A stretch of 64,000 nucleotides of DNA from the NCBI RefSeq assembly GCF_017983445.1, contig NZ_JAGOBJ010000008.1, forward strand, positions 186,001 through 250,000, written 5' to 3'. Below are positions 1-64,000 of this stretch, in pieces; position 1 is the stretch's first letter, and the number at the start of each line of letters is the position of its first letter. The DNA comes from Halomonas sp. (GTDB lineage: Bacteria; Pseudomonadota; Gammaproteobacteria; Pseudomonadales; Halomonadaceae). The position numbers and the translations under genes were made by a program. The notes beneath the pieces were generated by a model. That model was given only the letters and a program-made list of their open reading frames with translations. It did not search any database and was not told where the DNA came from.

Positions 1-1
1 G

Positions 2-169
2 AGAGACGACTATCTCTACAGTGTGGGGCTTACACGCGATCAATGGCAGTTGCTGAACTTTGAGGCGCCGGGTGATATCGACGCTTTTGACTGTCTTGGG
101 CGCTTCGAAATACAGTGTAAAGTACTCGCTTTCTGGGTGATGAAGCCGATTGAGCCGTTCCAAGTTTAG
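2..169 (+). CDS. C-terminal fragment of an unrecognised protein
   Basis: An open frame enters from the left edge and stops with TAG at 167-169, giving about 55 residues. The peptide begins RDDYLYSVGL and ends with FWVMKPIEPFQV. I do not recognise the family. The coding character is reasonable (no internal stop, mixed hydrophobic and charged residues), but the 5' part lies outside the window, so domain content and start cannot be judged. The 270 bases that follow up to the META lipoprotein hold no gene I can support. Confidence 0.45.
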   Translation, partial: RDDYLYSVGLTRDQWQLLNFEAPGDIDAFDCLGRFEIQCKVLAFWVMKPIEPFQV

Positions 170-441
170 CAAGTCCTTATTCAGTATCACTCTGCATAGA
201 TTGCAATATCAGGCATGATTCTTCATTTAATTTAAGCAAGGAAGTGCGGCTTAGTCCGTGGTTGTCACACTGAGCCCACTGCCAGGCACAGCTTTACCCA
301 ATATCGTCATGTCGATATCTATCATACGAACGTGTTTGCGTTCTCAATGCTTACTTATTGTGGTAGGCCGTAACGTGATGCGGGATATTATACTGTGACC
401 TGGTTCAAATAGACTTTTTCGATGGCAATGGAAAAAAAGTG

Positions 442-894
442 ATGAAAAAGCATTCTCTTCTAGCGGCTTTGATGGTCAGTACATTGGCCTTGGCTGGCTG
501 CACAGGGATCGACGCAGTCTCTAGTGATACCGCTAGCAATGCGTCATTGAAGAATACCTACTGGAAACTCGTGACAGTCGGTAAGCGCCAGGCGGTGGTT
601 GACGGTGAGGCGCGCGAAGCGCATCTAGTGCTACACACCGAGGGCGCTCGACTGGCGGGCTCCACTGGCTGTAACAACTTGATGGGGTCGTATGAGCAGA
701 GGGGCGACGAGTTAAGTTTTGGCCAGTTGACCACCACTAGTATGGCTTGCGCCAGTGAGCTAATGACGCTTGAAAGAGACTTTCTCAATGCTCTTAACGA
801 TGCCGTCAACTGGCAAGTTGAGGGTGAAACGCTGATTCTCGACAATGCAAAAGGTGAAGAGCTGGTCCGTTTTGAGGCCGTGTATCTTTACTGA
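442..894 (+). CDS. META (HslJ-like) domain lipoprotein
   Basis: A 150-residue predicted lipoprotein. The N-terminus (MKKHSLLAALMVSTLALAGC) is a lipoprotein signal peptide with lipobox LAGC, so it is probably anchored in the inner or outer membrane. The remainder fits one META domain (DUF306/HslJ family): the N-terminal NTYWKL strand, the STGCNNLMGSY segment and the late TSMAC segment are typical. HslJ relatives are linked to heat or novobiocin stress in E. coli; the exact role here is unknown. A GTG at 439 directly precedes the ATG at 442; I prefer ATG because it starts the signal peptide normally. The Shine-Dalgarno is weak (GGAAAAAAA). It appears monocistronic. Confidence 0.8.
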   Translation: MKKHSLLAALMVSTLALAGCTGIDAVSSDTASNASLKNTYWKLVTVGKRQAVVDGEAREAHLVLHTEGARLAGSTGCNNLMGSYEQRGDELSFGQLTTTSMACASELMTLERDFLNALNDAVNWQVEGETLILDNAKGEELVRFEAVYLY

Positions 895-1373
895 ACAAAT
901 CCAGTTTTCGTAATTTGGCATCGGCATCATGCTTGATCAAATAGACTAAAATTTTTTGAGTATTGCGAAGTAATCAGGCGAGGAAATGATTTGAATCGGC
1001 TACGTACGCCTCAAAGATAATCAGTTCGCTCTTACCTCATCCATTGTTCTAAACAAGTAGCGGTTTAGACATTCGTTTCGGAGCTTACCGTTTAAGCTTT
1101 CCACAAAGACATCCTGCATAAGCTTGTCCAGCTGAATACAGCCGTTTCTTTACTTCTGAAAACGCAGTGGTGTTGCCTAACCTCTGCTTGAGCCAGGTTA
1201 CTCGGTGCCCAACCAGCTTGCTTCTTACTCTGCCTACCCGCGCCGCTGTGCCCAGCGTATGACGATCCTTGCAATTCTTGCAGAGCTACTATTCTGAGAG
1301 AACGGTTCAAACTGGCAATCAGGGCTCAATAGCCCTTACCCAAAAAACCGCAGATACAAGCAAGGAGAGCGAA
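895..1373. other. Intergenic region holding a decayed PAP2-gene repeat
   Basis: No intact gene is visible in these 479 bases. The section 1169-1276 is an imperfect copy of 2478-2580, the 3' end and downstream flank of the PAP2 gene. Read on the minus strand it gives IRWAQRRG followed by a stop, against MRWMQRRG in the real protein, so it is a non-coding remnant. The rest (895-1168) shows nothing recognisable. Confidence 0.6.
1169..1276 (-). repeat. Direct repeat copy 1 (remnant of PAP2 3' end)
   Basis: This stretch aligns with 2478-2580 at a constant offset of 1309 bases. Shared blocks include CCTCTGCTTGAG, CAGGTTA, CTACC(T)GCCCGCGCCG and CCAGCG. By eye identity is near 75-80 percent with few gaps. 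The two copies flank the SDR gene. On the minus strand the copy would encode the end of the PAP2 phosphatase but meets a stop early. Confidence 0.65.
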
Positions 1374-2393
1374 ATGGCACTGCATTTGAAAAACTTGGCA
1401 AATCAAACGGTGATCATAACAGGCGCGACCACGGGTATCGGCCTGGCAACTGCGCGCATGGCCGCCGAGCAGGGCGCACGCCTGGTTCTGGCAGCACGTG
1501 ACGAGAATACGTTGCGCAAGCTTTGTGACGAAATCAATTTCGCCGGTGGCGAGGCCGTTTACGTCGCGGTGGATGTCGGCGATAAAGCGCAAGTTCAGAG
1601 GATAACGCAAACCGCTATTGATACTTTTGGCGGCTTCGATACCTGGATTAACAATGCGGGCGTCTCCCTTTTCGGCAACCTGCTGGATATCGACGAGAAG
1701 GATTACCACCGTCTGTTCGACACGACTTACTGGGGCGTCGTGTACGGTTCGCTGGAAGCGGCACGCCACTTGAGCAAGCGCCGTGACGGCTACGCCGGTG
1801 CGATCATTAACCTCGGCTCAATTGCTTCGGATCAAGCCATCCCCTATCAGGGCATGTATTCGGCCGCCAAGCATGCCGTCAAGGGCTTCACCGACGCCCT
1901 GCGCATGGAACTCGAACATGTCGGCGCGCCCATCTCGGTCACATTGATCAAGCCGGCCAGCGTCGCCACGCCTTTCGCCGAACATGCAGGCAACGTCATG
2001 GACATGGAACCGACCCTGCCTCCACCGCTCTACGAACCCCGCATCGTCGCGCGCAGCATCCTTTACTGTGCAGAACACTCCCGCCGTGACATGTACGTCG
2101 GTGGCGGCGGGCGGCTCATGGCCGCGCTGGGACACTGCGCCCCACGGTTGATGGACAAAATCATGTCGGCGAAGATCGTCGGGCAGCAGCAGACCGACAA
2201 GCCGGAACATCGGCGCCACTTCGCGCTACAAGAACCGGCCACCGATATGCGCGAAGGCGCCCCATACCCTCGCCACGTTTTCAAGACCAGCCTGTACACC
2301 AATGCCTCGATGCATCCGGTACTCACCACGACCGTACTTGCTGGCGCATTGGTCGGTGTCGTTGCCCTGGCCGGGCGACGTTCAAAAAACTGA
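1374..2393 (+). CDS. Short-chain dehydrogenase/reductase (SDR)
   Basis: A 339-residue NAD(P)-dependent oxidoreductase of the classical SDR superfamily. The Rossmann nucleotide-binding motif TGATTGIG lies near residue 17, NNAG near residue 94, and the catalytic Ser and YSAAK (Tyr/Lys) near 145-165. The C-terminal half is longer than in a minimal 250-residue SDR and ends in a hydrophobic stretch (LTTTVLAGALVGVVALAG) that looks like a membrane anchor. I chose the ATG at 1374 because AAGGAGAG sits just upstream; an open frame continues in-phase to 1269 without a ribosome site. The substrate is unknown. The gene sits alone between two imperfect direct repeats derived from the PAP2 gene 3' end, which suggests it entered with, or was bracketed by, a local duplication. 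Confidence 0.85.
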   Translation: MALHLKNLANQTVIITGATTGIGLATARMAAEQGARLVLAARDENTLRKLCDEINFAGGEAVYVAVDVGDKAQVQRITQTAIDTFGGFDTWINNAGVSLFGNLLDIDEKDYHRLFDTTYWGVVYGSLEAARHLSKRRDGYAGAIINLGSIASDQAIPYQGMYSAAKHAVKGFTDALRMELEHVGAPISVTLIKPASVATPFAEHAGNVMDMEPTLPPPLYEPRIVARSILYCAEHSRRDMYVGGGGRLMAALGHCAPRLMDKIMSAKIVGQQQTDKPEHRRHFALQEPATDMREGAPYPRHVFKTSLYTNASMHPVLTTTVLAGALVGVVALAGRRSKN

Positions 2394-2477
2394 TGCCCGA
2401 TAGTGCTTCGCTCATGATGTAGCGCTACGAAGGAAGCGACGATGTTGCATAGCTGCAGGTGGCTGGGGAGCAACTAT

Positions 2478-2580
2478 GGTGCTGCCCAGCCTCTGCTTGA
2501 GACAGGTTATTCGATGCCTGAACCGTTATCTTCTGGCTCTACCTGCCCGCGCCGTTGCATCCAGCGCATCACTATCCAGC
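2478..2580 (-). repeat. Direct repeat copy 2 (3' end of PAP2 gene)
   Basis: This is the intact counterpart of the remnant at 1169-1276. It covers the last about 25 codons of the PAP2 phosphatase and about 30 bases downstream of its stop. Confidence 0.6.
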
Positions 2581-3262
2581 ACAGCGCTGCCCAGCTCGCT
2601 CCGGCCGTCCAGCCAGCAAGCACATCGGTTGGCCAATGGACGCCAAGATAGACACGGCTAATGCCCACTAGCAGCGTCAGCAGTATTGCCAGTATTAAAA
2701 GATAAGCCTTCAGCCTCAGTGAGGGCTGCACGCGGGTGAGTAACGCGGCCAGGGTGAGGTAGGTCACGGCTGACATCATTGAGTGGCCGCTGGGAAAACT
2801 TGCCGTGTAGACCATGGCCTCATGAGACACGAGGTCCGGGCGAGGGCGGTCAAAGCCCATCTTCATAAAGGTGCTGAGCAGTATGCCGCCGGGCACGGCA
2901 ATCGAGGCAAAGAATGCCGCGCGATAGCGTCTGGCGAGTAGCAGGTAACCCAAGGCGCCCAACATGATAAATACCAGTACGCCGACACCGCCAAGCGCGG
3001 TAAAGTCCCGTCCCATTTCCTCAAGCCAGCCCGGCCCGATCGGATCGCTAAGATCTGCGGGATTGCGAAAGGCGAGCAGCAGGCTCTCATCGATGCTCTG
3101 GGTGCCCCCTTCGATGACTTCATCAGCTAGCGCGATGAACCCCCAAATACCGCCGGAAAGTATCGCAATGCCTAGCAGCGTTACTAGTTCGTGGCGGCCG
3201 AGCCGAGCCAGCAGGGAAACGCTTTGGCGCCTAACGTGGCCAATTTTTTCATGGTGCTTCAT
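2507..3262 (-). CDS. PAP2-family membrane phosphatase
   Basis: A 251-residue integral membrane phosphatase of the PAP2/acid phosphatase family, which dephosphorylates lipid phosphates such as phosphatidic acid, PGP or undecaprenyl diphosphate at the periplasmic face. The three signature motifs are visible: KMGFDRPRP (KX6RP), PSGHS, and SRVYLGVHWPTD (SRX5HX3D). About six hydrophobic segments surround them. Start choice: TTG at 3268 touches the AGGAG ribosome site directly, whereas ATG at 3262 lies six bases from it, so ATG is preferred. The gene is monocistronic. A degraded copy of its 3' end lies 1.3 kb away at 1169-1276. The precise lipid substrate cannot be told. Confidence 0.88.
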   Translation of the reverse strand: MKHHEKIGHVRRQSVSLLARLGRHELVTLLGIAILSGGIWGFIALADEVIEGGTQSIDESLLLAFRNPADLSDPIGPGWLEEMGRDFTALGGVGVLVFIMLGALGYLLLARRYRAAFFASIAVPGGILLSTFMKMGFDRPRPDLVSHEAMVYTASFPSGHSMMSAVTYLTLAALLTRVQPSLRLKAYLLILAILLTLLVGISRVYLGVHWPTDVLAGWTAGASWAALCWIVMRWMQRRGQVEPEDNGSGIE

Positions 3263-3432
3263 TTGCAACTCCTTTGCTTTTATAAGTCACACGCAATATC
3301 GATCCAGTCGGTTCTAAAATACTGTCGACCAACTGAAAGCCCTGGAGGAAGAGCACACCGATGGCCATGAGCCAGGTTTGGCGCTACAGGGTATGGTAAC
3401 CCCGGGGGTTGTACGTCAAATCACGCCGAAAC

Positions 3433-5301
3433 TCAGCTCGATAGCCCTTCATGACCAGACACGAAACCGCTCAGCAGGCGGTCGATTTCCTTGGCAGGCA
3501 TCGGACGGTAGAAGAAGAACCCCTGGACGAGGTCGCAGTGCATTTCGCGAAGCAATGACAGCTGTTCGGCGTTCTCGACGCCCTCGGCCACCACCTCCAA
3601 TCCCAACCGATGGCCGATAAAGATGGCACCCTCCATGATGGCCCTATCCTTCGGCTGTGTGGGAGCGTCGTGAATGAAGGAGCGATCGATCTTCAGGGCG
3701 GTGACTGGAAAGTGCTTGAGATAGTTCAGGGAGGAATAGCCGGTCCCGAAGTCGTCGATAGCAATGTGAATACCGCGATGATAGAGGCGCCGCAGGTCCT
3801 CAAGGACGGTTTCGTCGGCTTCGATCAGAACATGTTCGGTCAATTCGATGCCGATATCTCGCGGACCTAAGCCGTGACGCTGCAGCGCGTCCTCGAAGCG
3901 CTTGAGGGCATCGGGACGCACCAGTTGACGACCCGAGACATTAATGTCGATGCGGTGCTCATGAAATCCCTTGGCACGCCATTTCACTTGCTGGCGGCAA
4001 ACCTCTTCAATGACCCAGTCGCCCAGACGATGGATCACACCGGAACGCTCGGCCAGCGGGATAAACTCGGCAGGCGAAATCGGCGGGCCTTCGGCAGGCT
4101 CCCAGCGTAACAAGGCCTCGAGATTCTCTATTTGCCCGCTGGCCGCCGAGACCTGGGGCTGGTAGTGGAGGAAGAATTCACCGTTATCCAGGGCTTCCTC
4201 AAGTCGCGCCGAGAGACAATGCTGGCGAACCAGCTCATCATGGAGCTTCTGCTGGAAGAAACGTACAGTATCCCGGCCATCCAGCTTGGCACGATTCTTG
4301 GCAACATCAGCATTACGGATCAATTCGCGTGACGATTCACCATTCTCGGGAAAGAGTGCCACACCCAGGCAGGCCGTGACCTGACGCTCCCGACCATTCA
4401 GGACGAAAGGCTCCCGAAATATATTTTGGACATGACGAATGACCCGTCTGATATCGGAGTCCAAATAGACGCCAGGAAAAGCCAGCACGAATTCATCGCT
4501 AGAGACACGGGACACCAGGTCAGTGACTCGCTGGCACTCTCTCAGTCGCCGAGTCAGCTCAATGAGCAGGCGATCGCCCTGATCATAGCCAAGGGCATCA
4601 TTGATCTCGACGAAGTGATCGATGTCCAGGTAGATGGTTGCCAGGCCATTGCCTTGGCGTCGACAGGAATCCAACAGACTGTCCAGCTCGACCTCGAAGG
4701 TCTGGCGGTTAGGGAGATGGGTGAGCCTGTCGAAACGGGTGGCGAATTCCAGATCACGGTGGGCGCGCTTTTGGTCGGAAAGATCGACATCTACGCAGAA
4801 CATCAAGGGTGAGTCGGTATGCTCATTGAGCATAAGATGCTGCGAAAAGACCGATACCAGTTCGCCGGTTTTGTGCTTGAGCTCGAGTTCATCGGCGGGT
4901 ATATCGACCCCTTTTTTGATCCAGGCACCATGCGCCTGGATCACCTCGTCCCGCATGAAGTCAGGAATGATCAGATCTTCCAGTAATTGTCCCTGGACTT
5001 CCTCAGCGGTATAGCCATAGAGACGAGTGCTACCCTCATTCCAGTAAATCACTCGCCGATCGCGATCATAACCCTGAACCGCTACCTTCGGCAGACTCTC
5101 AAGCAGGGCGCGGAACCGCTGCTCACTCTCAAGATATTGGCGGCGTACTAACTCGACTTCTTCGCTGTTGGCATCATGCGAATCGATGCCATTAGTTGAA
5201 GGTGTCTTTGACACCTCCAGCACGAGCGCACCGGAAAACTCCCTGCGGTTCTCCTTGAGGCGTTTCGAATCTCTGTGATGTCGGGAATCGCTGGCAGTCA
5301 T
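3433..5301 (-). CDS. PAS-GGDEF-EAL protein, likely c-di-GMP phosphodiesterase
   Basis: About 622 residues with a PAS sensor (roughly 60-175), a GGDEF domain (190-345) and an EAL domain (360-610). The cyclase signature is degenerate (SSDEF in place of GGDEF), while the EAL domain keeps EALLRW, INVSGRQL, ELTEHVLI, DDFGTGYSSL, KIDRSF, AEGVEN and QGFFF. The sequence therefore predicts c-di-GMP hydrolysis, with the GGDEF part possibly acting as a GTP or c-di-GMP sensor. No membrane segment is seen, so it should be cytosolic. Start is uncertain: ATG at 5301 has a weak GGA upstream, and GTG at 5325 would add eight residues but has no ribosome site. It is the first of three proteins of this build in the window. 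Confidence 0.88.
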   Translation of the reverse strand: MTASDSRHHRDSKRLKENRREFSGALVLEVSKTPSTNGIDSHDANSEEVELVRRQYLESEQRFRALLESLPKVAVQGYDRDRRVIYWNEGSTRLYGYTAEEVQGQLLEDLIIPDFMRDEVIQAHGAWIKKGVDIPADELELKHKTGELVSVFSQHLMLNEHTDSPLMFCVDVDLSDQKRAHRDLEFATRFDRLTHLPNRQTFEVELDSLLDSCRRQGNGLATIYLDIDHFVEINDALGYDQGDRLLIELTRRLRECQRVTDLVSRVSSDEFVLAFPGVYLDSDIRRVIRHVQNIFREPFVLNGRERQVTACLGVALFPENGESSRELIRNADVAKNRAKLDGRDTVRFFQQKLHDELVRQHCLSARLEEALDNGEFFLHYQPQVSAASGQIENLEALLRWEPAEGPPISPAEFIPLAERSGVIHRLGDWVIEEVCRQQVKWRAKGFHEHRIDINVSGRQLVRPDALKRFEDALQRHGLGPRDIGIELTEHVLIEADETVLEDLRRLYHRGIHIAIDDFGTGYSSLNYLKHFPVTALKIDRSFIHDAPTQPKDRAIMEGAIFIGHRLGLEVVAEGVENAEQLSLLREMHCDLVQGFFFYRPMPAKEIDRLLSGFVSGHEGLSS

Positions 5302-5493
5302 GGGATCCACTAAAAGAAAAAACACTGTTAAGTGCCATTATAATGGCAACAATAGGCGCTTTTTTGTAATTATCCTATACCTATTTGTATGAGATAACCT
5401 ATATATCCACCATCAACCGTCTGATCCTATTTTCAAAAAAAAACTCTTTTTCGTTACATTTATTGACATATCATTACTAATAATTTCATTTAA

Positions 5494-5553
5494 CTCCTGT
5501 TGACCGCGTGTTTACACCGGCAACACCGGGCAATTCCGCCCAGTTAACAGGAG
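5494..5553 (+). promoter_or_regulatory. Leader inverted repeat masking the SD of the dioxygenase gene
   Basis: CTCCTGTTGAC at 5494-5504 is complementary to GTTAACAGGAG at 5543-5553 with one mismatch; CTCCTGTT/AACAGGAG is perfect. The right arm contains the ribosome site (AACAGGAG) of the gene starting at 5563. In mRNA the arms could pair and hide the Shine-Dalgarno, so this may be a translational control hairpin. The bases upstream (5326-5493) are AT-rich with a TTGACA-like hexamer near 5463, a plausible promoter. Function is inferred only from complementarity. Confidence 0.45.
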
Positions 5554-5562
5554 AATACCAAC

Positions 5563-6357
5563 ATGAAACTCGATACTCTCAAGCACGGTTTCGATCTCAC
5601 CTCTATGCCTGCCGATTCACTCGCCGATTATTGGAATCCGGGAGTGACCGAGGCACTGAAGCATCAAGATTGGGCAAAAACCGATATTCGGGATCGAATT
5701 GATCTGACCGCCTGGCAGGAGTTTACCGCTGACCTGCCACGCGACCCCTATGTTAACCAGCGCTGGAAGCGGATGTCATGGCTCGCCCTGAATGATCAGG
5801 GCAATGTCGAGGATATGGGCCAATGCCCCATGGCCCAGGGGGGAGCCTTCAACGACGCGGAAAGCATGGCGGATCGCCTGCGGTACTATGATCCGCTGAC
5901 TCGGGAATTCATGGCACGCCCCGATGTGAAAGCCTTCGTTCGCGCCTGGGCAAGGCTTTGGAGTATCGGTGCGCACGAACCCATTCTGATGCAGATCACC
6001 GGGGTTCGCGGAGAAGGCAGCATCGACCCCCTTCAGGGACAGGGAATTCATGCCGATGGCTGCAAGGCCCTGAGCATTCTAGTCATCAATCGGGAAAACG
6101 TGGCCGGGGGTGAAAACCACCTCTACAGCGACAAGGCAGGAACGCAACCTTTGGTCGATATCACCCTGGATCCGGGTGATATCCTTCATCTGAGCGATGA
6201 CCGGCTATACCACAGTGTCGACGGGATCGCACAGCTCGACAGCGAGGCACCCTTTGAGCGGTTCATTATCATCATCAACAGCCGCTTCGTGGATGAATTC
6301 CAGAACCGGATGTTGCGTCGCCACTTTCCGGAAGCGGTCCTCAATGAGAGCTACTGA
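5563..6357 (+). CDS. 2OG-Fe(II) dioxygenase, amino-acid hydroxylase-like
   Basis: A 264-residue protein resembling the 2OG-Fe dioxygenase family (PF10014) that includes L-isoleucine hydroxylases and BsmA-like proteins. Likely iron ligands are His163 and Asp165 in GIHADG and His217 in LYHSVD; Arg233 in FERFIIIINSR is a candidate for 2-oxoglutarate binding. A cytosolic soluble enzyme is expected because no signal peptide or membrane segment is seen. The reaction would be 2OG-dependent hydroxylation of a free amino acid or a similar small molecule; the substrate is not identifiable from sequence. ATG at 5563 is preceded by AACAGGAG at good spacing. The gene stands alone and ends in a strong hairpin at 6383-6422. 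Confidence 0.78.
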   Translation: MKLDTLKHGFDLTSMPADSLADYWNPGVTEALKHQDWAKTDIRDRIDLTAWQEFTADLPRDPYVNQRWKRMSWLALNDQGNVEDMGQCPMAQGGAFNDAESMADRLRYYDPLTREFMARPDVKAFVRAWARLWSIGAHEPILMQITGVRGEGSIDPLQGQGIHADGCKALSILVINRENVAGGENHLYSDKAGTQPLVDITLDPGDILHLSDDRLYHSVDGIAQLDSEAPFERFIIIINSRFVDEFQNRMLRRHFPEAVLNESY

Positions 6358-6382
6358 CACTCTGGGTTAATTGAGAACCTAG

Positions 6383-6422
6383 CAACACCAACGCCCCCGG
6401 AACTCCGGGGGCGTTGGTGTTG
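6383..6422 (+). terminator. 18-bp perfect hairpin after dioxygenase gene
   Basis: The arms 6383-6400 and 6405-6422 are perfectly complementary over 18 bp around an AACT loop and contain a GC-rich core (CGCCCCCGG/CCGGGGGCG). It begins 25 bases after the dioxygenase stop. There is no clear U-run, so it may act as a terminator or as an mRNA-stabilising structure. Confidence 0.6.
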
Positions 6423-6487
6423 TGCGCCTGACTGGCGCTGTTCCCGTGGGGGTAAAAGTTCCTGCATGCCCGGTAAGGGGGGAAGTG

Positions 6488-6632
6488 CTAGCCGACGGCG
6501 AGGGTGTCTTCCTGAGTTGCCGCGGGCACTTTCGCTTGACCGATCGCCAGCCCTGCATTACACAGGTTGTAAACGACGAGATACATACCGGTTGAGAACA
6601 GCACTATCTGCCAGTAGAAAGGTGCTTTGACT
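6488..6632 (-). pseudogene. Decayed, internally deleted arsB remnant
   Basis: Read on the minus strand this gives a 47-codon open stretch containing YWQIVLFSTGMYLVVY, N-CNAGL, then AIGQAKVPAATQE, ended by TAG. These match two separated parts of the intact ArsB at 9787-11097 ([21 protein letters not shown] and [13 protein letters not shown]). About 43 codons between them are deleted in phase. At DNA level 6551-6621 aligns with 10181-10251 and 6508-6551 with 10009-10053. It has neither start nor ends of a working gene and is non-functional. Confidence 0.75.
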
Positions 6633-6800
6633 TATTGATCCAGCTTAAAAAAGTAAATCTCCGCTGCGAAGCTTAGCAAGCTTTAGTTGAACGCGGATGG
6701 CTCAAATGTATCTTTCAGCCTCAGATGAGTCTTGTTTGTGCATTGACTGCACCTACGGCAACAGGCGAAAACGCTAGGCTGCTGGCAACGGCTGAGTAGA

Positions 6801-6836
6801 CTTGCCGACCCTTATGGGCCGGCTTTGTCGGGCAAG
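6801..6836 (-). terminator. Possible hairpin downstream of ialB-like gene
   Basis: CTTGCCGAC (6801-6809) can pair with GTCGGGCAAG (6827-6836), one bulged base. It starts ten bases past the stop of the IalB-like gene on the minus strand. There is no U-run, so the call is weak. Confidence 0.35.
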
Positions 6837-6845
6837 GCCCTAAGA

Positions 6846-7379
6846 TCAGGGAGCGATGCGGGTGCTGGCGTCGGTAAAGCCGATCAGCGAAATATCTAGA
6901 TCCATGCGCTCTCCGCGTGGATCAATAATGCTGAGGGTTGCCGTATTGCCGCTGCGGAGTTGCTGCAACATCGCCGGTTCAATGGGGGCGTCCGCACGGC
7001 ACCCTTGCTCCTGGCAGATCTGATAGGGGAACTGGATTGGTTCACCGTTATCCACACTGAATTGCAAGCCTGCGGCCAGACGTACTCCCAGCGGCACGAA
7101 GAAGCTCATCACCGGGTCATCTATCTGGGGCGGATAATCGAGAATTACCTGCATCAAGGGCTGGTCGCTGTCCGGTTGAGTGATCAATTGCGACATCGCA
7201 CAAGGGATCTGGCCCGCGGCATTACGCTGGCACCGAACTTCCCAGTCCTGGAACGACTCGGTGGTGACATCATTATCGGAAGCCGTCCCTGGTTGTTGTT
7301 GGCTGAAGGCATTGGGAGACAACACCAAGATCGATAATAGCCCCATCCTGCATAGGTTTTGAGTAAGATAATGCGGCAT
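6846..7379 (-). CDS. Invasion-associated locus B (IalB)-family periplasmic protein
   Basis: A 177-residue protein with a signal peptide (about 1-27, ending NAFSQ) and one IalB domain. The segment TESFQDWEVRCQR, the paired cysteines in VRCQRNAAGQIPC, the FFVPLGVRL segment and the C-terminal YQICQEQGCRA pair are the family pattern; the cysteines likely form disulfides in the periplasm. IalB-family proteins are widespread in environmental Gram-negatives, and their biochemical role is not established; the name comes from Bartonella. The start at 7379 is supported by AGGAGGT seven bases upstream. It appears monocistronic. Confidence 0.8.
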   Translation of the reverse strand: MPHYLTQNLCRMGLLSILVLSPNAFSQQQPGTASDNDVTTESFQDWEVRCQRNAAGQIPCAMSQLITQPDSDQPLMQVILDYPPQIDDPVMSFFVPLGVRLAAGLQFSVDNGEPIQFPYQICQEQGCRADAPIEPAMLQQLRSGNTATLSIIDPRGERMDLDISLIGFTDASTRIAP

Positions 7380-7694
7380 TCGCGTAACCTCCTGTTTGTT
7401 CGCTGATGGTGGATATAATATCTACCATGCCTGCTTGTTCGCTTGAGGTCGAGCCCTTGGGTTAAGAGAGCGTGGCTCAGCTCTGTTTATAGCGTTTGTT
7501 CTGTGTGCTGGCATCTGAATGTATGCAGTGCGTGCAGATATGAGTGCAGTAGATTTAAGATATTAGTCATATCTTAAATGCGCACTCGCTTTAGTCTGCC
7601 AGCGAGTGCCAATGGCAAGGATAGAAAAGGGTAGAGAGAAGAGGGCGACGGGCTGTTATCAGCTTGGCCTTTGGAGAGGTTCCGGCTATGAGTA
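7380..7694. other. Intergenic region with two perfect hairpins
   Basis: No gene is seen in these 315 bases. The notable content is the pair of adjacent inverted repeats at 7553-7609, which lie downstream of the GAF-GGDEF-EAL gene (minus strand) and upstream of the IalB-like gene. Confidence 0.5.
7553..7609 (-). terminator. Tandem hairpins downstream of GAF-GGDEF-EAL gene
   Basis: ATTTAAGATAT at 7553-7563 is perfectly complementary to 7569-7579 (loop TAGTC). GCACTCGCT at 7582-7590 is perfectly complementary to 7601-7609 (10-base loop). Only two bases separate the hairpins. Both lie about 90-140 bases past the stop of the c-di-GMP gene and may end its transcript. The AT-rich one also has operator-like symmetry relative to the divergent direction of the IalB gene's upstream region. 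Confidence 0.45.
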
Positions 7695-9452
7695 TTATTG
7701 AACTGTTCTGTCATGTAGCCACTTTTCGAATACCAGGGGCAATAGTGGTTTAGCGATAAAATATCCCTGAGCCTCGTCACAGCCTAGTTCCATTAGGCGG
7801 CGGTAGGCGATATCGTTTTCTATTCCTTCGGCCACCACTCGGTAGCCCAGGTCATGAGCCATTGAGATCATGGAATTAACCAGCGTCTCGGTGCGCGGGT
7901 CCTGACCAAGCTCGGTGATAAAGCGGCGGTCTATTTTTACGGTGTGGGCAGGAATCTCATGCAGATAGGAGAGGCTGCTATAACCGGTACCAAAATCGTC
8001 AATAGCGACCCGCAGGCCTGCCGCGATTAACGCTTTAAGCTGGTTGGACTCTACTTCCCCCTGGCCAATCAGAGCGCTTTCGGTAAGTTCCACTTCTATA
8101 GCGGTGCTTGGTAGAGCCATGCACGCCATTTCATTCAAGAGCCGTATGGCAAAATCTTCCTCCTCAAGATTGGCTGCTGATACATTGACCGAAATCTGAA
8201 GTGTTTTTCCCTGCCGATGCCAAGTGGCCGCTTGTCGAACGACATGGCGCAACACCCACTGCGTTAGCGGTTTTGCCAAAGGCGTATTTTCGATCAATGG
8301 AATAAATTCGCCGGGCGATACTTCACCCAAGGTTGGGTGTTGCCAGCGCAACAGCGCCTCTGCGCCCAAACACTCCCCGTTCGTAAGGGAGACTCGTGGC
8401 TGGAAGACCAGATAAAGCTCATCCCCGTTTTCAAGTGCGGGGCCGATGTCGTTCAGTAGGGTAAAGCGCCGTTGGTAATGGGCATCCAGGTCCAATGAAA
8501 AGAGCCCGGCAACTTTTCCTGCCTGGCGAGCATCTAGGCAAGCGGCATGAGCGGTTCTCAAGACATCTTCGGCCGTGACTTCGCCCAGACAAAATGGAGC
8601 GATGCCCATGGTGGGTCGTACCAATACTGGTACTGCTCGGGTGGATTCAAGCACGAGCAGTGCTTGGCGTAAACGAATCGCTTCTTCCAGCAGATCGACA
8701 TCACTCGTTTGGTTCATCAGATGCACAAACTGACATCCGCCCAGGTGATAGAGCTTCGATTTCGAGTCGATGGCCTGATGCAGGTAACGAGCAGCAATAC
8801 GGGTCAACTCATCAAGAAAAGCGGGGCCCATGGTACGGTGAAGCGTACTTAACTCACTGGCATCGACCACTTCGGTAAATAAGGCAACTCTCTGCCCATT
8901 CGGTGCATCTTGCGCCATGTCATGCAAGTCTTCGGCAAATTGATGACGGTTGGAAAGGCCCGTCAGCGGGTCGATCCGGCCGAAAGCATGCTGCAATTCA
9001 ATCTGTGTCATTACCACGGCAGCCAGATCGTAAAGCGTCGCTTTCTCGGGTTCAGACAACTCACGCGGTTCAGTGCCCAGAACGCACATCGCGCCCAAGG
9101 TATGGCCCTCTCGTGTCACCAGCGGTGCGCCCGCATAGAAACGAATGCCTGAATTCGCTAAATAGCTATTCCGGTAGCAGTCCGAGGCGAGAAGATCTGG
9201 GATGATAAGGATTTGAGAGGAGTCGCAGACATCCGCGCAGGGCGCCGTTTCACGGGGTATCTCCCAATGATCAACGCCTACTCTAGACTTAAACCACTGG
9301 CGGTTCTCATCAGTAAGCGACACGGCTGCAATCGGCAAACCGAAAAGCTGACTGGCCATTCGTGTAATCCGGTCAAAGCTTTCACTAGGCGAGGTATCCA
9401 GCAGATTTAACTGGCGGAGTGCAAACAGGCGGTCCTGTTCTTGGATATTCAT
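7695..9452 (-). CDS. GAF-GGDEF-EAL protein, likely c-di-GMP phosphodiesterase
   Basis: 585 residues: GAF sensor (about 20-150), GGDEF (about 160-315) and EAL (about 325-575). The GGDEF signature is degraded to GGCQF, losing the catalytic acidic residue, whereas the EAL part retains EALLRW, VNVSAANL, ELTESALI, DDFGTGYSSL, KIDRRF, AEGIEN and QGYF. Hydrolysis of c-di-GMP to pGpG is therefore the predicted activity, tuned by the GAF domain, which may bind a small molecule or sense redox state. No signal or membrane segments are present. The ATG at 9452 is the first in phase; its ribosome site is weak (CAGGGTAG). Transcription probably ends at the hairpins 7553-7609. Confidence 0.87.
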   Translation of the reverse strand: MNIQEQDRLFALRQLNLLDTSPSESFDRITRMASQLFGLPIAAVSLTDENRQWFKSRVGVDHWEIPRETAPCADVCDSSQILIIPDLLASDCYRNSYLANSGIRFYAGAPLVTREGHTLGAMCVLGTEPRELSEPEKATLYDLAAVVMTQIELQHAFGRIDPLTGLSNRHQFAEDLHDMAQDAPNGQRVALFTEVVDASELSTLHRTMGPAFLDELTRIAARYLHQAIDSKSKLYHLGGCQFVHLMNQTSDVDLLEEAIRLRQALLVLESTRAVPVLVRPTMGIAPFCLGEVTAEDVLRTAHAACLDARQAGKVAGLFSLDLDAHYQRRFTLLNDIGPALENGDELYLVFQPRVSLTNGECLGAEALLRWQHPTLGEVSPGEFIPLIENTPLAKPLTQWVLRHVVRQAATWHRQGKTLQISVNVSAANLEEEDFAIRLLNEMACMALPSTAIEVELTESALIGQGEVESNQLKALIAAGLRVAIDDFGTGYSSLSYLHEIPAHTVKIDRRFITELGQDPRTETLVNSMISMAHDLGYRVVAEGIENDIAYRRLMELGCDEAQGYFIAKPLLPLVFEKWLHDRTVQ

Positions 9453-9786
9453 TATGCGCGCACTACCCTGTGGAGAATATTGATCCTTGAGTCATAATTA
9501 TACTAGTCAAATGTGAGTGCTATTGATTAATAAAAAATACTTTCTTATGCCTATTACATTAAAGGCACATTAATGGCTCCGACATCCTTGGGTGCAGAAT
9601 TTACCCCCCTGGGCTGGACCAGAAGGCACCCTCTACATAACATTCAAATTAAAGGTCTTTTGAAAGAAGGTGGCAGGATGGCTTGTCAAGCCGTCAGGCT
9701 GCAGCCTTTATCATAGCGTAAGGCCGAGTGTGCCTATGCCTTTAGGGTTTTCTGCCCAACCCAGCTTACCTTCATCCCCATATAGT
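9453..9786. other. Intergenic region, no gene recognised
   Basis: 334 bases between arsB and the c-di-GMP gene, both on the minus strand. The left part near 9470-9560 is AT-rich and probably carries the promoter of the GAF gene. A short minus-strand open frame starts with ATG at 9782 and encodes MGMKVSWVGQKTLKA before TAG; I do not recognise it and it may be another decayed fragment. Confidence 0.4.
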
Positions 9787-11097
9787 TCATGCCGCCGACA
9801 AAGCCGGCAACCAAAGTGCCAACGCAACCAGCGTTGCCAATAACACCGGCGGCGTAATCAGCAGGCCGATTTTCATGTACTGGCCCCAGCCAATCTTATA
9901 TCCCTTGCCCGCTAGCACATGTAGCCAGAGCAGGGTGGCAAGGCTGCCAATCGGGGTGAATTTGGGGCCCAGGTCATTACCAATCACGTTGGCGTAGATC
10001 ATCAGCTCCTGCGTTACTGCAGGCACGTTAGCTTGATCGATTGCCAGTGCACCGACGAGTGTAGAGGGCAGGTTATTCATTACCGAAGCTACGATCGCGG
10101 ATAGAAAACCGGTTCCCAACGTGGCGATAAAGTCCCCCTGTTGTGCCAGCCATGCAAGCGCCAACGCGCCATAGTGGGTCAGCCCTGCATTGCCAAGCCC
10201 GTAGACGACGAGATACATGCCGATTGAGAACAGCACTATCTGCCAGGGCGCGCCGCGTAGCGCACCTGATACGGAGACGATGGCACCGCGACCCGCTCGC
10301 CACCAGCGCCCGGCAATGGCCATCAGTAAAACGGCGCCGGTTCCCGTTACAAACGCGATGGGAATGCCCAATGGGGCAGTCACGAAGTAGGCGATAAGCA
10401 GCATCGTCAACAGCGGAAACGCCGCTCTAAATACCAGCGGGTCCTTTATGGCCGAGCGCGGTGGGTCGAGGTTCTCTACGGAGTAGTGTTTCGGGATTTG
10501 GTGGCCAAAGGCTATCCAGAGCACGGCTAGTGTTGCCGTTATAGACACCAGGTTCACCGGCACCATGACCGCCGCATAGCGATCAAAACCAATTTCAAAG
10601 TAGTTAGCGCTGACGATATTAACGAGGTTAGAGATCACTAATGGCAAACTTGCCGTATCGGCGATAAACCCCGTTGCGATAATAAAAGCCAGCGCCGCAG
10701 GCGGCTCAAAGTTCAGGCGCAGCAGAATAGCGATCACAATGGGCGTCAGCAGTAGGGCGGCGCCGTCATTTGCGAAGAAGGCGGCAATAATCGCGCCGAG
10801 TATGATGACCAGCGGGAACAGCAAATGCCCGCGCCCGTTGCCCCAGCGCGCCACGTGCAGCGCTGCCCAGGCGAAGAACCCTGCTTCGTCTAAAATCAGC
10901 GAAATAATGATTAGAGCAACGAACGTAAAGGTGGCATCCCAGACGATGTCCCACACCACGACGATATCAGCCAAGTGCACTACACCCATGAGCAGTGCCA
11001 CTAAAGCGCCGCCCAGCGCGCTCCACCCGATACCTAAACCCTTAGGCTGCCAGATCACCAAAACCAGGGTGACGACAAAAATGGCCAGTGCCAACAT
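9787..11097 (-). CDS. arsB: ArsB-type arsenite efflux permease
   Basis: 436 residues and about 11-12 hydrophobic segments, matching the ArsB/NhaD (IT superfamily) arsenite/H+ antiporter and its usual length of about 430. The inner-membrane protein expels arsenite (or antimonite) produced by ArsC. Visible conserved parts include [14 protein letters not shown], the [15 protein letters not shown] segment and [15 protein letters not shown]. The start at 11097 has a GAGG ribosome site seven bases upstream. It is the third gene of arsR-arsC-arsB, separated by 129 bases from arsC. A deleted, decayed copy of two of its internal segments lies at 6488-6632. ArsR probably controls the whole operon. Confidence 0.9.
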
Positions 11098-11226
11098 GAA
11101 AGGACCTCAGATCAATGAGATTTTTGGTTGTTGGTAAAGCGCACCCCTCCCTGCTAGTGCTTCCGCTTCAATTGGCTTGAGCTTTGGAGGCGATAAGGGG
11201 CTGATTATCGAAGCTGGTGGGTTCGC

Positions 11227-11640
11227 TTAGGATTGATCGCCTTTTAGGTGAACAATCTCACCATCTTCTTTGGTAAACGTGGTGACTGGATTGGCCAATA
11301 ACTTGAGCACAAACTCTGATGGTCGGCACAGGCGCGCGCCTTTATCGGTTACCACAATCGGGCGATTGATAAGAATGGGGTGCGCTATCATGGCATCTAT
11401 CAGTTGATCATCACTTAACGCAGGATCATCGAGATTGAGTTCTTCAAAAGGCGGGGCTTTACGGCGCAGCAACTCTTTTGGGGTAATCTTCATCATAGAG
11501 ATCAGCTCGACCAGACGCTCGCGACTTGGTGGTGTTTTAAGATATTCGATGACTTGCGGTGTTTCACCCGATGCTTCGATGATCGCAAGCGTATTACGCG
11601 AGGTGCCGCAGGCGGGGTTGTGATAAATCATCGTTTTCAA
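11227..11640 (-). CDS. arsC: Arsenate reductase, glutaredoxin-coupled type
   Basis: 137 residues of the ArsC/Spx thioredoxin-fold family. It reduces arsenate to arsenite using glutathione and glutaredoxin. The catalytic Cys11 lies in YHNPACGTSRNT, matching the E. coli ArsC active-site arrangement (Cys12), and the anion-binding arginines are present further on (RPIVVTDKGARLCRP). The protein is cytosolic. It follows arsR by five bases and precedes arsB, so it is co-transcribed. An alternative in-frame start is Met4. Confidence 0.92.
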   Translation of the reverse strand: MKTMIYHNPACGTSRNTLAIIEASGETPQVIEYLKTPPSRERLVELISMMKITPKELLRRKAPPFEELNLDDPALSDDQLIDAMIAHPILINRPIVVTDKGARLCRPSEFVLKLLANPVTTFTKEDGEIVHLKGDQS

Positions 11641-11645
11641 AAGGG

Positions 11646-11996
11646 TTATTCCTTATCTTTAGTGAGAGAGCAGTCAGTGAAGGCTGTAATCAGCGACTCG
11701 CAAACCTCTGGATGCCCTGCACAACAATCGCGAATCAAAAAGTTCAGGATTTGCTGCATATGGCCGAGATTGGCGCGATAGATAATCGAGCGACTCTGCC
11801 TATGGGAGTTGACCCATCCTGCCCGTGCAAGCACCGAAAGATGCGCCGACATCGTGTTATGTGGCACAGCTAACTGACGCGCTATTTCCCCAGCGGCAAG
11901 GCCCACGGGCTCATGGCGTACCAGGAGTCGAAAGGCTTCGAGACGCGTTTCCTGAGAAAGAGCACTAAAACTGGCAGTGGCGTTTTTAATTTCCAT
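11646..11996 (-). CDS. arsR: ArsR-family arsenic-responsive repressor
   Basis: 116 residues with a winged helix (LAAGEIARQLAVPHNTMSAHLSVLARAGWV). The N-terminal metal-binding CVC motif of E. coli ArsR is absent; instead Cys91, Cys92 and Cys99 (RDCCAGHPEVC) form a C-terminal cluster like the site described for Acidithiobacillus ferrooxidans ArsR. It should repress its own operon and release DNA on binding As(III). It is the first gene of arsRCB. The start at 11996 lies beside a short inverted repeat (11997-12016) that may be the operator. Confidence 0.9.
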   Translation of the reverse strand: MEIKNATASFSALSQETRLEAFRLLVRHEPVGLAAGEIARQLAVPHNTMSAHLSVLARAGWVNSHRQSRSIIYRANLGHMQQILNFLIRDCCAGHPEVCESLITAFTDCSLTKDKE

Positions 11997-12016
11997 ATGT
12001 CGAGTATTATGGACAT
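11997..12016 (-). promoter_or_regulatory. Candidate ArsR operator
   Basis: ATGTC at 11997-12001 and GACAT at 12012-12016 form an inverted repeat with a ten-base spacer immediately upstream of arsR. The arms are short, so this is suggested mainly by position. Confidence 0.3.
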
Positions 12017-12122
12017 GTTAAACAATAACAAGCGAATTATCTTGTGTAATGCTTGGAATGTTAGATGTAAGCCCTTTTGATATTCGCTTCTAAGCGATTA
12101 AAAAAATCTAGCCTCCCGCGGG

Positions 12123-12275
12123 TTACAGGAGTAGTCGGCTAGCAAGCTCAAGACCAAGCAATATCAAAAAGAGTAAAAAGCACTGACGGAACCGCTGGGG
12201 GCTAATCTGTAGCCGCATAAACTGCCCCGCCCACGTCCCGATCAGAGCAGGAATAATTGCCAAGGTGGACGTGCC
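12123..12275 (-). pseudogene. 3' remnant of a TauE/SafE-type permease gene
   Basis: The minus strand carries 50 open codons after a TGA, ending in TAA at 12123-12125. The peptide (IPALIGTWAGQFMRLQIS, then QCFLLFLILLGLELA) resembles the last transmembrane region of TSUP (TauE/SafE) exporters: proline-glycine turn, WxG, basic residues, FR, then a hydrophobic helix. No start or upstream portion exists, so this is a truncated, dead gene. It lies upstream of arsR. Confidence 0.6.
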
Positions 12276-12518
12276 TCATAAGCACGCGCATCAGAGAATA
12301 GAAAGCGCCATTTATGCCTATGCAGAGCTTGCTAGCGCATTGAAGAACCGGTAAATGAGTCGAACGTCCGCTTTTGGCTGAACACTGATAATCAGCCTAT
12401 TCTGAGAAGCAGCAAACGATACGAAAGATGTAATCAATATGACCCTTTGCGTCATGCAATTGGCAAGACTAGCAGCACCTCTTATTGATAGGTTGTTACT
12501 TAACTCAAGGCTGGGAAT
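12276..12518. other. Intergenic region, nothing recognised
   Basis: About 240 bases between the TSUP remnant and the small membrane protein gene. It presumably includes that gene's promoter; no convincing motif is seen. Confidence 0.3.
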
Positions 12519-12797
12519 ATGGAACAGATATATAACTTATTTGCGAATATACCATTATTGATTGTTTTAGCTTTAATTTTGACTGGATTTGGTGTCGCCT
12601 GTTGGCGTAAATGGAAATCGATAGATGAGAGGCGTAGGGCGACTACCCTTGATGTAAGCTCTGGTAGTTCTAAAACCCCAATATCACTTAAAAAAGTCGA
12701 GGCTTATGTAGGTGTTGCCGCTGGAATAATTGGGAGTATCAGTGGATTGATTCAAATAGGTATTTTCTTTGGTTGGTGGCCAAAAGTTTTGGGATAA
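12519..12797 (+). CDS. Small two-segment membrane protein, unknown
   Basis: 92 residues. There is an N-terminal hydrophobic helix (about 11-28, PLLIVLALILTGFGVACW), a basic cytosolic-looking linker rich in R, K, S and T, and a second hydrophobic segment (about 65-88, GVAAGIIGSISGLIQIGIFF). I do not recognise the family. The composition is more AT-rich than its neighbours, which, with the adjacent gene remnants, hints at transferred or relic DNA. The ribosome site is weak (CTGGGAAT). Small phage or immunity-type membrane proteins look like this, but there is no direct evidence. Confidence 0.5.
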   Translation: MEQIYNLFANIPLLIVLALILTGFGVACWRKWKSIDERRRATTLDVSSGSSKTPISLKKVEAYVGVAAGIIGSISGLIQIGIFFGWWPKVLG

Positions 12798-13028
12798 GAT
12801 GAATTCTAGATTTTGCTATGAGTACTCTTCGCTATATTGGGCATCGGGGCAGAAAACCCACAGGGCTCCATCCTCCCATTCAATCTATTTCGCTTAAGCC
12901 AGTTGAGTGTGTGGCAATCGTAGTGAGATCACATCACCTACCGCTCACCGTTTCCGGAACGTTCGACGCCTGACGCAAAGCTCTAGTAAGCTGCCTGTTA
13001 CTTTCAGCAGTCGGGAGAACCTTCCACC

Positions 13029-14066
13029 ATGATGCACGCGACCATTTTACAGCAGGGCACGATCCACTGTTTTCCTGCGGGGCTTCGCGATGAGCAAGGC
13101 AAGCTGGTTAATGCTGAGGTATCTGCCGTACTTTATGACGGCAAGCGGCTCATTCTAGCCAGTGATAAGCCGATTCCTGGGGAGGAGCGTTCGGCGATGT
13201 TTGCCATGCCGATGACCGAGCAGGAGCCGGATGACAGTCAGCTTGAGTATTTCACCATGCCGCTGATCAAACAGGCCATCAAGTACGAGGATCTCTCCCT
13301 GACGGCGGACGGCCATCATGTTCTGGCCACCACCGGCTTTGATCGCATCGACAGTGAAAGCCATGCCCTTAATGACTACAATCACCTGCTGATCTGGCCG
13401 CTGGGCGAGCCTGAAAAGGTGCAGGTGGTCGATCCCGACCCACGAGATGGCGTGGAAGGCTCCTTGGAGCTGCGTATCAAGCTCGATCAGGCGATTGGTT
13501 TTCCCTACTACAAAATTGAAGGGCTGGCCGCGGTTCCTGGCGAGCGTGGCGATGGTTTGCTGCTGTTTGGTATTCGTGAGCAGGGGCAGTCCCATGATGA
13601 TTTCACCTATGTGAGCCGTATCGTGGGCGCCCATTACGAGATTAGCAATAGCGGCAACCTGGTGTTCGTTGATGAAATGCGCGAGCACTACGCTTTCGAC
13701 CCGGCTAGCCACCCGGAGGTCCGCTTTGATTGCGGCCTGTCGAGCCTGGAATATGACCCCTACCACGGGCGTCTGTACCTGCTGAACAGCTTCGAAGTTG
13801 AAAAGGCTGGTGAAGAGCGCATTGGTGGATATTTGTGGGGAGTCAGCCTGGACGATTTTCGAGCGGGCCACGGGCCAGCGCTTGTGACTACACCCGCAGG
13901 GCTGCCGCTGGAGTTTGAGCATAAGGCCGAAGGGCTTGCGGTATTGGATCATGATCGCCTGTTTGTAGCTTATGATAATGATCGTCACCTGGGACTTGGC
14001 AGTGTTGATGAGCGCGATGAACGACACGCCTGCGAAGCGCCATATACGTTGCTTCATGTGACCTAG
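13029..14066 (+). CDS. Predicted beta-propeller protein (DUF3616-like)
   Basis: 345 residues, soluble, no signal peptide. Repeated blade-like patterns such as YEDLSLTADGHHVLATTGFD, KIEGLAAVPGERGDGLLLFGIRE, SSLEYDPYHGRLYLLNS and KAEGLAVLDHDRLFVAYDND recall DUF3616 or phytase-like beta-propellers, where KxEGLA segments recur in each blade. Molecular function is unknown. Tandem ATGs occur at 13029 and 13032; GGGAGAAC lies upstream. The next gene (M48 lipoprotein protease) begins 50 bases after its stop in the same direction, so the two may be co-transcribed. Confidence 0.6.
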   Translation: MMHATILQQGTIHCFPAGLRDEQGKLVNAEVSAVLYDGKRLILASDKPIPGEERSAMFAMPMTEQEPDDSQLEYFTMPLIKQAIKYEDLSLTADGHHVLATTGFDRIDSESHALNDYNHLLIWPLGEPEKVQVVDPDPRDGVEGSLELRIKLDQAIGFPYYKIEGLAAVPGERGDGLLLFGIREQGQSHDDFTYVSRIVGAHYEISNSGNLVFVDEMREHYAFDPASHPEVRFDCGLSSLEYDPYHGRLYLLNSFEVEKAGEERIGGYLWGVSLDDFRAGHGPALVTTPAGLPLEFEHKAEGLAVLDHDRLFVAYDNDRHLGLGSVDERDERHACEAPYTLLHVT

Positions 14067-14116
14067 CCAAGCGAAGCTCTAATCCATACGAACCCATAAC
14101 CCAGGCGAAACTATCG

Positions 14117-14914
14117 ATGCGTCGGCGATTTCTGTTAAACCTGTTGGCCATGTTGCCATTGGTATTTCTAGCAGGCTGTGATGAGACACCGACCGGGCGC
14201 TCCCAGTTGGCGCTGGTACCTCATAATATGATGTCGCAGATGGGTGAAGACGCCTTTGAGCAGTTGCTAGACAGCCAGCCGTTATCAAGCGACGCGGCCG
14301 TGAATAGCTTGGTACAGTGCGTGGCGCAAAGGGTGGTAGCTTCGGCTGAAGTTAGCTATCCCGACCTCGATTTTCCTGAAGCCTGGGAAGTCGTCGTGTT
14401 TGAAGAGCCGTCTCCCAATGCTTTTGCGCTGCCGGGCGGACGCATCGGCGTGCATAGCGGTTTATTGACTGTCGCCGAGACGCCCGCCCAGTTGGCGGCG
14501 GTGATAGGGCATGAGGTAAGCCATGTGCTGGCTGATCATGGTAATGAGCGGCTTACCCAGCAGCTCGGCATTAAAGCCGTATTAATGCTCGTGGGTTTGA
14601 TGGGCGAAGGCGATATGGGGCATCAGCAGTTACTGCAGGCGCTGGGTATCGGTGCCCAGCTCGGGATCAGCCTGCCGTTCAGCCGCACCCACGAAGAAGA
14701 GGCCGATTTAATGGGATTAGCCATCATGGCTCGTGCCGGGTTCGACCCGCAACAAAGCGTGGTGCTATGGCGTAACATGGCCGCGGCCGGAAGTGGCCAG
14801 CCGCCTGAATTTTTGTCTACTCACCCCGCCCATGCCTCTCGCATCAAGGCATTACAACAAGGTTTGGAAGAAGCCACAGCCACCTATCAAACGGTCACTC
14901 CCGCTGACTGTTAA
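14117..14914 (+). CDS. M48-family metalloprotease lipoprotein
   Basis: 265 residues. The N-terminal signal ends in the lipobox LAGC (about residue 20), predicting a lipidated, periplasm-facing protein. The zinc site is HEVSH (HEXXH) with a downstream third ligand in EEEADLMGL. Overall it resembles LoiP/YggG- or BepA-like M48 peptidases involved in outer-membrane quality control, without the TPR tail of BepA. A loop LPGGRIGVHSGLL precedes the zinc motif as in the family. It starts 50 bases after the beta-propeller gene; the ribosome site is poor (CAGGCGAA). Confidence 0.85.
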   Translation: MRRRFLLNLLAMLPLVFLAGCDETPTGRSQLALVPHNMMSQMGEDAFEQLLDSQPLSSDAAVNSLVQCVAQRVVASAEVSYPDLDFPEAWEVVVFEEPSPNAFALPGGRIGVHSGLLTVAETPAQLAAVIGHEVSHVLADHGNERLTQQLGIKAVLMLVGLMGEGDMGHQQLLQALGIGAQLGISLPFSRTHEEEADLMGLAIMARAGFDPQQSVVLWRNMAAAGSGQPPEFLSTHPAHASRIKALQQGLEEATATYQTVTPADC

Positions 14915-14989
14915 GGTTAGTTGAAGGCTCGCCAAGTAAGATTGGCACCGTCTAATGAAATTCTGAAAGCTTGCCGCCTGTTTTTGCGC

Positions 14990-15024
14990 TAATATATGTT
15001 TTATATACGTTTCATATATTAAAG
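14990..15024 (+). promoter_or_regulatory. Tandem 11-bp repeats and palindrome before ParD-like gene
   Basis: Three direct repeats with 11-base periodicity (ATATATGTTTT, ATATACGTTTC, ATATATTAAAG) run from 14992 to 15024, and the outer parts also form an inverted repeat TAATATATG (14990-14998) / CATATATTA (15013-15021). Position, just before the ParD-like gene, suggests an autoregulatory site of a ribbon-helix-helix protein; such proteins often bind tandem short repeats. The same AT-rich stretch likely includes the -10 region. Confidence 0.45.
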
Positions 15025-15031
15025 GTATTCT

Positions 15032-15238
15032 ATGGGTATCGTAAAAATCAATGACCAGCTGCACGAAGATATTCGTAAGGCAAGCGCAGTCATGGTGCGC
15101 TCGATCAATGCGCAGGCGGAGTATTGGATTAAGGTAGGCATGCTGGCAGAAGCCAATCCGAACATGACCTTCTCTGACATCATGCGCGAGCAGATGAAGC
15201 AGGCAGACGTTGAAGTAAGGAAGGTGATCGGTGGCTAA
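15032..15238 (+). CDS. ParD-like ribbon-helix-helix protein
   Basis: A 68-residue protein resembling the ParD-like antitoxin family (PF11903): MGIVKINDQLHEDIRKAS forms the predicted N-terminal strand and first helix, followed by RSINAQAEYWIKVG, characteristic of RHH DNA-binding dimers. No ParE-type toxin follows. Instead the gene overlaps by eight bases a methionine aminopeptidase gene, so translation of the two is probably coupled. A tandem-repeat site just upstream (14990-15024) is a candidate for autoregulation. Whether it neutralises or regulates anything is unknown. Confidence 0.75.
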   Translation: MGIVKINDQLHEDIRKASAVMVRSINAQAEYWIKVGMLAEANPNMTFSDIMREQMKQADVEVRKVIGG

Positions 15239-16007
15239 CGTAGTGCTCAAAAATGAAGAAGAGCTGAAGTTGATGCGCGAAGCCGGGCGTTTGCTCGCGT
15301 CGGTATTCAGCTATCTCGATACGCTGATCGCGCCGGGTACTTCCACCATGCAGATCAATGACTGGGCTGAGCGCTATATCGTTGATGAGCTAAAAGCCCG
15401 CCCGGCCAGCAAAGGGCAATATGATTATCAATATGTGCTGAATACGTCTGTGAATCATGTGGTGTGTCATGGCATTCCTTCTGAAGCGCAGGCGCTTAAA
15501 TCCGGCGATATCGTTAATGTCGATATCACGCTTGAGAAGAACGGCTTTATTGCTGACTCGAGCAAGATGTACATGGTGGGTGATGTAAAACCCATCGCAA
15601 AACGCTTGGTCGATAAAACCTATGAGGCCATGTGGGAAGGCATTCGCGCTGTTAAACCGGGCGCAACGCTCGGTGATGTAGGCCATGCGATTCAGCGGCA
15701 CGCGGAACAGAACGGCTACTCGGTAGTGCGGGATTACTGTGGCCACGGCATTGGCCGGGAAATGCATGAAGAGCCCGAAGTACTGCATTACGGAAAGCCG
15801 GGCAAAGGGTTAGTGTTACAAGAAGGCATGGTGTTTACCATTGAACCCATGATTAATCAGGGCAAGGCCAAGATAAAAACTAAAAAGGATGGCTGGACGG
15901 TAGTGACCAGCGACAAGACATTATCCGCGCAGTGGGAGCATACAGTCGCGGTGACGGCTGAGGGTGTCGAGGTGCTGACGCTGCGCGATGAAGAGCGTAT
16001 TCATTAG
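15231..16007 (+). CDS. map: Type I methionine aminopeptidase
   Basis: A 258-residue cobalt/iron-dependent peptidase removing N-terminal methionine from nascent proteins. All expected catalytic elements are visible: CHGIP, VNVDITLEKNGFIADSS (two metal aspartates), GHGIG, FTIEPM and WEHTVAV. The start is GTG at 15231, preceded by AAGGAAGG, and lies inside the end of the ParD-like gene. Because this copy is tied to a ParD-like gene rather than to rpsB or tsf, it may be a paralogue of the housekeeping enzyme; that cannot be verified inside the window. A DoxX-like gene follows 31 bases later. Confidence 0.9.
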   Translation: MANVVLKNEEELKLMREAGRLLASVFSYLDTLIAPGTSTMQINDWAERYIVDELKARPASKGQYDYQYVLNTSVNHVVCHGIPSEAQALKSGDIVNVDITLEKNGFIADSSKMYMVGDVKPIAKRLVDKTYEAMWEGIRAVKPGATLGDVGHAIQRHAEQNGYSVVRDYCGHGIGREMHEEPEVLHYGKPGKGLVLQEGMVFTIEPMINQGKAKIKTKKDGWTVVTSDKTLSAQWEHTVAVTAEGVEVLTLRDEERIH

Positions 16008-16038
16008 ACTGAATCCATCTGGCGATGCAGGACGACCA

Positions 16039-16413
16039 ATGCCAAGAATACCGCTGCTGATCATCGCCTTGTTTTTCTTGTTGGGTGGCATCGCCCATTT
16101 TGTCTTAACCGATTTCTTTGTAATGGCGATGCCCGATTATCTGGGCTATTACAAAGAGCTGGTGCTTATCAGCGGTGTTTTTGAGTTGCTGGGTGCCATT
16201 GGAATCCTGATTCCCAAAACCCGGTTTCTGGCTGGGTGTGGCCTGATCGCCTTAATTATTGCTGTTTATCTTGCCAATATAAATATGGCGCTACATCCTG
16301 AGCAATATCCGGATATATCTGCGCTGCTTTTATATATCCGCCTGCCCCTGCAGTTTTTATTTGTCTGGTTTGTTTGGTGGGCCATCACGCCTGAAAAGCG
16401 CCAGAGCAGGTAG
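16039..16413 (+). CDS. DoxX-like small membrane protein
   Basis: 124 residues with four hydrophobic segments: PLLIIALFFLLGGIAHFV, a central segment, LAGCGLIALIIAVYLANI and the terminal LQFLFVWFVWWAI. Features such as GGIAHF, the LVLISGVFELLGAIGILIP segment and NINMALHP are typical of DoxX/DoxD-like small membrane proteins of unknown or redox-linked function. ATG at 16039 has AGGACGACC upstream; an in-phase start at 15988 would overlap map and lacks a site. It probably shares the map transcript and ends at the hairpin 16457-16480. Confidence 0.75.
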   Translation: MPRIPLLIIALFFLLGGIAHFVLTDFFVMAMPDYLGYYKELVLISGVFELLGAIGILIPKTRFLAGCGLIALIIAVYLANINMALHPEQYPDISALLLYIRLPLQFLFVWFVWWAITPEKRQSR

Positions 16414-16456
16414 AAGCAGTGAGGTTGAATACAGGCCACCGCTAAAAACAGGTTCC

Positions 16457-16480
16457 ACGCCGTCAAAACAACGGCGTTTT
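16457..16480 (+). terminator. Rho-independent terminator after DoxX-like gene
   Basis: ACGCCGT (16457-16463), loop CAAAACA, ACGGCGT (16471-16477), followed by T residues to 16480. It separates the map/DoxX unit from the convergent kyn operon. Confidence 0.7.
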
Positions 16481-16519
16481 CACTGTCATTTTTCGTACAA
16501 AGCTTAGCGCGGCTATATC

Positions 16520-17281
16520 TTACAAATACTCCAGTACATCAAAATGATCACATTTCGGCAATTCAACCAGCGCTGCCTGAACGTTGGCCGCATGTAGTAG
16601 CGCTAAAAAATTGTGCCCCTGCTGGTGAAACGTGGGCGGGTCATTCTCGGCAATCACTATTTGGCTTGGCGGCAGCTTGACCAACTCGCCAAACTGCGGG
16701 CTTAGTTCCCGTGCCTGCGTTCTGGTTAAGCCCAGTGGTTCGTTAATGTAGGTATCGACCAGTGGTGTGAGGTCATAAACGCCGCTGACTAGCACCAGCT
16801 TATCAATAGGTACTTTGCCGCTAATAGCTACCCAGTAAGCCAACTGGGCACCCGCACTATGGCCACCCAGTGTGACTGACCAGGTTCCGCCGTTGGCTTC
16901 AATCGCGTGATAAGCCGCTTCCAGGCCCTGGGTGCACTGAGTCATCATGGTATCGATAGTAGTGTTTGGCGCTAAGCCGTAGCCCAGCGAGGCAAAGGCC
17001 ATCCCTCGGGCAAGATAGCGCTCGGCCAGAAAGTCGGTGGCGGTGTGGTCAAGCTGCTGCCAGTAGCCGCCGTGAATAAAGACCATCAATGGCCAGGGGC
17101 CTTCCCCCGACGGAATAAACAAATGCAGACACGCCGCCGGATCATCGCCATAGCTCAACGTTAGCGGTTGATGGCTGACTCTTAACGCGTGCCCGGCGGC
17201 TGCCTGACGCGTTAGAGTGGCTTCAAAATCTGACGCAAAATGGCTCGGCGAGTAGGCGAGATCCGGCGTTAGCTCTGTCAT
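16520..17281 (-). CDS. Alpha/beta-hydrolase, probable kynurenine formamidase
   Basis: 253 residues with an alpha/beta-hydrolase fold. The HGGYW motif (oxyanion hole) and GGHSAGA nucleophile elbow are those of the AFMID-type (animal-like) kynurenine formamidase, distinct from the metal-dependent bacterial KynB. It would hydrolyse N-formylkynurenine to kynurenine and formate in the cytosol. Context strongly supports this: it directly follows kynU and kynA in the same operon. ATG at 17281 (AGGGAT upstream) is preferred over longer in-phase starts that overlap kynU. A conserved acidic residue and the late histidine (CDHFDVL) complete the triad. Confidence 0.85.
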   Translation of the reverse strand: MTELTPDLAYSPSHFASDFEATLTRQAAAGHALRVSHQPLTLSYGDDPAACLHLFIPSGEGPWPLMVFIHGGYWQQLDHTATDFLAERYLARGMAFASLGYGLAPNTTIDTMMTQCTQGLEAAYHAIEANGGTWSVTLGGHSAGAQLAYWVAISGKVPIDKLVLVSGVYDLTPLVDTYINEPLGLTRTQARELSPQFGELVKLPPSQIVIAENDPPTFHQQGHNFLALLHAANVQAALVELPKCDHFDVLEYL

Positions 17282-17312
17282 GCGTTTTATCCCTGTTATC
17301 GGCCTGTCTCTA

Positions 17313-18542
17313 TCAGGTGACAGCACCACGAACATGAAATTGCGGGTCCTGGTACTCGCCGCTTTCAACCACTTCACGGAAGTGCTGAGCGGCCTGCCAG
17401 ACATCCTCATAGCTTAAATACAGCGGAGTAAAGCCAAAGCGCATCAAGCCGGGCTCTCGGTAGTCGCCAATGACGCCGCGGGCGATCAACGCCTGCACAA
17501 TGGCGTACCCATTCTGGGTATCCATCAACGATACCTGGCTGCCACGCTGGTTGGCTCCGGGGGTAATATCTTCGATACCATGCGCTTCAAAGATATCTTC
17601 CAAACACTCACGGAACAGATCACTCATGGCCAGGCTTTTATCACGCAGTGCCTGCATATCTACCTCGGCCCACATGGTGAGAGAGGCCTCAAGGGCTGAG
17701 TAGATAAGGGCCGAGTGGGTGCCGGTACGAAAGCGCGAGATATCATTGGCGGGGGTGTAATCGGCCTGAAAAGCGAAAGGCGAAGTATGCCCATGCCAAC
17801 CCGAAAGCGGCTGCCAGGTGCTGTCCAGGTGGTCGCGATGCACGTAAAGAAACGCCGGTGCGCCAGGGCCACCGTTCAAGTACTTATAGGTGCAGCCAAC
17901 CGCATAGCGCGCGCCCGCACCGTTAAGGTCGATAGGCAGGGCACCTGCAGAATGAGCTAAATCCCAGATGATCTCAGCGCCATGCTTATGCACCAGCTGG
18001 GTAGTCTCGGCCATATCGCGCAGCTGGCCGGTGCGGTAGTTAACCTGGCTAAGCACTACAACGGCCACGCCCTCCAGATGTTCGGCCAGGTTGCCACCTT
18101 CAGGCAAGAAGCGGTGTTCATTGCCACTGACCTGGCAGTAACCTTGGGCGATGTAGCCATCGGTGGGGAAGTTGCCGCCTTCACTTAGCACGATACGCCG
18201 CTCATCCTGGCGCTTGCCAAGAATATACCCCAGCAGTTTGAAAATATTGAGCGTGATATTGTCCGTCACGATCACTTCGCCATCCTGAGCACCGATTATG
18301 GGAGCCATAAGGTTGCCCAGACGCTCGGGGGCATCAAACCAGCCCTGGTTCCAGCCTTTGATCAGCTCGGTGCGCCACTGATCCAACGTGTCATCAACCG
18401 CTTGCTTGGCGGCTTTCGGTTGAGCGCCCAGCGAGTTGCCATCCAGGTAGAGAACTCCCTCTGGTAAGGAAAAGCGACGTTTGAAATCCACCAGGGGGTC
18501 TTGGCGGTCCAGTTCACGAACGTAATCCAGGCTCACGCGCAT
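17313..18542 (-). CDS. kynU: Kynureninase
   Basis: A 409-residue PLP-dependent enzyme of aminotransferase fold type I that splits kynurenine to anthranilate and alanine. Diagnostic stretches include YLDGNSLGAQPKA near the start, the DLAHSAGALPIDL segment (PLP-binding aspartate), and VGCTYKYLNGGPGAP with the cofactor lysine. Length equals the family norm of about 410-415. Cytosolic. It sits between kynA and the formamidase in one operon; ribosome site TGGAG before ATG 18542. Confidence 0.95.
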   Translation of the reverse strand: MRVSLDYVRELDRQDPLVDFKRRFSLPEGVLYLDGNSLGAQPKAAKQAVDDTLDQWRTELIKGWNQGWFDAPERLGNLMAPIIGAQDGEVIVTDNITLNIFKLLGYILGKRQDERRIVLSEGGNFPTDGYIAQGYCQVSGNEHRFLPEGGNLAEHLEGVAVVVLSQVNYRTGQLRDMAETTQLVHKHGAEIIWDLAHSAGALPIDLNGAGARYAVGCTYKYLNGGPGAPAFLYVHRDHLDSTWQPLSGWHGHTSPFAFQADYTPANDISRFRTGTHSALIYSALEASLTMWAEVDMQALRDKSLAMSDLFRECLEDIFEAHGIEDITPGANQRGSQVSLMDTQNGYAIVQALIARGVIGDYREPGLMRFGFTPLYLSYEDVWQAAQHFREVVESGEYQDPQFHVRGAVT

Positions 18543-18611
18543 CTTGGTACTCCAGCAAAACGAAAATTTCTACTCATGAAAAAAAGGGTAAGCGTCATTG
18601 GGCATGTGCCC

Positions 18612-19445
18612 TTAAACAGACGTTCTTACACTCCATAGCTCGGGGAAGAACTGAAGATCCAGCGCCTTGACCAGGTAGTTCACGCCAGATGACCCCCCGG
18701 TGCCACGCCGGTATCCAATAATGCGTTCTACCGTTTTCATGTGACTGAACCGCCAGCGCTGGAAGTTGAATTCGACATCGACCAGCTTTTCGGCAAGCTC
18801 GTATAAATCCCAGTGCTTTTCGCTGTTGCGGTATATCTCCATCCAGACCGCCTCCACTTCGCTGCTGGGCGAGTAGGGGATGCTCCAGTCGCGTTGAATC
18901 TTGTCTGCGGGAATGGCAAAACCACGGCGCCCAAGTAACTGAAGCACAACATCGTAAATGCTAGGTGAGTTAAGTGCTTCGGTAAGTTTTTGATAATGAC
19001 GCGGCTTGGCGCGATGCGCTTCGATCAGCTTGGCGTTCTTGTTGCCCAGCAGAAACTCAATTTCGCGATACTGATAAGACTGAAAGCCTGAGCTCTGGCC
19101 CAGGCTATCTCGGAAGCTGGCATAGTCGGCCGGCGTCATGGTGACCAGCACTTCCCAGGCCTTGATCAGTTGCTCCTGAATTCGGGATACGCGGCTTAGC
19201 ATCTTGAAAGCCGGGCTAAGGTTATCGGCGGCTATGTGCTGGGCTGCTGCATGGGCTTCATGCAGGCAGAGTTTGATCCAAAGCTCCGATACCTGGTGAA
19301 TGACGATGAAAAGTAATTCATCGTGCTGGTCGGACGCCGGATTTTGGCATGCAAGCAAAGGCTCCAGGTCCAGATATTGGCCGTAGCTGATGTCCTGATC
19401 CCAATGGATGTCTTCGTTATCGACGCTGTTCTTGGATATTGTCAT
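18612..19445 (-). CDS. kynA: Tryptophan 2,3-dioxygenase
   Basis: A 277-residue heme enzyme that opens the tryptophan indole ring to N-formylkynurenine. YGQYLDLEPLL, HDELLFIVIHQVSELWIKL (distal histidine and substrate contacts), the SSGFQSYQYREIEFLLGN motif and the C-terminal FSHMKTVERIIGYRRGTGGSSG are conserved throughout the TDO family. Normal length. It begins six bases after the M20 peptidase stop, whose end (AAGGCG) may provide the ribosome site, so the two are coupled; kynU follows after 69 bases. Confidence 0.95.
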   Translation of the reverse strand: MTISKNSVDNEDIHWDQDISYGQYLDLEPLLACQNPASDQHDELLFIVIHQVSELWIKLCLHEAHAAAQHIAADNLSPAFKMLSRVSRIQEQLIKAWEVLVTMTPADYASFRDSLGQSSGFQSYQYREIEFLLGNKNAKLIEAHRAKPRHYQKLTEALNSPSIYDVVLQLLGRRGFAIPADKIQRDWSIPYSPSSEVEAVWMEIYRNSEKHWDLYELAEKLVDVEFNFQRWRFSHMKTVERIIGYRRGTGGSSGVNYLVKALDLQFFPELWSVRTSV

Positions 19446-19451
19446 TGTTGA

Positions 19452-20870
19452 TCACGCCTTTTGAGTAGTAAGCGTATGGGCTTGGGGTTCACCTAGATCC
19501 CAGAATACGCCAGCGGCCATCTTAAGTCCCTGCTCGACAATACTTTCAAGCAGGTGCTCATCAGGGGCGTGCTGGTTGCACGAGGGGTAGGAGTGGGGCA
19601 GCCATACCGTGGGCAGATTCAAAGCATCAGAAAAACAGTGGTTGGGAATGGTGCCGCCCAGGTTAGGCAGAATATGCGCAGGCTGGCCGAGGCTTTTCTG
19701 TGCGGATCCCGCCACGAAATCGACCCAAGGGTGGCTCGGGTCAAGCCGGGTGGCGGCGTAACCGCCGAGCATCTCGAGCTTGATGGCTTCAAAACCCTGA
19801 GCATCCAGATGCGCGCGCAGTTTATCTTCCACCGCCTGCCAGTCGGTACCTTTCACGAAACGCAGCTGCAGGACGACTTCAGCACTTGCTGGGATCGCAC
19901 CGACGGGCTTGTCCGTACGGCCCGCGCTCATGCCGAGTACTTCCAGGGTGTTGGCACCATAAAGACGCTCGCCATTGGTCAGCGTTTTTTCGCCCCAGTG
20001 CTCGTTGATGGTGGGGTCAGAACTTCCGCCGCCCACCGGCAGATCGCGAATCAGCTTAGAGAGTTCTTCGGTAACAGCTGGCGCTCTAAGGAAGTCGACC
20101 TGAATATGACCCTCGGCTGAGAGCAGCGTGGCGACGGCGTTACACAGCACCACGGCCGGGTTGGTAATTACCCCGCCCCAGTTACCTGAGTGGCGCCCGC
20201 CGTTGCCGGGGTTGAGCGAAAGCTTGAGCTGTACTACGCCGCGCGAGCCGAGAAACAGCGTGGGCATGTCCGCCCGAATGCGTGGGCCGTCGGAAGCGAG
20301 AAACAGGTCTGCCTTGAGTGTTTCTTGATAGGCGCGGCAGATCTCTTCAAGCCCAGGCGAGCCGATCTCTTCACTCATCTCGAACAAAATCTTGACGTTG
20401 TAGCCAAGTATGCCTTCGCGCGCTTCTATCACTGCTTCGAGCGCTGCCAGATTGACGCTGTGCTGACCCTTGTTATCCGCCGTGCCGCGACCGTAAACGC
20501 GGCCATCGATAAAGGTCAGCGCCCAAGGGTCGATGCCCTCGGCCCAGGTCTCTTCCTGGCCGTCGGTCACATCGCCATGGCCGTACAGCAGAAGCGTTGC
20601 AAGGGCAGCGTCTTCGATACGCTGGCCGATCAGCAGCGGCGGCCGACCGGGCTGGGGGTTGTCGATGATCTCGCAGCCAAACCCCAGCTTGTCTAGAAGC
20701 GGCACCATCTCTTGAGTGAGGTATGTGAGCAGCGTGGACTGGCGGGTGGGATCCTGGCTAACCGTTTGCATGGCTACCCGGCGCGCCAGAGTGGCGTAAA
20801 AGGTGCCATCAATGAGCGTGTCAGTGGCAAGCTTGATGGCGTGTTCGCGCTTTGATGAGGATATGTCCAT
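19452..20870 (-). CDS. M20-family zinc peptidase, first gene of the kyn operon
   Basis: 472 residues of the M20 (PepT/DapE/carboxypeptidase) family. The metal-binding motif LLYGHGDV and the GRGTADNKGQ segment supply His and Asp ligands; EMSEEIGSPG gives the catalytic and metal-binding glutamates; the dimerisation domain lies about 215-340. It is a cytosolic dipeptidase, aminoacylase or similar amidohydrolase. Its place at the head of the kynA-kynU-formamidase operon suggests that it releases tryptophan or a kynurenine-like product from a peptide or N-acyl amino acid. Divergent from a LysR gene that probably regulates it. Confidence 0.85.
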   Translation of the reverse strand: MDISSSKREHAIKLATDTLIDGTFYATLARRVAMQTVSQDPTRQSTLLTYLTQEMVPLLDKLGFGCEIIDNPQPGRPPLLIGQRIEDAALATLLLYGHGDVTDGQEETWAEGIDPWALTFIDGRVYGRGTADNKGQHSVNLAALEAVIEAREGILGYNVKILFEMSEEIGSPGLEEICRAYQETLKADLFLASDGPRIRADMPTLFLGSRGVVQLKLSLNPGNGGRHSGNWGGVITNPAVVLCNAVATLLSAEGHIQVDFLRAPAVTEELSKLIRDLPVGGGSSDPTINEHWGEKTLTNGERLYGANTLEVLGMSAGRTDKPVGAIPASAEVVLQLRFVKGTDWQAVEDKLRAHLDAQGFEAIKLEMLGGYAATRLDPSHPWVDFVAGSAQKSLGQPAHILPNLGGTIPNHCFSDALNLPTVWLPHSYPSCNQHAPDEHLLESIVEQGLKMAAGVFWDLGEPQAHTLTTQKA

Positions 20871-20914
20871 AAACGGTCCTTATCGTTGTCATTGCATAAA
20901 AGCGGTGCGGGTAA

Positions 20915-20929
20915 TCTCTTGACTAGAGA
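20915..20929. promoter_or_regulatory. Possible LysR-type site between M20 and lysR genes
   Basis: TCTCTTGACTAGAGA is an interrupted dyad (TCTC-N7-GAGA) in the divergent promoter region, the expected place of a LysR T-N11-A box. The match is modest. Confidence 0.3.
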
Positions 20930-21052
20930 CTAAATCTTGCTGACCTTTGCGACTATCATTAATATCTCAAGCTCTCTTTCTAATTTTGGAAAGCCATGTT
21001 CGCTCTTAGCCTACGGTAATATCTGCCTGTTTCGGGTACATCAGGAGACGCT

Positions 21053-21955
21053 ATGCAGGAACTCAACCTGCGTTATTTTCACAGCGTGGCCAAAACCGGC
21101 TCGCTTTCCGCCGCTGCGGAAGAACTGCATGTGGCGGTCTCGGCAGTGAGCCGCCAGATTACCAATCTGGAGCAGCGACTTGGCCTCAAGCTGTTTGATC
21201 GTCAACCCCGGGGCATGCAACTGACCGAGGCGGGTAAGCTTCTTAAGGCCTACGCGCTGCGCAACCAGCTGGAGGTGGAAAGCGTCCTCATCCAGATGCA
21301 GGAGGCCACCACACGCCAGCAGCGAAGCATCAGCGTGGCTTGTCCGGACGGCATGGCCTGGCACTTTTTGCCCAGCGTGATCTCCGCATTTATCCTCCAA
21401 TACCCGGATACCCGGTTCGATCTTCAGGTAGTGGATTCCGTACGCGCCTCGAAGCTTGTGCAAGAGGGCACGGCGGATATTGCTCTGACGTTCAGCCTTT
21501 CGCCGGATATCGGCATTCAGGTGGTTTCCAGCCATAGCGCGGCGATTGGCGCGCTGATGTCCCGGCAGCACCCGCTGGCCGAGTGCGACACCCTGTCAGT
21601 GGAGGCGCTCAGCCGCTATCCGCTGACCATGTCGCTTAACGGTTCGACCGTGCGCTATCTGTTCGATGTGGCGTGCAGCCTGGCCGGTGTCAAAGTGCAG
21701 CCGAGCTTCGTCTGCGATTCACTAGGGGCCACCTACACTATGGTATGCGAACACCCGAACATGATTGGCCTATGCAGCGCCGTGGCGGTGAGTGGCAAGA
21801 CCGAAAGCGAAGGGTTGGTCTTCAAATTGCTCGAGGAGCCTCAACTGGCGCTGCGCAGCCTTCAGGTGCAGGTCATGGCCGAGCGGCATATGCCTGAACA
21901 TATTGACGCTTTTTTAACCTTTCTTGAAACGCGGTTGAAGGCGGCCTGCCTTTAA
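21053..21955 (+). CDS. LysR-family regulator, likely of the kyn operon
   Basis: 300 residues. The N-terminal winged helix-turn-helix (LRYFHSVAKTGSLSAAAEELHVAVSAVSRQITNLEQRLG) is followed by a periplasmic-binding-like effector domain (about 90-295). It is transcribed divergently from the M20-kynA-kynU-formamidase operon and converges with the YfcC carrier gene. The arrangement predicts activation of the catabolic operon in response to tryptophan, kynurenine or a peptide. GGAGACGCT precedes the ATG. Confidence 0.88.
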   Translation: MQELNLRYFHSVAKTGSLSAAAEELHVAVSAVSRQITNLEQRLGLKLFDRQPRGMQLTEAGKLLKAYALRNQLEVESVLIQMQEATTRQQRSISVACPDGMAWHFLPSVISAFILQYPDTRFDLQVVDSVRASKLVQEGTADIALTFSLSPDIGIQVVSSHSAAIGALMSRQHPLAECDTLSVEALSRYPLTMSLNGSTVRYLFDVACSLAGVKVQPSFVCDSLGATYTMVCEHPNMIGLCSAVAVSGKTESEGLVFKLLEEPQLALRSLQVQVMAERHMPEHIDAFLTFLETRLKAACL

Positions 21956-21982
21956 GAGCACGCCGCCTTGGCCGTATGAGTA

Positions 21983-23416
21983 TTAGAAGGGGCCGTAATT
22001 CATGCCTACAGCCACTGCTACGAACACCCCGCCGGTAACTATCCAGATCGCAACCAGCGGCAGGGCAAACTTAAACCATTCAACGTAGGAAATACGTGCG
22101 ATGGCAAGGCAGGCCATCAACGTGCCGGAAAGCGGGGTGATGATATTGGTGACCGCATCGCCCAGCTTGAAGGTTATGAACGTGGCCTGGCGGGTGACTT
22201 CCAGCATATCGCCAATGGGTACCATGATCGGCATGACGATTGCCGCCTGGCCGGTGCCGGAAGTGATCAGCCCGTTAAAGACCAGGTTGAACACGTAGAG
22301 AAGTTCCATGGCGACGATCTTGCCGTGGCCATCCAGCGAGGTGGCCACGCTGTGCACCAGAGTGTCGATCAGCTGGGCCTGTTTCAGCAGCACGATGACC
22401 GCCGCCGCCACGCCAACCACCAGCGCGCCGTACATCACTTCACCCGCGCCACTCATCAGCCGTTTGATAAAGGCGTTGGGTGAGATACGCCCGATGAACG
22501 CCGTAACGATACCCAGCATAAGGAAGGTGGCGGAAAGCTGAGGAATGCCCCAATCCCGGTTGAAGGCGCCGAACAGGAAAAAGCCGATGGCCAGGGGAAA
22601 CAGTGCCAGCACCAGCTTGTGCGTCAGGGTAAAGACGGGATGGATATCCGCCTGTGTGTCCTGATCCGTACTTGCGAACGCCTCGGCACCCATCACGCTT
22701 AAGTTTGGGTTCTGCTTGATACGCTTGGCGTAGCGGCAGATATAGGCGGCGGTAATCGCCAGGAAGACCACAAAGATTGCCCCGCGATACATGAAACCTG
22801 AAAACAGCGGAAGCTCGGCAATGGTTTGGCCGGTGACGGTTACGGTAGGGTCGAACACGCCAGCCCCAAAGCCGGCGTAGGAACCCAGAAAGATGATTGC
22901 AACCCCGACGATAGGGTCAAGCTTCATAGAGCGGGCCAGTATCAGGCCAATAGGAATAAAGGCGATCGCCAGGTTGGCTCCCACGCCTACCGAGGCAAGC
23001 GTTGCAAAGGTAGCGCAGTAGACAAAAATAAGCAGGTTCTGGCGGCCGTCCGCCAGGTTGAGCAGACGATAAATACCGGCGCTGATCGCCCCGGTAGATT
23101 CGATGACCTTCAGCACGCCACCCACGATCAGAATCAGAAAGACCAGTGTGGAAGCCGCCACCAGCCCGTTATGGATGGCGGTAAACAGATCCATGATGTT
23201 AAGCGGCGCAGCTTCGATGTAGCGAAAACTGTCGGTGGCTACCTGGGTCAGACCATTGGCGGTGCTACGCTCATAGGTACCGGCAGGAATGATATAGGAG
23301 GCCAGCAGGACCAGGATCATGAAGCCGAACAGGATGATGAATACATCCGGCATGGGCAGCTTTTTCTTGATGGGCGCCACGGCGCTTGCCTCACCTGGGG
23401 TGGTTTTAGGGGGCAT
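21983..23416 (-). CDS. YfcC-family membrane carrier
   Basis: 477 residues with about 12 hydrophobic segments in the YfcC/DcuC (C4-dicarboxylate or amino-acid carrier, IT) superfamily. N-terminal FGFMILVLLASYIIPAGTYER, and internal VGANLAIAFIPIGLILARSM and SGTGQAAIVMPIMVPIGDM, are family features. Because it neighbours the tryptophan operon and its LysR regulator, uptake of a peptide, N-acyl amino acid or kynurenine-related compound is a reasonable inference; its substrate is not readable from sequence. ATG at 23416 is used: the upstream GTG at 23428 overlaps the GGAG ribosome site. Confidence 0.8.
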   Translation of the reverse strand: MPPKTTPGEASAVAPIKKKLPMPDVFIILFGFMILVLLASYIIPAGTYERSTANGLTQVATDSFRYIEAAPLNIMDLFTAIHNGLVAASTLVFLILIVGGVLKVIESTGAISAGIYRLLNLADGRQNLLIFVYCATFATLASVGVGANLAIAFIPIGLILARSMKLDPIVGVAIIFLGSYAGFGAGVFDPTVTVTGQTIAELPLFSGFMYRGAIFVVFLAITAAYICRYAKRIKQNPNLSVMGAEAFASTDQDTQADIHPVFTLTHKLVLALFPLAIGFFLFGAFNRDWGIPQLSATFLMLGIVTAFIGRISPNAFIKRLMSGAGEVMYGALVVGVAAAVIVLLKQAQLIDTLVHSVATSLDGHGKIVAMELLYVFNLVFNGLITSGTGQAAIVMPIMVPIGDMLEVTRQATFITFKLGDAVTNIITPLSGTLMACLAIARISYVEWFKFALPLVAIWIVTGGVFVAVAVGMNYGPF

Positions 23417-23787
23417 GAGGATCTCCACTTTCAGAGGATTGTCGTTTTAATGGGTAAAGCGTGCGTAGAGAGGCGTACTCGGGCACATCATGGAGGCCAT
23501 GACGCGAAGCGCTTTTATGGAGTTATGTAAAAAATTAACCTACCAAGGAAGCTTGGGACGAACAATTGTAAATAAAACAAACGTGCTTTCTCTTTTCGGC
23601 AAGCGTTAGGGTGCTGGTTAACGACAGCTCGGTAAGAATCGCTTCTTCAATTTATACTTACGTTATGCAAAGTAGACGCAGACAAGGCGATAAGATACAG
23701 GCTGTGTTCGTCAGGTAAGATCACACTGGATATCTCTATGGCCCTGTTCACCTCAAGCACTCAATCGTTTAATGACGTGGGAGGTAT
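23417..23787. other. Intergenic region, no gene recognised
   Basis: 371 bases between the YfcC carrier (minus) and the DUF2784 gene (plus). It should contain both promoters. I see no repeat, RNA or conserved motif. Confidence 0.4.
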
Positions 23788-24189
23788 ATGTCTCCTTCAC
23801 TGCTTTTACTCCTGGCCGACACGATATTGGTCTTTCATGTGCTGTTTGTTGCTTTTGTCGTTTTCGGATTGCTGGCTATTTACGCGGGCTATTTTTTAAA
23901 GTGGGCATGGGTGCGAAATAAAACGTTTCGTATCTTGCATGTATCTGCAATTGGGTATGTGGTGGTGCAATCCTGGTTGGGCGTGATGTGCCCACTTACC
24001 ACGTGGGAAATGGCTTTGAGAGAAGAGGCGGGCACCGCAACCTATGCTGGTTCATTCATTCAGCACTGGTTACAGAACCTGCTTTATTACACTGCTCCTG
24101 AGTGGGTATTTGTGATGGTTTATACGGTGTTCGGCGGCCTGGTAGTCGCCAGCTGGTTTGTTGTACGGCCCAATCAACGCATTCGCTGA
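23788..24189 (+). CDS. DUF2784 membrane protein
   Basis: 133 residues, four predicted membrane helices. LADTILVFHVLFVAFVVFG at the N-terminus, the HVSAIGYVVVQSWLGVMCPLT block with conserved Cys-Pro-Leu-Thr, and the late AGSFIQHWLQNLLYY match DUF2784. Function unknown. GGGAGG lies four to six bases before ATG 23788. It has no obvious operon partner. Confidence 0.82.
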   Translation: MSPSLLLLLADTILVFHVLFVAFVVFGLLAIYAGYFLKWAWVRNKTFRILHVSAIGYVVVQSWLGVMCPLTTWEMALREEAGTATYAGSFIQHWLQNLLYYTAPEWVFVMVYTVFGGLVVASWFVVRPNQRIR

Positions 24190-24350
24190 ACCCCCTCGCA
24201 TTGCCTGATGATTCAAAGGCGAGCAAAGCGTTAACCGTTAACCACTTTTTGTTTGAGCCGCTCTAACAGCTTGAAATCAATCTGGCGAAGATCATTAGGT
24301 ACGTTAAGCTGAAAACAATGCTTTAACGCTCAGCGGCAAGGGGACATGGG

Positions 24351-25664
24351 ATGGCTAAAAAACCTCAAGGTAGCAGCAGTACATCTTCTGGTGAACGTGG
24401 AATATCTGCATCGGTTTCGTGTGGCACCGAAAAACTCTTGTTGGCAGCATTGGAACGCGGAAGTTACTGTCTTGAAACCGGGCGCTTTCTGATCAGTTAT
24501 CGTGAAGGACGAGTGGAAGAGGGGATAAAGTCTCTCAAGTCTCAAAACTTTCGGGTGGCCGATGCACGTGACTTTGCTGACCAAGCCGTCAGTTTGGAAG
24601 ACGCTGGGGATGCTGAGGCGATGGTATTTCCGGAGCTTGGGGTTGCGCTTGTTGGCGGTGACGCTTTACAGCTGCATGGGATGAGTATCAACGATGCTAT
24701 CTCACCGGATAGCCCTATAGAAATTATTGAGCCCGAGTATTTTGTCTTCTCGGAAAATTCAGAATATCTGCGCGGTTTCTTGCGCGCCGCAAGTACGATT
24801 GCTCGCGACCTTGGCGCTGATTTTGATCTGGATGAAGCCCAGGACAAGCTTGAGCCTGGCGAGCTCGAAGCTACTTGGGGTTTAATTCAATGCAACGTTT
24901 TGCAGAGCCGGTGGAGTGGGGCGGGTATTAAAGTGGCCGTGCTGGATACCGGGATGGATCTTGGTCATCCTGACTTTGTGGGCAGAGAATTTATTACCCG
25001 GTCATTTGCCGGAGAGCCGGTCCAGGATATTAATGGCCATGGAACACACTGCATCGGTACGGCCTGTGGCCCCAAAATGCCTCTCGAAAGCGCGCCGCGT
25101 TACGGCATCGCTTTTGATTCACAGGTGATCGTTGGCAAGGTGCTCACCAACTCGGGCAGTAGTACGGGGGCGGGGGTGCTCGCCGGTATGAACTGGGCTA
25201 TTGCCAACCGTTGTGAAGTCATCTCGATGTCGCTGGGTAGCCAAAGCCCCGTGCAAGCCGCCTACACCCACGCTGGTGCGGCAGCATTGCGTAAAGACTG
25301 CCTGATTATTGCCGCTGCAGGAAACTCCTCTACCCACACCGGAGCGCCTGCCAACTCACCTACTATCATGTCGGTTGCATCGATCGACGCCAATTTGAAA
25401 CCCTCAAGCTTTTCCAACGCGGGCAAAATCGAAATTGCCGCACCTGGGGGCGATATTTTTTCGTCCTGGCCCCGGCCGGTACACCATAAAACGATTAGCG
25501 GAACCAGCATGGCGACGCCACACGTTGCAGGCTGCGCTGCACTTTGGGCAGAGTCTGATGCCTCACTGCGTGGCATGAAGCTCTGGCAACGGCTGCTGGA
25601 TTCTGCAAAGCCCCTGTCATCTTCCGATTCCCGCGTCGGGGCCGGGTTGGTACAGGCACCCTAG
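24351..25664 (+). CDS. S8 (subtilisin-like) serine protease
   Basis: 437 residues. The catalytic triad is Asp199 (VLDTGMDLGHPDF), His230 (INGHGTHCIGT) and Ser386 (SGTSMATPHVAG), with oxyanion Asn325 (AAAGNSS). The catalytic domain runs about 175-437. The N-terminal 170 residues lack a signal peptide and start with a serine-rich tail (QGSSSTSSG); part of this region may be a propeptide-like domain (GRFLISYREG). The protein is therefore probably cytosolic or exported in another way. A 79-residue gene 14 bases downstream encodes a likely propeptide-like inhibitor or chaperone, so this looks like a two-gene protease/partner unit. Confidence 0.88.
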   Translation: MAKKPQGSSSTSSGERGISASVSCGTEKLLLAALERGSYCLETGRFLISYREGRVEEGIKSLKSQNFRVADARDFADQAVSLEDAGDAEAMVFPELGVALVGGDALQLHGMSINDAISPDSPIEIIEPEYFVFSENSEYLRGFLRAASTIARDLGADFDLDEAQDKLEPGELEATWGLIQCNVLQSRWSGAGIKVAVLDTGMDLGHPDFVGREFITRSFAGEPVQDINGHGTHCIGTACGPKMPLESAPRYGIAFDSQVIVGKVLTNSGSSTGAGVLAGMNWAIANRCEVISMSLGSQSPVQAAYTHAGAAALRKDCLIIAAAGNSSTHTGAPANSPTIMSVASIDANLKPSSFSNAGKIEIAAPGGDIFSSWPRPVHHKTISGTSMATPHVAGCAALWAESDASLRGMKLWQRLLDSAKPLSSSDSRVGAGLVQAP

Positions 25665-25677
25665 ATGAGGATGATCG

Positions 25678-25917
25678 ATGCCTACGATAGCGCTTTGGAT
25701 AATTACTATTTCTGAAGATCAATCGATCAATGAAATAGCCTCGCGTCTAAGCGATGAAGGCCTCAGCGTCAGAGATGTGCTTGAGGAGATAGGATGCATT
25801 ACCGGGTCGGCAGATGATGTCACCGCCGAGCGGCTTAGAAAGGTCAACGGGGTGGTGGATATTGCACCTGATATGCAGCTCGATATAGGCCCGCCAGATG
25901 ATGATGAGACCTGGTAA
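25678..25917 (+). CDS. Small acidic I9-propeptide-like partner of the subtilase
   Basis: 79 residues. A predicted beta-alpha-beta-beta-alpha-beta pattern (ALWIITISEDQ; helix INEIASRLSDEG; ITGSADD; helix ERLRKVNGV; VVDIAPDMQLDI) follows the ferredoxin-like I9 prodomain plan, including the characteristic 'L+KVxGVxxIxPD' ending. Free-standing I9-like proteins inhibit or help fold subtilases. It lies 14 bases after the S8 protease stop with GAGGAT as ribosome site, so co-expression is expected. The tail is acidic (PPDDDETW). Family membership is inferred from pattern, not proven. Confidence 0.65.
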   Translation: MPTIALWIITISEDQSINEIASRLSDEGLSVRDVLEEIGCITGSADDVTAERLRKVNGVVDIAPDMQLDIGPPDDDETW

Positions 25918-26042
25918 TTCGGCTCAATATTTATTTTTGAAAAAGCTTGGGAGAAAGCCTAGATGCGGCGTATGAAAAGTCATATACCGACCCGTACCCA
26001 GCCGCTGCCCAATAACAATGCGTTTACTACAGGGCCAAAGCA

Positions 26043-26561
26043 ATGGAGTTTGTTCGCAGTATCATTATTTCTGAGTTTTCTGATTTTAATGACCTGAGTG
26101 AATTTATCATTGTAGTCATTCGATTATTGATGGCAGCTTTACTCGGCGGCCTCTTGGGGCTTGAGCGTGAGCAGAGCGGCAAACCAGCCGGGATACGTAC
26201 CCACATGCTTGTATGTATGGGGGCTGCGGTATTTGTATTAATTCCCCAGCAGGCAGGCATTTCTGATGCGGACATGAGTCGAGTCATTCAGGGGGTCGTT
26301 AGCGGAATTGGTTTTCTATGTGCCGGCAGTATTATCACACGGCAGAACGACCTGTTTGCGACAGGTCTCACCACCGCAGCTGGCATCTGGTTTACAGCGG
26401 CCATAGGTATGGCCGTTGGCCTTGGACGAGAGCAAACGGCGGTTGTGTGTACATTGTTGGCTTGGGTGGTGCTTTACGTAGTGCCTTTCTTTTCGCGTTC
26501 AATAACCAAGAAAAAGATTATACGCCCAGCGTCCAATGAAGATGATTCGAGGATGAGCTAA
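26043..26561 (+). CDS. MgtC/SapB-family membrane protein
   Basis: 172 residues with about four to five helices. The signature LLMAALLGGLLGLEREQSGKPAG and IRTHMLVCMGAA region, and the second half GVVSGIGFLCAGSIIT, are those of the MgtC/SapB N-terminal membrane domain; the soluble C-terminal domain of MgtC is missing, as in many SapB-like forms. Role in ion homeostasis or acid/phosphate stress is known only for relatives. It is monocistronic. Confidence 0.88.
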   Translation: MEFVRSIIISEFSDFNDLSEFIIVVIRLLMAALLGGLLGLEREQSGKPAGIRTHMLVCMGAAVFVLIPQQAGISDADMSRVIQGVVSGIGFLCAGSIITRQNDLFATGLTTAAGIWFTAAIGMAVGLGREQTAVVCTLLAWVVLYVVPFFSRSITKKKIIRPASNEDDSRMS

Positions 26562-26682
26562 TACTGGCCTGGTTATTATCATTAGTTGGCTACTCTGAGG
26601 CTTACCATAAAGCTGAATTAGCAGTGGGTTTTTATTTTTAAATACAGGATAATTAATAATTATTGTTATTAGGGATTCTGAT

Positions 26683-27990
26683 ATGCCTGCTACTAAAACA
26701 TTAATTCTAACTGCTACTGGCGTTGTAGTGCTCGGGGCAGCGGGATATCTAGGCGCTCAGGCAGTAGTGGGTAATGAGGTTGAAAAAGCACTCACCCAAA
26801 CCTTTGCGCAGTTGGATGATTCCGTTTCCTGGTACGCAAGCGATGTAACGATCGAGAAATCATTGTTCAAGACAACGGCGACGGCAATGATCGGTATGGA
26901 AGGTGTTGAAAATGCCAACGCCCGGGTAAATCTGCTGGTGGACCACGGTATTATCAATAGTCCTATTACCGGCACGATTCATCCCAACGAGCAGTTTCTA
27001 AGCGGCGATATCGATGTTGATCTGGTTGCTACGCGCAATTCCGTTACGGGGCAGCTGACGGCCGGTTCGTTAAGCGGCGTTGAGCTCGACGGCACTCTGC
27101 ACGATCTGGTAGTGGATCTTGACCTTGAAGATGAAGACGTTTGGAGGGTAGATGGCCAGGCACGTGAAATTGTCGTCAATAACGAGAATGACTCATTTCG
27201 GATTGTTTCGCCACGCTTTGAAAACAGCTCCCAAGAAGCGTCCAGCCTGATACATCAACGCCTGGAAATACCCAAAATAGAGTTTTTGGCACAGGGCATC
27301 AATGTTTACATGGATGGCGTTGAGCTTGAAGCCGAGTCTGAATCAGTGGGTGATAGCCAAATCGTCAATTCAGGCGGCCGTTTCAAGGTGGCCGATATTG
27401 GCGCCGACGGCACTTCAATCGGCAGCCTGACACTTGATATGGATGCCAAGAGCTGGGATATGCCTGCTTTTCAGGCGCTTCAGGAAGCTTATGCACCGCT
27501 GCAAGCCATGCGTGCGGAGTATGAAGAAACCGGTGTGCGCGGTGATGAGCAGGAAGAGCGTGAACTACTGATCCAGTCTATCGAACATGGCTATGATGTA
27601 TTGGTTGCGAGCCCCTCAGTAGCGTTCCAGCCGCTGGAAGCACATGTCACGCTGCCCATGTTGGGTGTCGATTTTAATCCCCGCATTACGGCGGATATCC
27701 GTTTTGATGGTGAAGAGCTGTCCAAGGAAGCGTTATATAGCGCTTTATGGGATAGCCGCTTGCTATTACCCGATCAGCTTCAGGCATCGCAAGATGTCAT
27801 GAGCACACCGGAAGCACAAGAGTACCTTCAAAACCGCTTTAGCCTGAATATCGGCGTAACCACGCCTCCTCAGATGGTTCTTTCGCTCATTCCCATGCCT
27901 TATGCTCTGTTAATCGACCCGGACTTCGAAGAGCAGACGCTGATCTGGCAAGACGGCGTCCTGACCGTAAATGGTGAAGAGGTGATGTAA
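26683..27990 (+). CDS. YdgA-like (DUF945) protein
   Basis: 435 residues. A single N-terminal hydrophobic segment (LILTATGVVVLGAAGYLGAQ) anchors or exports the protein; the remainder is beta-rich and periplasmic. The N-terminal YLGAQAVVGNEVEKALTQ and internal repeats resemble the DUF945/YdgA family. Function unknown. AT-rich promoter region upstream. A hairpin lies downstream at 28036-28071. Confidence 0.7.
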   Translation: MPATKTLILTATGVVVLGAAGYLGAQAVVGNEVEKALTQTFAQLDDSVSWYASDVTIEKSLFKTTATAMIGMEGVENANARVNLLVDHGIINSPITGTIHPNEQFLSGDIDVDLVATRNSVTGQLTAGSLSGVELDGTLHDLVVDLDLEDEDVWRVDGQAREIVVNNENDSFRIVSPRFENSSQEASSLIHQRLEIPKIEFLAQGINVYMDGVELEAESESVGDSQIVNSGGRFKVADIGADGTSIGSLTLDMDAKSWDMPAFQALQEAYAPLQAMRAEYEETGVRGDEQEERELLIQSIEHGYDVLVASPSVAFQPLEAHVTLPMLGVDFNPRITADIRFDGEELSKEALYSALWDSRLLLPDQLQASQDVMSTPEAQEYLQNRFSLNIGVTTPPQMVLSLIPMPYALLIDPDFEEQTLIWQDGVLTVNGEEVM

Positions 27991-28035
27991 GTAGGTAAGT
28001 AGCTAAGTAGGAAGAGAAATCATATTACTTGTTAC

Positions 28036-28071
28036 AACTCAGTACACAGGCACTATCTGGAGTGCTGAGTT
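28036..28071 (+). terminator. Hairpin downstream of YdgA-like gene
   Basis: AACTCAG (28036-28042) pairs with CTGAGTT (28065-28071), with inner CAC/GTG pairing. It is 46 bases past the stop. There is no strong U-run, so termination is plausible but weakly supported. Confidence 0.4.
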
Positions 28072-28244
28072 GTTAATGAGGTAAAAATCGCTAAGTAGAT
28101 TCGCTGATTTCTTACCCAGCATACCCAAGGCAACATGTTGTTAGTTCAACGCGACTCAAGGGACATAAAGGCGCGGATATCCAGGATTGGCGATACCCGC
28201 ACATCACGCACTCACTTTGATAGTAGGAATCCCGCTGCCAGCAT

Positions 28245-28946
28245 TCAAGCCGGTTCCTGGGCGGGGGTGGCATTCAGCGTCACTTGCAGCTTATCAACGA
28301 GTCGTTCGACTTTACGCCGCGCTTCAGCAATAGACTTAGCCAATATCTCTCCGCCTACTTCCTGCCCTTCAATAGCAATAGCGTGAAGTCGGGTAATGCC
28401 GACAAACTCCAGTGCGAGTGCAAGGCTTGGCTCCAGGTAATTCATATGTGCCATCTCTTCACCTGGCGCCATATTAATGCCCCCTCTCGCTGTGAGTATG
28501 ACCGCGTGCCTTTCTCGATCAGTCAGCTTGGGAGTGTAGGGATCGTTCGGTTTGGTCTTATCGACACCCACCGTTCGCTCTGCGCGGACAATCTGGTCGA
28601 CCCACGCCTTGAGCGCGGCAGGCATGCTGAAGTTGTATAGCGGCGTGCCGATAATCAGGATATCCGAGGCGATCAGCTCATCGACCAGCTGATCACTTTC
28701 CACCAGTGCTTCCTGCATCCAGGGCTCGCGTTGCTCTTCGGGCGTGAAGGCTGAGGCGATCCAGTCGTGGTTGATAAAGGAGGGCGGATGTTGGCCTATA
28801 TCTCGATAGGTAATCGTGTCCTGCGAGCGTTGTAACTGCCATTGGCTAGTAAAGTGATGGGAAAGCTGGCGGCTATGAGAACCATGGTGATCGGTTCCCG
28901 CAATACCGGGACGTGCGCTGGCGTCTATATGCAGAATATGTGGCAT
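28245..28946 (-). CDS. azoR: FMN-dependent NADH-azoreductase / quinone reductase
   Basis: A 233-residue flavodoxin-fold enzyme. MPHILHIDASARPG and SHSRQLSHHF form the FMN phosphate loop; IIGTPLYNFSMPAALKAWVDQI and ILTARGG complete the AzoR/AcpD pattern. It reduces quinones and azo compounds with NADH and FMN in the cytosol. ATG at 28946 has AAGGAGG upstream and is preferred to an in-phase start at 28973. Divergent from a LysR gene that likely regulates it. Confidence 0.85.
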   Translation of the reverse strand: MPHILHIDASARPGIAGTDHHGSHSRQLSHHFTSQWQLQRSQDTITYRDIGQHPPSFINHDWIASAFTPEEQREPWMQEALVESDQLVDELIASDILIIGTPLYNFSMPAALKAWVDQIVRAERTVGVDKTKPNDPYTPKLTDRERHAVILTARGGINMAPGEEMAHMNYLEPSLALALEFVGITRLHAIAIEGQEVGGEILAKSIAEARRKVERLVDKLQVTLNATPAQEPA

Positions 28947-29063
28947 GAAAGCCTCCTTTTGAGCTGAATTCATCTATGATTGACGACAGGTGTAGCTTAG
29001 GCCTCTACCTGAAGCCGCAACAAACGATCTTTTCTTGCAGCTATAGATGAGCGAAACTCATTC

Positions 29064-29966
29064 ATGAACTCTCGACGCTTACCCTCACTTTCAGCACTTC
29101 GAGCCTTTGAAGCCGCTGCTCGGCATGAAAGTGCCAAACAGGCCGCATTGGAACTGTCGGTTACCGCCACAGCCATTAGCCATCAAATTCGTGGGCTTGA
29201 AGAGGCGCTAGGCATTGCGCTGTTTGTGCGCAGGCCCAGGCAGCTTGAATTGACTCTGCAAGGCCGCGAGTTACAGCAGGTGTTGGAATCCTCGTTCGAC
29301 AATATCAGTAATGCTATTGAACGCTTGAGTGCCATGCCCGAACGGCGGGGCATTACGCTTACGACCACGCCGGTGGTGGCAGTCCGCTGGCTACTGCCCT
29401 GGATTTGTATGCTGCGCGAATCTCATCCAAACATCGATCTACGTATTCATGCCTCTCATGAGCCCGTTGCGCTAGATGGGATAACCGCCGACCTTGCCAT
29501 TCGCCACGGTGATGGGCGCTGGCAAGGGCAGGTTGCCGAGAAGCTGTTTGATACCACCTTGATTCCGGTTTGCAGTCCACAGCTTGCTCAGCAGGCTGGC
29601 AAGGATTCGTCGAAATACCCGTTGATTCACTTTCGGCCACAGGGCGTATTTATATCGCCCACGGATTGGCCGGGTTACCAGAAGATTGCTCAGATACCGG
29701 GATTGGATGTCGGCGCCGGCCTTGCGTTCTCAGATGAAAGCCACGCCATTGCAGCAGCAGTAGGTGGCCAGGGTGTCATATTGATGAGCCGTCAGCTTAT
29801 CGAAGATGAATTGGCCGATGGGCGCCTGGTACAACCTTTTGGCCCTGAGCTTGAAGACCGTGCCTTTTTTTTCGTTTATCCGGAAAGCCGCCGAAACGAT
29901 CCAACAATGCTGGCACTTCGTGACTGGGTGATGGCGGTGCCTGGCAGACTATCGACGGCTAACTGA
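29064..29966 (+). CDS. GcvA-like LysR-family regulator
   Basis: 300 residues. The N-terminal HTH (LPSLSALRAFEAAARHESAKQAALELSVTATAISHQIRGLEE) and the downstream TTTPVVAVRWLLPWI segment are typical of the GcvA subgroup of LysR regulators. It is divergent to azoR, with a 117-base shared promoter region, suggesting control of azoR. Confidence 0.85.
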   Translation: MNSRRLPSLSALRAFEAAARHESAKQAALELSVTATAISHQIRGLEEALGIALFVRRPRQLELTLQGRELQQVLESSFDNISNAIERLSAMPERRGITLTTTPVVAVRWLLPWICMLRESHPNIDLRIHASHEPVALDGITADLAIRHGDGRWQGQVAEKLFDTTLIPVCSPQLAQQAGKDSSKYPLIHFRPQGVFISPTDWPGYQKIAQIPGLDVGAGLAFSDESHAIAAAVGGQGVILMSRQLIEDELADGRLVQPFGPELEDRAFFFVYPESRRNDPTMLALRDWVMAVPGRLSTAN

Positions 29967-30067
29967 TAATTCCTGATTTATACCGTTATCTTGATTGGAT
30001 CGTCAAAGGGTACGCACTGTGCTGGTTTATAGCCAACAAGACGGAGGGTAGCGAGGGTCAAAAAGAG

Positions 30068-30163
30068 TGGCGGAAGAGCGTGGGAGTCGAACCCACCAAA
30101 GACTGCTGGCAGCCCCTGCCAGATTTGAAGTCTGGCCGCCCCACCGGGGGTCGATCCTCTTCC
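30068..30163 (-). tRNA. selC: tRNA-Sec (anticodon TCA)
   Basis: Ninety-six bases including the encoded CCA at 30068-30070. The anticodon arm CCAGACTTCAAATCTGG presents TCA (reads UGA). There is a long variable arm (GGGGCTG pairing with CAGTCTT) and a T arm GTGGG-TTCGACT-CCCAC, with the unusually long acceptor of tRNA-Sec. The first seven acceptor pairs (GGAAGAG/CTCTTCC) are perfect; the eighth would be G-G. The 5' end lies 22 bases downstream of the selB stop on the same strand, so it is likely processed from the selAB transcript. It decodes the UGA of fdoG. Confidence 0.93.
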
Positions 30164-30185
30164 TTGAGCGTATGCCTTGTGTTGC

Positions 30186-32114
30186 CTAGTTCCACAAGGC
30201 AGTACGGCGAATGCAGCGTTCATCCTGCACCCGGCGCGTAAAACCTATCCTATCAAAGAATTCGAGAATGTGAACGGCCAATTTGCGTCCGGTACCGATA
30301 CGGTTGCGAAACTCAGCAACGCGAATAGTGCCGTGTTCGTCCATTAGCTCACGTGCGATATTGGCCATTTCCTGTGCCGCAGAGGCGAGGTAAAAGTGGT
30401 CTTTGCGAACCTGATAAAGCCTGCCAAGGCGAGCACAGGCGGTTAGTGCCTGACGAACACGCTTTTCATCAAGCCCACTGCTTGCTGCCAGGTCGCGAAC
30501 CCGGGGTGGCTGGAAGGGCGCCTCGGCCAGCAGAGGCTCAAGCCGTTGCCAGAGCGCCTCATCGTGCTCATTAAGTGCCGCACGATGGCCGGGCAGAGAA
30601 ATGAAGGGGCCATTGCTGTCGAGCTGATCCGTCTCGATCAGTTGTTTCAGCAGGCTGCGGAAGAGAGGAGCCGGTAATCGAGGAGCAGCTTGGCGATTTA
30701 GTCGCTCGCGCTCGGTACCCAGCATGGCGGGTTCGTTCTGGTGATTACCGGCGACTACTTGGATAATCCGCTCTCTAAGCGACTCGATGGCTTTTTGGGA
30801 GAAAGCGCTAACGTCGCCTTCGGCAGTGAGGACTTGACCTGCGGATGCCTCAACCAGCGGCGCTAGATCCTGAACGCTGACATTAAGATTGCGCGCCATG
30901 CTAGTAAGATCCAAGCCTTCAGGATGGAGATCGAGCGCGGCACCCAGCGGTTCGTGAAGGTCGTAAGGTGGATTGGTGCTTGCGCATTTTGCAAGCGCCG
31001 CCAACCAGGTTAGTCGAGCGGGCGCGCGCTGGCCGCGACGGGGTGGTCCTCCGTCCAGTGCGATCCCGCCACCGAGGGTAATATGTCCGCCATGATCGCG
31101 GATGACGAAGCGATCTCCCAGGCAGGCGTGTACCGGGCTGTCACAGACCAGTTGGCCAAGCATGCTTTTGCCTGGTTCGAGTCGTTGCCCTTCGAGTAGC
31201 GAAACCCGCCCCATGAGATGGGCGGCCCCCAGATGTATATGGACGGGCGTCCAGTGCTTGAGCGGTGGGGCAGCGTCGAGCAGCCTTAGCTCGACATCAA
31301 GTCGCTTGATAGAAGGTGTTTCAAGCGACTCGGCGACAACCCAGTCGCCGCGCTTAATACGCTCCCGTTCTACGCCGGTTCCAGCAAGATTGAGCGCTAC
31401 TCGGTCACCCTGGTAAGCCTGATCACTCTCGCGGTGCTGGCGCCGCAGCTGGCGCACCCTGGCCTTATGGCCGTCGGGTACCAGACGCACCATGTCACCC
31501 TTGGCAATGCAGCCGCTGAGTGCGGTGCCTGTCACTACCAGACCTGCACCCGGCAACGCGAAAACGCGGTCCACGCTAAGGCGGAAATGCCCCTGAGCTG
31601 AAAACGCATGCTGTTGGGCCGCCTGTGCCCATAGCGTGTCTCGCAGTGCCGCTACGCCTTCACCGCTGTGGCTTGAGATGTCATATAGCGGTGCTTTGGC
31701 GAGCTGGGTTCCGGCCAGTAGTTGGGTGATCTCTTGTCTGACTTCCTGACGCCGTGGTGCGTCGACTCGGTCGATCTTGGTCAGTGCCACCACGCCGCGG
31801 TCGACGCCGAGCAAGTCGAGGATTTGGACATGTTCGATCGTTTGTGGCATTACACCATCGTCGGCGGCCACTACCAGCAGAGCCGTGTCAATGCCAGCGC
31901 TGCCCGCAAGCATGTTATGCAGAAACCGATGATGCCCCGGCACGTCGACAAAGCCGAGCTCAACGCCTGGCGCGACGTCGGGGTAGGCAAAACCAGCTTC
32001 GATGGTCAACCCGCGTGCCTTCTCCTCTTTTAGGCGGTCGGTATCAATACCGGTCAGCTGCTGGATCAAAGCGGTCTTGCCATGGTCGACATGGCCGGCA
32101 GTGCCGACAATCAT
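30186..32114 (-). CDS. selB: Selenocysteine-specific elongation factor SelB
   Basis: A 642-residue GTPase that brings Sec-tRNA to UGA codons marked by a SECIS hairpin. [11 protein letters not shown] (P-loop), DVPGHHRF (G3) and LTKIDR (G4) lie in the N-terminal EF-Tu-like part; domains II-III follow, and the C-terminal half carries the winged-helix repeats that bind SECIS mRNA. Length is close to the E. coli protein (614). Start codon overlaps the selA stop by four bases (ATGA). tRNA-Sec lies immediately downstream. Confidence 0.95.
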
Positions 32115-33586
32115 GGCGGGCCTTCCTGGTGCAGGTCATGGTGGTTCTCGTAGCGCTGCTTCAATATCGAGAACTGTGAAGCGAAGGTTTCCACATCTTC
32201 AGGGCGGTATAGACAGCGCAGATCGAGGTAGAGGGCGCCTTCGTTAAGGCGGCCGATAACCGGACGGGGGAGTTGACGAAACGCTGTCTCGATGCGTTTG
32301 AGACACCGTTCCCTGGCGCGGCGGTCACCGTTTAGCGGGCGCCAGGCCAGCGCGTAGCTCGGCAACCGGTCGACGGGTAGTGAGCCGCTGCCCAGCTGAC
32401 TGACACAGGGTGCCAAGGTAACCTCAATGTCGTCGAGCAGGGCCTGAGCGGAGAAAAGCAGACGTTCGCCGGTCGCCGCGATGTCGGTTTCTGGCCGCGT
32501 CAACATCGTCAACGTGGGAATGTCTCGCTGCGGCGCCTCACTGTCGCGATAGAGGCGCAAGGTGGCTTCCAGAGCGGCCAGGGTCAGCTTGTCCAGGCGC
32601 AGGGCACGTTTTAGTGGGTGGCGCTTGATCGTATCGATAAGTTCACGGCGGCCGACAATAATGCCTGCCTGTGGGCCGCCCAGCAGCTTGTCGCCACTGA
32701 AGGTGACGACGTCGGCACCGGCGTCAATCGCCTCGCGAGGTTGCGACTCATGGGGCAGGCCTAGCGCGGAGAAGTCGGCTAATGCGCCGCTGCCAAGGTC
32801 AACCATGAAAGGGACGCCATGCGCGTGTGCAATGTGGGCCAATTCACGCTCCGGCACACTTTTCGTAAAACCGGTGATGGCGTAGTTGGAGGTGTGTGCC
32901 TTGACGATCAACCCGGTGCCATCACCCATGGCGGCCTGGAAATCCTTGGCATGGGTTCGGTTGGTCGCGCCTACCTCATGGAGCCGACAGCCCGCCGCGA
33001 CCATGATGTCGGGCATGCGAAAGGCGCCGCCTATCTCAATCAACTCGCCGCGTGAAATGATCGCCTCGCGGCCATTGGCCAGAGCGCTCAGTGCCAGCAG
33101 CACTGCACCGGCGTTGTTGTTGACCACGGTGGCTGCTTCGGCGCCAGTCAGCTCGCAGAGCAGGGACTCTACCAAGCGGTCACGGTCGCCTCGGCCACCG
33201 CTCTCCAGGTCATACTCAAGCGCCATGGGGTGACGGGCGGCCTGAACCATGGCTTCGATGGCTGACTCAGCAAGTGGCGAGCGGCCGAGGTTGGTATGAA
33301 TCACCGTGCCGGTCAGGTTAAACACGCTGCGGCTATTGGGCAGTGCCAGTTTCTCAAGGCGTTCAAGCACTCGGGCAGTGAGTGTATCGAGAGAGAGGGT
33401 GGCGGGCTGGTGCTCGGCAAGCTCGGAACTACCCGCAAGTCGCGAGCGCTCGTTCTCCAGGGTCAGGCGGATGGCCTGCCTGACCAAGCGCCCACCATGA
33501 TGATGCTGGGCTTGCTGTAGAGCGGGAAGGGCTAGCAGAGTGTCTACGGCAGGCAGACTGCGTCGAACGTCCATTGTTGTTTTCAT
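32111..33586 (-). CDS. selA: L-seryl-tRNA(Sec) selenium transferase
   Basis: About 491 residues. PLP-dependent decamer that turns Ser-tRNA(Sec) into Sec-tRNA(Sec) with selenophosphate. [20 protein letters not shown], the [16 protein letters not shown] region and [14 protein letters not shown] (PLP lysine) are conserved. Several in-phase starts exist; ATG at 33586 closely follows AAGGAT, and ATG at 33574 would also fit. It lies just after fdhE and overlaps selB by four bases. selD (selenophosphate synthetase) is not in the window. Confidence 0.93.
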
Positions 33587-33636
33587 ATCCTTAAGGCATA
33601 GCATGGCCGAGCGCGGGCGGTCGCTCGGGGATGGCG

Positions 33637-34563
33637 TCATTCACCCACGATAAGCAGCGGATTGAAGCCGCTGCGACGATACTGTTTTTCCTCGGCGAGC
33701 AAAAGATCCAGCGCCAGGCTCGCGAGGTCGTCGGCAAGGGGTTCAGCATGAGCGTCGAATTCACGTGGCATGATCTTGAGATAGGAGTGACAGTCGCCAC
33801 AGGTCTCGGCCTGAGTGGGGAGCAGGCGCTCACCGATCTCATCTTCAAGACTCAGGTAGTCAAGCTTGCCGCTCTGATCGCAGACACTGCATTTGGAGCG
33901 CTCCAGATACCACTGTGTCGCGCATAACCCGCACTGCAGATAACGCGCCCCGCTGCGTTTAGAATCTATCTGGATGATGCTTGCCACCGGCAACGAGCCG
34001 CAACAGGGGCAGATCGAACGGGCCTCGGCACTGGGGCGTTTTGGCGGTTGTGGCAGGGTGCGCGCCAAGCGCAGCCAGGCCACCTGCAACGCAGCGGCTA
34101 CTAAAGGCATCAGCCCCCGGCTTGCTTCAGGGCCGGGGCGCGCCTCAAGCACTTCTTGGGCAAGGCGATCGATTTCCTCTCTGGGCAGCTTACGCAGAGT
34201 GTCGAGCAACGGCCGCTGCGCCTCACCAACATGCAATTCGAGGCCATCGAGAAGCGCGGTTAGCTCACTGTGAAAGTCGATATCGCGGTAAAGCGCCTGA
34301 GTGCCCAGCGGCGGCATGCCATGCTCCAGGGCCAGTGCAAAGGCATCCGGCTCGGGCAGCCAAGCTGGGGTATTGCGCTCCAGTGCCTGCTGCTGGGCGT
34401 GAGAGAGCTGTGCCATGAAAGCCAAAAAATCGCGCAGCGGTTCGATACGCTCGGAGAGATCACGCAGGCGCTGTGCGCGCTTTGCAAAATGCTCCTGCTC
34501 GGGCAGCACTACGGAGGGTGGATCGATAACGCCCATCGGGGCATTGCCATATGCGTGATTCAC
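33637..34563 (-). CDS. fdhE: Formate dehydrogenase accessory protein FdhE
   Basis: A 308-residue rubredoxin-like iron protein needed for formate dehydrogenase maturation. The zinc/iron-binding CXXC pairs are visible: CPCCGSL, CGLCATQW and KCSVCDQSG, and CGDCHSY. Cytosolic. The start overlaps the end of the cytochrome subunit gene by four bases (ATGA), so the genes are translationally coupled. Confidence 0.92.
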   Translation of the reverse strand: MNHAYGNAPMGVIDPPSVVLPEQEHFAKRAQRLRDLSERIEPLRDFLAFMAQLSHAQQQALERNTPAWLPEPDAFALALEHGMPPLGTQALYRDIDFHSELTALLDGLELHVGEAQRPLLDTLRKLPREEIDRLAQEVLEARPGPEASRGLMPLVAAALQVAWLRLARTLPQPPKRPSAEARSICPCCGSLPVASIIQIDSKRSGARYLQCGLCATQWYLERSKCSVCDQSGKLDYLSLEDEIGERLLPTQAETCGDCHSYLKIMPREFDAHAEPLADDLASLALDLLLAEEKQYRRSGFNPLLIVGE

Positions 34564-35273
34564 TTGGGCTTTTCTCCTGACATGATCGGGTGCTGCTGCT
34601 TGGCCATCTTGCGCTCTTGCTCCAGACGCTCTTTGTCCATTTCCTCCTCATACCATAAATCATGGTGATGTTTCGCCCAAGACTTGCTGACCCGGCCACG
34701 GATCATGGCGGTGAACGACCCCTTCACCCAAATACCTGAGTAGATGTGGATGATCAAGGTGATAATCGCGAGGAAGGCCACATAAGCATGCCCAACCGCG
34801 GCCAGCCGACGTAGTGTGATGGGAACGGCATCGGCGAAGTAGGGCTGCCAGATGAGCAGGCCGGTCGCCAGTAGCAGTGGCACGCAAAGCACCATGATCC
34901 AGTAGACCAGCTTTTGGCCAGCATTGTTCTTACCTACCGGCGGTAGACGCTCATCGTGATTGGTCAGCACGTCCTTGATCTGCTTGAGCCACTGAATGTC
35001 ATGGCGCTTGATCAGGCTCACCTTGAAGAAACGGATCGCCATGATCACAAAAAATAGCGCCATGAACAGTCCGATATACGGATGCAGGATCCGCGTCATG
35101 CTCGGGCCACCGAACAGGCCGGTCAGCGACCAGAAGAAGGGGTGGAAAAAGGGCAGCCCACTGAGTATCAACATCACGAAGCTGATCGCGATAAGCCAAT
35201 GATTGATGCGCGAAAATGTGTCATATCGCAGGAGGCCCCGATCGGATTTGGCAGATGGCTTTGGCTCGTTCAT
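34560..35273 (-). CDS. fdoI: Formate dehydrogenase cytochrome b556 subunit
   Basis: 237 residues with four membrane helices, of the FdnI/FdoI family. Transfers electrons from the periplasmic iron-sulfur subunit to quinone. The fragments [23 protein letters not shown] and [12 protein letters not shown] contain haem-ligating histidines, and [21 protein letters not shown] gives the later ones. It overlaps both fdoH (start ATGA) and fdhE by four bases. Confidence 0.92.
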
Positions 35274-36226
35274 GGCCGTTTCTCCTCGTGATACTGGCCA
35301 CGCTCCTCATCCGCGCGCACCTCTTTATTCGCTTCTTTCTCCACATCGTCTTCCTCCTCTTCCGGTGTCTCCTTGGGGCCCGCGGCGAGATAGTGGAAAA
35401 ACCCGGCAAATGCGGCGAGCCCAATAGCCACCGAGGCCAACGGCTTGGATATACCTTTCCAGCCTTCAACCAGCGGGCTGATGCGTGGGTCCCTGGGCAA
35501 ACCGCTGTAGATTTCCGGCTTGTCGGCATGTTGCAGCACGTAGATCACATGGGTGCCGCCGACCCCTTGGGGATTATAGATACCGGCTTTTTCAAAACCG
35601 CGCCCCTTGAGAAAGTCGGTGCGCGTCTCAGCGAGATCGAGCATGTCCTCCCTGGTACCGAACATGATCGATCCGGTAGGGCACGATTTTACACAGGCCG
35701 GCTCCAAGCCATTGGAGACACGGTCGGAGCAGAGCGTACACTTGTAGGACTTGCCATCCTTTTTGGAGATTCGCGGCACATCAAAAGGGCAGCCAGTGAC
35801 ACAATAGCCGCAGCCAATGCAGTGCTCGGAGTTGAAGTCGACGATACCGTTGGCGTACTGAACAATCGCGCCGGGGGCCGGGCATGCCTCAAGGCAGCCA
35901 GGTTCGGCGCAGTGCATGCAGTTATCCTTACGGATCAGCCACTCCAGATTGCCTTGTTCGTTCTCGTGCTCGTTGAAGCGCATTACCTGCCAGGAGTCGG
36001 GTGTAAGGTCAGTCGGGTTGTCGTATTCCCCCACACATTCTCCTACCTCGTCACGCAAGTCGTTCCACTCAGAACATGCTACCTGGCATGCCTTGCAACC
36101 GATGCAGCGGGATACGTCGATCAGCTTGGTGACCGCTTCAACGCCGCCGCTTCGCGTCTGGGGCGAGGGTACCGAGGTCGCTGAGCGAGCGATGATGTTC
36201 TGCGAGTTGATTTGTTCTCCACGCAT
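35270..36226 (-). CDS. fdoH: Formate dehydrogenase iron-sulfur (beta) subunit
   Basis: 318 residues with four ferredoxin-type [4Fe-4S] sites: [47 protein letters not shown] and CTLCSDR...[10 protein letters not shown]-terminal hydrophobic helix ([20 protein letters not shown]) anchors it, followed by an acidic-basic tail ([17 protein letters not shown]). It links FdoG to the cytochrome. It begins 15 bases after the fdoG stop. Confidence 0.94.
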
Positions 36227-36241
36227 GCTCTCCTCCTTGCT

Positions 36242-39200
36242 TTATAGCTTGTCGACCCGTACCAGGAACGACTTGAACTCTGGCGTCTGGGTATTGGCGT
36301 CACCCACGGATGGCGTCAACGTATTGGTCAGGTGAGCCCGCTTGGTTTCGCCCAGATAACCCCAGTGAATCGGGATGCCTATCTGATGCACCGTTCGTCC
36401 CGCTACCTGCAACGGACGAATACGCTTGGTCACCACTGCCACCGCTTCGATATGGCCTCGCTTGGAGCTGACGCGGACCCGGTCGCCCTTGGCAATGCCC
36501 AGTTCGTTGGCCAGGGTTTCGCCAATCTCCACGAATTTTTCCGGCTGGGCGATGGCGTTCAAGCGGTTGTGCATCGTCCAGTAGTGGAAATGCTCGGTGA
36601 GACGATAGGTGGTCGCCGCATGCGGAAACTCCTCGAAGGTACCGAAATTGGCCCGATCCTGCTCGAACACCCGTGCCCCTGGATTGTTCTTGGCCAGTGG
36701 GTTATTGGGGTGCATCGGATTATTGGCGATGGGTGTTTCAAACGGTTCGTAGTGTTCCGGGAAAGGCCCCTCGACCATACGGTCACGAGCAAAAAACTGC
36801 CCTCGACCCGTCTGGTTCATGATGAAGGGACCCTGAGCATCTGACGGCGCAGATTCCACAGGGAAGTCGGGAACGTCATTACCCACCCAACGATTGCCGT
36901 TCCACCATACGACTGCCTTGCGCTCAGCCCACGGCGTACCGTCGGGACGCGCGCTTGCTCGGTTGTAGAGTATTCGCCGGTTGGCTGGCCACGACCAGGC
37001 CCAACCCAGCGTCTGGCCGACGCCGTAGGGGTCGGAGTTGTCGCGGCGGATCATCTGGTTGCCTTCATCGGTCCAGCAACCGGCAAAGATCCAGCAACCG
37101 CTCGCCGTGCTGCCGTCGGCACGCAGCATGCCGAAATCCTCGACCTGCTCCCCCGCTCGACAGACAATATTGCGTTGCTCATCAACGACGTCCTCGAGCG
37201 CCCAACCGTTATACTCCCGGGCCAGTTCGTTGGCACTTGGCTCCGCCGGATAGCGATAGGGCCAGCTCAGATTGAGTAGTGCCTCCGAAAAGGCGCCGCC
37301 TTCGTTGCGATACATCTGCTGTATCCGCAAGAAGACGCCCGCCATAATGGCGGTATCGGGAAGCGCTTCGCCCGGCGGCGGTGCCGCTGCCCAGAACCAT
37401 TGTAGCCAGCGTGAGCTGTTGACGATGGAGCCGTCTTCCTCAGCAAACGCGGTGGTCGGCAAGCGGAACACCTCGGTGCCGATCTCGGCGGTGTTCACAT
37501 CGTTGAATTCGCCATGGTTCTTCCAGAACTCGGCGGTTTCGGTTCTCAGTGGGTCAATGACCACCAAGTACTTCAAGCGAGAAAGCGCCGCAGTGGTCTT
37601 GGCTTTATGCGGAAAGGCGGCCAGCGGGTTGAACCCTTGGCAAATGTAGCCGTTGATGTCGCCATGGCTCATCCGCTCGAAGGTATGCAGCACGTCATAC
37701 AGGGTTTCGCTTAGCTTGGGCAACCAGTCAAAGCACCAGTTGTTGGCTTCGGTGGCCGCATCGCCGAACCACGCTTTCATCAGGCTGACATGAAAGCGCT
37801 CGTAATAGCGCCAGTAGGACACTTCACCAGGCAGCAGATCCGGGCGGGAGCGATCCAAGATATAGGCTTCGTAATCCTGCTCATCGGCCTCGGGTAGTGA
37901 CATGTACCCAGGTAGCAAATCCGAGAGCAGTCCAAGATCGGTCAGCCCCTGGATATTGGAGTGGCCGCGCAAGGCATTGACGCCGCCTCCGCGCATGCCC
38001 ATGTTGCCAAGCAACAACTGGAGCATCGCCGCGGTGCGAATGATCTGCGAGCCGATCGAGTGCTGCGTCCACCCCAATGCGTAGAGGATCGTCATGGTCT
38101 TGTCGTTCACGACGGTCGCGGCGACCATGTCCCAGACGTGCTGAAGCTTGTCGCGGGGCGTACCGCACACCGAAGAGACCACATCAGGGGTATAGCGGCT
38201 GAAGTGCACACGCATCAATTGGAACACGCAGCGGGGGTGCGTGAGCGTATCGTCGCGCAGGGCATAGCCTTCGTCGTCGTACTCGTACCGCCAGGTCTCC
38301 TTGTCGTATTCGCCATTCTCGGCGTCATAGCCGGTGAACAGGCCATCCTCGAAGCCGAACTCCTCGCGCACGATGAGGCTCGCGTCGGTATAGGCACGGA
38401 CATACTCATGATGAATCTGATCGGTTTCGATCAAGTAGCTGATAAGACCACCCAGAAAAGCGATATCGGTGCCGGTACGAATTTCCGCGTAGTAGTCTGC
38501 CACCGCTGCCGTGCGGTTGAAGCGGGGATCGACCACTATCAAGCGGGCATCGTTATGCTCCTTGGCTTCCATCACCCAGCGAAAACCAACGGGGTGCGCC
38601 TCGGCGGCATTGCCACCCATGACGAGAATAAGATCAGCGTTGCGGATGTCGACCCAGTGATTGGTCATGGCACCGCGACCGAATGTTGGGGCAAGACCTG
38701 CCACCGTCGGTCCGTGTCAGACGCGTGCCTGGTTGTCGAGTACCACCATGCCAAGACTGCGGACTATCTTCTGTGTCAGGTAAGCCGTTTCGTTGGTCGA
38801 GGCGGACGCCGCCAGCATCCCGGTCGTGGTCCAGTGGTTAACCGTATTGCCTTCATCGTCCTGATCGACAAAGTTGGCATCGCGATCATTCTTCATGTGT
38901 CGGGCGATACGTGTCAGCGCGTCGTCCCAGCTGATGCGTTTCCACTCATCGGTGCCGGGTTCGCGTACCTGAGGATACTTAAGGCGAGATTCACTCTGAA
39001 TGTAGTCGAGGAGCCCCGCACCTTTGGGGCACAGCGAGCCGCGACTGACCGGATGATCCGGGTCGCCCTCGACATGGTAAATGCTATCAATACTGTTGAT
39101 CGCCCCATCGCCGCGGCTATAGAGAAGCACGCCACAGCCCACCGAGCAGTAAGTGCAGTTGCTGCGGGTTATCTTGGCGCCAGTCAGCTTGAACTGGCGG

Positions 39201-39313
39201 ATCGATGCGAGTGCGGGTTCAGGGGCAAAGCCCATCATGGCCATGCTTGAGGTGGCCATACCGACTGCCCCGAGTTTAAAGAACTGTCTTCGCGTAACCT
39301 TCAGCGTCATCAC
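36242..39313 (-). CDS. fdoG: Selenocysteine-containing formate dehydrogenase alpha subunit
   Basis: 1023 residues read through an in-frame TGA at 38717-38719 as selenocysteine (residue 199). The context NQARV-Sec-HGPTVAGLAPTFGRG corresponds to E. coli FdnG/FdoG. A Tat signal (TRRQFFKLGAVGM, twin Arg at 8-9) directs export with cofactors; a [4Fe-4S] motif (CTYCSVGCG) follows, then the Mo-bis-MGD domains. It oxidises formate to CO2, passing electrons to quinone through FdoH and FdoI. Calling the TGA a stop would leave two adjoining open frames that together make one complete family member. Expression depends on selA, selB and selC located in the same module. Confidence 0.96.
38678..38719 (-). 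promoter_or_regulatory. SECIS-like element and Sec UGA codon
   Basis: On the minus strand TGA (38719-38717) is followed after 18 bases by GGTCT (38698-38694), the SelB-binding apical sequence known from E. coli fdhF/fdnG, at the same spacing. GGCA and TGCC flank it as a short stem, and ACCGA/TCGGT can pair outside. It lies within the coding sequence of fdoG. Confidence 0.82.
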
Positions 39314-39458
39314 GGCCTCCTGTCGATTTGTTCTGAATGTCGTAAGTCCCGGAAAATGACATATCCATTAAGCATAGTGAGTCTTTTCTTGTTTGGCGAT
39401 GCGTCGCGGTGTCATTTTGCCAATGAAAAACTTACCTTCAGGATTTGCTGGCAATGGC

Positions 39459-39857
39459 TTAATCGGACGAATCAGACGTACTGGCCTGAGGCTCACCATC
39501 TTCCCGGCGCCCACTGTCATCGGCACCTAGCGGTTCATCCGGAAAAAGCGTCTCTTCTCGCTCAGGTGTCTCAGTTTCGTAGGTGGGATCAGCATCGGAC
39601 TGGGAGGCCGGGGTCTGGAACATGGCATCGCCCCGTGATTGGCCACCACCGGTGGTCTCATCCTCCTGGTCCATATCCGCACCGGTAATGCCGCTTGTGG
39701 TGCCCGCCGTGCCGGTATCTATATTCGGCTTCTCGGGCATTGCGTTGGGAAGTACGCCGCTTTCATTCTGTGGCGCCGCCGGCTCGGCAGCATGGAGCGT
39801 AATCATGGAGCCAGCGCCTAACAGGGCAACAAGGAGGGGGAGCGTGCGTCGTATCAT
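39459..39857 (-). CDS. Secreted acidic low-complexity protein upstream of fdoG
   Basis: 132 residues. A signal peptide (MIRRTLPLLVALLGAGSMITLHAA) is followed by a disordered, Asp/Glu/Ser/Thr-rich chain with no predicted domain. I do not recognise a family. ATG at 39857 has AAGGAG six to seven bases upstream; a longer in-phase frame (to 39953) has no ribosome site. It is on the same strand as, and 145 bases upstream of, fdoG, so it could be the first gene of the formate dehydrogenase transcript. A periplasmic location is predicted. Confidence 0.6.
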   Translation of the reverse strand: MIRRTLPLLVALLGAGSMITLHAAEPAAPQNESGVLPNAMPEKPNIDTGTAGTTSGITGADMDQEDETTGGGQSRGDAMFQTPASQSDADPTYETETPEREETLFPDEPLGADDSGRREDGEPQASTSDSSD

Positions 39858-40062
39858 GCTTGAACTCCTTGAATGGGCTAAGTCAAATGAGTTTAAGGCC
39901 TTTTGGGCTGAGCGCTTCACATTGTCTTCAACATGCTCAAAAAGTCGCTCCATGCTGACGTTGAGTTAAAGGCAACTTTGGCATATCTACTTTCTGTATA
40001 GACAGTAGTGCCGCTTGGCGCAAGCACATGGGTTAAGTAGTGTTCATCCCGCCATCGTTATT

Positions 40063-41973
40063 CTACTTCTTACTTCCACCGGTACTTTTTCTCTTTGTAT
40101 AGCGCTTTCTTGGCTTGCTTGTACGCTTGGCTGGGCTACTTGCTTCGCCCTGAGCCGTTTGCAGGCTCTGCCTGAGTTTGGCAACATCGCTTTGACTAAG
40201 CAGGGCGCGAAGGTCATCCAGCAGCGCCTGCTGAAAAGCGCCTGCATCATCCTGCTGTTCCGAAATGGAGCGCAAGCGCTGTTCCCAAAGGGCTGTGCGT
40301 TCCGGCGTGCTGACCGCGCTTGGCAGGGCGGCGATTAATGCGCTACCCAGTTTGGTGGCACGCAGGGCTTTTTGCTGGCGCACCAGGTAGCCGCGCTGTA
40401 CCAGGGTTTCGATGATACCTGCGCGGGTGGCTTCGGTACCCAAGCCATCGGTGTCCCGCAAGGTTTTGCGAACGTTCGGGTCATCCACATAGCGGCCGAT
40501 ATTCATCATCGCTTTAATAAGGCTTGCGTCAGTAAACGGCTCGGGTGGGCGGGTTTCCTTCTCTTCTACGCCTGCACCGAGCGCTTTGCAGCGTTCATTT
40601 TGGGTAAGCGGTGGCAGCGGCGGCGCTTCTTCTTTCGTGGTGAAGAGCGGTTTCCAGCCAGGGTCGAGGATGCTTTGGCCGCGGGCACGAAAGGCCTCAT
40701 TTAATAGAGTGAACTCGGCTTTGACTTCAAAGGTTCGCAGCGGGCGGTAGAACTGGGCCATCACGTTGCGCACTACCAGCCGGAATACATGGCCTTCCGT
40801 GGCGGAAAGCTGGCTGAAATCCGCGGGCTTACCGGTAGGTGCCAGCGCATGGTGGGCGCCCACCTGCTTGTCGTTCCAGGCTTTGGAGCGTAGCGAAAAA
40901 TCCGCGCCGTTCAGCCACTGCCTGAGCGTATCGTCATTTTGGCAGGCGCCGCTCAAACTACGTTGGGCGAGCGCCAGATGTTCTTCGGGCAGGTAGCGAC
41001 AGTCCGAGCGTGGGTAGGTGATCAGCTTGTACTGCTCATAAAGGCGCTGGCAGATATCCAGCACCATCTGGGCAGAAAGCCCGAAGCGGCGGGCGGCGTC
41101 AACCTGAAGTGCCGAAAGCGAGTAGGGCAGCGGCGGCGCCTGGCGTTTTTCCTGCTGGTCGAGCTTGGTAAGCTGGCCGGTAGCCCCCGGCAATTGGGCC
41201 GCCAGCGCATCGGCAGGCGTGCGGTCAATCAAGCGGCCTTGGTCGTCTAAAGGCTGGTGTTCCTTGGGCGCCCACCAGGCGCGTAACTGGCCTTTTTCAA
41301 CCTGTAAGTCCGCCCAGAGCGGGTAGAACGGGTGAGGCCTGAAATCTCGGATGGCGTTATCGCGACGCACGATCAGCCCGAGTACCGGCGTTTGCACGCG
41401 GCCCACGGAAAGCACGCCATCATGGCCCGCCTGGCGGCCGGTGAGTGTCCAGGCGCGGGTAAGATTAATGCCATATAGCCAGTCAGCGCGCGAGCGGGCT
41501 TGCGCTGCCTGAAAAAGCGGCTGGAATTCTTGGTTGGAGCGCAGTTTGGCGAGCGCGCGACTGACCGCTGGGCGGTTCAAATCGCTGATCAACAGGCGTT
41601 GAACCGGGCCGCGGTACTTCAGGTGCTCGATCACTTCCTGAACCAGCAACTGGCCTTCTCGGTCCGGGTCACCAGCATGAACAACATCAGTGGCCTGCTT
41701 GATTAACTTACGAATCACCGCTAGCTGCCCACGCGCTTTATAACGCGGTGCCAGCTTCCAAGTGCCGGGCACTATGGGCAAACGGTCCAGCCTCCACTGT
41801 TTATCAGCGGGGTCGTAGGCCTCCGGGGGCGCTTGTTCCAGAAGATGGCCCAAACACCAGGTAACAGTCGTGTCGCCGCAAATAATAGCGCCTTCCTGAC
41901 GTTTGGCGCTTGCGGGCAATGCCTCGGCAATCGCCCGAGCAAGGCTGGGTTTTTCGGCGATAATCAAGCGCAT
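40063..41973 (-). CDS. topB: DNA topoisomerase III
   Basis: A 636-residue type IA topoisomerase that decatenates and relaxes single-stranded-gapped DNA. The Toprim domain (MRLIIAEKPSLARAIAEALP and HAGDPDREGQLLVQEV) is N-terminal; the active-site Tyr lies in KLITYPRSDCRYLP. The basic C-terminal tail (SSPAKRTSKPRKRYTKRKSTGG) suits DNA binding. Length agrees with E. coli TopB (653). Appears monocistronic. Confidence 0.95.
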   Translation of the reverse strand: MRLIIAEKPSLARAIAEALPASAKRQEGAIICGDTTVTWCLGHLLEQAPPEAYDPADKQWRLDRLPIVPGTWKLAPRYKARGQLAVIRKLIKQATDVVHAGDPDREGQLLVQEVIEHLKYRGPVQRLLISDLNRPAVSRALAKLRSNQEFQPLFQAAQARSRADWLYGINLTRAWTLTGRQAGHDGVLSVGRVQTPVLGLIVRRDNAIRDFRPHPFYPLWADLQVEKGQLRAWWAPKEHQPLDDQGRLIDRTPADALAAQLPGATGQLTKLDQQEKRQAPPLPYSLSALQVDAARRFGLSAQMVLDICQRLYEQYKLITYPRSDCRYLPEEHLALAQRSLSGACQNDDTLRQWLNGADFSLRSKAWNDKQVGAHHALAPTGKPADFSQLSATEGHVFRLVVRNVMAQFYRPLRTFEVKAEFTLLNEAFRARGQSILDPGWKPLFTTKEEAPPLPPLTQNERCKALGAGVEEKETRPPEPFTDASLIKAMMNIGRYVDDPNVRKTLRDTDGLGTEATRAGIIETLVQRGYLVRQQKALRATKLGSALIAALPSAVSTPERTALWEQRLRSISEQQDDAGAFQQALLDDLRALLSQSDVAKLRQSLQTAQGEASSPAKRTSKPRKRYTKRKSTGGSKK

Positions 41974-42070
41974 GCGTGGGAAGCCTTCAGGTGTGTTTGC
42001 GGTGTCCTATATTAGCAGAGACATGCCGGACACCAGAAGCTACCCGCCCCGGTGGGGCATTTTGCACACC

Positions 42071-42097
42071 AAAAGGCGGCTACCTGAGTAGCCGCCT
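42071..42097 (-). terminator. Rho-independent terminator after porin gene
   Basis: On the minus strand AGGCGGCTAC (42097-42088), loop TCAG, GTAGCCGCCT (42083-42074) then T residues to 42071: a perfect ten-bp stem. It lies about 50 bases past the porin stop and also separates it from topB. Confidence 0.78.
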
Positions 42098-42145
42098 GGG
42101 GCGTGCTTGGTAAGAAGCTTTGTCGGGATATTTTAGTTCAGCGCT

Positions 42146-43186
42146 TTAAAACTTCACTTCGACACCAATACCGTACAGGTCATCACGGGGGCGATCATCA
42201 AGACGTACGCGATCGACATTGTATTCGGCGTAGAGTTTGGCGCGCGGCATCACCTGATAGGAAACTCCGAAGACGTATTCATCTACGCGATTGCCTTCGT
42301 CCGCTAGGTTATCCTGGCCTTTTTCGTTGTTATAGCCTGCCATTAATAGAAAATCGCCTAGTTGATAAGCGCCGGCCAGTTCGTAGAAGTGGGTTGAGAA
42401 TTCCTCGTTATCAGCGGCCTGCATGGATTTATAGCCGTTGATGGCACCCACGTAAAGAGAGTTGTAACGGTAGCCTGCGCCAAACCCCCAGCTGGTCATG
42501 TCACCAAGCATGGCCGTCGCGCCTTGAAATCTTTGGCGTTCGTAAGCGGTCACCAAATCCAGGCCGATATCGGTACTGTAACGAGCGGAAAGGCTGTATT
42601 GGTAGTTGCGGTCGCCATCGGTGGTTTCACGTGTGCGCCGGTCATCCTCAAATACATAGCTCGCGCGAAGGTCCCAGTTGCCGACATCATAGCCAATGGT
42701 CAGCTGGTCATCTTTTTTGCTGGCAAAGGGCTTGATGCCATTAATTTTATTGTCGTTGGCAGAAGAGCCAAACAGCTCAAAAATATCGGTAACGTCAATC
42801 AACTGACTGGTTGAGCTTTTGGTTCGGCCGATTGCCATTTCCAACTGGTCGAGGTAGCGAAAACCCAGCCAGGCATAGCGCACATCAAGGCTATCGGTTT
42901 TAGCATCGTTTTCCTCTTCGGCGTTCATCTGCCACTCTAACTTACCCAGCAGATCTATTTCATCTGAGAAGCGATAGCGAAACTGGGTGCCCAGGCGGGC
43001 TTTACCATCACCACCAAAGTTCAAGCGCTTGGTCTTATCCTGCTTGTCGTATTTAAATGCGCCCGCCTCATACTGCACCTTACCGGTAAGGTCGACTCTA
43101 AGATCGTCTGCTTTATAGACAGTCGCCGCTTGAGCCGTTTGCATAGCAACGATAGAAACGGCGGTAAATACTAATAAATTCTTCAT
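42146..43186 (-). CDS. Outer-membrane porin (general Gram-negative type)
   Basis: 346 residues. Signal peptide (MKNLLVFTAVSIVAMQTAQA), then alternating beta strands with aromatic girdles, and a terminal Phe (GIGVEVKF), as in OmpC/OmpU-type 16-stranded porins. Segments GKVQYEAGAF, FRYRFSDEIDLLGKLEWQM and WGFGAGYRYNSLY support this. It forms a passive diffusion channel; association with the phytase locus suggests it admits phosphorylated substrate or product. The gene is the last of the minus-strand row that starts at 51356, separated from the phytase by 116 bases carrying a perfect palindrome (43229-43250). Confidence 0.85.
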   Translation of the reverse strand: MKNLLVFTAVSIVAMQTAQAATVYKADDLRVDLTGKVQYEAGAFKYDKQDKTKRLNFGGDGKARLGTQFRYRFSDEIDLLGKLEWQMNAEEENDAKTDSLDVRYAWLGFRYLDQLEMAIGRTKSSTSQLIDVTDIFELFGSSANDNKINGIKPFASKKDDQLTIGYDVGNWDLRASYVFEDDRRTRETTDGDRNYQYSLSARYSTDIGLDLVTAYERQRFQGATAMLGDMTSWGFGAGYRYNSLYVGAINGYKSMQAADNEEFSTHFYELAGAYQLGDFLLMAGYNNEKGQDNLADEGNRVDEYVFGVSYQVMPRAKLYAEYNVDRVRLDDRPRDDLYGIGVEVKF

Positions 43187-43228
43187 TTTCCGATCCCTGA
43201 ATCAAGATTAAGGCAGCAAGAACCCGTT

Positions 43229-43250
43229 CCTTTAATTCGATAATTAAAGG
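43229..43250 (-). promoter_or_regulatory. Perfect palindrome upstream of porin gene
   Basis: CCTTTAATT (43229-43237), four-base centre CGAT, AATTAAAGG (43242-43250), 43-64 bases upstream of the porin start. Could be a regulator site or an mRNA hairpin in the phytase-porin gap. Confidence 0.4.
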
Positions 43251-43302
43251 AGCTGAAACGTCAGTAGCGTTTTTTAGTTAATTAAGATTTTATGCTTGAT
43301 GA

Positions 43303-44724
43303 TTAAAAGTGGTTTTTTAACAGTTCAACGTTATCTTCAAGTGTGCTGTTTAAAGCAACGCCACTGTTTTCAAGTTTTTCGGTGTAATAGTCTTTAATGC
43401 TTTCCCAGGAGTAATAAGGGAATGTAGCTGTAGTGATTGGAAAGGCTATTTCCTGCTCATTGCGCAGCATTTTTATCAGGTGATCGCCATTATTTTCGTA
43501 AATAATCCATTGGATATTGGCACCCATAGGCGTTATCTCAGATCCTTTCCATATTTCGGCGACTAGGTCAGGGTTATCTTGGCTTTCATTAGCGCCTGCT
43601 ATATCCAGATAAGAAGAAAGCGGAATAATCGTTTCTGCATGGCCGAAATTGAAGATGCCGCTAAGGTTATTGTCCTGTAATGCATTGTCAGTTGAGACCA
43701 GCAGTTCCTTGACGAGCGGCGCTGCGATGTCTTGCGGAAGGTCGGTGCTGGTTAGCGATGGGCCCTTGGCATAATAGGTTTCCAGTATGTCGAGTTTCTC
43801 GTACCAGGCCAGCTGATCCTGGGTGAAGTATTGACCAAAATCGAAGGTGCCCTCCTGAGTTATGTTGGAGGCAATAATGTAAAGCTGATAAAGGTTATTG
43901 GCGGCATCTTCTGGGCTTCTCAGTTTGACTCTGCCTTTTTCATCTTCAAAAGCGAGTGTGCCGTCAGACAACGCTTCGTAGAGCTCCTCGCCAATAAACT
44001 GGCTCATGATGGTTTGGGCGAATTCAGCTGTTTGGGGCTGCTGATCCAGATATGCTTCCAGGACTTCTTGCCATTCACCGCCACTTTTATAGGCTTTGTA
44101 CTGAGTGGCCAGATCGTAGGGCCGAAGATACGGATCGCTGCCTTTTGCATACTGCTCGGCGGTAATCGGGGGCGTCTGCTCGCCCAGCGCTACTTTAAGC
44201 CCTTCAAGGAAATGGTCGCGGCTTTGCGGCGCACGGTCTTTATAAGTGGCATGTGCCTCAATAGGGCGTCCGCTTTCAAATACGTCGGCAAACTGCTTAC
44301 CCATGCGTTGGCCAATAGCATTAAGCTCTTCACCGCCTGATAAAGACAGCTCACCGTAAACATCTTTCTCCACTTCCATAAGGCGCGCTATTTGCTGCTG
44401 TAACGCTTGGCCAGCATCTGTTAGCTGCTGCTCTTGTTCAGCCAACGCCAGTAGCTCGTTAAGCGTTTTGTCATACTTTGCGCTGGAAAGATGGCGCGAG
44501 CCATGTCGTCCCACGTAATTGATAAATACCGGCTGATAGCCTTCAGGGGCGGGCGTATAGCGGGTGGCGACATAGGGATAGGGTGACTTTGTACTGAGGT
44601 GCGCATCAATAGCGGCGTCAGGATTAACTTCAGGAGTGTTCTCTGCCAATGCGTTAGAGGATAACAGCCAGGCCGTAGCGGCCAGGGCGGTAAGGCATAG
44701 GGAGCGTGGAGCGAAGGCTTGCAT
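43303..44724 (-). CDS. Secreted histidine acid phosphatase (MINPP/phytase type)
   Basis: 473 residues. Signal peptide (about 1-27, ending SNALA). Catalytic motif GRHGSR with His74 and the distal HAE (His362-Ala-Glu) mark histidine acid phosphatases; the serine after RHG and the general layout resemble multiple-inositol-polyphosphate phosphatase (MINPP) rather than AppA (RHGXRXP). It would dephosphorylate phytate or related organophosphates in the periplasm. It lies downstream of a LacI gene and ABC importer and upstream of a porin; a palindrome with GCAC-N4-GTGC core lies 61-76 bases upstream. Substrate is inferred from motif and context. Confidence 0.83.
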   Translation of the reverse strand: MQAFAPRSLCLTALAATAWLLSSNALAENTPEVNPDAAIDAHLSTKSPYPYVATRYTPAPEGYQPVFINYVGRHGSRHLSSAKYDKTLNELLALAEQEQQLTDAGQALQQQIARLMEVEKDVYGELSLSGGEELNAIGQRMGKQFADVFESGRPIEAHATYKDRAPQSRDHFLEGLKVALGEQTPPITAEQYAKGSDPYLRPYDLATQYKAYKSGGEWQEVLEAYLDQQPQTAEFAQTIMSQFIGEELYEALSDGTLAFEDEKGRVKLRSPEDAANNLYQLYIIASNITQEGTFDFGQYFTQDQLAWYEKLDILETYYAKGPSLTSTDLPQDIAAPLVKELLVSTDNALQDNNLSGIFNFGHAETIIPLSSYLDIAGANESQDNPDLVAEIWKGSEITPMGANIQWIIYENNGDHLIKMLRNEQEIAFPITTATFPYYSWESIKDYYTEKLENSGVALNSTLEDNVELLKNHF

Positions 44725-44784
44725 GGTTTAGCGTTTCCTTTCTCGGTCATAGGGACATGCCGTTAGCGCAACATGTCAGGTTTT

Positions 44785-44800
44785 GGGCACAGGGGTGCCC
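44785..44800 (-). promoter_or_regulatory. GCAC-N4-GTGC palindrome upstream of phytase gene
   Basis: GGGCACAGGGGTGCCC: arms GGGCAC and GTGCCC around AGGG, about 61 bases upstream of the phytase start. It shares the GCAC-N4-GTGC core with the site at 51445-51462. Adjacent bases on the transcribed strand are A's, not T's, so a terminator is less likely. Confidence 0.4.
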
Positions 44801-44860
44801 CGTCGCCATGAAATAAGGCGAATTAAAATGATTACTTGGCTGTTTTAGCGGGAGTAGCCG

Positions 44861-45862
44861 CTAGCCGGGGCGAATGGTGCTACGCCATACGGGCCTGGCA
44901 GGTAGCTGGATGATCTGGCTGATATCATTTTCATCCGCCAGCTGCTTAGCGATGCAGGCAGCAATTTCCTCAACCGGGTGATGAAAGGTAGTCAGGTCAT
45001 AGCTTTGCCAGCTGGCTTGCTCGATATTATCGAAGCCCATCACGCAGAGGTCTTGAGGAATATCGAGCTTGAATGTTTGACGGGCCGTATCTAAAAATCC
45101 GCACGCCAGCAGGTCGGTGGTACAGAGCACGGCATCCGGCCGCTGCGAGCGGGCCAGTAACTGCCGGGCGGCTTCCTGCCCCGTGGCGTAGTGGGTAGGA
45201 CCTGCCCGCACAATAGAGATGGGCAAGCCCGCCTCATTGACTGCCTGGCTAAAGGCTTGCTCACGTGCGACAAGGCTTGGGGTGCAGGCAGTGGATGTTA
45301 CTAACCCAAAAGAGCGGCACCCCGCTCGATAAAACAGATCAAAGGCTTCCTGCATCGCCGCTTCATGATCAAGCGTAATATGCACTGGACCGGTAAACTC
45401 CTGGCCTCGGTTAACCAGCACCACGCGCAGCCCGCTTTGGATACAGGTTTGAACCAGCGATTCAGCTGGAGCGCCTGACAGAACCACGATAGCGCTTGCC
45501 CGGTATTTCAGCGCCTGATGTAAAGCGCTTTCTACAGCTTCTTCCTCGCCTGAGGTGTTAATCAGCATGACCGCACGGCCCAACGCCTGGATATGACGAC
45601 TAACGGCCTCCAGCAGGCTGGATAAAAACGGCGATGATAGGTGATCACCCACCAGGCACACCGGGCGTGAACTCTCCTGGGAAAGACCACGGGCCAAGTG
45701 GTTGACGTGATAATTAAGCTCTTTGGCTGCCGCAAGCACCTTTTGGCGCGTTTCCTCGGAAACGCTGGCGCCGTCGGTGAAAGTGCGCGACACGGCGGAA
45801 CGTGACACACCGGCCAAACGGGCTACTTCTTCCGCACTAGCAAACTTGCGTGAGCTGCTCAT
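44861..45862 (-). CDS. LacI-family transcriptional regulator
   Basis: 333 residues. N-terminal HTH (ASAEEVARLAGVSRSAVSRTFTDGASVSEETRQKVLAAAKELNY) with the hinge helix, then a periplasmic-binding-like effector domain (about 62-330). The start overlaps by 26 bases the end of the CX5R phosphatase gene, placing it inside the ABC-importer operon, which it presumably controls together with the phytase. The effector could be an inositol, inositol phosphate or another sugar phosphate. Confidence 0.88.
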   Translation of the reverse strand: MSSSRKFASAEEVARLAGVSRSAVSRTFTDGASVSEETRQKVLAAAKELNYHVNHLARGLSQESSRPVCLVGDHLSSPFLSSLLEAVSRHIQALGRAVMLINTSGEEEAVESALHQALKYRASAIVVLSGAPAESLVQTCIQSGLRVVLVNRGQEFTGPVHITLDHEAAMQEAFDLFYRAGCRSFGLVTSTACTPSLVAREQAFSQAVNEAGLPISIVRAGPTHYATGQEAARQLLARSQRPDAVLCTTDLLACGFLDTARQTFKLDIPQDLCVMGFDNIEQASWQSYDLTTFHHPVEEIAACIAKQLADENDISQIIQLPARPVWRSTIRPG

Positions 45863-46457
45863 CGGGTGCCTCTTGCAACAGCTGTTTTATTTGTCTGGCC
45901 GCAATGCGGGCCGCTTCAAATAGCTCTGGTTTGGGCGTTTCAAACCACTCATCCGGGTGCAGCTGCCGTTCCTTGCGAACATGAGCAACCGCGCTTTCAA
46001 GCGTAGGGTAACGGTTAGGCAATTCCAGATGTAGAAACAAAGATACCAGCGTGACCGAACGACTACGCCCTCCGCGACAGTGAACCAGCACGTTGCCTTT
46101 TTCACGAAGCGGGTAGGAAGGCTTGTCGGGCATAATCTGATCCAGCGCCGCCCTTAAAATGAAATAGGCAGCCAGCATCTGCTCGTGGGGGTTGCCCGGG
46201 CCGTCAATCATGCCGATCTTGTAATACCGAAACCTGCCTGGGCCCTGAATGAAACCGTTGGGCGTAGGCGGAAGACTGGTATCCACCAGGTTAATATCCA
46301 GGTTGACGGCGCAGTTGATCACCGTGGTAATACCGTTTTCTTCCAACAACGCCGGGCTGCTGGCGGCCTGACTATCGCCAATATAAAGTGCCACGTTACG
46401 CCCCGGCAGGCACGGTTCGATCAGGCTCATGGGAGGGCGCGGATAGTGTTTTGTCAT
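45837..46457 (-). CDS. CX5R protein-tyrosine/dual-specificity-type phosphatase
   Basis: 206 residues, no signal peptide. The P-loop HCRGGRSRS places Cys127 and Arg133 (CX5R); a probable general acid is Asp85 in MIDGPGNP. The overall dual-specificity or PTP-like fold is small. Given the location between an inositol-monophosphatase-like enzyme and a LacI regulator, removing phosphate from an imported small molecule is as likely as acting on proteins. It overlaps the upstream gene by four bases (ATGA) and the LacI gene by 26. Confidence 0.75.
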   Translation of the reverse strand: MTKHYPRPPMSLIEPCLPGRNVALYIGDSQAASSPALLEENGITTVINCAVNLDINLVDTSLPPTPNGFIQGPGRFRYYKIGMIDGPGNPHEQMLAAYFILRAALDQIMPDKPSYPLREKGNVLVHCRGGRSRSVTLVSLFLHLELPNRYPTLESAVAHVRKERQLHPDEWFETPKPELFEAARIAARQIKQLLQEAPDEQLTQVC

Positions 46458-47278
46458 GCGATTTCAAGCTCTTCAAGTTGGCTGTAATGAGTAAGTGCGT
46501 CAGCGATAAGTGGTGTTGCTGCGAGTACTGCGCCACCGTGCTTTAGCGTGCCGGGCAGGGAAAGATAGGGGCGGGTTACACCGCCGGCTTCGCTGACTAG
46601 TAAAAGACCGGCCAAACTGTCCCACGGGTTCATGTGGTGCTCGAGGTAGCCGTCGATTCGGCCTTCAGCCACCCAGGCCAATGCAAGCGCCCCCGACGCC
46701 CCGCGGCGAATATTGGCGCCATGGGATAACAGGGCGGCTTGGGCGTTCAGGTACGTTTGCAGCGCCGTACGTGTGGACCAGCCCATTTCAATTGTGGCGG
46801 TCGTGAAACTATCGGTGGCGGCTACCTGAATCGGCTGGGCGTTTTTATAGGCGCCCTTGCCGCGTTGGGTGAAATAGAGCTCCTCGGTACACGGATTAAA
46901 AATGGCGCCCAGCTGGGTTTTACCGCCGTCGATAAAAGCGATGCAGACACAGAAGTGGGGGATGCCCCTGGCATAGTTGGCGGTGCCATCAATCGGGTCG
47001 ACGACCCAGATGGCATTACCATTCATTTGCCCGCCGCTTTCCTCACCGCTACTTTCCTCGCCCACAAAGGCATCGCTGGGAAAGCGCTGTTGAATGGCAA
47101 CTCTGATCTCCTGCTCGATGAAGGTATCAGCCTCGGTCAGGAAATCCTGGTGGCCCTTGAGCGTGTAAAGCCCTGGCTTGCGTGTTTCGAAAAGATGGCG
47201 TGCTTTCAGGCCAGTGCGGTGAATCAGATCCTTGAGAAATTCAGCGCGGACTTCCAGCTCATGGGGCAGAATCGGCAT
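46454..47278 (-). CDS. Inositol-monophosphatase-family enzyme
   Basis: 274 residues of the IMPase/SuhB family, Mg-dependent. Motif A WVVDPIDGTANYARG, the upstream GEES acidic pair and motif B WDSLAGLLLVSEAGG bind the metals. It hydrolyses inositol monophosphate or a related phosphate monoester in the cytosol. Start ATG 47278 is preferred (AAAGGATAGAC upstream). It lies in the same operon as the binding protein, 42 bases downstream, and overlaps the CX5R phosphatase by four. Confidence 0.87.
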   Translation of the reverse strand: MPILPHELEVRAEFLKDLIHRTGLKARHLFETRKPGLYTLKGHQDFLTEADTFIEQEIRVAIQQRFPSDAFVGEESSGEESGGQMNGNAIWVVDPIDGTANYARGIPHFCVCIAFIDGGKTQLGAIFNPCTEELYFTQRGKGAYKNAQPIQVAATDSFTTATIEMGWSTRTALQTYLNAQAALLSHGANIRRGASGALALAWVAEGRIDGYLEHHMNPWDSLAGLLLVSEAGGVTRPYLSLPGTLKHGGAVLAATPLIADALTHYSQLEELEIA

Positions 47279-47320
47279 GTCTATCCTTTTATTTTGCAAC
47301 GTGAACGTTGGGTTTTGTTG

Positions 47321-48424
47321 TTAACGGCGGTAGTTCAACATCCACAGGTCCTGCCAATCCTGGCGGTTTTCCCAGTCATCAATGGCCGTGCGGGGCGAGT
47401 AATCAAATAGCTGAGCCTTGAGGGCGCCAATGCCGGAAGGCTCTGTCTCGGGCAGTGATATATCCGAGCGGGTGGAAATCTTGCCATCCTGGGCTTGCGG
47501 CGCGATGCCTTCTTCGGTCAGCAGGTAATGCAAAAAAAGCTTGGCGGCGTTAGGGCTTTGGGTACCGCTGGCTATAAGGCCGATGGAGGGATAGGTCCAG
47601 CCAATCCATGGGTCCAGTCCTTCGCAAATACCCAGTTTCATGCCGTCAGCATTATCACGAAACTTGGCGGTACTGGTTAAGCCGAGAAAGCTGTCCTGCT
47701 GATCCGGGGAGGCAACGGCTTCGGCTGCATTGGAATCTGAATCGGTTAATAGCGGCGCGTTGTTTGCCAGCGCTTTCACCCAGGCGGCGGTAGCGCTCTC
47801 TTCAGTATCGGGTAATGGGTGGCCGTAGCGCGCCTCAAAGGCCGCTGCCATCGCTTCATCCCCGTGCTGGGTCATCTGGTTAAACCAGTCCACGTAGGAA
47901 GGCTTGCCCAGCGGATCCTGCAACGCTACCCGGCGTTCCCACTCGGGTTCGGTCAATTCCCAGATATTATTGATCGGGCAGTGATCGTGGAGTGCGGTGT
48001 TGTAGGTCCAGACATTGGGAGCCATCACAATGGCTAATGGATCGCGGTAGCGCTCATCCACCCGGTCGGCTAGCTCAGCAGGGAACCAGTTAACCGTAAA
48101 GCCTGTGTCCAGAAGCTGGGCAACGGCTGCCGGGGCGTCTGCCAGAATGGCTACATCGGTTTGAATATTATTGGCTTGCGCCTCGCGGATGATCCTTTCC
48201 AGGGTATGGGGCGCTTTTGATTTAACCCCTTCGGCCTGAACGCCATACTGTGCGGAAAAATTGGCTGCCTGTTCAACAATCTTGCCGGTTGAATCGTAGA
48301 TCGTAATGCCTGGTTCCTGCCGGGCAGCTGCAATTAAAGCATCCAGCTCAGTGGATTCGTTAGCCCAGGCCAAGGGAGCTGAGGCCAGGCTAATGGCAAC
48401 GGTAAGTCGTGATAAAAGACGCAT
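47321..48424 (-). CDS. ABC transporter substrate-binding protein
   Basis: 367 residues with a signal peptide (MRLLSRLTVAISLASAPLAWA). It belongs to the type-2 extracellular solute-binding group (ferric/2-aminoethylphosphonate/spermidine-like). Elements ITIYDSTGKIVEQAANFSAQYGV and the late FLHYLLTEEG are characteristic. Cysteine pairs (around HDHCPI and GICEGL) may form a disulfide. Being followed by an ATPase and a double permease of the same class, it delivers one solute; the linked phosphatases suggest a phosphorylated compound, though an iron or phosphonate substrate cannot be excluded. Confidence 0.83.
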   Translation of the reverse strand: MRLLSRLTVAISLASAPLAWANESTELDALIAAARQEPGITIYDSTGKIVEQAANFSAQYGVQAEGVKSKAPHTLERIIREAQANNIQTDVAILADAPAAVAQLLDTGFTVNWFPAELADRVDERYRDPLAIVMAPNVWTYNTALHDHCPINNIWELTEPEWERRVALQDPLGKPSYVDWFNQMTQHGDEAMAAAFEARYGHPLPDTEESATAAWVKALANNAPLLTDSDSNAAEAVASPDQQDSFLGLTSTAKFRDNADGMKLGICEGLDPWIGWTYPSIGLIASGTQSPNAAKLFLHYLLTEEGIAPQAQDGKISTRSDISLPETEPSGIGALKAQLFDYSPRTAIDDWENRQDWQDLWMLNYRR

Positions 48425-48435
48425 AACAAACCCTT

Positions 48436-49548
48436 TTAAACGGCGTGCATATAAGTGGTGGTAGAGACGTTGTTACGGATTATTCCCGCCTGGCCATAAC
48501 GGGTGTTTTCCAGGCGATGGCCATCGGTATCAAATAGGTGCAAATGCTCAGGCTGTATCTGGCAAAAGGTGTGCTCGCCCGCCTGTACCTGAGGCCTGAT
48601 CTGGGTAGAAAGCTGCAAGCACTGGCCTTCCGTTTCAAGATCCAGAACCCAGCTGCCACCTGTCGGCATGATGCCTTGTACTTTGGCAGGTAAGGCGTAG
48701 GGTGTGGCCGCCTGAGCTAGGTGAATGTCTTCAGGTCGGATGCCGAGCATGTGTGTATCAGGCTGGTTATTGAGACGACTCCCCAGCATGGAGTCAGCGG
48801 CAATCTGGTTGATCGGCGGGTTGCCAATAAACTCGGCGACAAAGCGGTTGGCGGGGCGTGCATAGATATCATCGGGGCTGCCTACCTGCTGCAAGTGCCC
48901 CTTGCTCATGACGGCGATCGTAGTGGCCAGTGTCATGGCCTCCCACTGGTCGTGGGTGACGAACAGGATGGTGGTATCAAATGCTTGGTGTAGCCGTTTC
49001 AGCTCAGCGCGCATTTCCAGGCGCAGTGAGGCGTCGAGATTGGACAGCGGCTCATCCAGCAGCAGTACTTTGGGCTTTAAGACCATCATACGGGCGAGCG
49101 CCACGCGCTGCTGCTGGCCGCCTGATAGCTGAGAAGGGTAGCGCTTGGCATAGCCGGCAATGCCCAGTTTATCCATCACTTCGCCGGTCCGGGTGCGCCG
49201 TTCGCGCTCAGAAAGTTTGCGCAGACGCAATCCAAACTCGATATTTTGCTCAACCGTCATGTGGGGCCACAGCGCGTAGCTTTGAAACACTAGCCCCAGC
49301 CCACGTTTTTCGGGAGACACAAAGCAGCCGTCTGCCGGGGAGTCCATTAGCTGATCGCCGATAAACAGACGCCCCTGGCTCAAGTGCTCAAGGCCCGCGA
49401 TCATGCGCAGCATCGTAGTCTTTCCGCAGCCCGAAGGGCCAAGCAGGCACATGAAATCACCGCTTTTGATATGCAGGTCGATATTTTGCACGGCGGTGGC
49501 CTGGCGGCTGTACTGCTTGGATATCGCGTCTAACGTGATGGTCGGCAT
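48436..49548 (-). CDS. ABC transporter ATP-binding protein
   Basis: 370 residues. Walker A GPSGCGKTT, Q-loop, signature LSGGQQQRV, Walker B VLLLDEPLSNLDA and the switch His (FVTHDQWEAM) are intact, followed by a C-terminal TOBE domain (about 280-350). It powers import through the adjoining fused permease. The start at 49548 lies two bases after the permease stop codon, and the binding-protein gene begins 11 bases after its own stop. Confidence 0.93.
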   Translation of the reverse strand: MPTITLDAISKQYSRQATAVQNIDLHIKSGDFMCLLGPSGCGKTTMLRMIAGLEHLSQGRLFIGDQLMDSPADGCFVSPEKRGLGLVFQSYALWPHMTVEQNIEFGLRLRKLSERERRTRTGEVMDKLGIAGYAKRYPSQLSGGQQQRVALARMMVLKPKVLLLDEPLSNLDASLRLEMRAELKRLHQAFDTTILFVTHDQWEAMTLATTIAVMSKGHLQQVGSPDDIYARPANRFVAEFIGNPPINQIAADSMLGSRLNNQPDTHMLGIRPEDIHLAQAATPYALPAKVQGIMPTGGSWVLDLETEGQCLQLSTQIRPQVQAGEHTFCQIQPEHLHLFDTDGHRLENTRYGQAGIIRNNVSTTTYMHAV

Positions 49549-49550
49549 AA

Positions 49551-51356
49551 TTAGCTCTCCAGACCTTGGGCAAGGCCCGTTTTGGTTAATTTCTGAGTCA
49601 GAATCGTGCCGCCCCAGGCGAGCATGGCAATCATGAGTACAACGGCGTTGGCGGCTTGGGTGTAGTTGTAATCAACCAGGCGCAAAGAGTAGGTGGTAAG
49701 CACTTCGGTAGCTGGCACCGCCAGAATGATGAACAGGCTCACGCCTTTAATTCCCGAGATAAAAGGTAAGACGATACCCACTACCAGCGCGCCTTTCTGA
49801 ATAGGCACGATGATGCTCCACATGCGCCGTAGCCACGAAGCGCCTGAAATCTGTGCGGCCTCTTCGGGCTCTTTACCCAGCTGCGTCATGGCTGAGATAC
49901 CTGCCCGTGAAGCAAAGGGCATCTGGTCGGCAATTAGCGCGAGCATCAGAATCATCGACGTTCCATATAGCGCAGGAACAGGGCCGCGCTGCACGGCAAA
50001 AAGGGAAAGCGTGGCGGCTGCAAAGGCAATGCCAGGCACTAGATAAGGCATAAACGTGAGCTGGCGCAGCGAGCTTGCAAGCCAGCGCCAAGGCGTACGC
50101 GTCACCACATAGCCCACCAGCAGGCCGAGTAAACCGGCACATATAGAGGCGGTACCCACAATACGCAGGCTATTCCAGGTGGCGGACCAGAACTCAGGGG
50201 TTAATAAAATGCCGTTTTTCAAGGCGATCGTATTGAGGTTGGTGCCGATCCAGTAATCCAGGGTGAAGTTATTCAGATGAAAACGCCCTGGAATACGCAT
50301 GATGGTGGATAGAAAAAGCGTTAATAGCGGAAGCACGACGCCAATGATAAACAGAGAAGCGGCTAGCAACGTGGCGGGAAGGCGCCAAACGCCGAGCGGG
50401 CGACGACGTTCCATAGCGCCTTTGCCACCCAGGGTGACAAAGCGGCGCGCTTCACGCATTAGGTAAAGATCAATTGTTAACGTGATACAGCCCAGCACCA
50501 TGATGGCCCCCGCCAGTACAGAGGCGACACCCGTCTGGCGCGACGAAATAGCTCTGAACAGCGAGGTGGAGAGGGTGTCGTACTGCACCGGCAGGCCGAG
50601 AATGTAGGGCACGGCAAACTCGCCCAGCCCATCGGCCAGAATCAGCACCATCGCGGACATCAGCGCAGGTCGCATTAGCGGTAAAATGATACGAAAGGCA
50701 ACGGTTGAACGGCTGGCGCCCAGAATGCGAGCCGAATCTTCAAGCTGGGAATCCAGGCGGCGTAAGGCGTTGCCAAACAGCAGTATGACCAGCGGAATAT
50801 AGTGCAGCGCCAGTATGAAAATCATCGGCACGGGACCATAAGCCAGCCAATCGGGCGAGGAGTAGCCCATTGACTCCAGCCAGCCTGGTTGGCCACCCAT
50901 CGACCGGTTCTTGAATAACGTGGTCCAGGCTAGCGCGAACGTCCACGTAGGGAGCATAAACGGCACAATCAATGCAGTAGCAAACCAGCCTCGGCCCCAC
51001 AAATTAGTACGACTTAAAAGCCATGCCATGATGCCGCCCACCACCATGGCAATACACATAGCGCCGATGGCCACGCTAAGCGTGTTGAGTAACGGTTGCC
51101 AGAACAGCCGCTTTGAAATAGGTGAGGTAAACACGCGTTCAAGGTAGTAAAACGTGAAGCTGCCCTGTTCTGCGCCAATGCGCGTTGAGTCGCCAAAGTT
51201 AACGTTAACCGCATCCATTAAAATGGAAATAACTGGCGCCAGGATCAGGTAGCTGAATGTGGTTAATAAGCCTATGCCAAGTAGCGTCGCTGGATTTTTT
51301 AGACTGAGCTGTAGTCCCCTTTTACTGGGGAGTGCTGAAGTGATCCACCCAACCAT
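49551..51356 (-). CDS. ABC transporter fused double permease
   Basis: About 601 residues with roughly twelve membrane helices and two binding-protein-dependent permease domains in one chain, the arrangement found in ferric (SfuB/FbpB-like) and phosphonate-class importers. EAA-type loops occur in both halves (LEDSARILGASRSTVAFRIILP and PEEAAQISGASWLRRMWSIIVP). ATG 51356 with GAGGGA is chosen; an in-phase extension to 51461 has no site. It is the first gene of the importer/phosphatase operon. Confidence 0.88.
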   Translation of the reverse strand: MVGWITSALPSKRGLQLSLKNPATLLGIGLLTTFSYLILAPVISILMDAVNVNFGDSTRIGAEQGSFTFYYLERVFTSPISKRLFWQPLLNTLSVAIGAMCIAMVVGGIMAWLLSRTNLWGRGWFATALIVPFMLPTWTFALAWTTLFKNRSMGGQPGWLESMGYSSPDWLAYGPVPMIFILALHYIPLVILLFGNALRRLDSQLEDSARILGASRSTVAFRIILPLMRPALMSAMVLILADGLGEFAVPYILGLPVQYDTLSTSLFRAISSRQTGVASVLAGAIMVLGCITLTIDLYLMREARRFVTLGGKGAMERRRPLGVWRLPATLLAASLFIIGVVLPLLTLFLSTIMRIPGRFHLNNFTLDYWIGTNLNTIALKNGILLTPEFWSATWNSLRIVGTASICAGLLGLLVGYVVTRTPWRWLASSLRQLTFMPYLVPGIAFAAATLSLFAVQRGPVPALYGTSMILMLALIADQMPFASRAGISAMTQLGKEPEEAAQISGASWLRRMWSIIVPIQKGALVVGIVLPFISGIKGVSLFIILAVPATEVLTTYSLRLVDYNYTQAANAVVLMIAMLAWGGTILTQKLTKTGLAQGLES

Positions 51357-51685
51357 TGATTTTCCCTCGTTGACACTCTGGATAGCCGAAAGATCGACCT
51401 GATTGAGAGGCATTCTAAAGAGGAAAGATGACAGAACGTTGACATTTGCACATAAGTGCAAAATTCTTAGAACATTAAATTCATGATTAATATCAATTGG
51501 TTGTGTTTTTTGTCATATTTTATAAGAAAAAATTAATGAAGCTTTTTGCACCTAATTACATACGTAAAATTCTTTCTCGCCAGTGCTATCAACGTTATTG
51601 TCGGTAAGCTCAACCGCTGTTACTCACAACGGGTAATCAGGGAATAGGCTACGCTAAAGAGCTATTCATTTTAAAAGGCGGCCAT
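51357..51685. other. Divergent promoter region with a palindrome
   Basis: These bases separate the importer operon (minus) and the ABC1-kinase gene (plus). The left-to-middle part is AT-rich and contains the palindrome 51445-51462 and a second half-site TTTGCAC near 51548. No gene is seen. Confidence 0.5.
51445..51462 (-). promoter_or_regulatory. Palindromic operator upstream of importer operon
   Basis: TTTGCACATAAGTGCAAA: perfect seven-base arms around ATAA, 89-106 bases upstream of the permease start. It shares its GCAC-N4-GTGC core with the site in front of the phytase gene (44785-44800). A single half-site (TTTGCAC) occurs about 100 bases further upstream. The LacI regulator of the locus is a candidate to bind it. 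Confidence 0.5.
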
Positions 51686-52936
51686 ATGCGCGAACGCGGT
51701 AGAACACGGAGGTTAATGGGGCTGGGCGCGCGTACGGGCGGTGCGATGCTTAAAACACGTCTGGGCGGCCAGGCCGACTGGCGCGCGCTGGGCGAGGCAC
51801 TGTTTGAAGGACTTTCCGAGTTGAAAGGCCCGGCCATGAAAATGGCGCAGATGATGTCCCAGTGGGACGACCTGCTGCCGCCGGATTTAGCCGATGAGCT
51901 TGCTCGCCTACAACGCCAGGCCGAACCCATGCCTTGGCCACGTATCCGTGAAGCGCTTGAGTTACAGTACGGCGATATCGATACGTACTTTACCCAGGTT
52001 GAAGAAGCGCCATTTGCCAGCGCCTCCATGGGGCAAGTGCATAAAGCGGTGACCCGTGAAGGCGAAACGGTGGTGCTTAAAGTCCAGTACCCAGGCTTAG
52101 CCGACGTGCTGGAGAGTGACCTGAAACAGTTACGGCGCATTATGAGCCTGGGCCGCTGGTTTAAAGTGCCTCAGGCGCGCCTGGATGCACTGTTTGAGGA
52201 ACTGGCGGCGGGGCTTCGCGATGAGCTGGATTATCAGGCTGAAGCAAACGCTCTGGCGCGTTATCGAGAGCGCTACCAGAGTGATGCGCGGCTTGTAATA
52301 CCCGAGCCGCTGTTTGAACTCTCGGGCCAGCATGTTTTGGCCATGTCTTACGTACCCGGCACACCGCTACGTGAGCTGGAGAGCGCTGAAGATACCGTAC
52401 GTCAACAGGTAGCCGCGACGCTTGCCGACTGGATTACCCAGGAGCTCTTCACCTTTGGGGAGCTGCACGCCGACCCGCATGCGGGCAACTTTGCCGCCGA
52501 TGCGCAGGGACGTTTGATTATCTACGATTTTGGTGCGGTGATTCCGGTACCGGAAGGTCGGCTTAACGCCATGATTAAGCTACTCGATGCTACCTTGGCC
52601 CACGACCCCATGGCCATGGATGAGGCGATGGTCAATATGGGCGGGCGCCAGGGGCAGGGCGCGCCGCTTTCACTGTATCGTGAGGCAGCTGAATGTATTG
52701 CCCCGCTGTTTGAGCCCGGTGAGCAGGATTTCAGTGATGTACGCGTGCATCGCCGCCTGCGCGAGCTTTCGCCCAAGGTGTGGGCGGCGATGGATCGCTT
52801 ACAGCCGCCCGCCGATACGCTGCTGTTATCGCGAGCGCTAAATGGCCATTACTGGAATCTGGTGCGCCTTAAAGCGCGGCTGGATATGTATGAGCGTACC
52901 CAGCCGCTGCTAGCCTGGTCACGCTCACCCACCTGA
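51686..52936 (+). CDS. ABC1/UbiB-family atypical kinase
   Basis: 416 residues of the ABC1/ADCK family. The N-terminal motif is GPAMKMAQMMS (the KxGQ motif has Ala for Gly), the A-rich loop is ASASMGQVHKA, the catalytic loop HADPHAGNF, and the metal motif IYDFGAV. Family members support ubiquinone biosynthesis or lipid homeostasis; some act as ATPases. ATG 51686 has AAGGCGG upstream. No operon partner is clear. Confidence 0.85.
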   Translation: MRERGRTRRLMGLGARTGGAMLKTRLGGQADWRALGEALFEGLSELKGPAMKMAQMMSQWDDLLPPDLADELARLQRQAEPMPWPRIREALELQYGDIDTYFTQVEEAPFASASMGQVHKAVTREGETVVLKVQYPGLADVLESDLKQLRRIMSLGRWFKVPQARLDALFEELAAGLRDELDYQAEANALARYRERYQSDARLVIPEPLFELSGQHVLAMSYVPGTPLRELESAEDTVRQQVAATLADWITQELFTFGELHADPHAGNFAADAQGRLIIYDFGAVIPVPEGRLNAMIKLLDATLAHDPMAMDEAMVNMGGRQGQGAPLSLYREAAECIAPLFEPGEQDFSDVRVHRRLRELSPKVWAAMDRLQPPADTLLLSRALNGHYWNLVRLKARLDMYERTQPLLAWSRSPT

Positions 52937-52976
52937 ACGTTCGCGCACTAGTCAGTCCTTGCTGATATTCAATCGG

Positions 52977-53570
52977 TTAGCGCAACGTCTTTAACCAGAA
53001 TATTAGCGTCTTGTCACTCTCATGCTGCTCGCCAATATCTTTCCAAGCAAAGGTCGTCGCCAAATCAGCGCGGCGCTGATAGCCCTGGCTTTGCCAAAAA
53101 CCATGAAGCGGCCGATAATCTTCCGGCCGCAGAGGGTGTTCTTCAGGGCGCTCAACGGCGCAAAAAGCGGCAGTTTTATACCTTTCACGAGCGGCGTGGG
53201 TTTCGCGCTCGGCCATAAAAGCTTTGCCTATACCCTGGCCTCGGTAGTCGTGAAGTAATACCGATTCGCCGTAATAGAACACGCTGGAAGCCGCAATGCC
53301 GGCTGCTTCAAACGGGCGGCGAAACTCGTTGACTTCATCACTAAGCGGCTGACCAGTAGACGCGCCGACCAGGCGGTCACTATCAAAAGCGAGGACAAAC
53401 AGGCTTGCTGGGTTTGCCGCGTAGCGGCCCAGGTAATCTGCTTCGTAGGCCAGATTGCCATCGTATAAATAGGGAAAGTCGTGAAATACCCGAATGCGCA
53501 GCTGCGCAAGAGCCGTCAGGTGGGGCGCAATAGCCTGACCGTGGCAGGTCGTGAGCGTCAGTTCGTTCAT
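52977..53570 (-). CDS. GNAT-family N-acetyltransferase
   Basis: 197 residues of the GNAT fold. The acetyl-CoA-binding region VLLHDYRGQGIGKAFM (R/Q-X-X-G-X-G/A) is about residue 115-130. Substrate is unknown. The start ATG 53570 is preferred (GGAAGAGA upstream) over longer in-phase starts. It is convergent with the ABC1 gene and divergent from the SEC-C gene, whose promoter overlaps. Confidence 0.75.
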   Translation of the reverse strand: MNELTLTTCHGQAIAPHLTALAQLRIRVFHDFPYLYDGNLAYEADYLGRYAANPASLFVLAFDSDRLVGASTGQPLSDEVNEFRRPFEAAGIAASSVFYYGESVLLHDYRGQGIGKAFMAERETHAARERYKTAAFCAVERPEEHPLRPEDYRPLHGFWQSQGYQRRADLATTFAWKDIGEQHESDKTLIFWLKTLR

Positions 53571-53708
53571 CGCGTCTCTTCCACTGGGTAAACGCTGCAC
53601 ATTAACAGCCCCGAGCCGCATCGCCAATCCTCCTGCGTGATGGCCTACGGTCATGCTAAACTATGGCGCTTTTCAAAACGCGCTTTTCAAAAAACAGTGG
53701 AGACGGCA

Positions 53709-55526
53709 ATGCTAGCGGTATGGGTCGATCAGCTGCTGGGATTTGCCTCTGGGGCACTCTCGGCAATCAGGCAGCAAGAACACTATCCCGATTTTATGAC
53801 GTGGGTGCGCGCGGAAGGCGCCACGTCGTTTAACGGCGATGTCGCCACCGCCCAGGCGCTGGCTCCCATTTTATGGTCACAAACACCCTTGGTCCGGCTG
53901 GATTTTGCCAGCGAGCCGCTGGCGACGCCGGGACGCAATGAGCCCTGCTGGTGTGACTCCGGACGCAAATACAAACAGTGCTGCTACCGGGTCGATTTCC
54001 CGACGGACATCCCCGAGCAGATGATGTGGATGCTGTCGCTGCGCGAATGGAAGGGCGCCACGCTTAAAGCCGCACTGGAAAGCCGCCAGGCACCGCCCCA
54101 GGCGCTTCTCGAAGCCGGCCTTATCGCCGCAGAAAGCGGTCAAACCGGTCGCGCCATGCAGATTCTGGAATCGCTGTTTGATGGCAGTGACTGGTCGCGT
54201 CTGCCCGAACAGGCCGAGCCTGCGTTTGAAATCCTGCTGGATATCTATCAGGAGCGTGGCTTTACCCGCAAGCGCGCCGATCTGCTTGATGACGTAATGG
54301 AGCGCGGGCCGCTTTTTTTACGCGGCGTTGCCCTTGAGCGTCTTTGTCTAATGCATCTGGATAACGATGATCTGGATAGTGCCCGGGCAGCCTTTGTCAA
54401 AGCCCAGCAGGCGCTGCCTGATTCGCCCACGCTTGCCTATATCGAGGCGATGCTATTGCTTCATGAAGGCCATGAAGACGAGGCTAAAGAGCGGGCCAAC
54501 TTCTGGTATCGGCGCCTGGTTCGCCAAGGCGATCTTGACGAAGAGCAGCTGGAGTTTCTGGCTGCCCTGGCAGAGAACCCGGGCGCGACGCTTGCTGATC
54601 AACTGCTGAGTGCTGAAGAGGATCTGGCCACGCCGCTGGTAGCCTTGCAAGCGCTGTTGGCGGCGCTGCCCACGGCGCCCAAGCTGGGTATTAGCGCCGA
54701 TGCTCAAACGGGCCATTTGCACTATCACTCCAGTGCCCGGGAAGCGACACTGTTTGCCGCGTGGCATGAGCAGTTTCAGGTTCTGGTGGATGAAGACGTT
54801 GCGCTCGGCTTTCGCGATGACCCGTGGGGCAATGCGGTTGAGTGGATGTCCGCACTTTGCGCGCACCCAGAGTGGCTGGATGCGCCGCATGTAGTGCAGG
54901 ATCTGACCCTGGCGCTGACCAGCCGGTTTGGCAGCCTTCCGTGGATGGCACCTAGCCTGTTGGAACCCCTTGCGTTACGTCTTTCCCGCTGGCTGGAGCA
55001 GGCCCGCGCGGAAGGCGATGGCAGCTTGTGCTGGGATGATGCCGACAACGCCGTGCTGCTGCGTACGGGCCTTGCCTTGGTGGTGGGTATGGAGCGTGGT
55101 GCGCGCCAGCATTCGCGGGAGTTAGCTGAAGAGCTGCTAGCCATCGACCAGGAAGATAGTTTGGGGCTGCGCGAGCTGGTGCTCGATCAGCTGCTGCGCG
55201 ATGACCGTAATCAGGAAGCGCTGACGCTGACAGAGCAGCAGGATGACGATGGCTCGCTGGTGCTTGGCTTGTTAATGGGGCGCACATTGGCGCTTTATCG
55301 CTTGGATGAGCACGAGGCGGCAGAAGCGGCGCTTAATGACGTTATCGCCCACAACCGCCACGCGCTTGAAATGATTTGCGCAGATAGTCCACGTCCGGTA
55401 ATGCCGCATGCCGACGGCCAGGTTGACCCCGGCTCGCGTGCCGAGGCGTGGCAATATCGTACGTTGATGCGCGATCAGTGGCGCACCACACCGGGTGCGC
55501 TTGAGTGGTTGGGTAACCACCGCTAA
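53709..55526 (+). CDS. Large SEC-C domain protein
   Basis: About 605 residues. The N-terminal part carries a SEC-C zinc motif (PGRNEPCWCDSGRKYKQCCY) near residue 90, which in SecA and other proteins coordinates zinc and often contacts ribosomes or nucleic acids. The rest is helical, with alternating amphipathic segments (LLDDVMERGPLFLRGVALER, LDNDDLDSARAAFVKAQQAL) that resemble TPR-like repeats. Function is unknown. ATG 53709 with TGGAGA is chosen; an in-phase start at 53637 lacks a site. Confidence 0.7.
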   Translation: MLAVWVDQLLGFASGALSAIRQQEHYPDFMTWVRAEGATSFNGDVATAQALAPILWSQTPLVRLDFASEPLATPGRNEPCWCDSGRKYKQCCYRVDFPTDIPEQMMWMLSLREWKGATLKAALESRQAPPQALLEAGLIAAESGQTGRAMQILESLFDGSDWSRLPEQAEPAFEILLDIYQERGFTRKRADLLDDVMERGPLFLRGVALERLCLMHLDNDDLDSARAAFVKAQQALPDSPTLAYIEAMLLLHEGHEDEAKERANFWYRRLVRQGDLDEEQLEFLAALAENPGATLADQLLSAEEDLATPLVALQALLAALPTAPKLGISADAQTGHLHYHSSAREATLFAAWHEQFQVLVDEDVALGFRDDPWGNAVEWMSALCAHPEWLDAPHVVQDLTLALTSRFGSLPWMAPSLLEPLALRLSRWLEQARAEGDGSLCWDDADNAVLLRTGLALVVGMERGARQHSRELAEELLAIDQEDSLGLRELVLDQLLRDDRNQEALTLTEQQDDDGSLVLGLLMGRTLALYRLDEHEAAEAALNDVIAHNRHALEMICADSPRPVMPHADGQVDPGSRAEAWQYRTLMRDQWRTTPGALEWLGNHR

Positions 55527-55550
55527 CGTTTCGTTTGATATGGATGTATT

Positions 55551-55579
55551 CCCTCAGCCATGCTTAGCGCGGCTGAGGG
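55551..55579. terminator. Hairpin between convergent genes
   Basis: CCCTCAGCC (55551-55559) pairs with GGCTGAGGG (55571-55579) around an 11-base loop; the right arm overlaps the last codons of the ampG gene. It may stop both converging transcripts. Confidence 0.5.
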
Positions 55580-56925
55580 ACTGGCACCAGCTGCTTGTCC
55601 CGGCTGATCCAGATAGCCAGAATGATCGCTGGCAGACCCAGTAACGTTGCGACCATAAAAAACGTGGCATAGCCCTGAGAAGTCACCACCAGCCCGCCAA
55701 AGCCGCTTAAGAACTTCCCCGGTAACGTCATCAGCGATGAAAACAGCGCGTACTGCGTGGCGGTATAAGCGCGTGAGGTGAGGCTTGATAGAAAGGCGAT
55801 AAATACCGCGCTAGCCAGGCCATTTGCCAGATTATCGCCAATAATCGTGATCACCAACATGGGCACCTGATTACCTACAAACGCCAGTAGCGCAAACAGC
55901 AAGTTGGTCAGCATCACAAACCCTGCCCCGATCACCAGCAGCGGGCCAATGCCGTAACGGGCTACCAGCAAGCCCCCCAGAACGCCGCCGGTAATACTCA
56001 TCGCAATCCCAAAAATATTGGTCACATTGGCAATGGTGGCCAGGGAAAAGCCCAGGTCGATATACAGCGGATTAGCCATGGACGCCATCGCCAGGTCGCT
56101 GATTCTATACACCGCAATAAACACCAGAATCCACAGTGCCTTTACTCCGAAACGGCGAAAGAAGTCGGTAAACGGGCACACGATAGCGCCAATCACCCAG
56201 GCACCCAAACGGCGTAACAATTTAGGTTTGCCACGGCTGGCGCGGATAAAAGCGCGCACTTTGGGCTCATGGATTAGCTGTACCGAGAGCGAAGCACGTT
56301 TGGGTTCTGGACGAATCAGCACGGTGAGCACGCCCACGCCGACCAGTGCAGCCATGGTAAGGTAGGCCACATCCCAGGACACAGCTGATGCGATGTAAAG
56401 CGCTCCAGCCCCAGCGGCAAGCAGGCCACCCCGATAACCAATGATATAGGTGGATGCCATGGCGGCTTGCATATCGTCATCGGCAGATTCGATCCGGTAA
56501 GCGTCAATGGCAATATCCTGTGTTGCCGAGCCAAAGGCCACCAGCAGGGCAAAAACGGCAACTAGCCCCAGGTTGCCGACGGGGCTTACGCCTGCCAGGC
56601 CGATGAGCCCGGCTGCAATCATCCCCTGGGCAAGCAGCATCCAGCTACGCCGCTGGCCAAAGGCCCGGGTGAGTAGCGGTAGTTCAAGCCTGTCTACCAC
56701 CGGCGCCCAAAAAAACTTGATCGAGTAGAGCATGCCGATCCAGGCGAAAAACCCAATAGCGGCGACTTCAACGCCGTCGCTACGCAGCCAGGCGGAAAGT
56801 GTGGAGAACACCAGCAAAAAGGGCAGCCCGGCGGAAAAACCTAAAAACAGCATGGTAATGACAGGTGCCCGAAAATAGATCGCCAGCGCGGCAAGCCAGC
56901 TACGCTGGGGCAAAAGGGTGGGCAT
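55564..56925 (-). CDS. ampG: AmpG-like muropeptide permease
   Basis: 453 residues with about twelve membrane helices, MFS-type, matching AmpG (imports anhydromuropeptides for cell-wall recycling). FLGFSAGLPFLLVFSTLSAWLR, the RSWMLLAQ segment and FGSATQDIAIDAYRIES are recognisable. It lacks the extra terminal helices of E. coli AmpG (491 residues). ATG 56925 has GGAG nine bases upstream; a TTG start at 56934 would overlap that site. Confidence 0.83.
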   Translation of the reverse strand: MPTLLPQRSWLAALAIYFRAPVITMLFLGFSAGLPFLLVFSTLSAWLRSDGVEVAAIGFFAWIGMLYSIKFFWAPVVDRLELPLLTRAFGQRRSWMLLAQGMIAAGLIGLAGVSPVGNLGLVAVFALLVAFGSATQDIAIDAYRIESADDDMQAAMASTYIIGYRGGLLAAGAGALYIASAVSWDVAYLTMAALVGVGVLTVLIRPEPKRASLSVQLIHEPKVRAFIRASRGKPKLLRRLGAWVIGAIVCPFTDFFRRFGVKALWILVFIAVYRISDLAMASMANPLYIDLGFSLATIANVTNIFGIAMSITGGVLGGLLVARYGIGPLLVIGAGFVMLTNLLFALLAFVGNQVPMLVITIIGDNLANGLASAVFIAFLSSLTSRAYTATQYALFSSLMTLPGKFLSGFGGLVVTSQGYATFFMVATLLGLPAIILAIWISRDKQLVPVPQPR

Positions 56926-57023
56926 AGTGTTCAACTCCAGAAAAAGACGTTGGCCTTGGCCAAGTGATAAACTGCATCAATGTTTTATGACAAAGCCGAT
57001 AGCTTACCGGAGAGGAGTTTTGC

Positions 57024-57542
57024 ATGTCGATCACGGCACACCAGGTCGTTACGTTGCACTACGTGCTTAGCGACATTTTAAGCGATGGAAGCGAACAGAT
57101 ACTCGATGATTCTAACGCGCGCGATAAGCCGCTTGAGTACCTGCACGGACACGATAATATCGTGCCGGGTCTGGAAAGGGCGCTAGCCGGTTTGAACGTG
57201 GGCGATACAGCCGCCGTAACGCTGGCCCCTGCTGACGCATACGGCCTGCGTAATGAAGCTCTAGTGCAGGAAGTGGGGCGTGGCTCATTTGGTAATGCTG
57301 ATTTGACGCCTGGTAGCCGTTTTCAGACCGAAGGCGAAGCCGGCCCACAAATTGTCACGGTAGTGGGTGTGGTGGGCGACCGCATTACCATTGATACCAA
57401 TCATCCCTTAGCGGGGCGCACGCTTAGCTATCAGGTGAATATTCTGGAGATGCGTGAAGCAACGCGCGCGGAGCTTGCCAAAGGCCATCCGCTTCCGCCT
57501 GGAACGGAGCACAGTAAAGTAGAAGATCGAAAAGTGCTTTGA
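57024..57542 (+). CDS. FKBP-type peptidyl-prolyl isomerase (SlyD-like)
   Basis: 172 residues with the FKBP fold carrying an inserted flap. Elements HYVLSDILSDGSEQILDDS, PLEYLHGHDNIVPGLERALAGLNVGDTAAVTL and the DAYGLRNEALVQEV segment align with SlyD/FkpB-like isomerases. It accelerates prolyl bond isomerisation and acts as chaperone in the cytosol. The His/Cys-rich metal-binding tail of E. coli SlyD is absent. Ribosome site GGAGAGGAG precedes ATG. A 240-base gap follows before the tandem terminators. Confidence 0.86.
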   Translation: MSITAHQVVTLHYVLSDILSDGSEQILDDSNARDKPLEYLHGHDNIVPGLERALAGLNVGDTAAVTLAPADAYGLRNEALVQEVGRGSFGNADLTPGSRFQTEGEAGPQIVTVVGVVGDRITIDTNHPLAGRTLSYQVNILEMREATRAELAKGHPLPPGTEHSKVEDRKVL

Positions 57543-57778
57543 TATTTTAAAACTTGACCCAGGTCAGCACTAATTTAGCTGTTGTCCGTTAAAATACTAT
57601 CAGCCGCTGGGTTAAGAGATTTTTAACGTTATTTCCTCAAAGTTTGTTTAACCAGCGTTGAGTGAATTAGATTATTTGACTACGCAAACCGTTTTCTTGG
57701 CTAGTGGGTGTTAAATTCGGTGTTGTTTTAAAGCGTGCCGTATCAAAAGAACAGTCTGCTAAGCCTTATGTCAGGGGA
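57543..57778. other. Untranslated gap, possible small RNA region
   Basis: No coding frame is credible. A TTGACT hexamer near 57677 could form part of a promoter. The stretch ends in the two terminators at 57779-57836. A long 3'UTR or a small RNA would both fit. Confidence 0.3.
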
Positions 57779-57836
57779 GGAAGATTGCTTTAGCTGTAAT
57801 CTTCCTTTTTTACCGGCCTTTTGGCCGGTTTTTTTT
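57779..57836 (+). terminator. Two tandem rho-independent terminators
   Basis: GGAAGATT (57779-57786) pairs with AATCTTCC (57798-57805), followed by a run of T (57806-57811). Directly after, ACCGGCC (57812-57818), loop TTTT, GGCCGGT (57823-57829) is followed by T's to 57836. Both face the plus direction. Confidence 0.85.
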
Positions 57837-57870
57837 ATTCTCAATGTGAAAAGATATTTACCGATGGCTG

Positions 57871-59589
57871 TTAGCTTGGCGCAAGCCCTTTAAAGTGCTT
57901 TAGCCAGTCCAGCACCTGATGCGAGGGCATAGGCTTTGAAATCCAGTAACCTTGCAGATAATCGCAGCCCATTTTAGATAAAAGGTCGGCTGTTTCGTGA
58001 TTTTCGACGCCTTCAGCGATGACTTTAAGACCCAATCTATGGCCCAGTTCGATGGTCGAGCGCACTATCAATCGATCATCTTCATCAGTGTTCAAGCGTA
58101 GAATAAAAGACTTGTCGATTTTAAGTTCATTAAACGGCAGGCGCTTTAATTGGGCTAATGACGAGTAGCCAGTTCCAAAGTCATCAATGGCCAGCACGAT
58201 ACCTAGCGCTGAAATCTCTTTTAGAATATTGACGGCCTGACTCATGTCCTGCATGGCGGTGGTTTCAGTAACTTCAATAGCCAGCTGGCCTGGGTCTAAA
58301 TCATAAGTTCCAAGCAGCTGTTCCAGCTGTTGAGGAAGCTGTGCGTTAGTAATATCACTTGCGGATAAGTTGATCGCGACGGATAAACGTTGCCCGCTTT
58401 GGTTCCATACATGCAGCTGCTGGCATACATGAATCAGCATCCACTGGCTCAATAGTGAAACATTGCCGGAGCGTTCGGCTAGTTCAATAAACTCATCGGG
58501 TCGAATAAGCCCGAGGGTTGGATGATGCCAGCGAATCAGCGCTTCAAAATGCTCGGCTTTTTTACTCTCAAGCGCGGCCTTGGGCTGGTAATCGATCCAT
58601 AGTTCGTCATGCGTTACAGCGTTTTGCAGGTCATTGATCAAAGTGCGTTTGCGCAGCTGTAACTTATCTAGCTCCTCGGTATAAAACTCGTACCTGACGG
58701 CTTTATCCTGGGCTTGCTGAAGGGCAATATCGGCTCGTCGAAAAAGCTGCTGTACCGAACTACCGTCGCCGGGAAAGCTTACGCTGCCGATGGAACATAT
58801 GGGTTTGACCGTGGAAAGGTGATTAACCGCAATCGTATTTGAAAGGTGCTGAATCAACAGCTCCAACCACGCGCTATTGGATGGGTCGCCTTCATTAATG
58901 ATTAAAAATTCATTGTTAGTCAGTCGGTAGGGATGATGCTGGGGGCTTGAGAAATCACGCAGCCTATCTGCAATAGCGATGAGTACCTGATCACCCACTG
59001 AGTAGCCGAAAGTACTGTTGATAGCGCGAAGCTCATGCAGCGCCAATCGCATAATGGTAAATGGCGTCTGCTGGGCAACCAGGTTTTCCAGAGAATCAAA
59101 CGCAGCTACCTGATTGGGCAGTTGGGTGAGGGGGTCACTTCGGGTCTGGAAAAGCAGGGTTTTGTCGCGTTTTTCGATATCGGCCTGCAATGCCAGAATC
59201 GTTTTACTGATAAGCCGGGTTTCAGGGTGTCTTTGAACTTGCGATGAAGGGGTAAATCGATAGCCGTCGCTTATTTGGCTGGCCATATGGCTGAGTTTAC
59301 CAAGCGGGGAGCTCAAGCGTCTGGATGCCCATAGGGCGAAAAGGGTTAAACATGCCGTGGTTAAAAATGAGCTAAGTATAAGTTCTTTTTTTAACCATCC
59401 GTGTCTATTTGAAAGCGCTGACAGCGAATCGGGTAAGGCAATAAATACATGTGAAGAAGTAATTTGAAGGGTGGAATCAGCAGAGGTAGAGGCGAGGTAG
59501 GAATTGATAATGAACGCAATGCCGATAGGCAGTTGGGATAGAAAAATAACCAATAGCAAGGTTAAAAAGAGGCGCGTTCTAAAGTGCAT
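57871..59589 (-). CDS. Membrane GGDEF-EAL protein, likely c-di-GMP phosphodiesterase
   Basis: 572 residues. An N-terminal hydrophobic helix (about 5-30) and a second one (near 68-90) bracket a short periplasmic loop and are followed by a linker, a GGDEF domain (about 150-305) and an EAL domain (320-570). The GGDEF motif is degenerate (NNEF at LTNNEFLIIN), whereas EALIRW, INLSASDI, EVTETTAM, DDFGTGYSSL, KIDKSF, AEGVEN and QGYW of the EAL part are complete. Net activity is expected to be hydrolysis. It is the third such protein in the window. The start ATG 59589 is followed by a basic residue and then the helix. Confidence 0.87.
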   Translation of the reverse strand: MHFRTRLFLTLLLVIFLSQLPIGIAFIINSYLASTSADSTLQITSSHVFIALPDSLSALSNRHGWLKKELILSSFLTTACLTLFALWASRRLSSPLGKLSHMASQISDGYRFTPSSQVQRHPETRLISKTILALQADIEKRDKTLLFQTRSDPLTQLPNQVAAFDSLENLVAQQTPFTIMRLALHELRAINSTFGYSVGDQVLIAIADRLRDFSSPQHHPYRLTNNEFLIINEGDPSNSAWLELLIQHLSNTIAVNHLSTVKPICSIGSVSFPGDGSSVQQLFRRADIALQQAQDKAVRYEFYTEELDKLQLRKRTLINDLQNAVTHDELWIDYQPKAALESKKAEHFEALIRWHHPTLGLIRPDEFIELAERSGNVSLLSQWMLIHVCQQLHVWNQSGQRLSVAINLSASDITNAQLPQQLEQLLGTYDLDPGQLAIEVTETTAMQDMSQAVNILKEISALGIVLAIDDFGTGYSSLAQLKRLPFNELKIDKSFILRLNTDEDDRLIVRSTIELGHRLGLKVIAEGVENHETADLLSKMGCDYLQGYWISKPMPSHQVLDWLKHFKGLAPS

Positions 59590-59714
59590 TCTTCGCTCAC
59601 TTTTATAGCAGAATTATATTAATAACCATAAAGAAATGATGACGACATGCCGTTTTTTTGAAAGATACCCTTTTTTGCTAATTGATGGCTAGCCCAAGGG
59701 CTTGATTAGCCGCT

Positions 59715-59743
59715 GCCCACCGCCATAACGCACAGCGGTGGGC
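59715..59743 (-). terminator. Hairpin downstream of proS
   Basis: GCCCACCGC (59715-59723) is perfectly complementary to GCGGTGGGC (59735-59743). It lies 20 bases past the proS stop on the minus strand. The U-run is poor. Confidence 0.55.
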
Positions 59744-59762
59744 ATCGTAGCGCTTACTGGGC

Positions 59763-61487
59763 TTAGTTTACGCTGGCTTTTTCAAGCAGGAAATCGACAA
59801 TATGCTCAGCAGGTACCATCGTAGCTTCACTGTCGCGACGGCCTTTATACTCAAGCTCGCCGTTATCCAAACTACGATCACCAATCACCAGGCGATGCGG
59901 CACGCCCATCAGCTCCAGGTCGGCAAATTTGACGCCGGGACGCGTATCGCGGTCATCCAGTAGTACGTCCAGCCCAGCGGTGGTTAACGCTTGGTAGAGC
60001 CGCTCTGATTCTTCGCGCACGCGCTGCGACTTATGTGCATTCATGGGCACAAGCGCTACCTGGAAGGGAGCAATCGCATTGGGCCAGGTAATGCCTGCGT
60101 CGTCGTGGTTCTGCTCAATAGCAGCGGCCACTACGCGGGTAATACCAATGCCGTAGCAACCCATCCACGGATGGCTGGTCTTGCCGTTATCGCCCAGCAC
60201 GCTTGCATTCATGGCCTCAGAATATTTCTGACCCAGCTGAAATACATGGCCTACCTCGATACCGCGCTTGATTGAAAGCGTGCCTTTGCCATCCGGTGAC
60301 GGGTCGCCTTCCACCACCTTGCGTAAATCAGCGACCTGAGGCAGGGCAACGTCTCGCTCCCAGTTAATGCCGAAGTAATGCTTGCCATCAATATTGGCAC
60401 CTGCGCCGAAGTCACTCATCAAGGCAACGCTGCGATCAATGATGATTGGCATTTCAAGACCGATAGGACCTAGAGAGCCAGGGCCTGCGCCTACGGCAGC
60501 GCGAATTTCTTCTTCGCTGGCCATGGTGAGCGGCGTTGCTACCTGGGGAAGGTTTTCGGCCTTCACTTCGTTCAGCTCGTGGTCGCCGCGCACCAGCAGC
60601 GTAATCAAGCCGCCTTCGGTGGCGTGAACCATCAGCGTTTTCACGGTTTTCTCGATGGGCAGCTTGAACTGTTCAACCAGGGCCGCGATGGTTTTAGCAT
60701 TCGGCGTATCCACTACGCGCATTTCTTCACCAGGTGCTGCGCGCTGTACGTCGCTACCGACAGGTGCCGGTAGGGCTTCGGCTTTTTCCATATTCGCGGC
60801 GTAGTCGGATTCATTGGAGAACACGATATCGTCTTCGCCGGAACTAGCGAGAACATGGAATTCATGGGAACCGGTGCCGCCGATAGAACCGTTATCTGCA
60901 ATCACCGGCCGGAAATCCAAGCCCAAGCGGGTAAATATCCGCGTGTAGGCGTCGTACATGCTCTGGTACGTTTCTTTAAGTGATGCTTCATCCAGGTGGA
61001 AGGAGTAGGCATCTTTCATGATGAACTCACGCGAGCGCATTACCCCAAAACGCGGACGAATTTCGTCACGGAATTTGGTCTGGATTTGGTAGAAGTTAAC
61101 CGGCAACTGCTTGTAGCTTGCGATCTCTTTGCGCACCAGGTCCGTGATTACTTCTTCATGAGTCGGCCCCACGCAGTAGTCGCGCTCGTGGCGGTCTTTG
61201 ACACGCAAAAGCTCTGGACCGTACTGCTCCCAGCGGCCGGATTCCTGCCATAATTCGGCCGGCTGAACGGCGGGCATCAATACTTCCTGTGCACCAGCAC
61301 GGTTCATCTCTTCGCGCACAATGGCTTCTACTTTCCGCAGCGTACGTAGGCCTAAAGGCAGCCACGTATATAAGCCCGACGTGAGGCGACGGATCATCCC
61401 AGCACGCAACATTAACTGGTGGCTAATGACTTCGGCGTCGGCCGGAGTTTCTTTTAACGTAGCGATCAATAATTGGCTGGCGCGCAT
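59763..61487 (-). CDS. proS: Prolyl-tRNA synthetase
   Basis: A 574-residue class IIa aminoacyl-tRNA synthetase of bacterial type with the inserted YbaK-like editing domain (about 220-400). Motif 2 ([25 protein letters not shown]-like segment, here [20 protein letters not shown]), motif 3 ([12 protein letters not shown]) and the HEEVITDL region are all present. Length matches E. coli ProS (572). Essential housekeeping gene; monocistronic here. Confidence 0.97.
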
Positions 61488-61713
61488 GTGCGGTAAAATT
61501 CCTTAATGTTAAAAAAGCCGCTGGCTTAGCGTTGAATGCCAGCATTGTACGTCTTAGCGGTTAAAGCGGCAAAATCAACCAGTAGTCATAGGCGCTGTGC
61601 ACCGGAAAGTTTGTGCTAATATGGCCGTGATTTTGCGAGCGTTAACGAGCATTATTTCAATAATTCAGCCTCAATGCCCGCTATCGTTTCTGTTTATTAA
61701 TGAGGGAACCTTC

Positions 61714-62148
61714 ATGCAGCAAACTGTACGCCGTTGGTTAACGGGGGTCGTTGTAGGCGCCTCCATCATAACGCTGAGCGGTTGCGGTACTATGTTTCAT
61801 CCTGAGCGAAAAGGTCAGTTAAGCGGCCAGATCGACCCAGTTATCGCGGTTGCCAACGGTGTGGGCCTTCTATTTTTTATCGTGCCGGGCGTTATTGCCT
61901 ACGCGGTCGATTTTTCAAATGGCACTATTTATCTGCCAGGTAATAACAGCGCATCTGTCGATGTTCTGCACCTGGATGATACGTTGAATGTGGCGTCACT
62001 TGAAAAGCTGCTGTCTGATAAAGCGGGCAAGCCGGTGAGTTTAAAAAGCGAGCTGGTGATGATTGAAGAAGTGGACAACCTGGAAGAAGCGCTCGCCATG
62101 GTGCGGATGTCAGGCGTAATGGACGAAGAGCGCTTGGCAACCATGTAA
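61714..62148 (+). CDS. Small lipoprotein with hydrophobic segment
   Basis: 144 residues. Signal with lipobox LSGC (about residue 20), then a hydrophobic segment (NGVGLLFFIVPGVIAYAVDF) and a polar C-terminal domain that includes TIYLPG and DVLHLDDTLN. Resembles uncharacterised proteobacterial lipoproteins; function unknown. GAGGGA precedes ATG 61714; an in-phase frame from 61597 has no site. It ends at a terminator shared with benE. Confidence 0.68.
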   Translation: MQQTVRRWLTGVVVGASIITLSGCGTMFHPERKGQLSGQIDPVIAVANGVGLLFFIVPGVIAYAVDFSNGTIYLPGNNSASVDVLHLDDTLNVASLEKLLSDKAGKPVSLKSELVMIEEVDNLEEALAMVRMSGVMDEERLATM

Positions 62149-62175
62149 ATGGCCCAAAAGGCTGCGTTACTGCAC

Positions 62176-62209
62176 AAAACCCCAGAGGCGCTTACGCGTA
62201 TGGGGTTTT
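62176..62209. terminator. Bidirectional terminator between lipoprotein and benE
   Basis: AAAACCCCA (62176-62184) pairs with TGGGGTTTT (62201-62209). A run of A on the left and T on the right allow termination of both converging genes. Confidence 0.75.
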
Positions 62210-62226
62210 GTCGTTTTATGGGCTGG

Positions 62227-63438
62227 CTATTTGGCAGCGGTAAGTTTCAGGGTAATCAATCCTGCCACCAAGCCCCAGAAAGGGCCGCCAATGCCAAGCA
62301 GCGTAATGCCAGAACCCGTTAGCAAAAAGGTGACAATGGCCGCATCGCGATGACGGCTATCGGTAAAGGCGCTTGCCAAACCTCCGGCAAGCGTACCCAA
62401 TAGCGCAATGCCTGCCAGGGCAATCACCAGCACGCTGGGGAGCGCATTAAAAACTCCGGTCACCGTAGCACCGAAAATCCCCATGATGGTATAAAAAACG
62501 CCAGCAGCCATACCGGCCGTATAGCGGCGTCGTGGGTCGGCATGGGCATCTGGCCCCATACATACTGCAGCGCTGATGGCGGCCATATTGAGGGCAAAAC
62601 CACCAAAGGGCGCCAGAAGCAGAGAGGCTCCACCGGTCCAGCTGATCAGCGGTGAGCTGTTAGCTTGATAGCCCGCAGCCCGTAATACCGCCATGCCAGG
62701 CAGATTCTGCGTTGCCATGGTGATAACAAAAAGTGGAATGCCCACGCCGATCAGTGTGGCAATTGAAAACTCAGGCGTAATAAACACAGGCGTAGTGGGG
62801 GACAGCGGAATACCCTGCAAATTGATCTGGCCCTGTAGTACCGCAACCGCTATGCCGGTTAACAGCACGCCGGGCACCGCCAGGGTTGGCCAAAGGCGCC
62901 GACCCATTACCCAGGCAGCCAGCATCACCAGCGGCATTAGCCACTGATTTTGCATCACGCCAAACAGCTCAAGCCCAAAGCGCAGCAAAATACCGGCTAG
63001 CATCGCTGCCGCAATCGCGCTTGGGATGTAGCGCATCAAGCGCTCAAAAAGGCCGGTTACCCCGCATAGGGTGATTAATAGTGCCGAGAAAAGAAAAGCC
63101 CCGATAGCTTCTTCAAGCGGAATGCCCGGCAGGCTGGTCGCCAGAAAAGCCGCCCCCGGTGTAGACCAGGCGGTAAGTAGCGGCATGCGATAACGCAATG
63201 AAAGGCCAAACGATGTAAACCCCATGCCAATACCCAATGCCCAAAGCCAAGAACTGATTTGCGCGGCAGAGGCGCCGCTGGCTTCAGCTGCCTGAAAGAT
63301 AATCGCGGCAGAGCTTGTATAGCCAATTGTAACCGCGACAAATCCTGCGGTTACGGTTGATAGGCTGACATCTTTCCAGAAGGCGGGCCGTTTGGCAGGC
63401 GGCTGGGCCTGCTCTAAAGCATCATGATTGGCCGCCAT
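62227..63438 (-). CDS. benE: BenE-family benzoate/H+ symporter-like permease
   Basis: 403 residues with about twelve hydrophobic segments, BenE family. Characteristic fragments are VTIGYTSSAAIIFQAAEASG, LLTAWSTPGAAFLATSLPG and MAAISAAVCMGPDAHADP. It would import benzoate or a related aromatic acid or another solute. No catabolic genes are adjacent. ATG 63438 has GGAGGAG upstream; a TTG start at 63453 overlaps that site. The divergent XRE gene and the two palindromes between them probably control it. Confidence 0.85.
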   Translation of the reverse strand: MAANHDALEQAQPPAKRPAFWKDVSLSTVTAGFVAVTIGYTSSAAIIFQAAEASGASAAQISSWLWALGIGMGFTSFGLSLRYRMPLLTAWSTPGAAFLATSLPGIPLEEAIGAFLFSALLITLCGVTGLFERLMRYIPSAIAAAMLAGILLRFGLELFGVMQNQWLMPLVMLAAWVMGRRLWPTLAVPGVLLTGIAVAVLQGQINLQGIPLSPTTPVFITPEFSIATLIGVGIPLFVITMATQNLPGMAVLRAAGYQANSSPLISWTGGASLLLAPFGGFALNMAAISAAVCMGPDAHADPRRRYTAGMAAGVFYTIMGIFGATVTGVFNALPSVLVIALAGIALLGTLAGGLASAFTDSRHRDAAIVTFLLTGSGITLLGIGGPFWGLVAGLITLKLTAAK

Positions 63439-63497
63439 ACTGCGCTCCTCCAAGGTGACTGGATGTTTATCAATTAATTACGATGGTTAAATTGTTC

Positions 63498-63550
63498 TGT
63501 GCGCCATAACGCACAAATGCCACATTATCATTGTGCGCTATAACGCACAA
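63498..63550. promoter_or_regulatory. Paired palindromic operators between benE and XRE genes
   Basis: TGTGCGCCATAACGCACA (63498-63515) and TTGTGCGCTATAACGCACAA (63531-63550) share a dyad TGTGCG-N6-CGCACA; the spacer is CCATAA in the first copy and CTATAA in the second. Centres are 34 bases apart, about three helical turns, so two dimers could bind cooperatively on the same face. The site is ideally placed for the XRE regulator starting at 63729. Confidence 0.7.
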
Positions 63551-63728
63551 TCGGCTTAAAGATTTGGATTAAAATAGATCCTGAAGCTTTATAAACGCTG
63601 AAGTTTGCCCTTAAGCGCTGGATGCATAAACGAGCAAACATTCAAAAAGCTCAGCGATGGCCCGAGTAAGCTGCCTGTTTTAAAGGGGGATTAGATAGGT
63701 AAAATAGCCAAGCCTTGAGGAGATAATA

Positions 63729-64000
63729 ATGCCTACCCAGCCCCCCGCTATTGCTGAGCACGTTGCCAGTACCGTTAAACGACTGCGTAAAGAGCGTGAC
63801 TGGAGCCTGGATCGTGCTGCCGGTGAAACCGGAGTAAGTAAAGCGATGCTCGGACAAATCGAGCGCGGTGAATCCAGCCCGACCGTTTCAACGCTCTGGA
63901 AAATAGCCAGTGGCTTTCGGGTGTCTTTTTCGACCCTGTTCGATAGCCAAAAACCGGTGCAGGGCGAACTGCGCCGGGATAGCGGGGAGTCAGTATGGGG
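63729..64000 (+). CDS. XRE-family regulator, 3' end beyond the window
   Basis: Ninety codons are visible and the frame remains open to the last base. The XRE helix-turn-helix (VKRLRKERDWSLDRAAGETG...SKAMLGQIERGESSPTVSTLWKIASG) fills the first 75 residues. Such regulators next to transporters often carry a C-terminal cupin domain, which would lie outside the window. GAGGAG lies six to seven bases upstream of ATG 63729. It is divergent from benE, with two matching palindromes between them. Confidence 0.85.
   Translation, partial: MPTQPPAIAEHVASTVKRLRKERDWSLDRAAGETGVSKAMLGQIERGESSPTVSTLWKIASGFRVSFSTLFDSQKPVQGELRRDSGESVW

Follow-up and report, generated by a model that had tools for sequence, protein, structure and literature searches.

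What does a salt-loving bacterium take up with a row of genes that joins an ABC importer to phosphatases and a porin? The question is raised by a 64,000-nt stretch of Halomonas sp. (contig NZ_JAGOBJ010000008.1, assembly GCF_017983445.1), hereafter the window, to whose positions all coordinates refer. Phytate is one of the main forms in which plants store phosphorus and, in soils and sediments, an important part of the organic phosphorus. Bacteria are usually described as using it by means of phytases that act outside the cytosol, after which phosphate or inositol is taken up. From the gene content and promoter sequences, we consider it likely that the operon serves to acquire inositol (poly)phosphates, here mainly for phosphate.

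Gene content and start codons

Eight minus-strand genes at positions 42146-51356 encode an ABC importer with a fused permease, an IMPase-family enzyme, a DSP-type CX5R phosphatase, a LacI regulator, a MINPP-type enzyme and a porin. The features of the locus are as follows:

51445..51462, minus: candidate LacI-type operator TTTGCAC-N4-GTGCAAA, conserved upstream of the permease gene
51428..51445, minus: Pho box ATGTCAA-CGTT-CTGTCAT, a predicted PhoB site with 2 mismatches to CTGTCAT-N4-CTGTCAT
51412..51417, minus: -10 box TAGAAT, 10 bp after the Pho box
49551..51356, minus: perm, fused double ABC permease, 601 aa, start corrected from relatives (BPD_transp_1 in two stretches)
48436..49548, minus: atp, ABC importer ATPase of the MalK/PhnT/FbpC type (ABC_tran/TOBE_2)
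47321..48424, minus: sbp, predicted periplasmic binding protein with an FbpA/AfuA-like fold (SBP_bac_11, PF13531)
46454..47278, minus: imp, IMPase-family phosphatase, with TTG 47299 as alternative start (Inositol_P, PF00459)
45837..46457, minus: dsp, Cys-based dual-specificity-type phosphatase with HCRGGRSRS (DSPc, PF00782)
44861..45862, minus: lacI, LacI-family regulator (PF00356 and PF13377)
43303..44724, minus: minpp, MINPP-type histidine phosphatase with a signal-like N-terminus, a phytase candidate (His_Phos_2, PF00328)
42146..43186, minus: porin (Porin_4)
42074..42097, minus: terminator-like hairpin 3' of the porin gene, 10 pairs followed by TTTTGG

A sequence-only reading of the window had described one minus-strand row of these families, and all eight ORFs were confirmed, the families by Pfam match. 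The overlaps that it gave are likewise present, with 4 bases shared by imp and dsp (46454-46457) and 26 by dsp and lacI (45837-45862), as are its motifs in the translations: RHGSR and HAE (MINPP), HCRGGRSRS (DSP) and DPIDGT (IMPase). A gap of 136 bases follows lacI before minpp. Where that reading extended the row to 51462 through a TTG permease start at 51461, we place the start at ATG 51356, because the TTG lies inside the conserved operator and close relatives have their permease ORFs starting where this ATG stands (e.g., locus L002, 601 aa); the TTG start is very likely wrong. The IMPase gene probably starts at ATG 47278, preceded by AAAAGGA, rather than at TTG 47299. Terminator-like sites number 13 in the region, with a shuffle mean of 12.0, and their count alone is uninformative.

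Conservation of the core and its neighbours

The sequence-only reading had proposed searching other genomes for the same neighbourhood. Across 55 fetched loci (L numbers), a core of perm-atp-sbp-imp-dsp-lacI recurs in Gamma- and Alphaproteobacteria: all six genes are found in 43 loci under a strict non-overlap rule, which places the gene row far beyond chance, and in 5 further loci (L008, L011, L016, L026, L034) by a looser tally. The exact order is kept in 30/55 loci from both classes, and in 16 loci IMPase and DSP are fused into one protein. Since related sequences are not independent, counts over loci overstate significance. A DSP 99% identical to that of the window is present in Vreelandella zhanjiangensis. 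The module is also patchy: in a class-wide sample of 369 genomes, no genome but the window's own gave a DSP match at E <= 1e-30. Of the unit first proposed, the six-gene core is conserved, whereas the outer phosphatase and porin behave as interchangeable, lineage-specific satellites.

Phytase-type phosphatases of two subfamilies adjoin the core. The MINPP type is found in L002-L008, where all seven fetched Halomonadaceae loci keep it (L006 is cut by a contig end and partial), and a distant MINPP-like protein (28% identity) accompanies a porin beside the core in Vibrio (L017). The PhyK type is found with a KdgM porin in L022, L042, L043, L044 and L046; the best solved relative of the L022 phosphatase is the 3-phytase 2wnh (E 8e-67), ahead of the glucose-1-phosphatase 6rmr (E 7.4e-28), and the proteins of the other four loci are its homologues. 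By annotation, a KdgM porin and a histidine phosphatase are also present on a Klebsiella plasmid (L057). A phytase gene of these two types is found in 13/55 fetched stretches and was not found in most, which weighs against the inositol-phosphate account.

Could minpp and the porin gene be chance neighbours, unrelated to the importer? The 136-base gap after lacI and the lack of a shared operator at either gene would fit such an arrangement, as would the lower conservation of minpp among Halomonadaceae (61-71%, compared with 84-98% for dsp, both without L003 and, in the case of minpp, without the partial L006 as well). However, minpp is retained in every Halomonadaceae locus, and the MINPP-like gene with porin in Vibrio and PhyK with KdgM in enterobacteria repeat the theme. 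Among 151 Halomonadaceae genomes, a His_Phos_2 gene lies some 1.3 kb away from the DSP gene in each of the 4 core-positive ones, compared with 2/147 core-negative genomes with His_Phos_2 over cut-off and a third with a weak match (4/4 versus 2/147, Fisher 7e-7, uncorrected for descent). We consider a chance association quite improbable.

Predicted functions of the phosphatases and importer

The MINPP-type product is a candidate phytase of the MINPP family (histidine phosphatase branch 2). In a sequence search of the structure database, its closest solved relative is BtMinpp (4fdt, E 3.9e-50), to which its RHGSR and HAE motifs align; a further match is 7zgf (E 2.5e-33), the chain of which is named Multiple inositol-polyphosphate phosphatase. 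We take RHG to be the nucleophile motif and HAE the proton-donor motif. The imp product scores 190.4 bits against PF00459 (cut-off 27), has SuhB/IMPase structures as solved relatives and carries both DPIDGT and WDxxAG, which are motifs of the inositol monophosphatase family. It falls below both NCBIfam equivalog cut-offs, for IMPase (SuhB) and HisN (137.7 of 332 and 142.2 of 275.15 bits, respectively), the two models scoring it about equally. Histidine phytases tend to leave the axial 2-phosphate in place, and IMPases act on it poorly, which counts against an inositol-phosphate substrate.

In the DSP, the CX5R active site runs from C127 to R133, and C127, R133 and D85 do not vary in an alignment of 30 sequences, comprising the DSP of the window and those of 29 of the 55 loci. 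Its predicted structure resembles VHR and other DUSPs, and its solved relatives are also of the VHR/DUSP type. We considered a cysteine (PTP-like) phytase and rejected it: CX5R is present, but the solved neighbours are VHR/DUSPs, and inspection of the translation by eye revealed no signal-like start.

The model of the binding protein (pLDDT 93) has MctA, FutA and FbpA as nearest solved folds (Foldseek, best E 1.8e-14), with TMq of 0.55-0.68 and 13-21% identity among the best 50 matches listed, and its predicted fold is thus that of an Fbp/Afu-type ABC importer. These closest folds bind iron or metal-citrate, which counts against an inositol-phosphate ligand. In excerpts of the respective papers, two relatives of the fold, AfuA (PMC4546632) and P5PA (PMC8427247), bind phosphorylated ligands, the sugar-binding residues of AfuA being His205, Asp206 and Glu229 (PMC4546632). 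A profile search (alignment of the window and 33 of 73 SBP ORFs) returned the glucose-6-phosphate (G6P)-binding VcA0625 (8x1a) as top match, and a direct PDB sequence search was marginal (4r72, E 0.79).

Given these folds, the bound species might be a metal-inositol-phosphate complex with the metal, iron or calcium, as the prize. The best matches to metal-citrate MctA, FutA and ferric FbpA favour this explanation, but the Pho box and the two core phosphatases indicate phosphate, and we judge it very unlikely. A general organophosphate importer for sugar phosphates, glycerophosphodiesters or other phosphomonoesters, served by promiscuous phosphatases, would account for the G6P-binding match, for the best scores of the ABC parts, which are below cut-off and against Ugp- and PhnT/PhnU-type models, for the similar HisN and IMPase scores of imp, and for a metallophosphoesterase added in alphaproteobacterial versions (12/55 loci, Pfam check of one). 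The recurrence of phytase-type enzymes and iol genes next to the core argues against such breadth, which we regard as unlikely; in an unsystematic inspection, no sugar- or glycerol-phosphate genes were noticed.

Promoter architecture

The operator is the sole perfect match in the 3.9-Mb host genome; at <=2 mismatches, the genome holds 10 matches, as does a reversed control, so there is no enrichment. Upstream of the permease gene, it is found at <=2 mismatches in 37/45 loci, compared with 2/900 shuffles that preserve base composition only, the other loci of the 55 having no usable permease or upstream stretch. This conserved palindrome linked to lacI is a candidate operator of a local LacI regulon. 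The window promoter also fits, with 2+0+1 mismatches, a layout in which the -10 box comes 10 bp after a pair of CTGTCAT-like repeats 11 bp apart. A Pho half-site followed by N10 and a -10 box occurs at <=3 mismatches in 29/39 operator-bearing permease promoters (those of the 45 loci with operator and enough sequence), compared with 0.18% of 7800 random windows from the same loci, and the Pho element keeps its distance to the -10 box from Halomonadaceae to Neorhizobium. Eight of the 39, all alphaproteobacterial, have no Pho element, and those of L015 and L045 are weak. In six of these eight, TTGAC lies exactly 6 bases past the operator, compared with 0/31 others, which suggests a carbon-use version of the system with a TTGAC -35 box replacing the Pho box.

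Motif counts give a mixed picture. In the window, they do not by themselves exceed chance, and Pho-box matches are not more numerous than in shuffles; in the genome, the Pho pattern occurs 29 times, compared with 5 in the reversed control, and 16 of 20 sites examined fall inside an ORF of at least 120 aa. PhoB is found over cut-off in the host genome, where phoB itself is preceded by Pho box-N10-TGTTAT, the same layout as at the permease gene, and ugpB also has a Pho box; TIGR00975 gave no PstS match in this genome.

Neither an operator nor a convincing Pho box was found upstream of minpp or the porin gene in the window, or of kdgM in enterobacteria. Promoter-site shuffle fractions (base composition alone preserved) are 0.05 for the window's minpp and 0.43-0.94 for four other Halomonadaceae minpp promoters, and for kdgM they are 0.03 in L043 and 0.70-0.97 in L042, L044 and L046. 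Co-expression of minpp and the porin gene with the importer would therefore depend on read-through.

A proposed route and the fate of inositol

From the observed genes, motifs, conserved order and conserved operator and Pho-box sequences, we infer the following route. Phytate or lower inositol phosphates would pass the porin and be trimmed by a periplasmic MINPP-type enzyme. What remains, an inositol phosphate that has lost part of its phosphates but is still anionic, would then be passed by the FbpA-fold binding protein to the importer with its fused permease, and the DSP-type phosphatase and IMPase would remove the remaining phosphates in the cytosol. At the promoter, the Pho box would stand in place of a -35 box with the LacI operator abutting directly upstream, so that activation by PhoB under phosphate starvation and release of LacI by substrate may both be needed; operator, Pho box and -10 box in this order form a candidate AND gate. 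Transcription would read through into minpp and the porin gene.

The same compounds could be imported for their carbon, with phosphate as by-product of myo-inositol catabolism. IolD scores over cut-off in 30/40 core-carrying genomes searched (those of 40 of the 55 loci, L056 not among them), and iol genes lie <=10 kb from the core in 5/55 loci (L009, L012, L035, L050, L051); in L012, iolG-iolB-MMSDH-iolE-iolD all score over cut-off. In 14/55 loci, all alphaproteobacterial, a gene of the Na/Pi-cotransporter family lies close to the core (Pfam check of one), as if surplus phosphate were passed on, and the eight Pho-less promoters, six with TTGAC, point the same way. However, IolD is common regardless (48/151 Halomonadaceae), and the Pho element is kept across distant loci. 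IolD is also absent from the host genome (best 221.7 of 715 bits), from two of the other three core-positive Halomonadaceae genomes and from L002-L005. Carbon use through IolD in the host was rejected on this score, and the system here probably gives phosphate, not carbon; as a general account, we assign the carbon-first explanation a low probability. The sequence-only reading had drawn a complete route to inositol. Phytase-type neighbours, iol genes and IMPase-DSP fusions strongly favour its inositol-phosphate part, whereas the host does not have the IolD carbon end point, and the conserved Pho box, which that reading had not seen, points to phosphate supply.

Relation to known systems and significance

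To our knowledge, known iol transporters take free inositol. The iol pathway resembles the present system in being inositol-directed and near some cores, and differs in that the host is without IolD. UgpBAEC, the glycerol-3-phosphate uptake system, is likewise an organophosphate ABC importer, with a different binding-protein family. The hexose-phosphate importer AfuABC (Sit et al. 2015, excerpts of PMC4546632) is alike in that an Fbp-fold binding protein labelled as an iron transporter takes a phosphorylated carbohydrate; here the permease is fused, phosphatases are linked, the predicted control is by LacI and Pho elements, and the sequence relation of the binding proteins is marginal. Pyridoxal-phosphate uptake by P5PAB (PMC8427247) shares the binding-protein class and a phosphorylated ligand, which there is a vitamin, and the main text of that paper mentions no phosphatase. 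The Klebsiella-type PhyK 3-phytase and BtMinpp, the closest solved relatives of the two core-adjoining phosphatase kinds, are described as phytases, and excerpts of two Pantoea genome papers and one pig-gut paper mention no linked importer. The main text of a LacI regulon survey (PMC4052901) mentions neither phytase nor phosphatase. In a limited search of open-access literature, where absence is weak evidence, we found no importer of this kind for inositol phosphates described.

On balance, we lean slightly towards the view that this is the first importer known from bacteria that takes up inositol phosphates as such. The module would be widespread among Alpha- and Gammaproteobacteria, with interchangeable outer phytases supplying an ABC importer of the Fbp fold and with IMPase and DSP, often fused, completing the work as a pair in the cytosol. 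A PhoB and LacI AND gate would govern its phosphate-scavenging version, whereas its carbon-use version would have a promoter of the -35 type under LacI alone. If so, functions would be at hand for proteins annotated at core loci as 'iron ABC transporter permease', 'inositol monophosphatase family protein' and 'dual specificity protein phosphatase', and many bacteria would import inositol phosphates, which would alter how phosphate cycling, inositol cross-feeding and the products left by phytases are to be modelled.

Genes of the locus

The eight genes described in the sequence-only reading are all present on the minus strand, with families and overlaps as claimed: an ABC importer (fused permease, ATPase and binding protein), an IMPase-family phosphatase, a Cys-based dual-specificity-type phosphatase (DSP) and a LacI-family regulator, which form a six-gene core, followed by a MINPP-type histidine phosphatase and a porin. 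The permease most likely starts at ATG 51356, which gives a protein of 601 aa, in agreement with its relatives; the TTG start proposed earlier was rejected, as it had been placed inside a regulatory site. The window belongs to a Vreelandella/Halomonas-type genome of 3.9 Mb, and its DSP is 98-99% identical to those of V. populi and V. zhanjiangensis. The MINPP-type enzyme matches BtMinpp with an E of 3.9e-50 and is the sole His_Phos_2 match in the genome. Judged by eye, the MINPP-type enzyme, the binding protein and the porin have signal-like N-terminal stretches, and the IMPase, DSP and LacI proteins have no signal-like start. A terminator-like hairpin lies 3' of the porin and none is listed on the same strand between lacI and the MINPP gene, positions that would allow a single long transcript. 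The gap between the MINPP and porin genes holds a perfect AT-rich inverted repeat (43230-43249, CTTTAATT-ATCG-AATTAAAG), and AT-rich repeats occur at this place in five of six Halomonadaceae loci examined.

Conservation of the core

Scanning a genome collection with the window DSP as query yielded 55 loci from gamma- and alphaproteobacterial hosts, including Vreelandella, Marinomonas, Vibrio, Brenneria, Pantoea, Erwinia, Klebsiella, Enterobacter, Leclercia, Serratia, Celerinatantimonas, Rhizobium, Sinorhizobium and Rhodobacter-group bacteria. Under a strict rule the core is complete in 43/55 loci, with the exact order kept in 30/55, and five further loci have all six genes in a looser table. 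The other seven loci comprise four on contigs shorter than 7 kb (L006, L018, L023 and L027), one with broken ORFs (L055) and two in which only a DSP and an ATPase are seen (L041 and L052). Core ORFs are shortened, as if decaying, in two loci of Symbiopectobacterium and one of Leclercia (L048, L053 and L055). The IMPase and DSP are fused into a single protein in 16/55 loci (Pfam check on one, L022), which argues that both act on one path.

Alphaproteobacterial loci carry additional binding proteins and often a second IMPase, together with a metallophosphoesterase (12/55 loci) and a Na/Pi-cotransporter-family protein (14/55; Pfam check on one member each). On S. meliloti pSymB (L058 13075-26522), two IMPase-DSP pairs lie ~12 kb apart, one adjoining a metallophosphoesterase and the other coming after the importer. 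The copy in Vibrio sp. HDW18 (L017/L059 12780-20582) adjoins 2-aminoethylphosphonate (phn) genes. A Klebsiella pneumoniae plasmid module (L057 2261-15843) comprises a KdgM porin, a histidine phosphatase, the importer, an IMPase-family protein and a LacI-like regulator; since IS5 and IS3 transposase genes flank it and its plasmid has been typed as conjugative IncF, this module is able to travel.

Neighbours and binding protein

Two kinds of core neighbour, phytase-type histidine phosphatases and inositol catabolism genes, point to inositol phosphates. MINPP adjoins the core in all seven Halomonadaceae loci (L006 being cut by a contig end), and Vibrio sp. HDW18 has, in divergent orientation, genes for a MINPP-like protein (28% identity to that of the window) and a porin. 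Five loci (L022, L042, L043, L044 and L046) carry another type of histidine phosphatase with a KdgM-family porin; the best solved relative of the L022 phosphatase is the 3-phytase 2wnh (E 8e-67), and the phosphatases of the remaining four loci are homologous to it. On the Klebsiella plasmid, a histidine phosphatase and a KdgM porin are annotated. No phosphatase of either type (MINPP or L022-like) was found in the fetched stretch of 42/55 loci. Among 151 sampled Halomonadaceae genomes, four have the DSP, each with a His_Phos_2 gene ~1.3 kb away; of the 147 DSP-negative genomes, two have His_Phos_2 over the cut-off and one more gives a weak match. This association may stem from one ancestral acquisition.

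In L009, L012, L035, L050 and L051, genes for inositol catabolism are found no more than 10 kb from the core, with L012 showing a row of iolG, iolB, methylmalonate-semialdehyde dehydrogenase, iolE and iolD, all over cut-off. IolD is found in 30/40 core-carrying genomes reached through the loci. The window's genome lacks it (top score 221.7 bits vs a cut-off of 715), as do two of the three other core-positive Halomonadaceae genomes; thus, inositol breakdown often accompanies the core and is not needed for it.

The AlphaFold model of the binding protein (pLDDT 93) has an FbpA-type fold, with the metal-citrate protein MctA, FutA and FbpA as nearest solved structures, and in a profile search the glucose-6-phosphate protein VcA0625 (8x1a) ranks first (E 8e-7). 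The basic residues invariant in a 34-sequence alignment (K48, K68, R80, K174, K254, R256, K315 and R354) would fit a multiply charged anion ligand. AfuA and P5PA, of the same binding-protein class, are reported to bind hexose phosphates (PMC4546632) and pyridoxal phosphate (PMC8427247), respectively.

Promoter architecture

Upstream of the permease gene lies a candidate LacI-type operator, TTTGCAC-N4-GTGCAAA, the single perfect match in the window's genome; at ≤2 mismatches the genome holds 10 matches vs 10 for a reversed control. At that tolerance an operator precedes the permease gene in 37/45 loci vs 2/900 shuffles, and a further copy lies within the 400 bases before the DSP gene in 8/13 alphaproteobacterial loci looked at. 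We infer that the LacI encoded by the linked gene is the obvious candidate for binding this operator.

Directly downstream is a predicted Pho box, which in the window reads ATGTCAACGTTCTGTCAT, 10 bases, TAGAAT. It is perfect in Neorhizobium L010 (CTGTCATCCTGCTGTCAT, 10 bases, TATGGT), many enterobacteria keep CTGTAAC, 10 bases, TATATT, and in Marinomonas, Vibrio HDW18, Brenneria and Pantoea A4 this layout recurs with a larger number of mismatches. Among 39 operator-bearing permease promoters, the half-site-N10-(-10 box) arrangement occurs in 29 at ≤3 mismatches vs 0.18% of 7800 random windows, and the full Pho element in 16 at ≤5 mismatches vs 0.013% of random windows. Genome-wide, the Pho pattern gives 29 matches at ≤2 mismatches vs 5 for the reversed control, of which one precedes ugpB and another precedes phoB, followed after 10 bases by TGTTAT. 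Many of these matches are chance, since 16/20 inspected sites fall within some ORF of ≥120 aa, and the window alone is not enriched (5 matches vs 3.9 expected). Neither an operator nor a convincing Pho box was found upstream of the MINPP, porin or kdgM genes. Elsewhere in the window's genome, a Pho-box-like site just upstream of an N-acetylglucosaminyl phosphatidylglycerol synthase gene (L077 332-1450), which also falls in a small opposite-strand ORF, may hint at phosphate-controlled lipid remodelling.

The Pho element is absent from 8/39 promoters, all alphaproteobacterial. In six of these eight (L016, L028, L033, L040, L050 and L051), a -35-like TTGAC lies exactly 6 bases after the operator, a fixed operator/-35 arrangement; TTGAC is found within 20 bases after the operator in 0/31 other promoters. 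All six Na/Pi-transporter loci with an examined promoter (L016, L028, L040, L047, L050 and L051) lack the Pho element.

Proposed function

The sequence-only reading observed the locus correctly, and its guess of inositol phosphates had the right direction. The follow-up adds broad conservation of the core, phytase partners of two types, iol genes nearby and a promoter with operator and Pho box; taken together, these make a probable inositol-phosphate importer under phosphate control the best explanation. In a limited search of the open-access literature, we found no described bacterial inositol-phosphate importer among the matches listed; each part is of a known kind, and their combination and the proposed substrate appear to be new. 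From their promoters, the loci can be read as two physiological versions, one that would serve phosphate scavenging (PhoB and LacI) and one that would serve carbon use (LacI alone).
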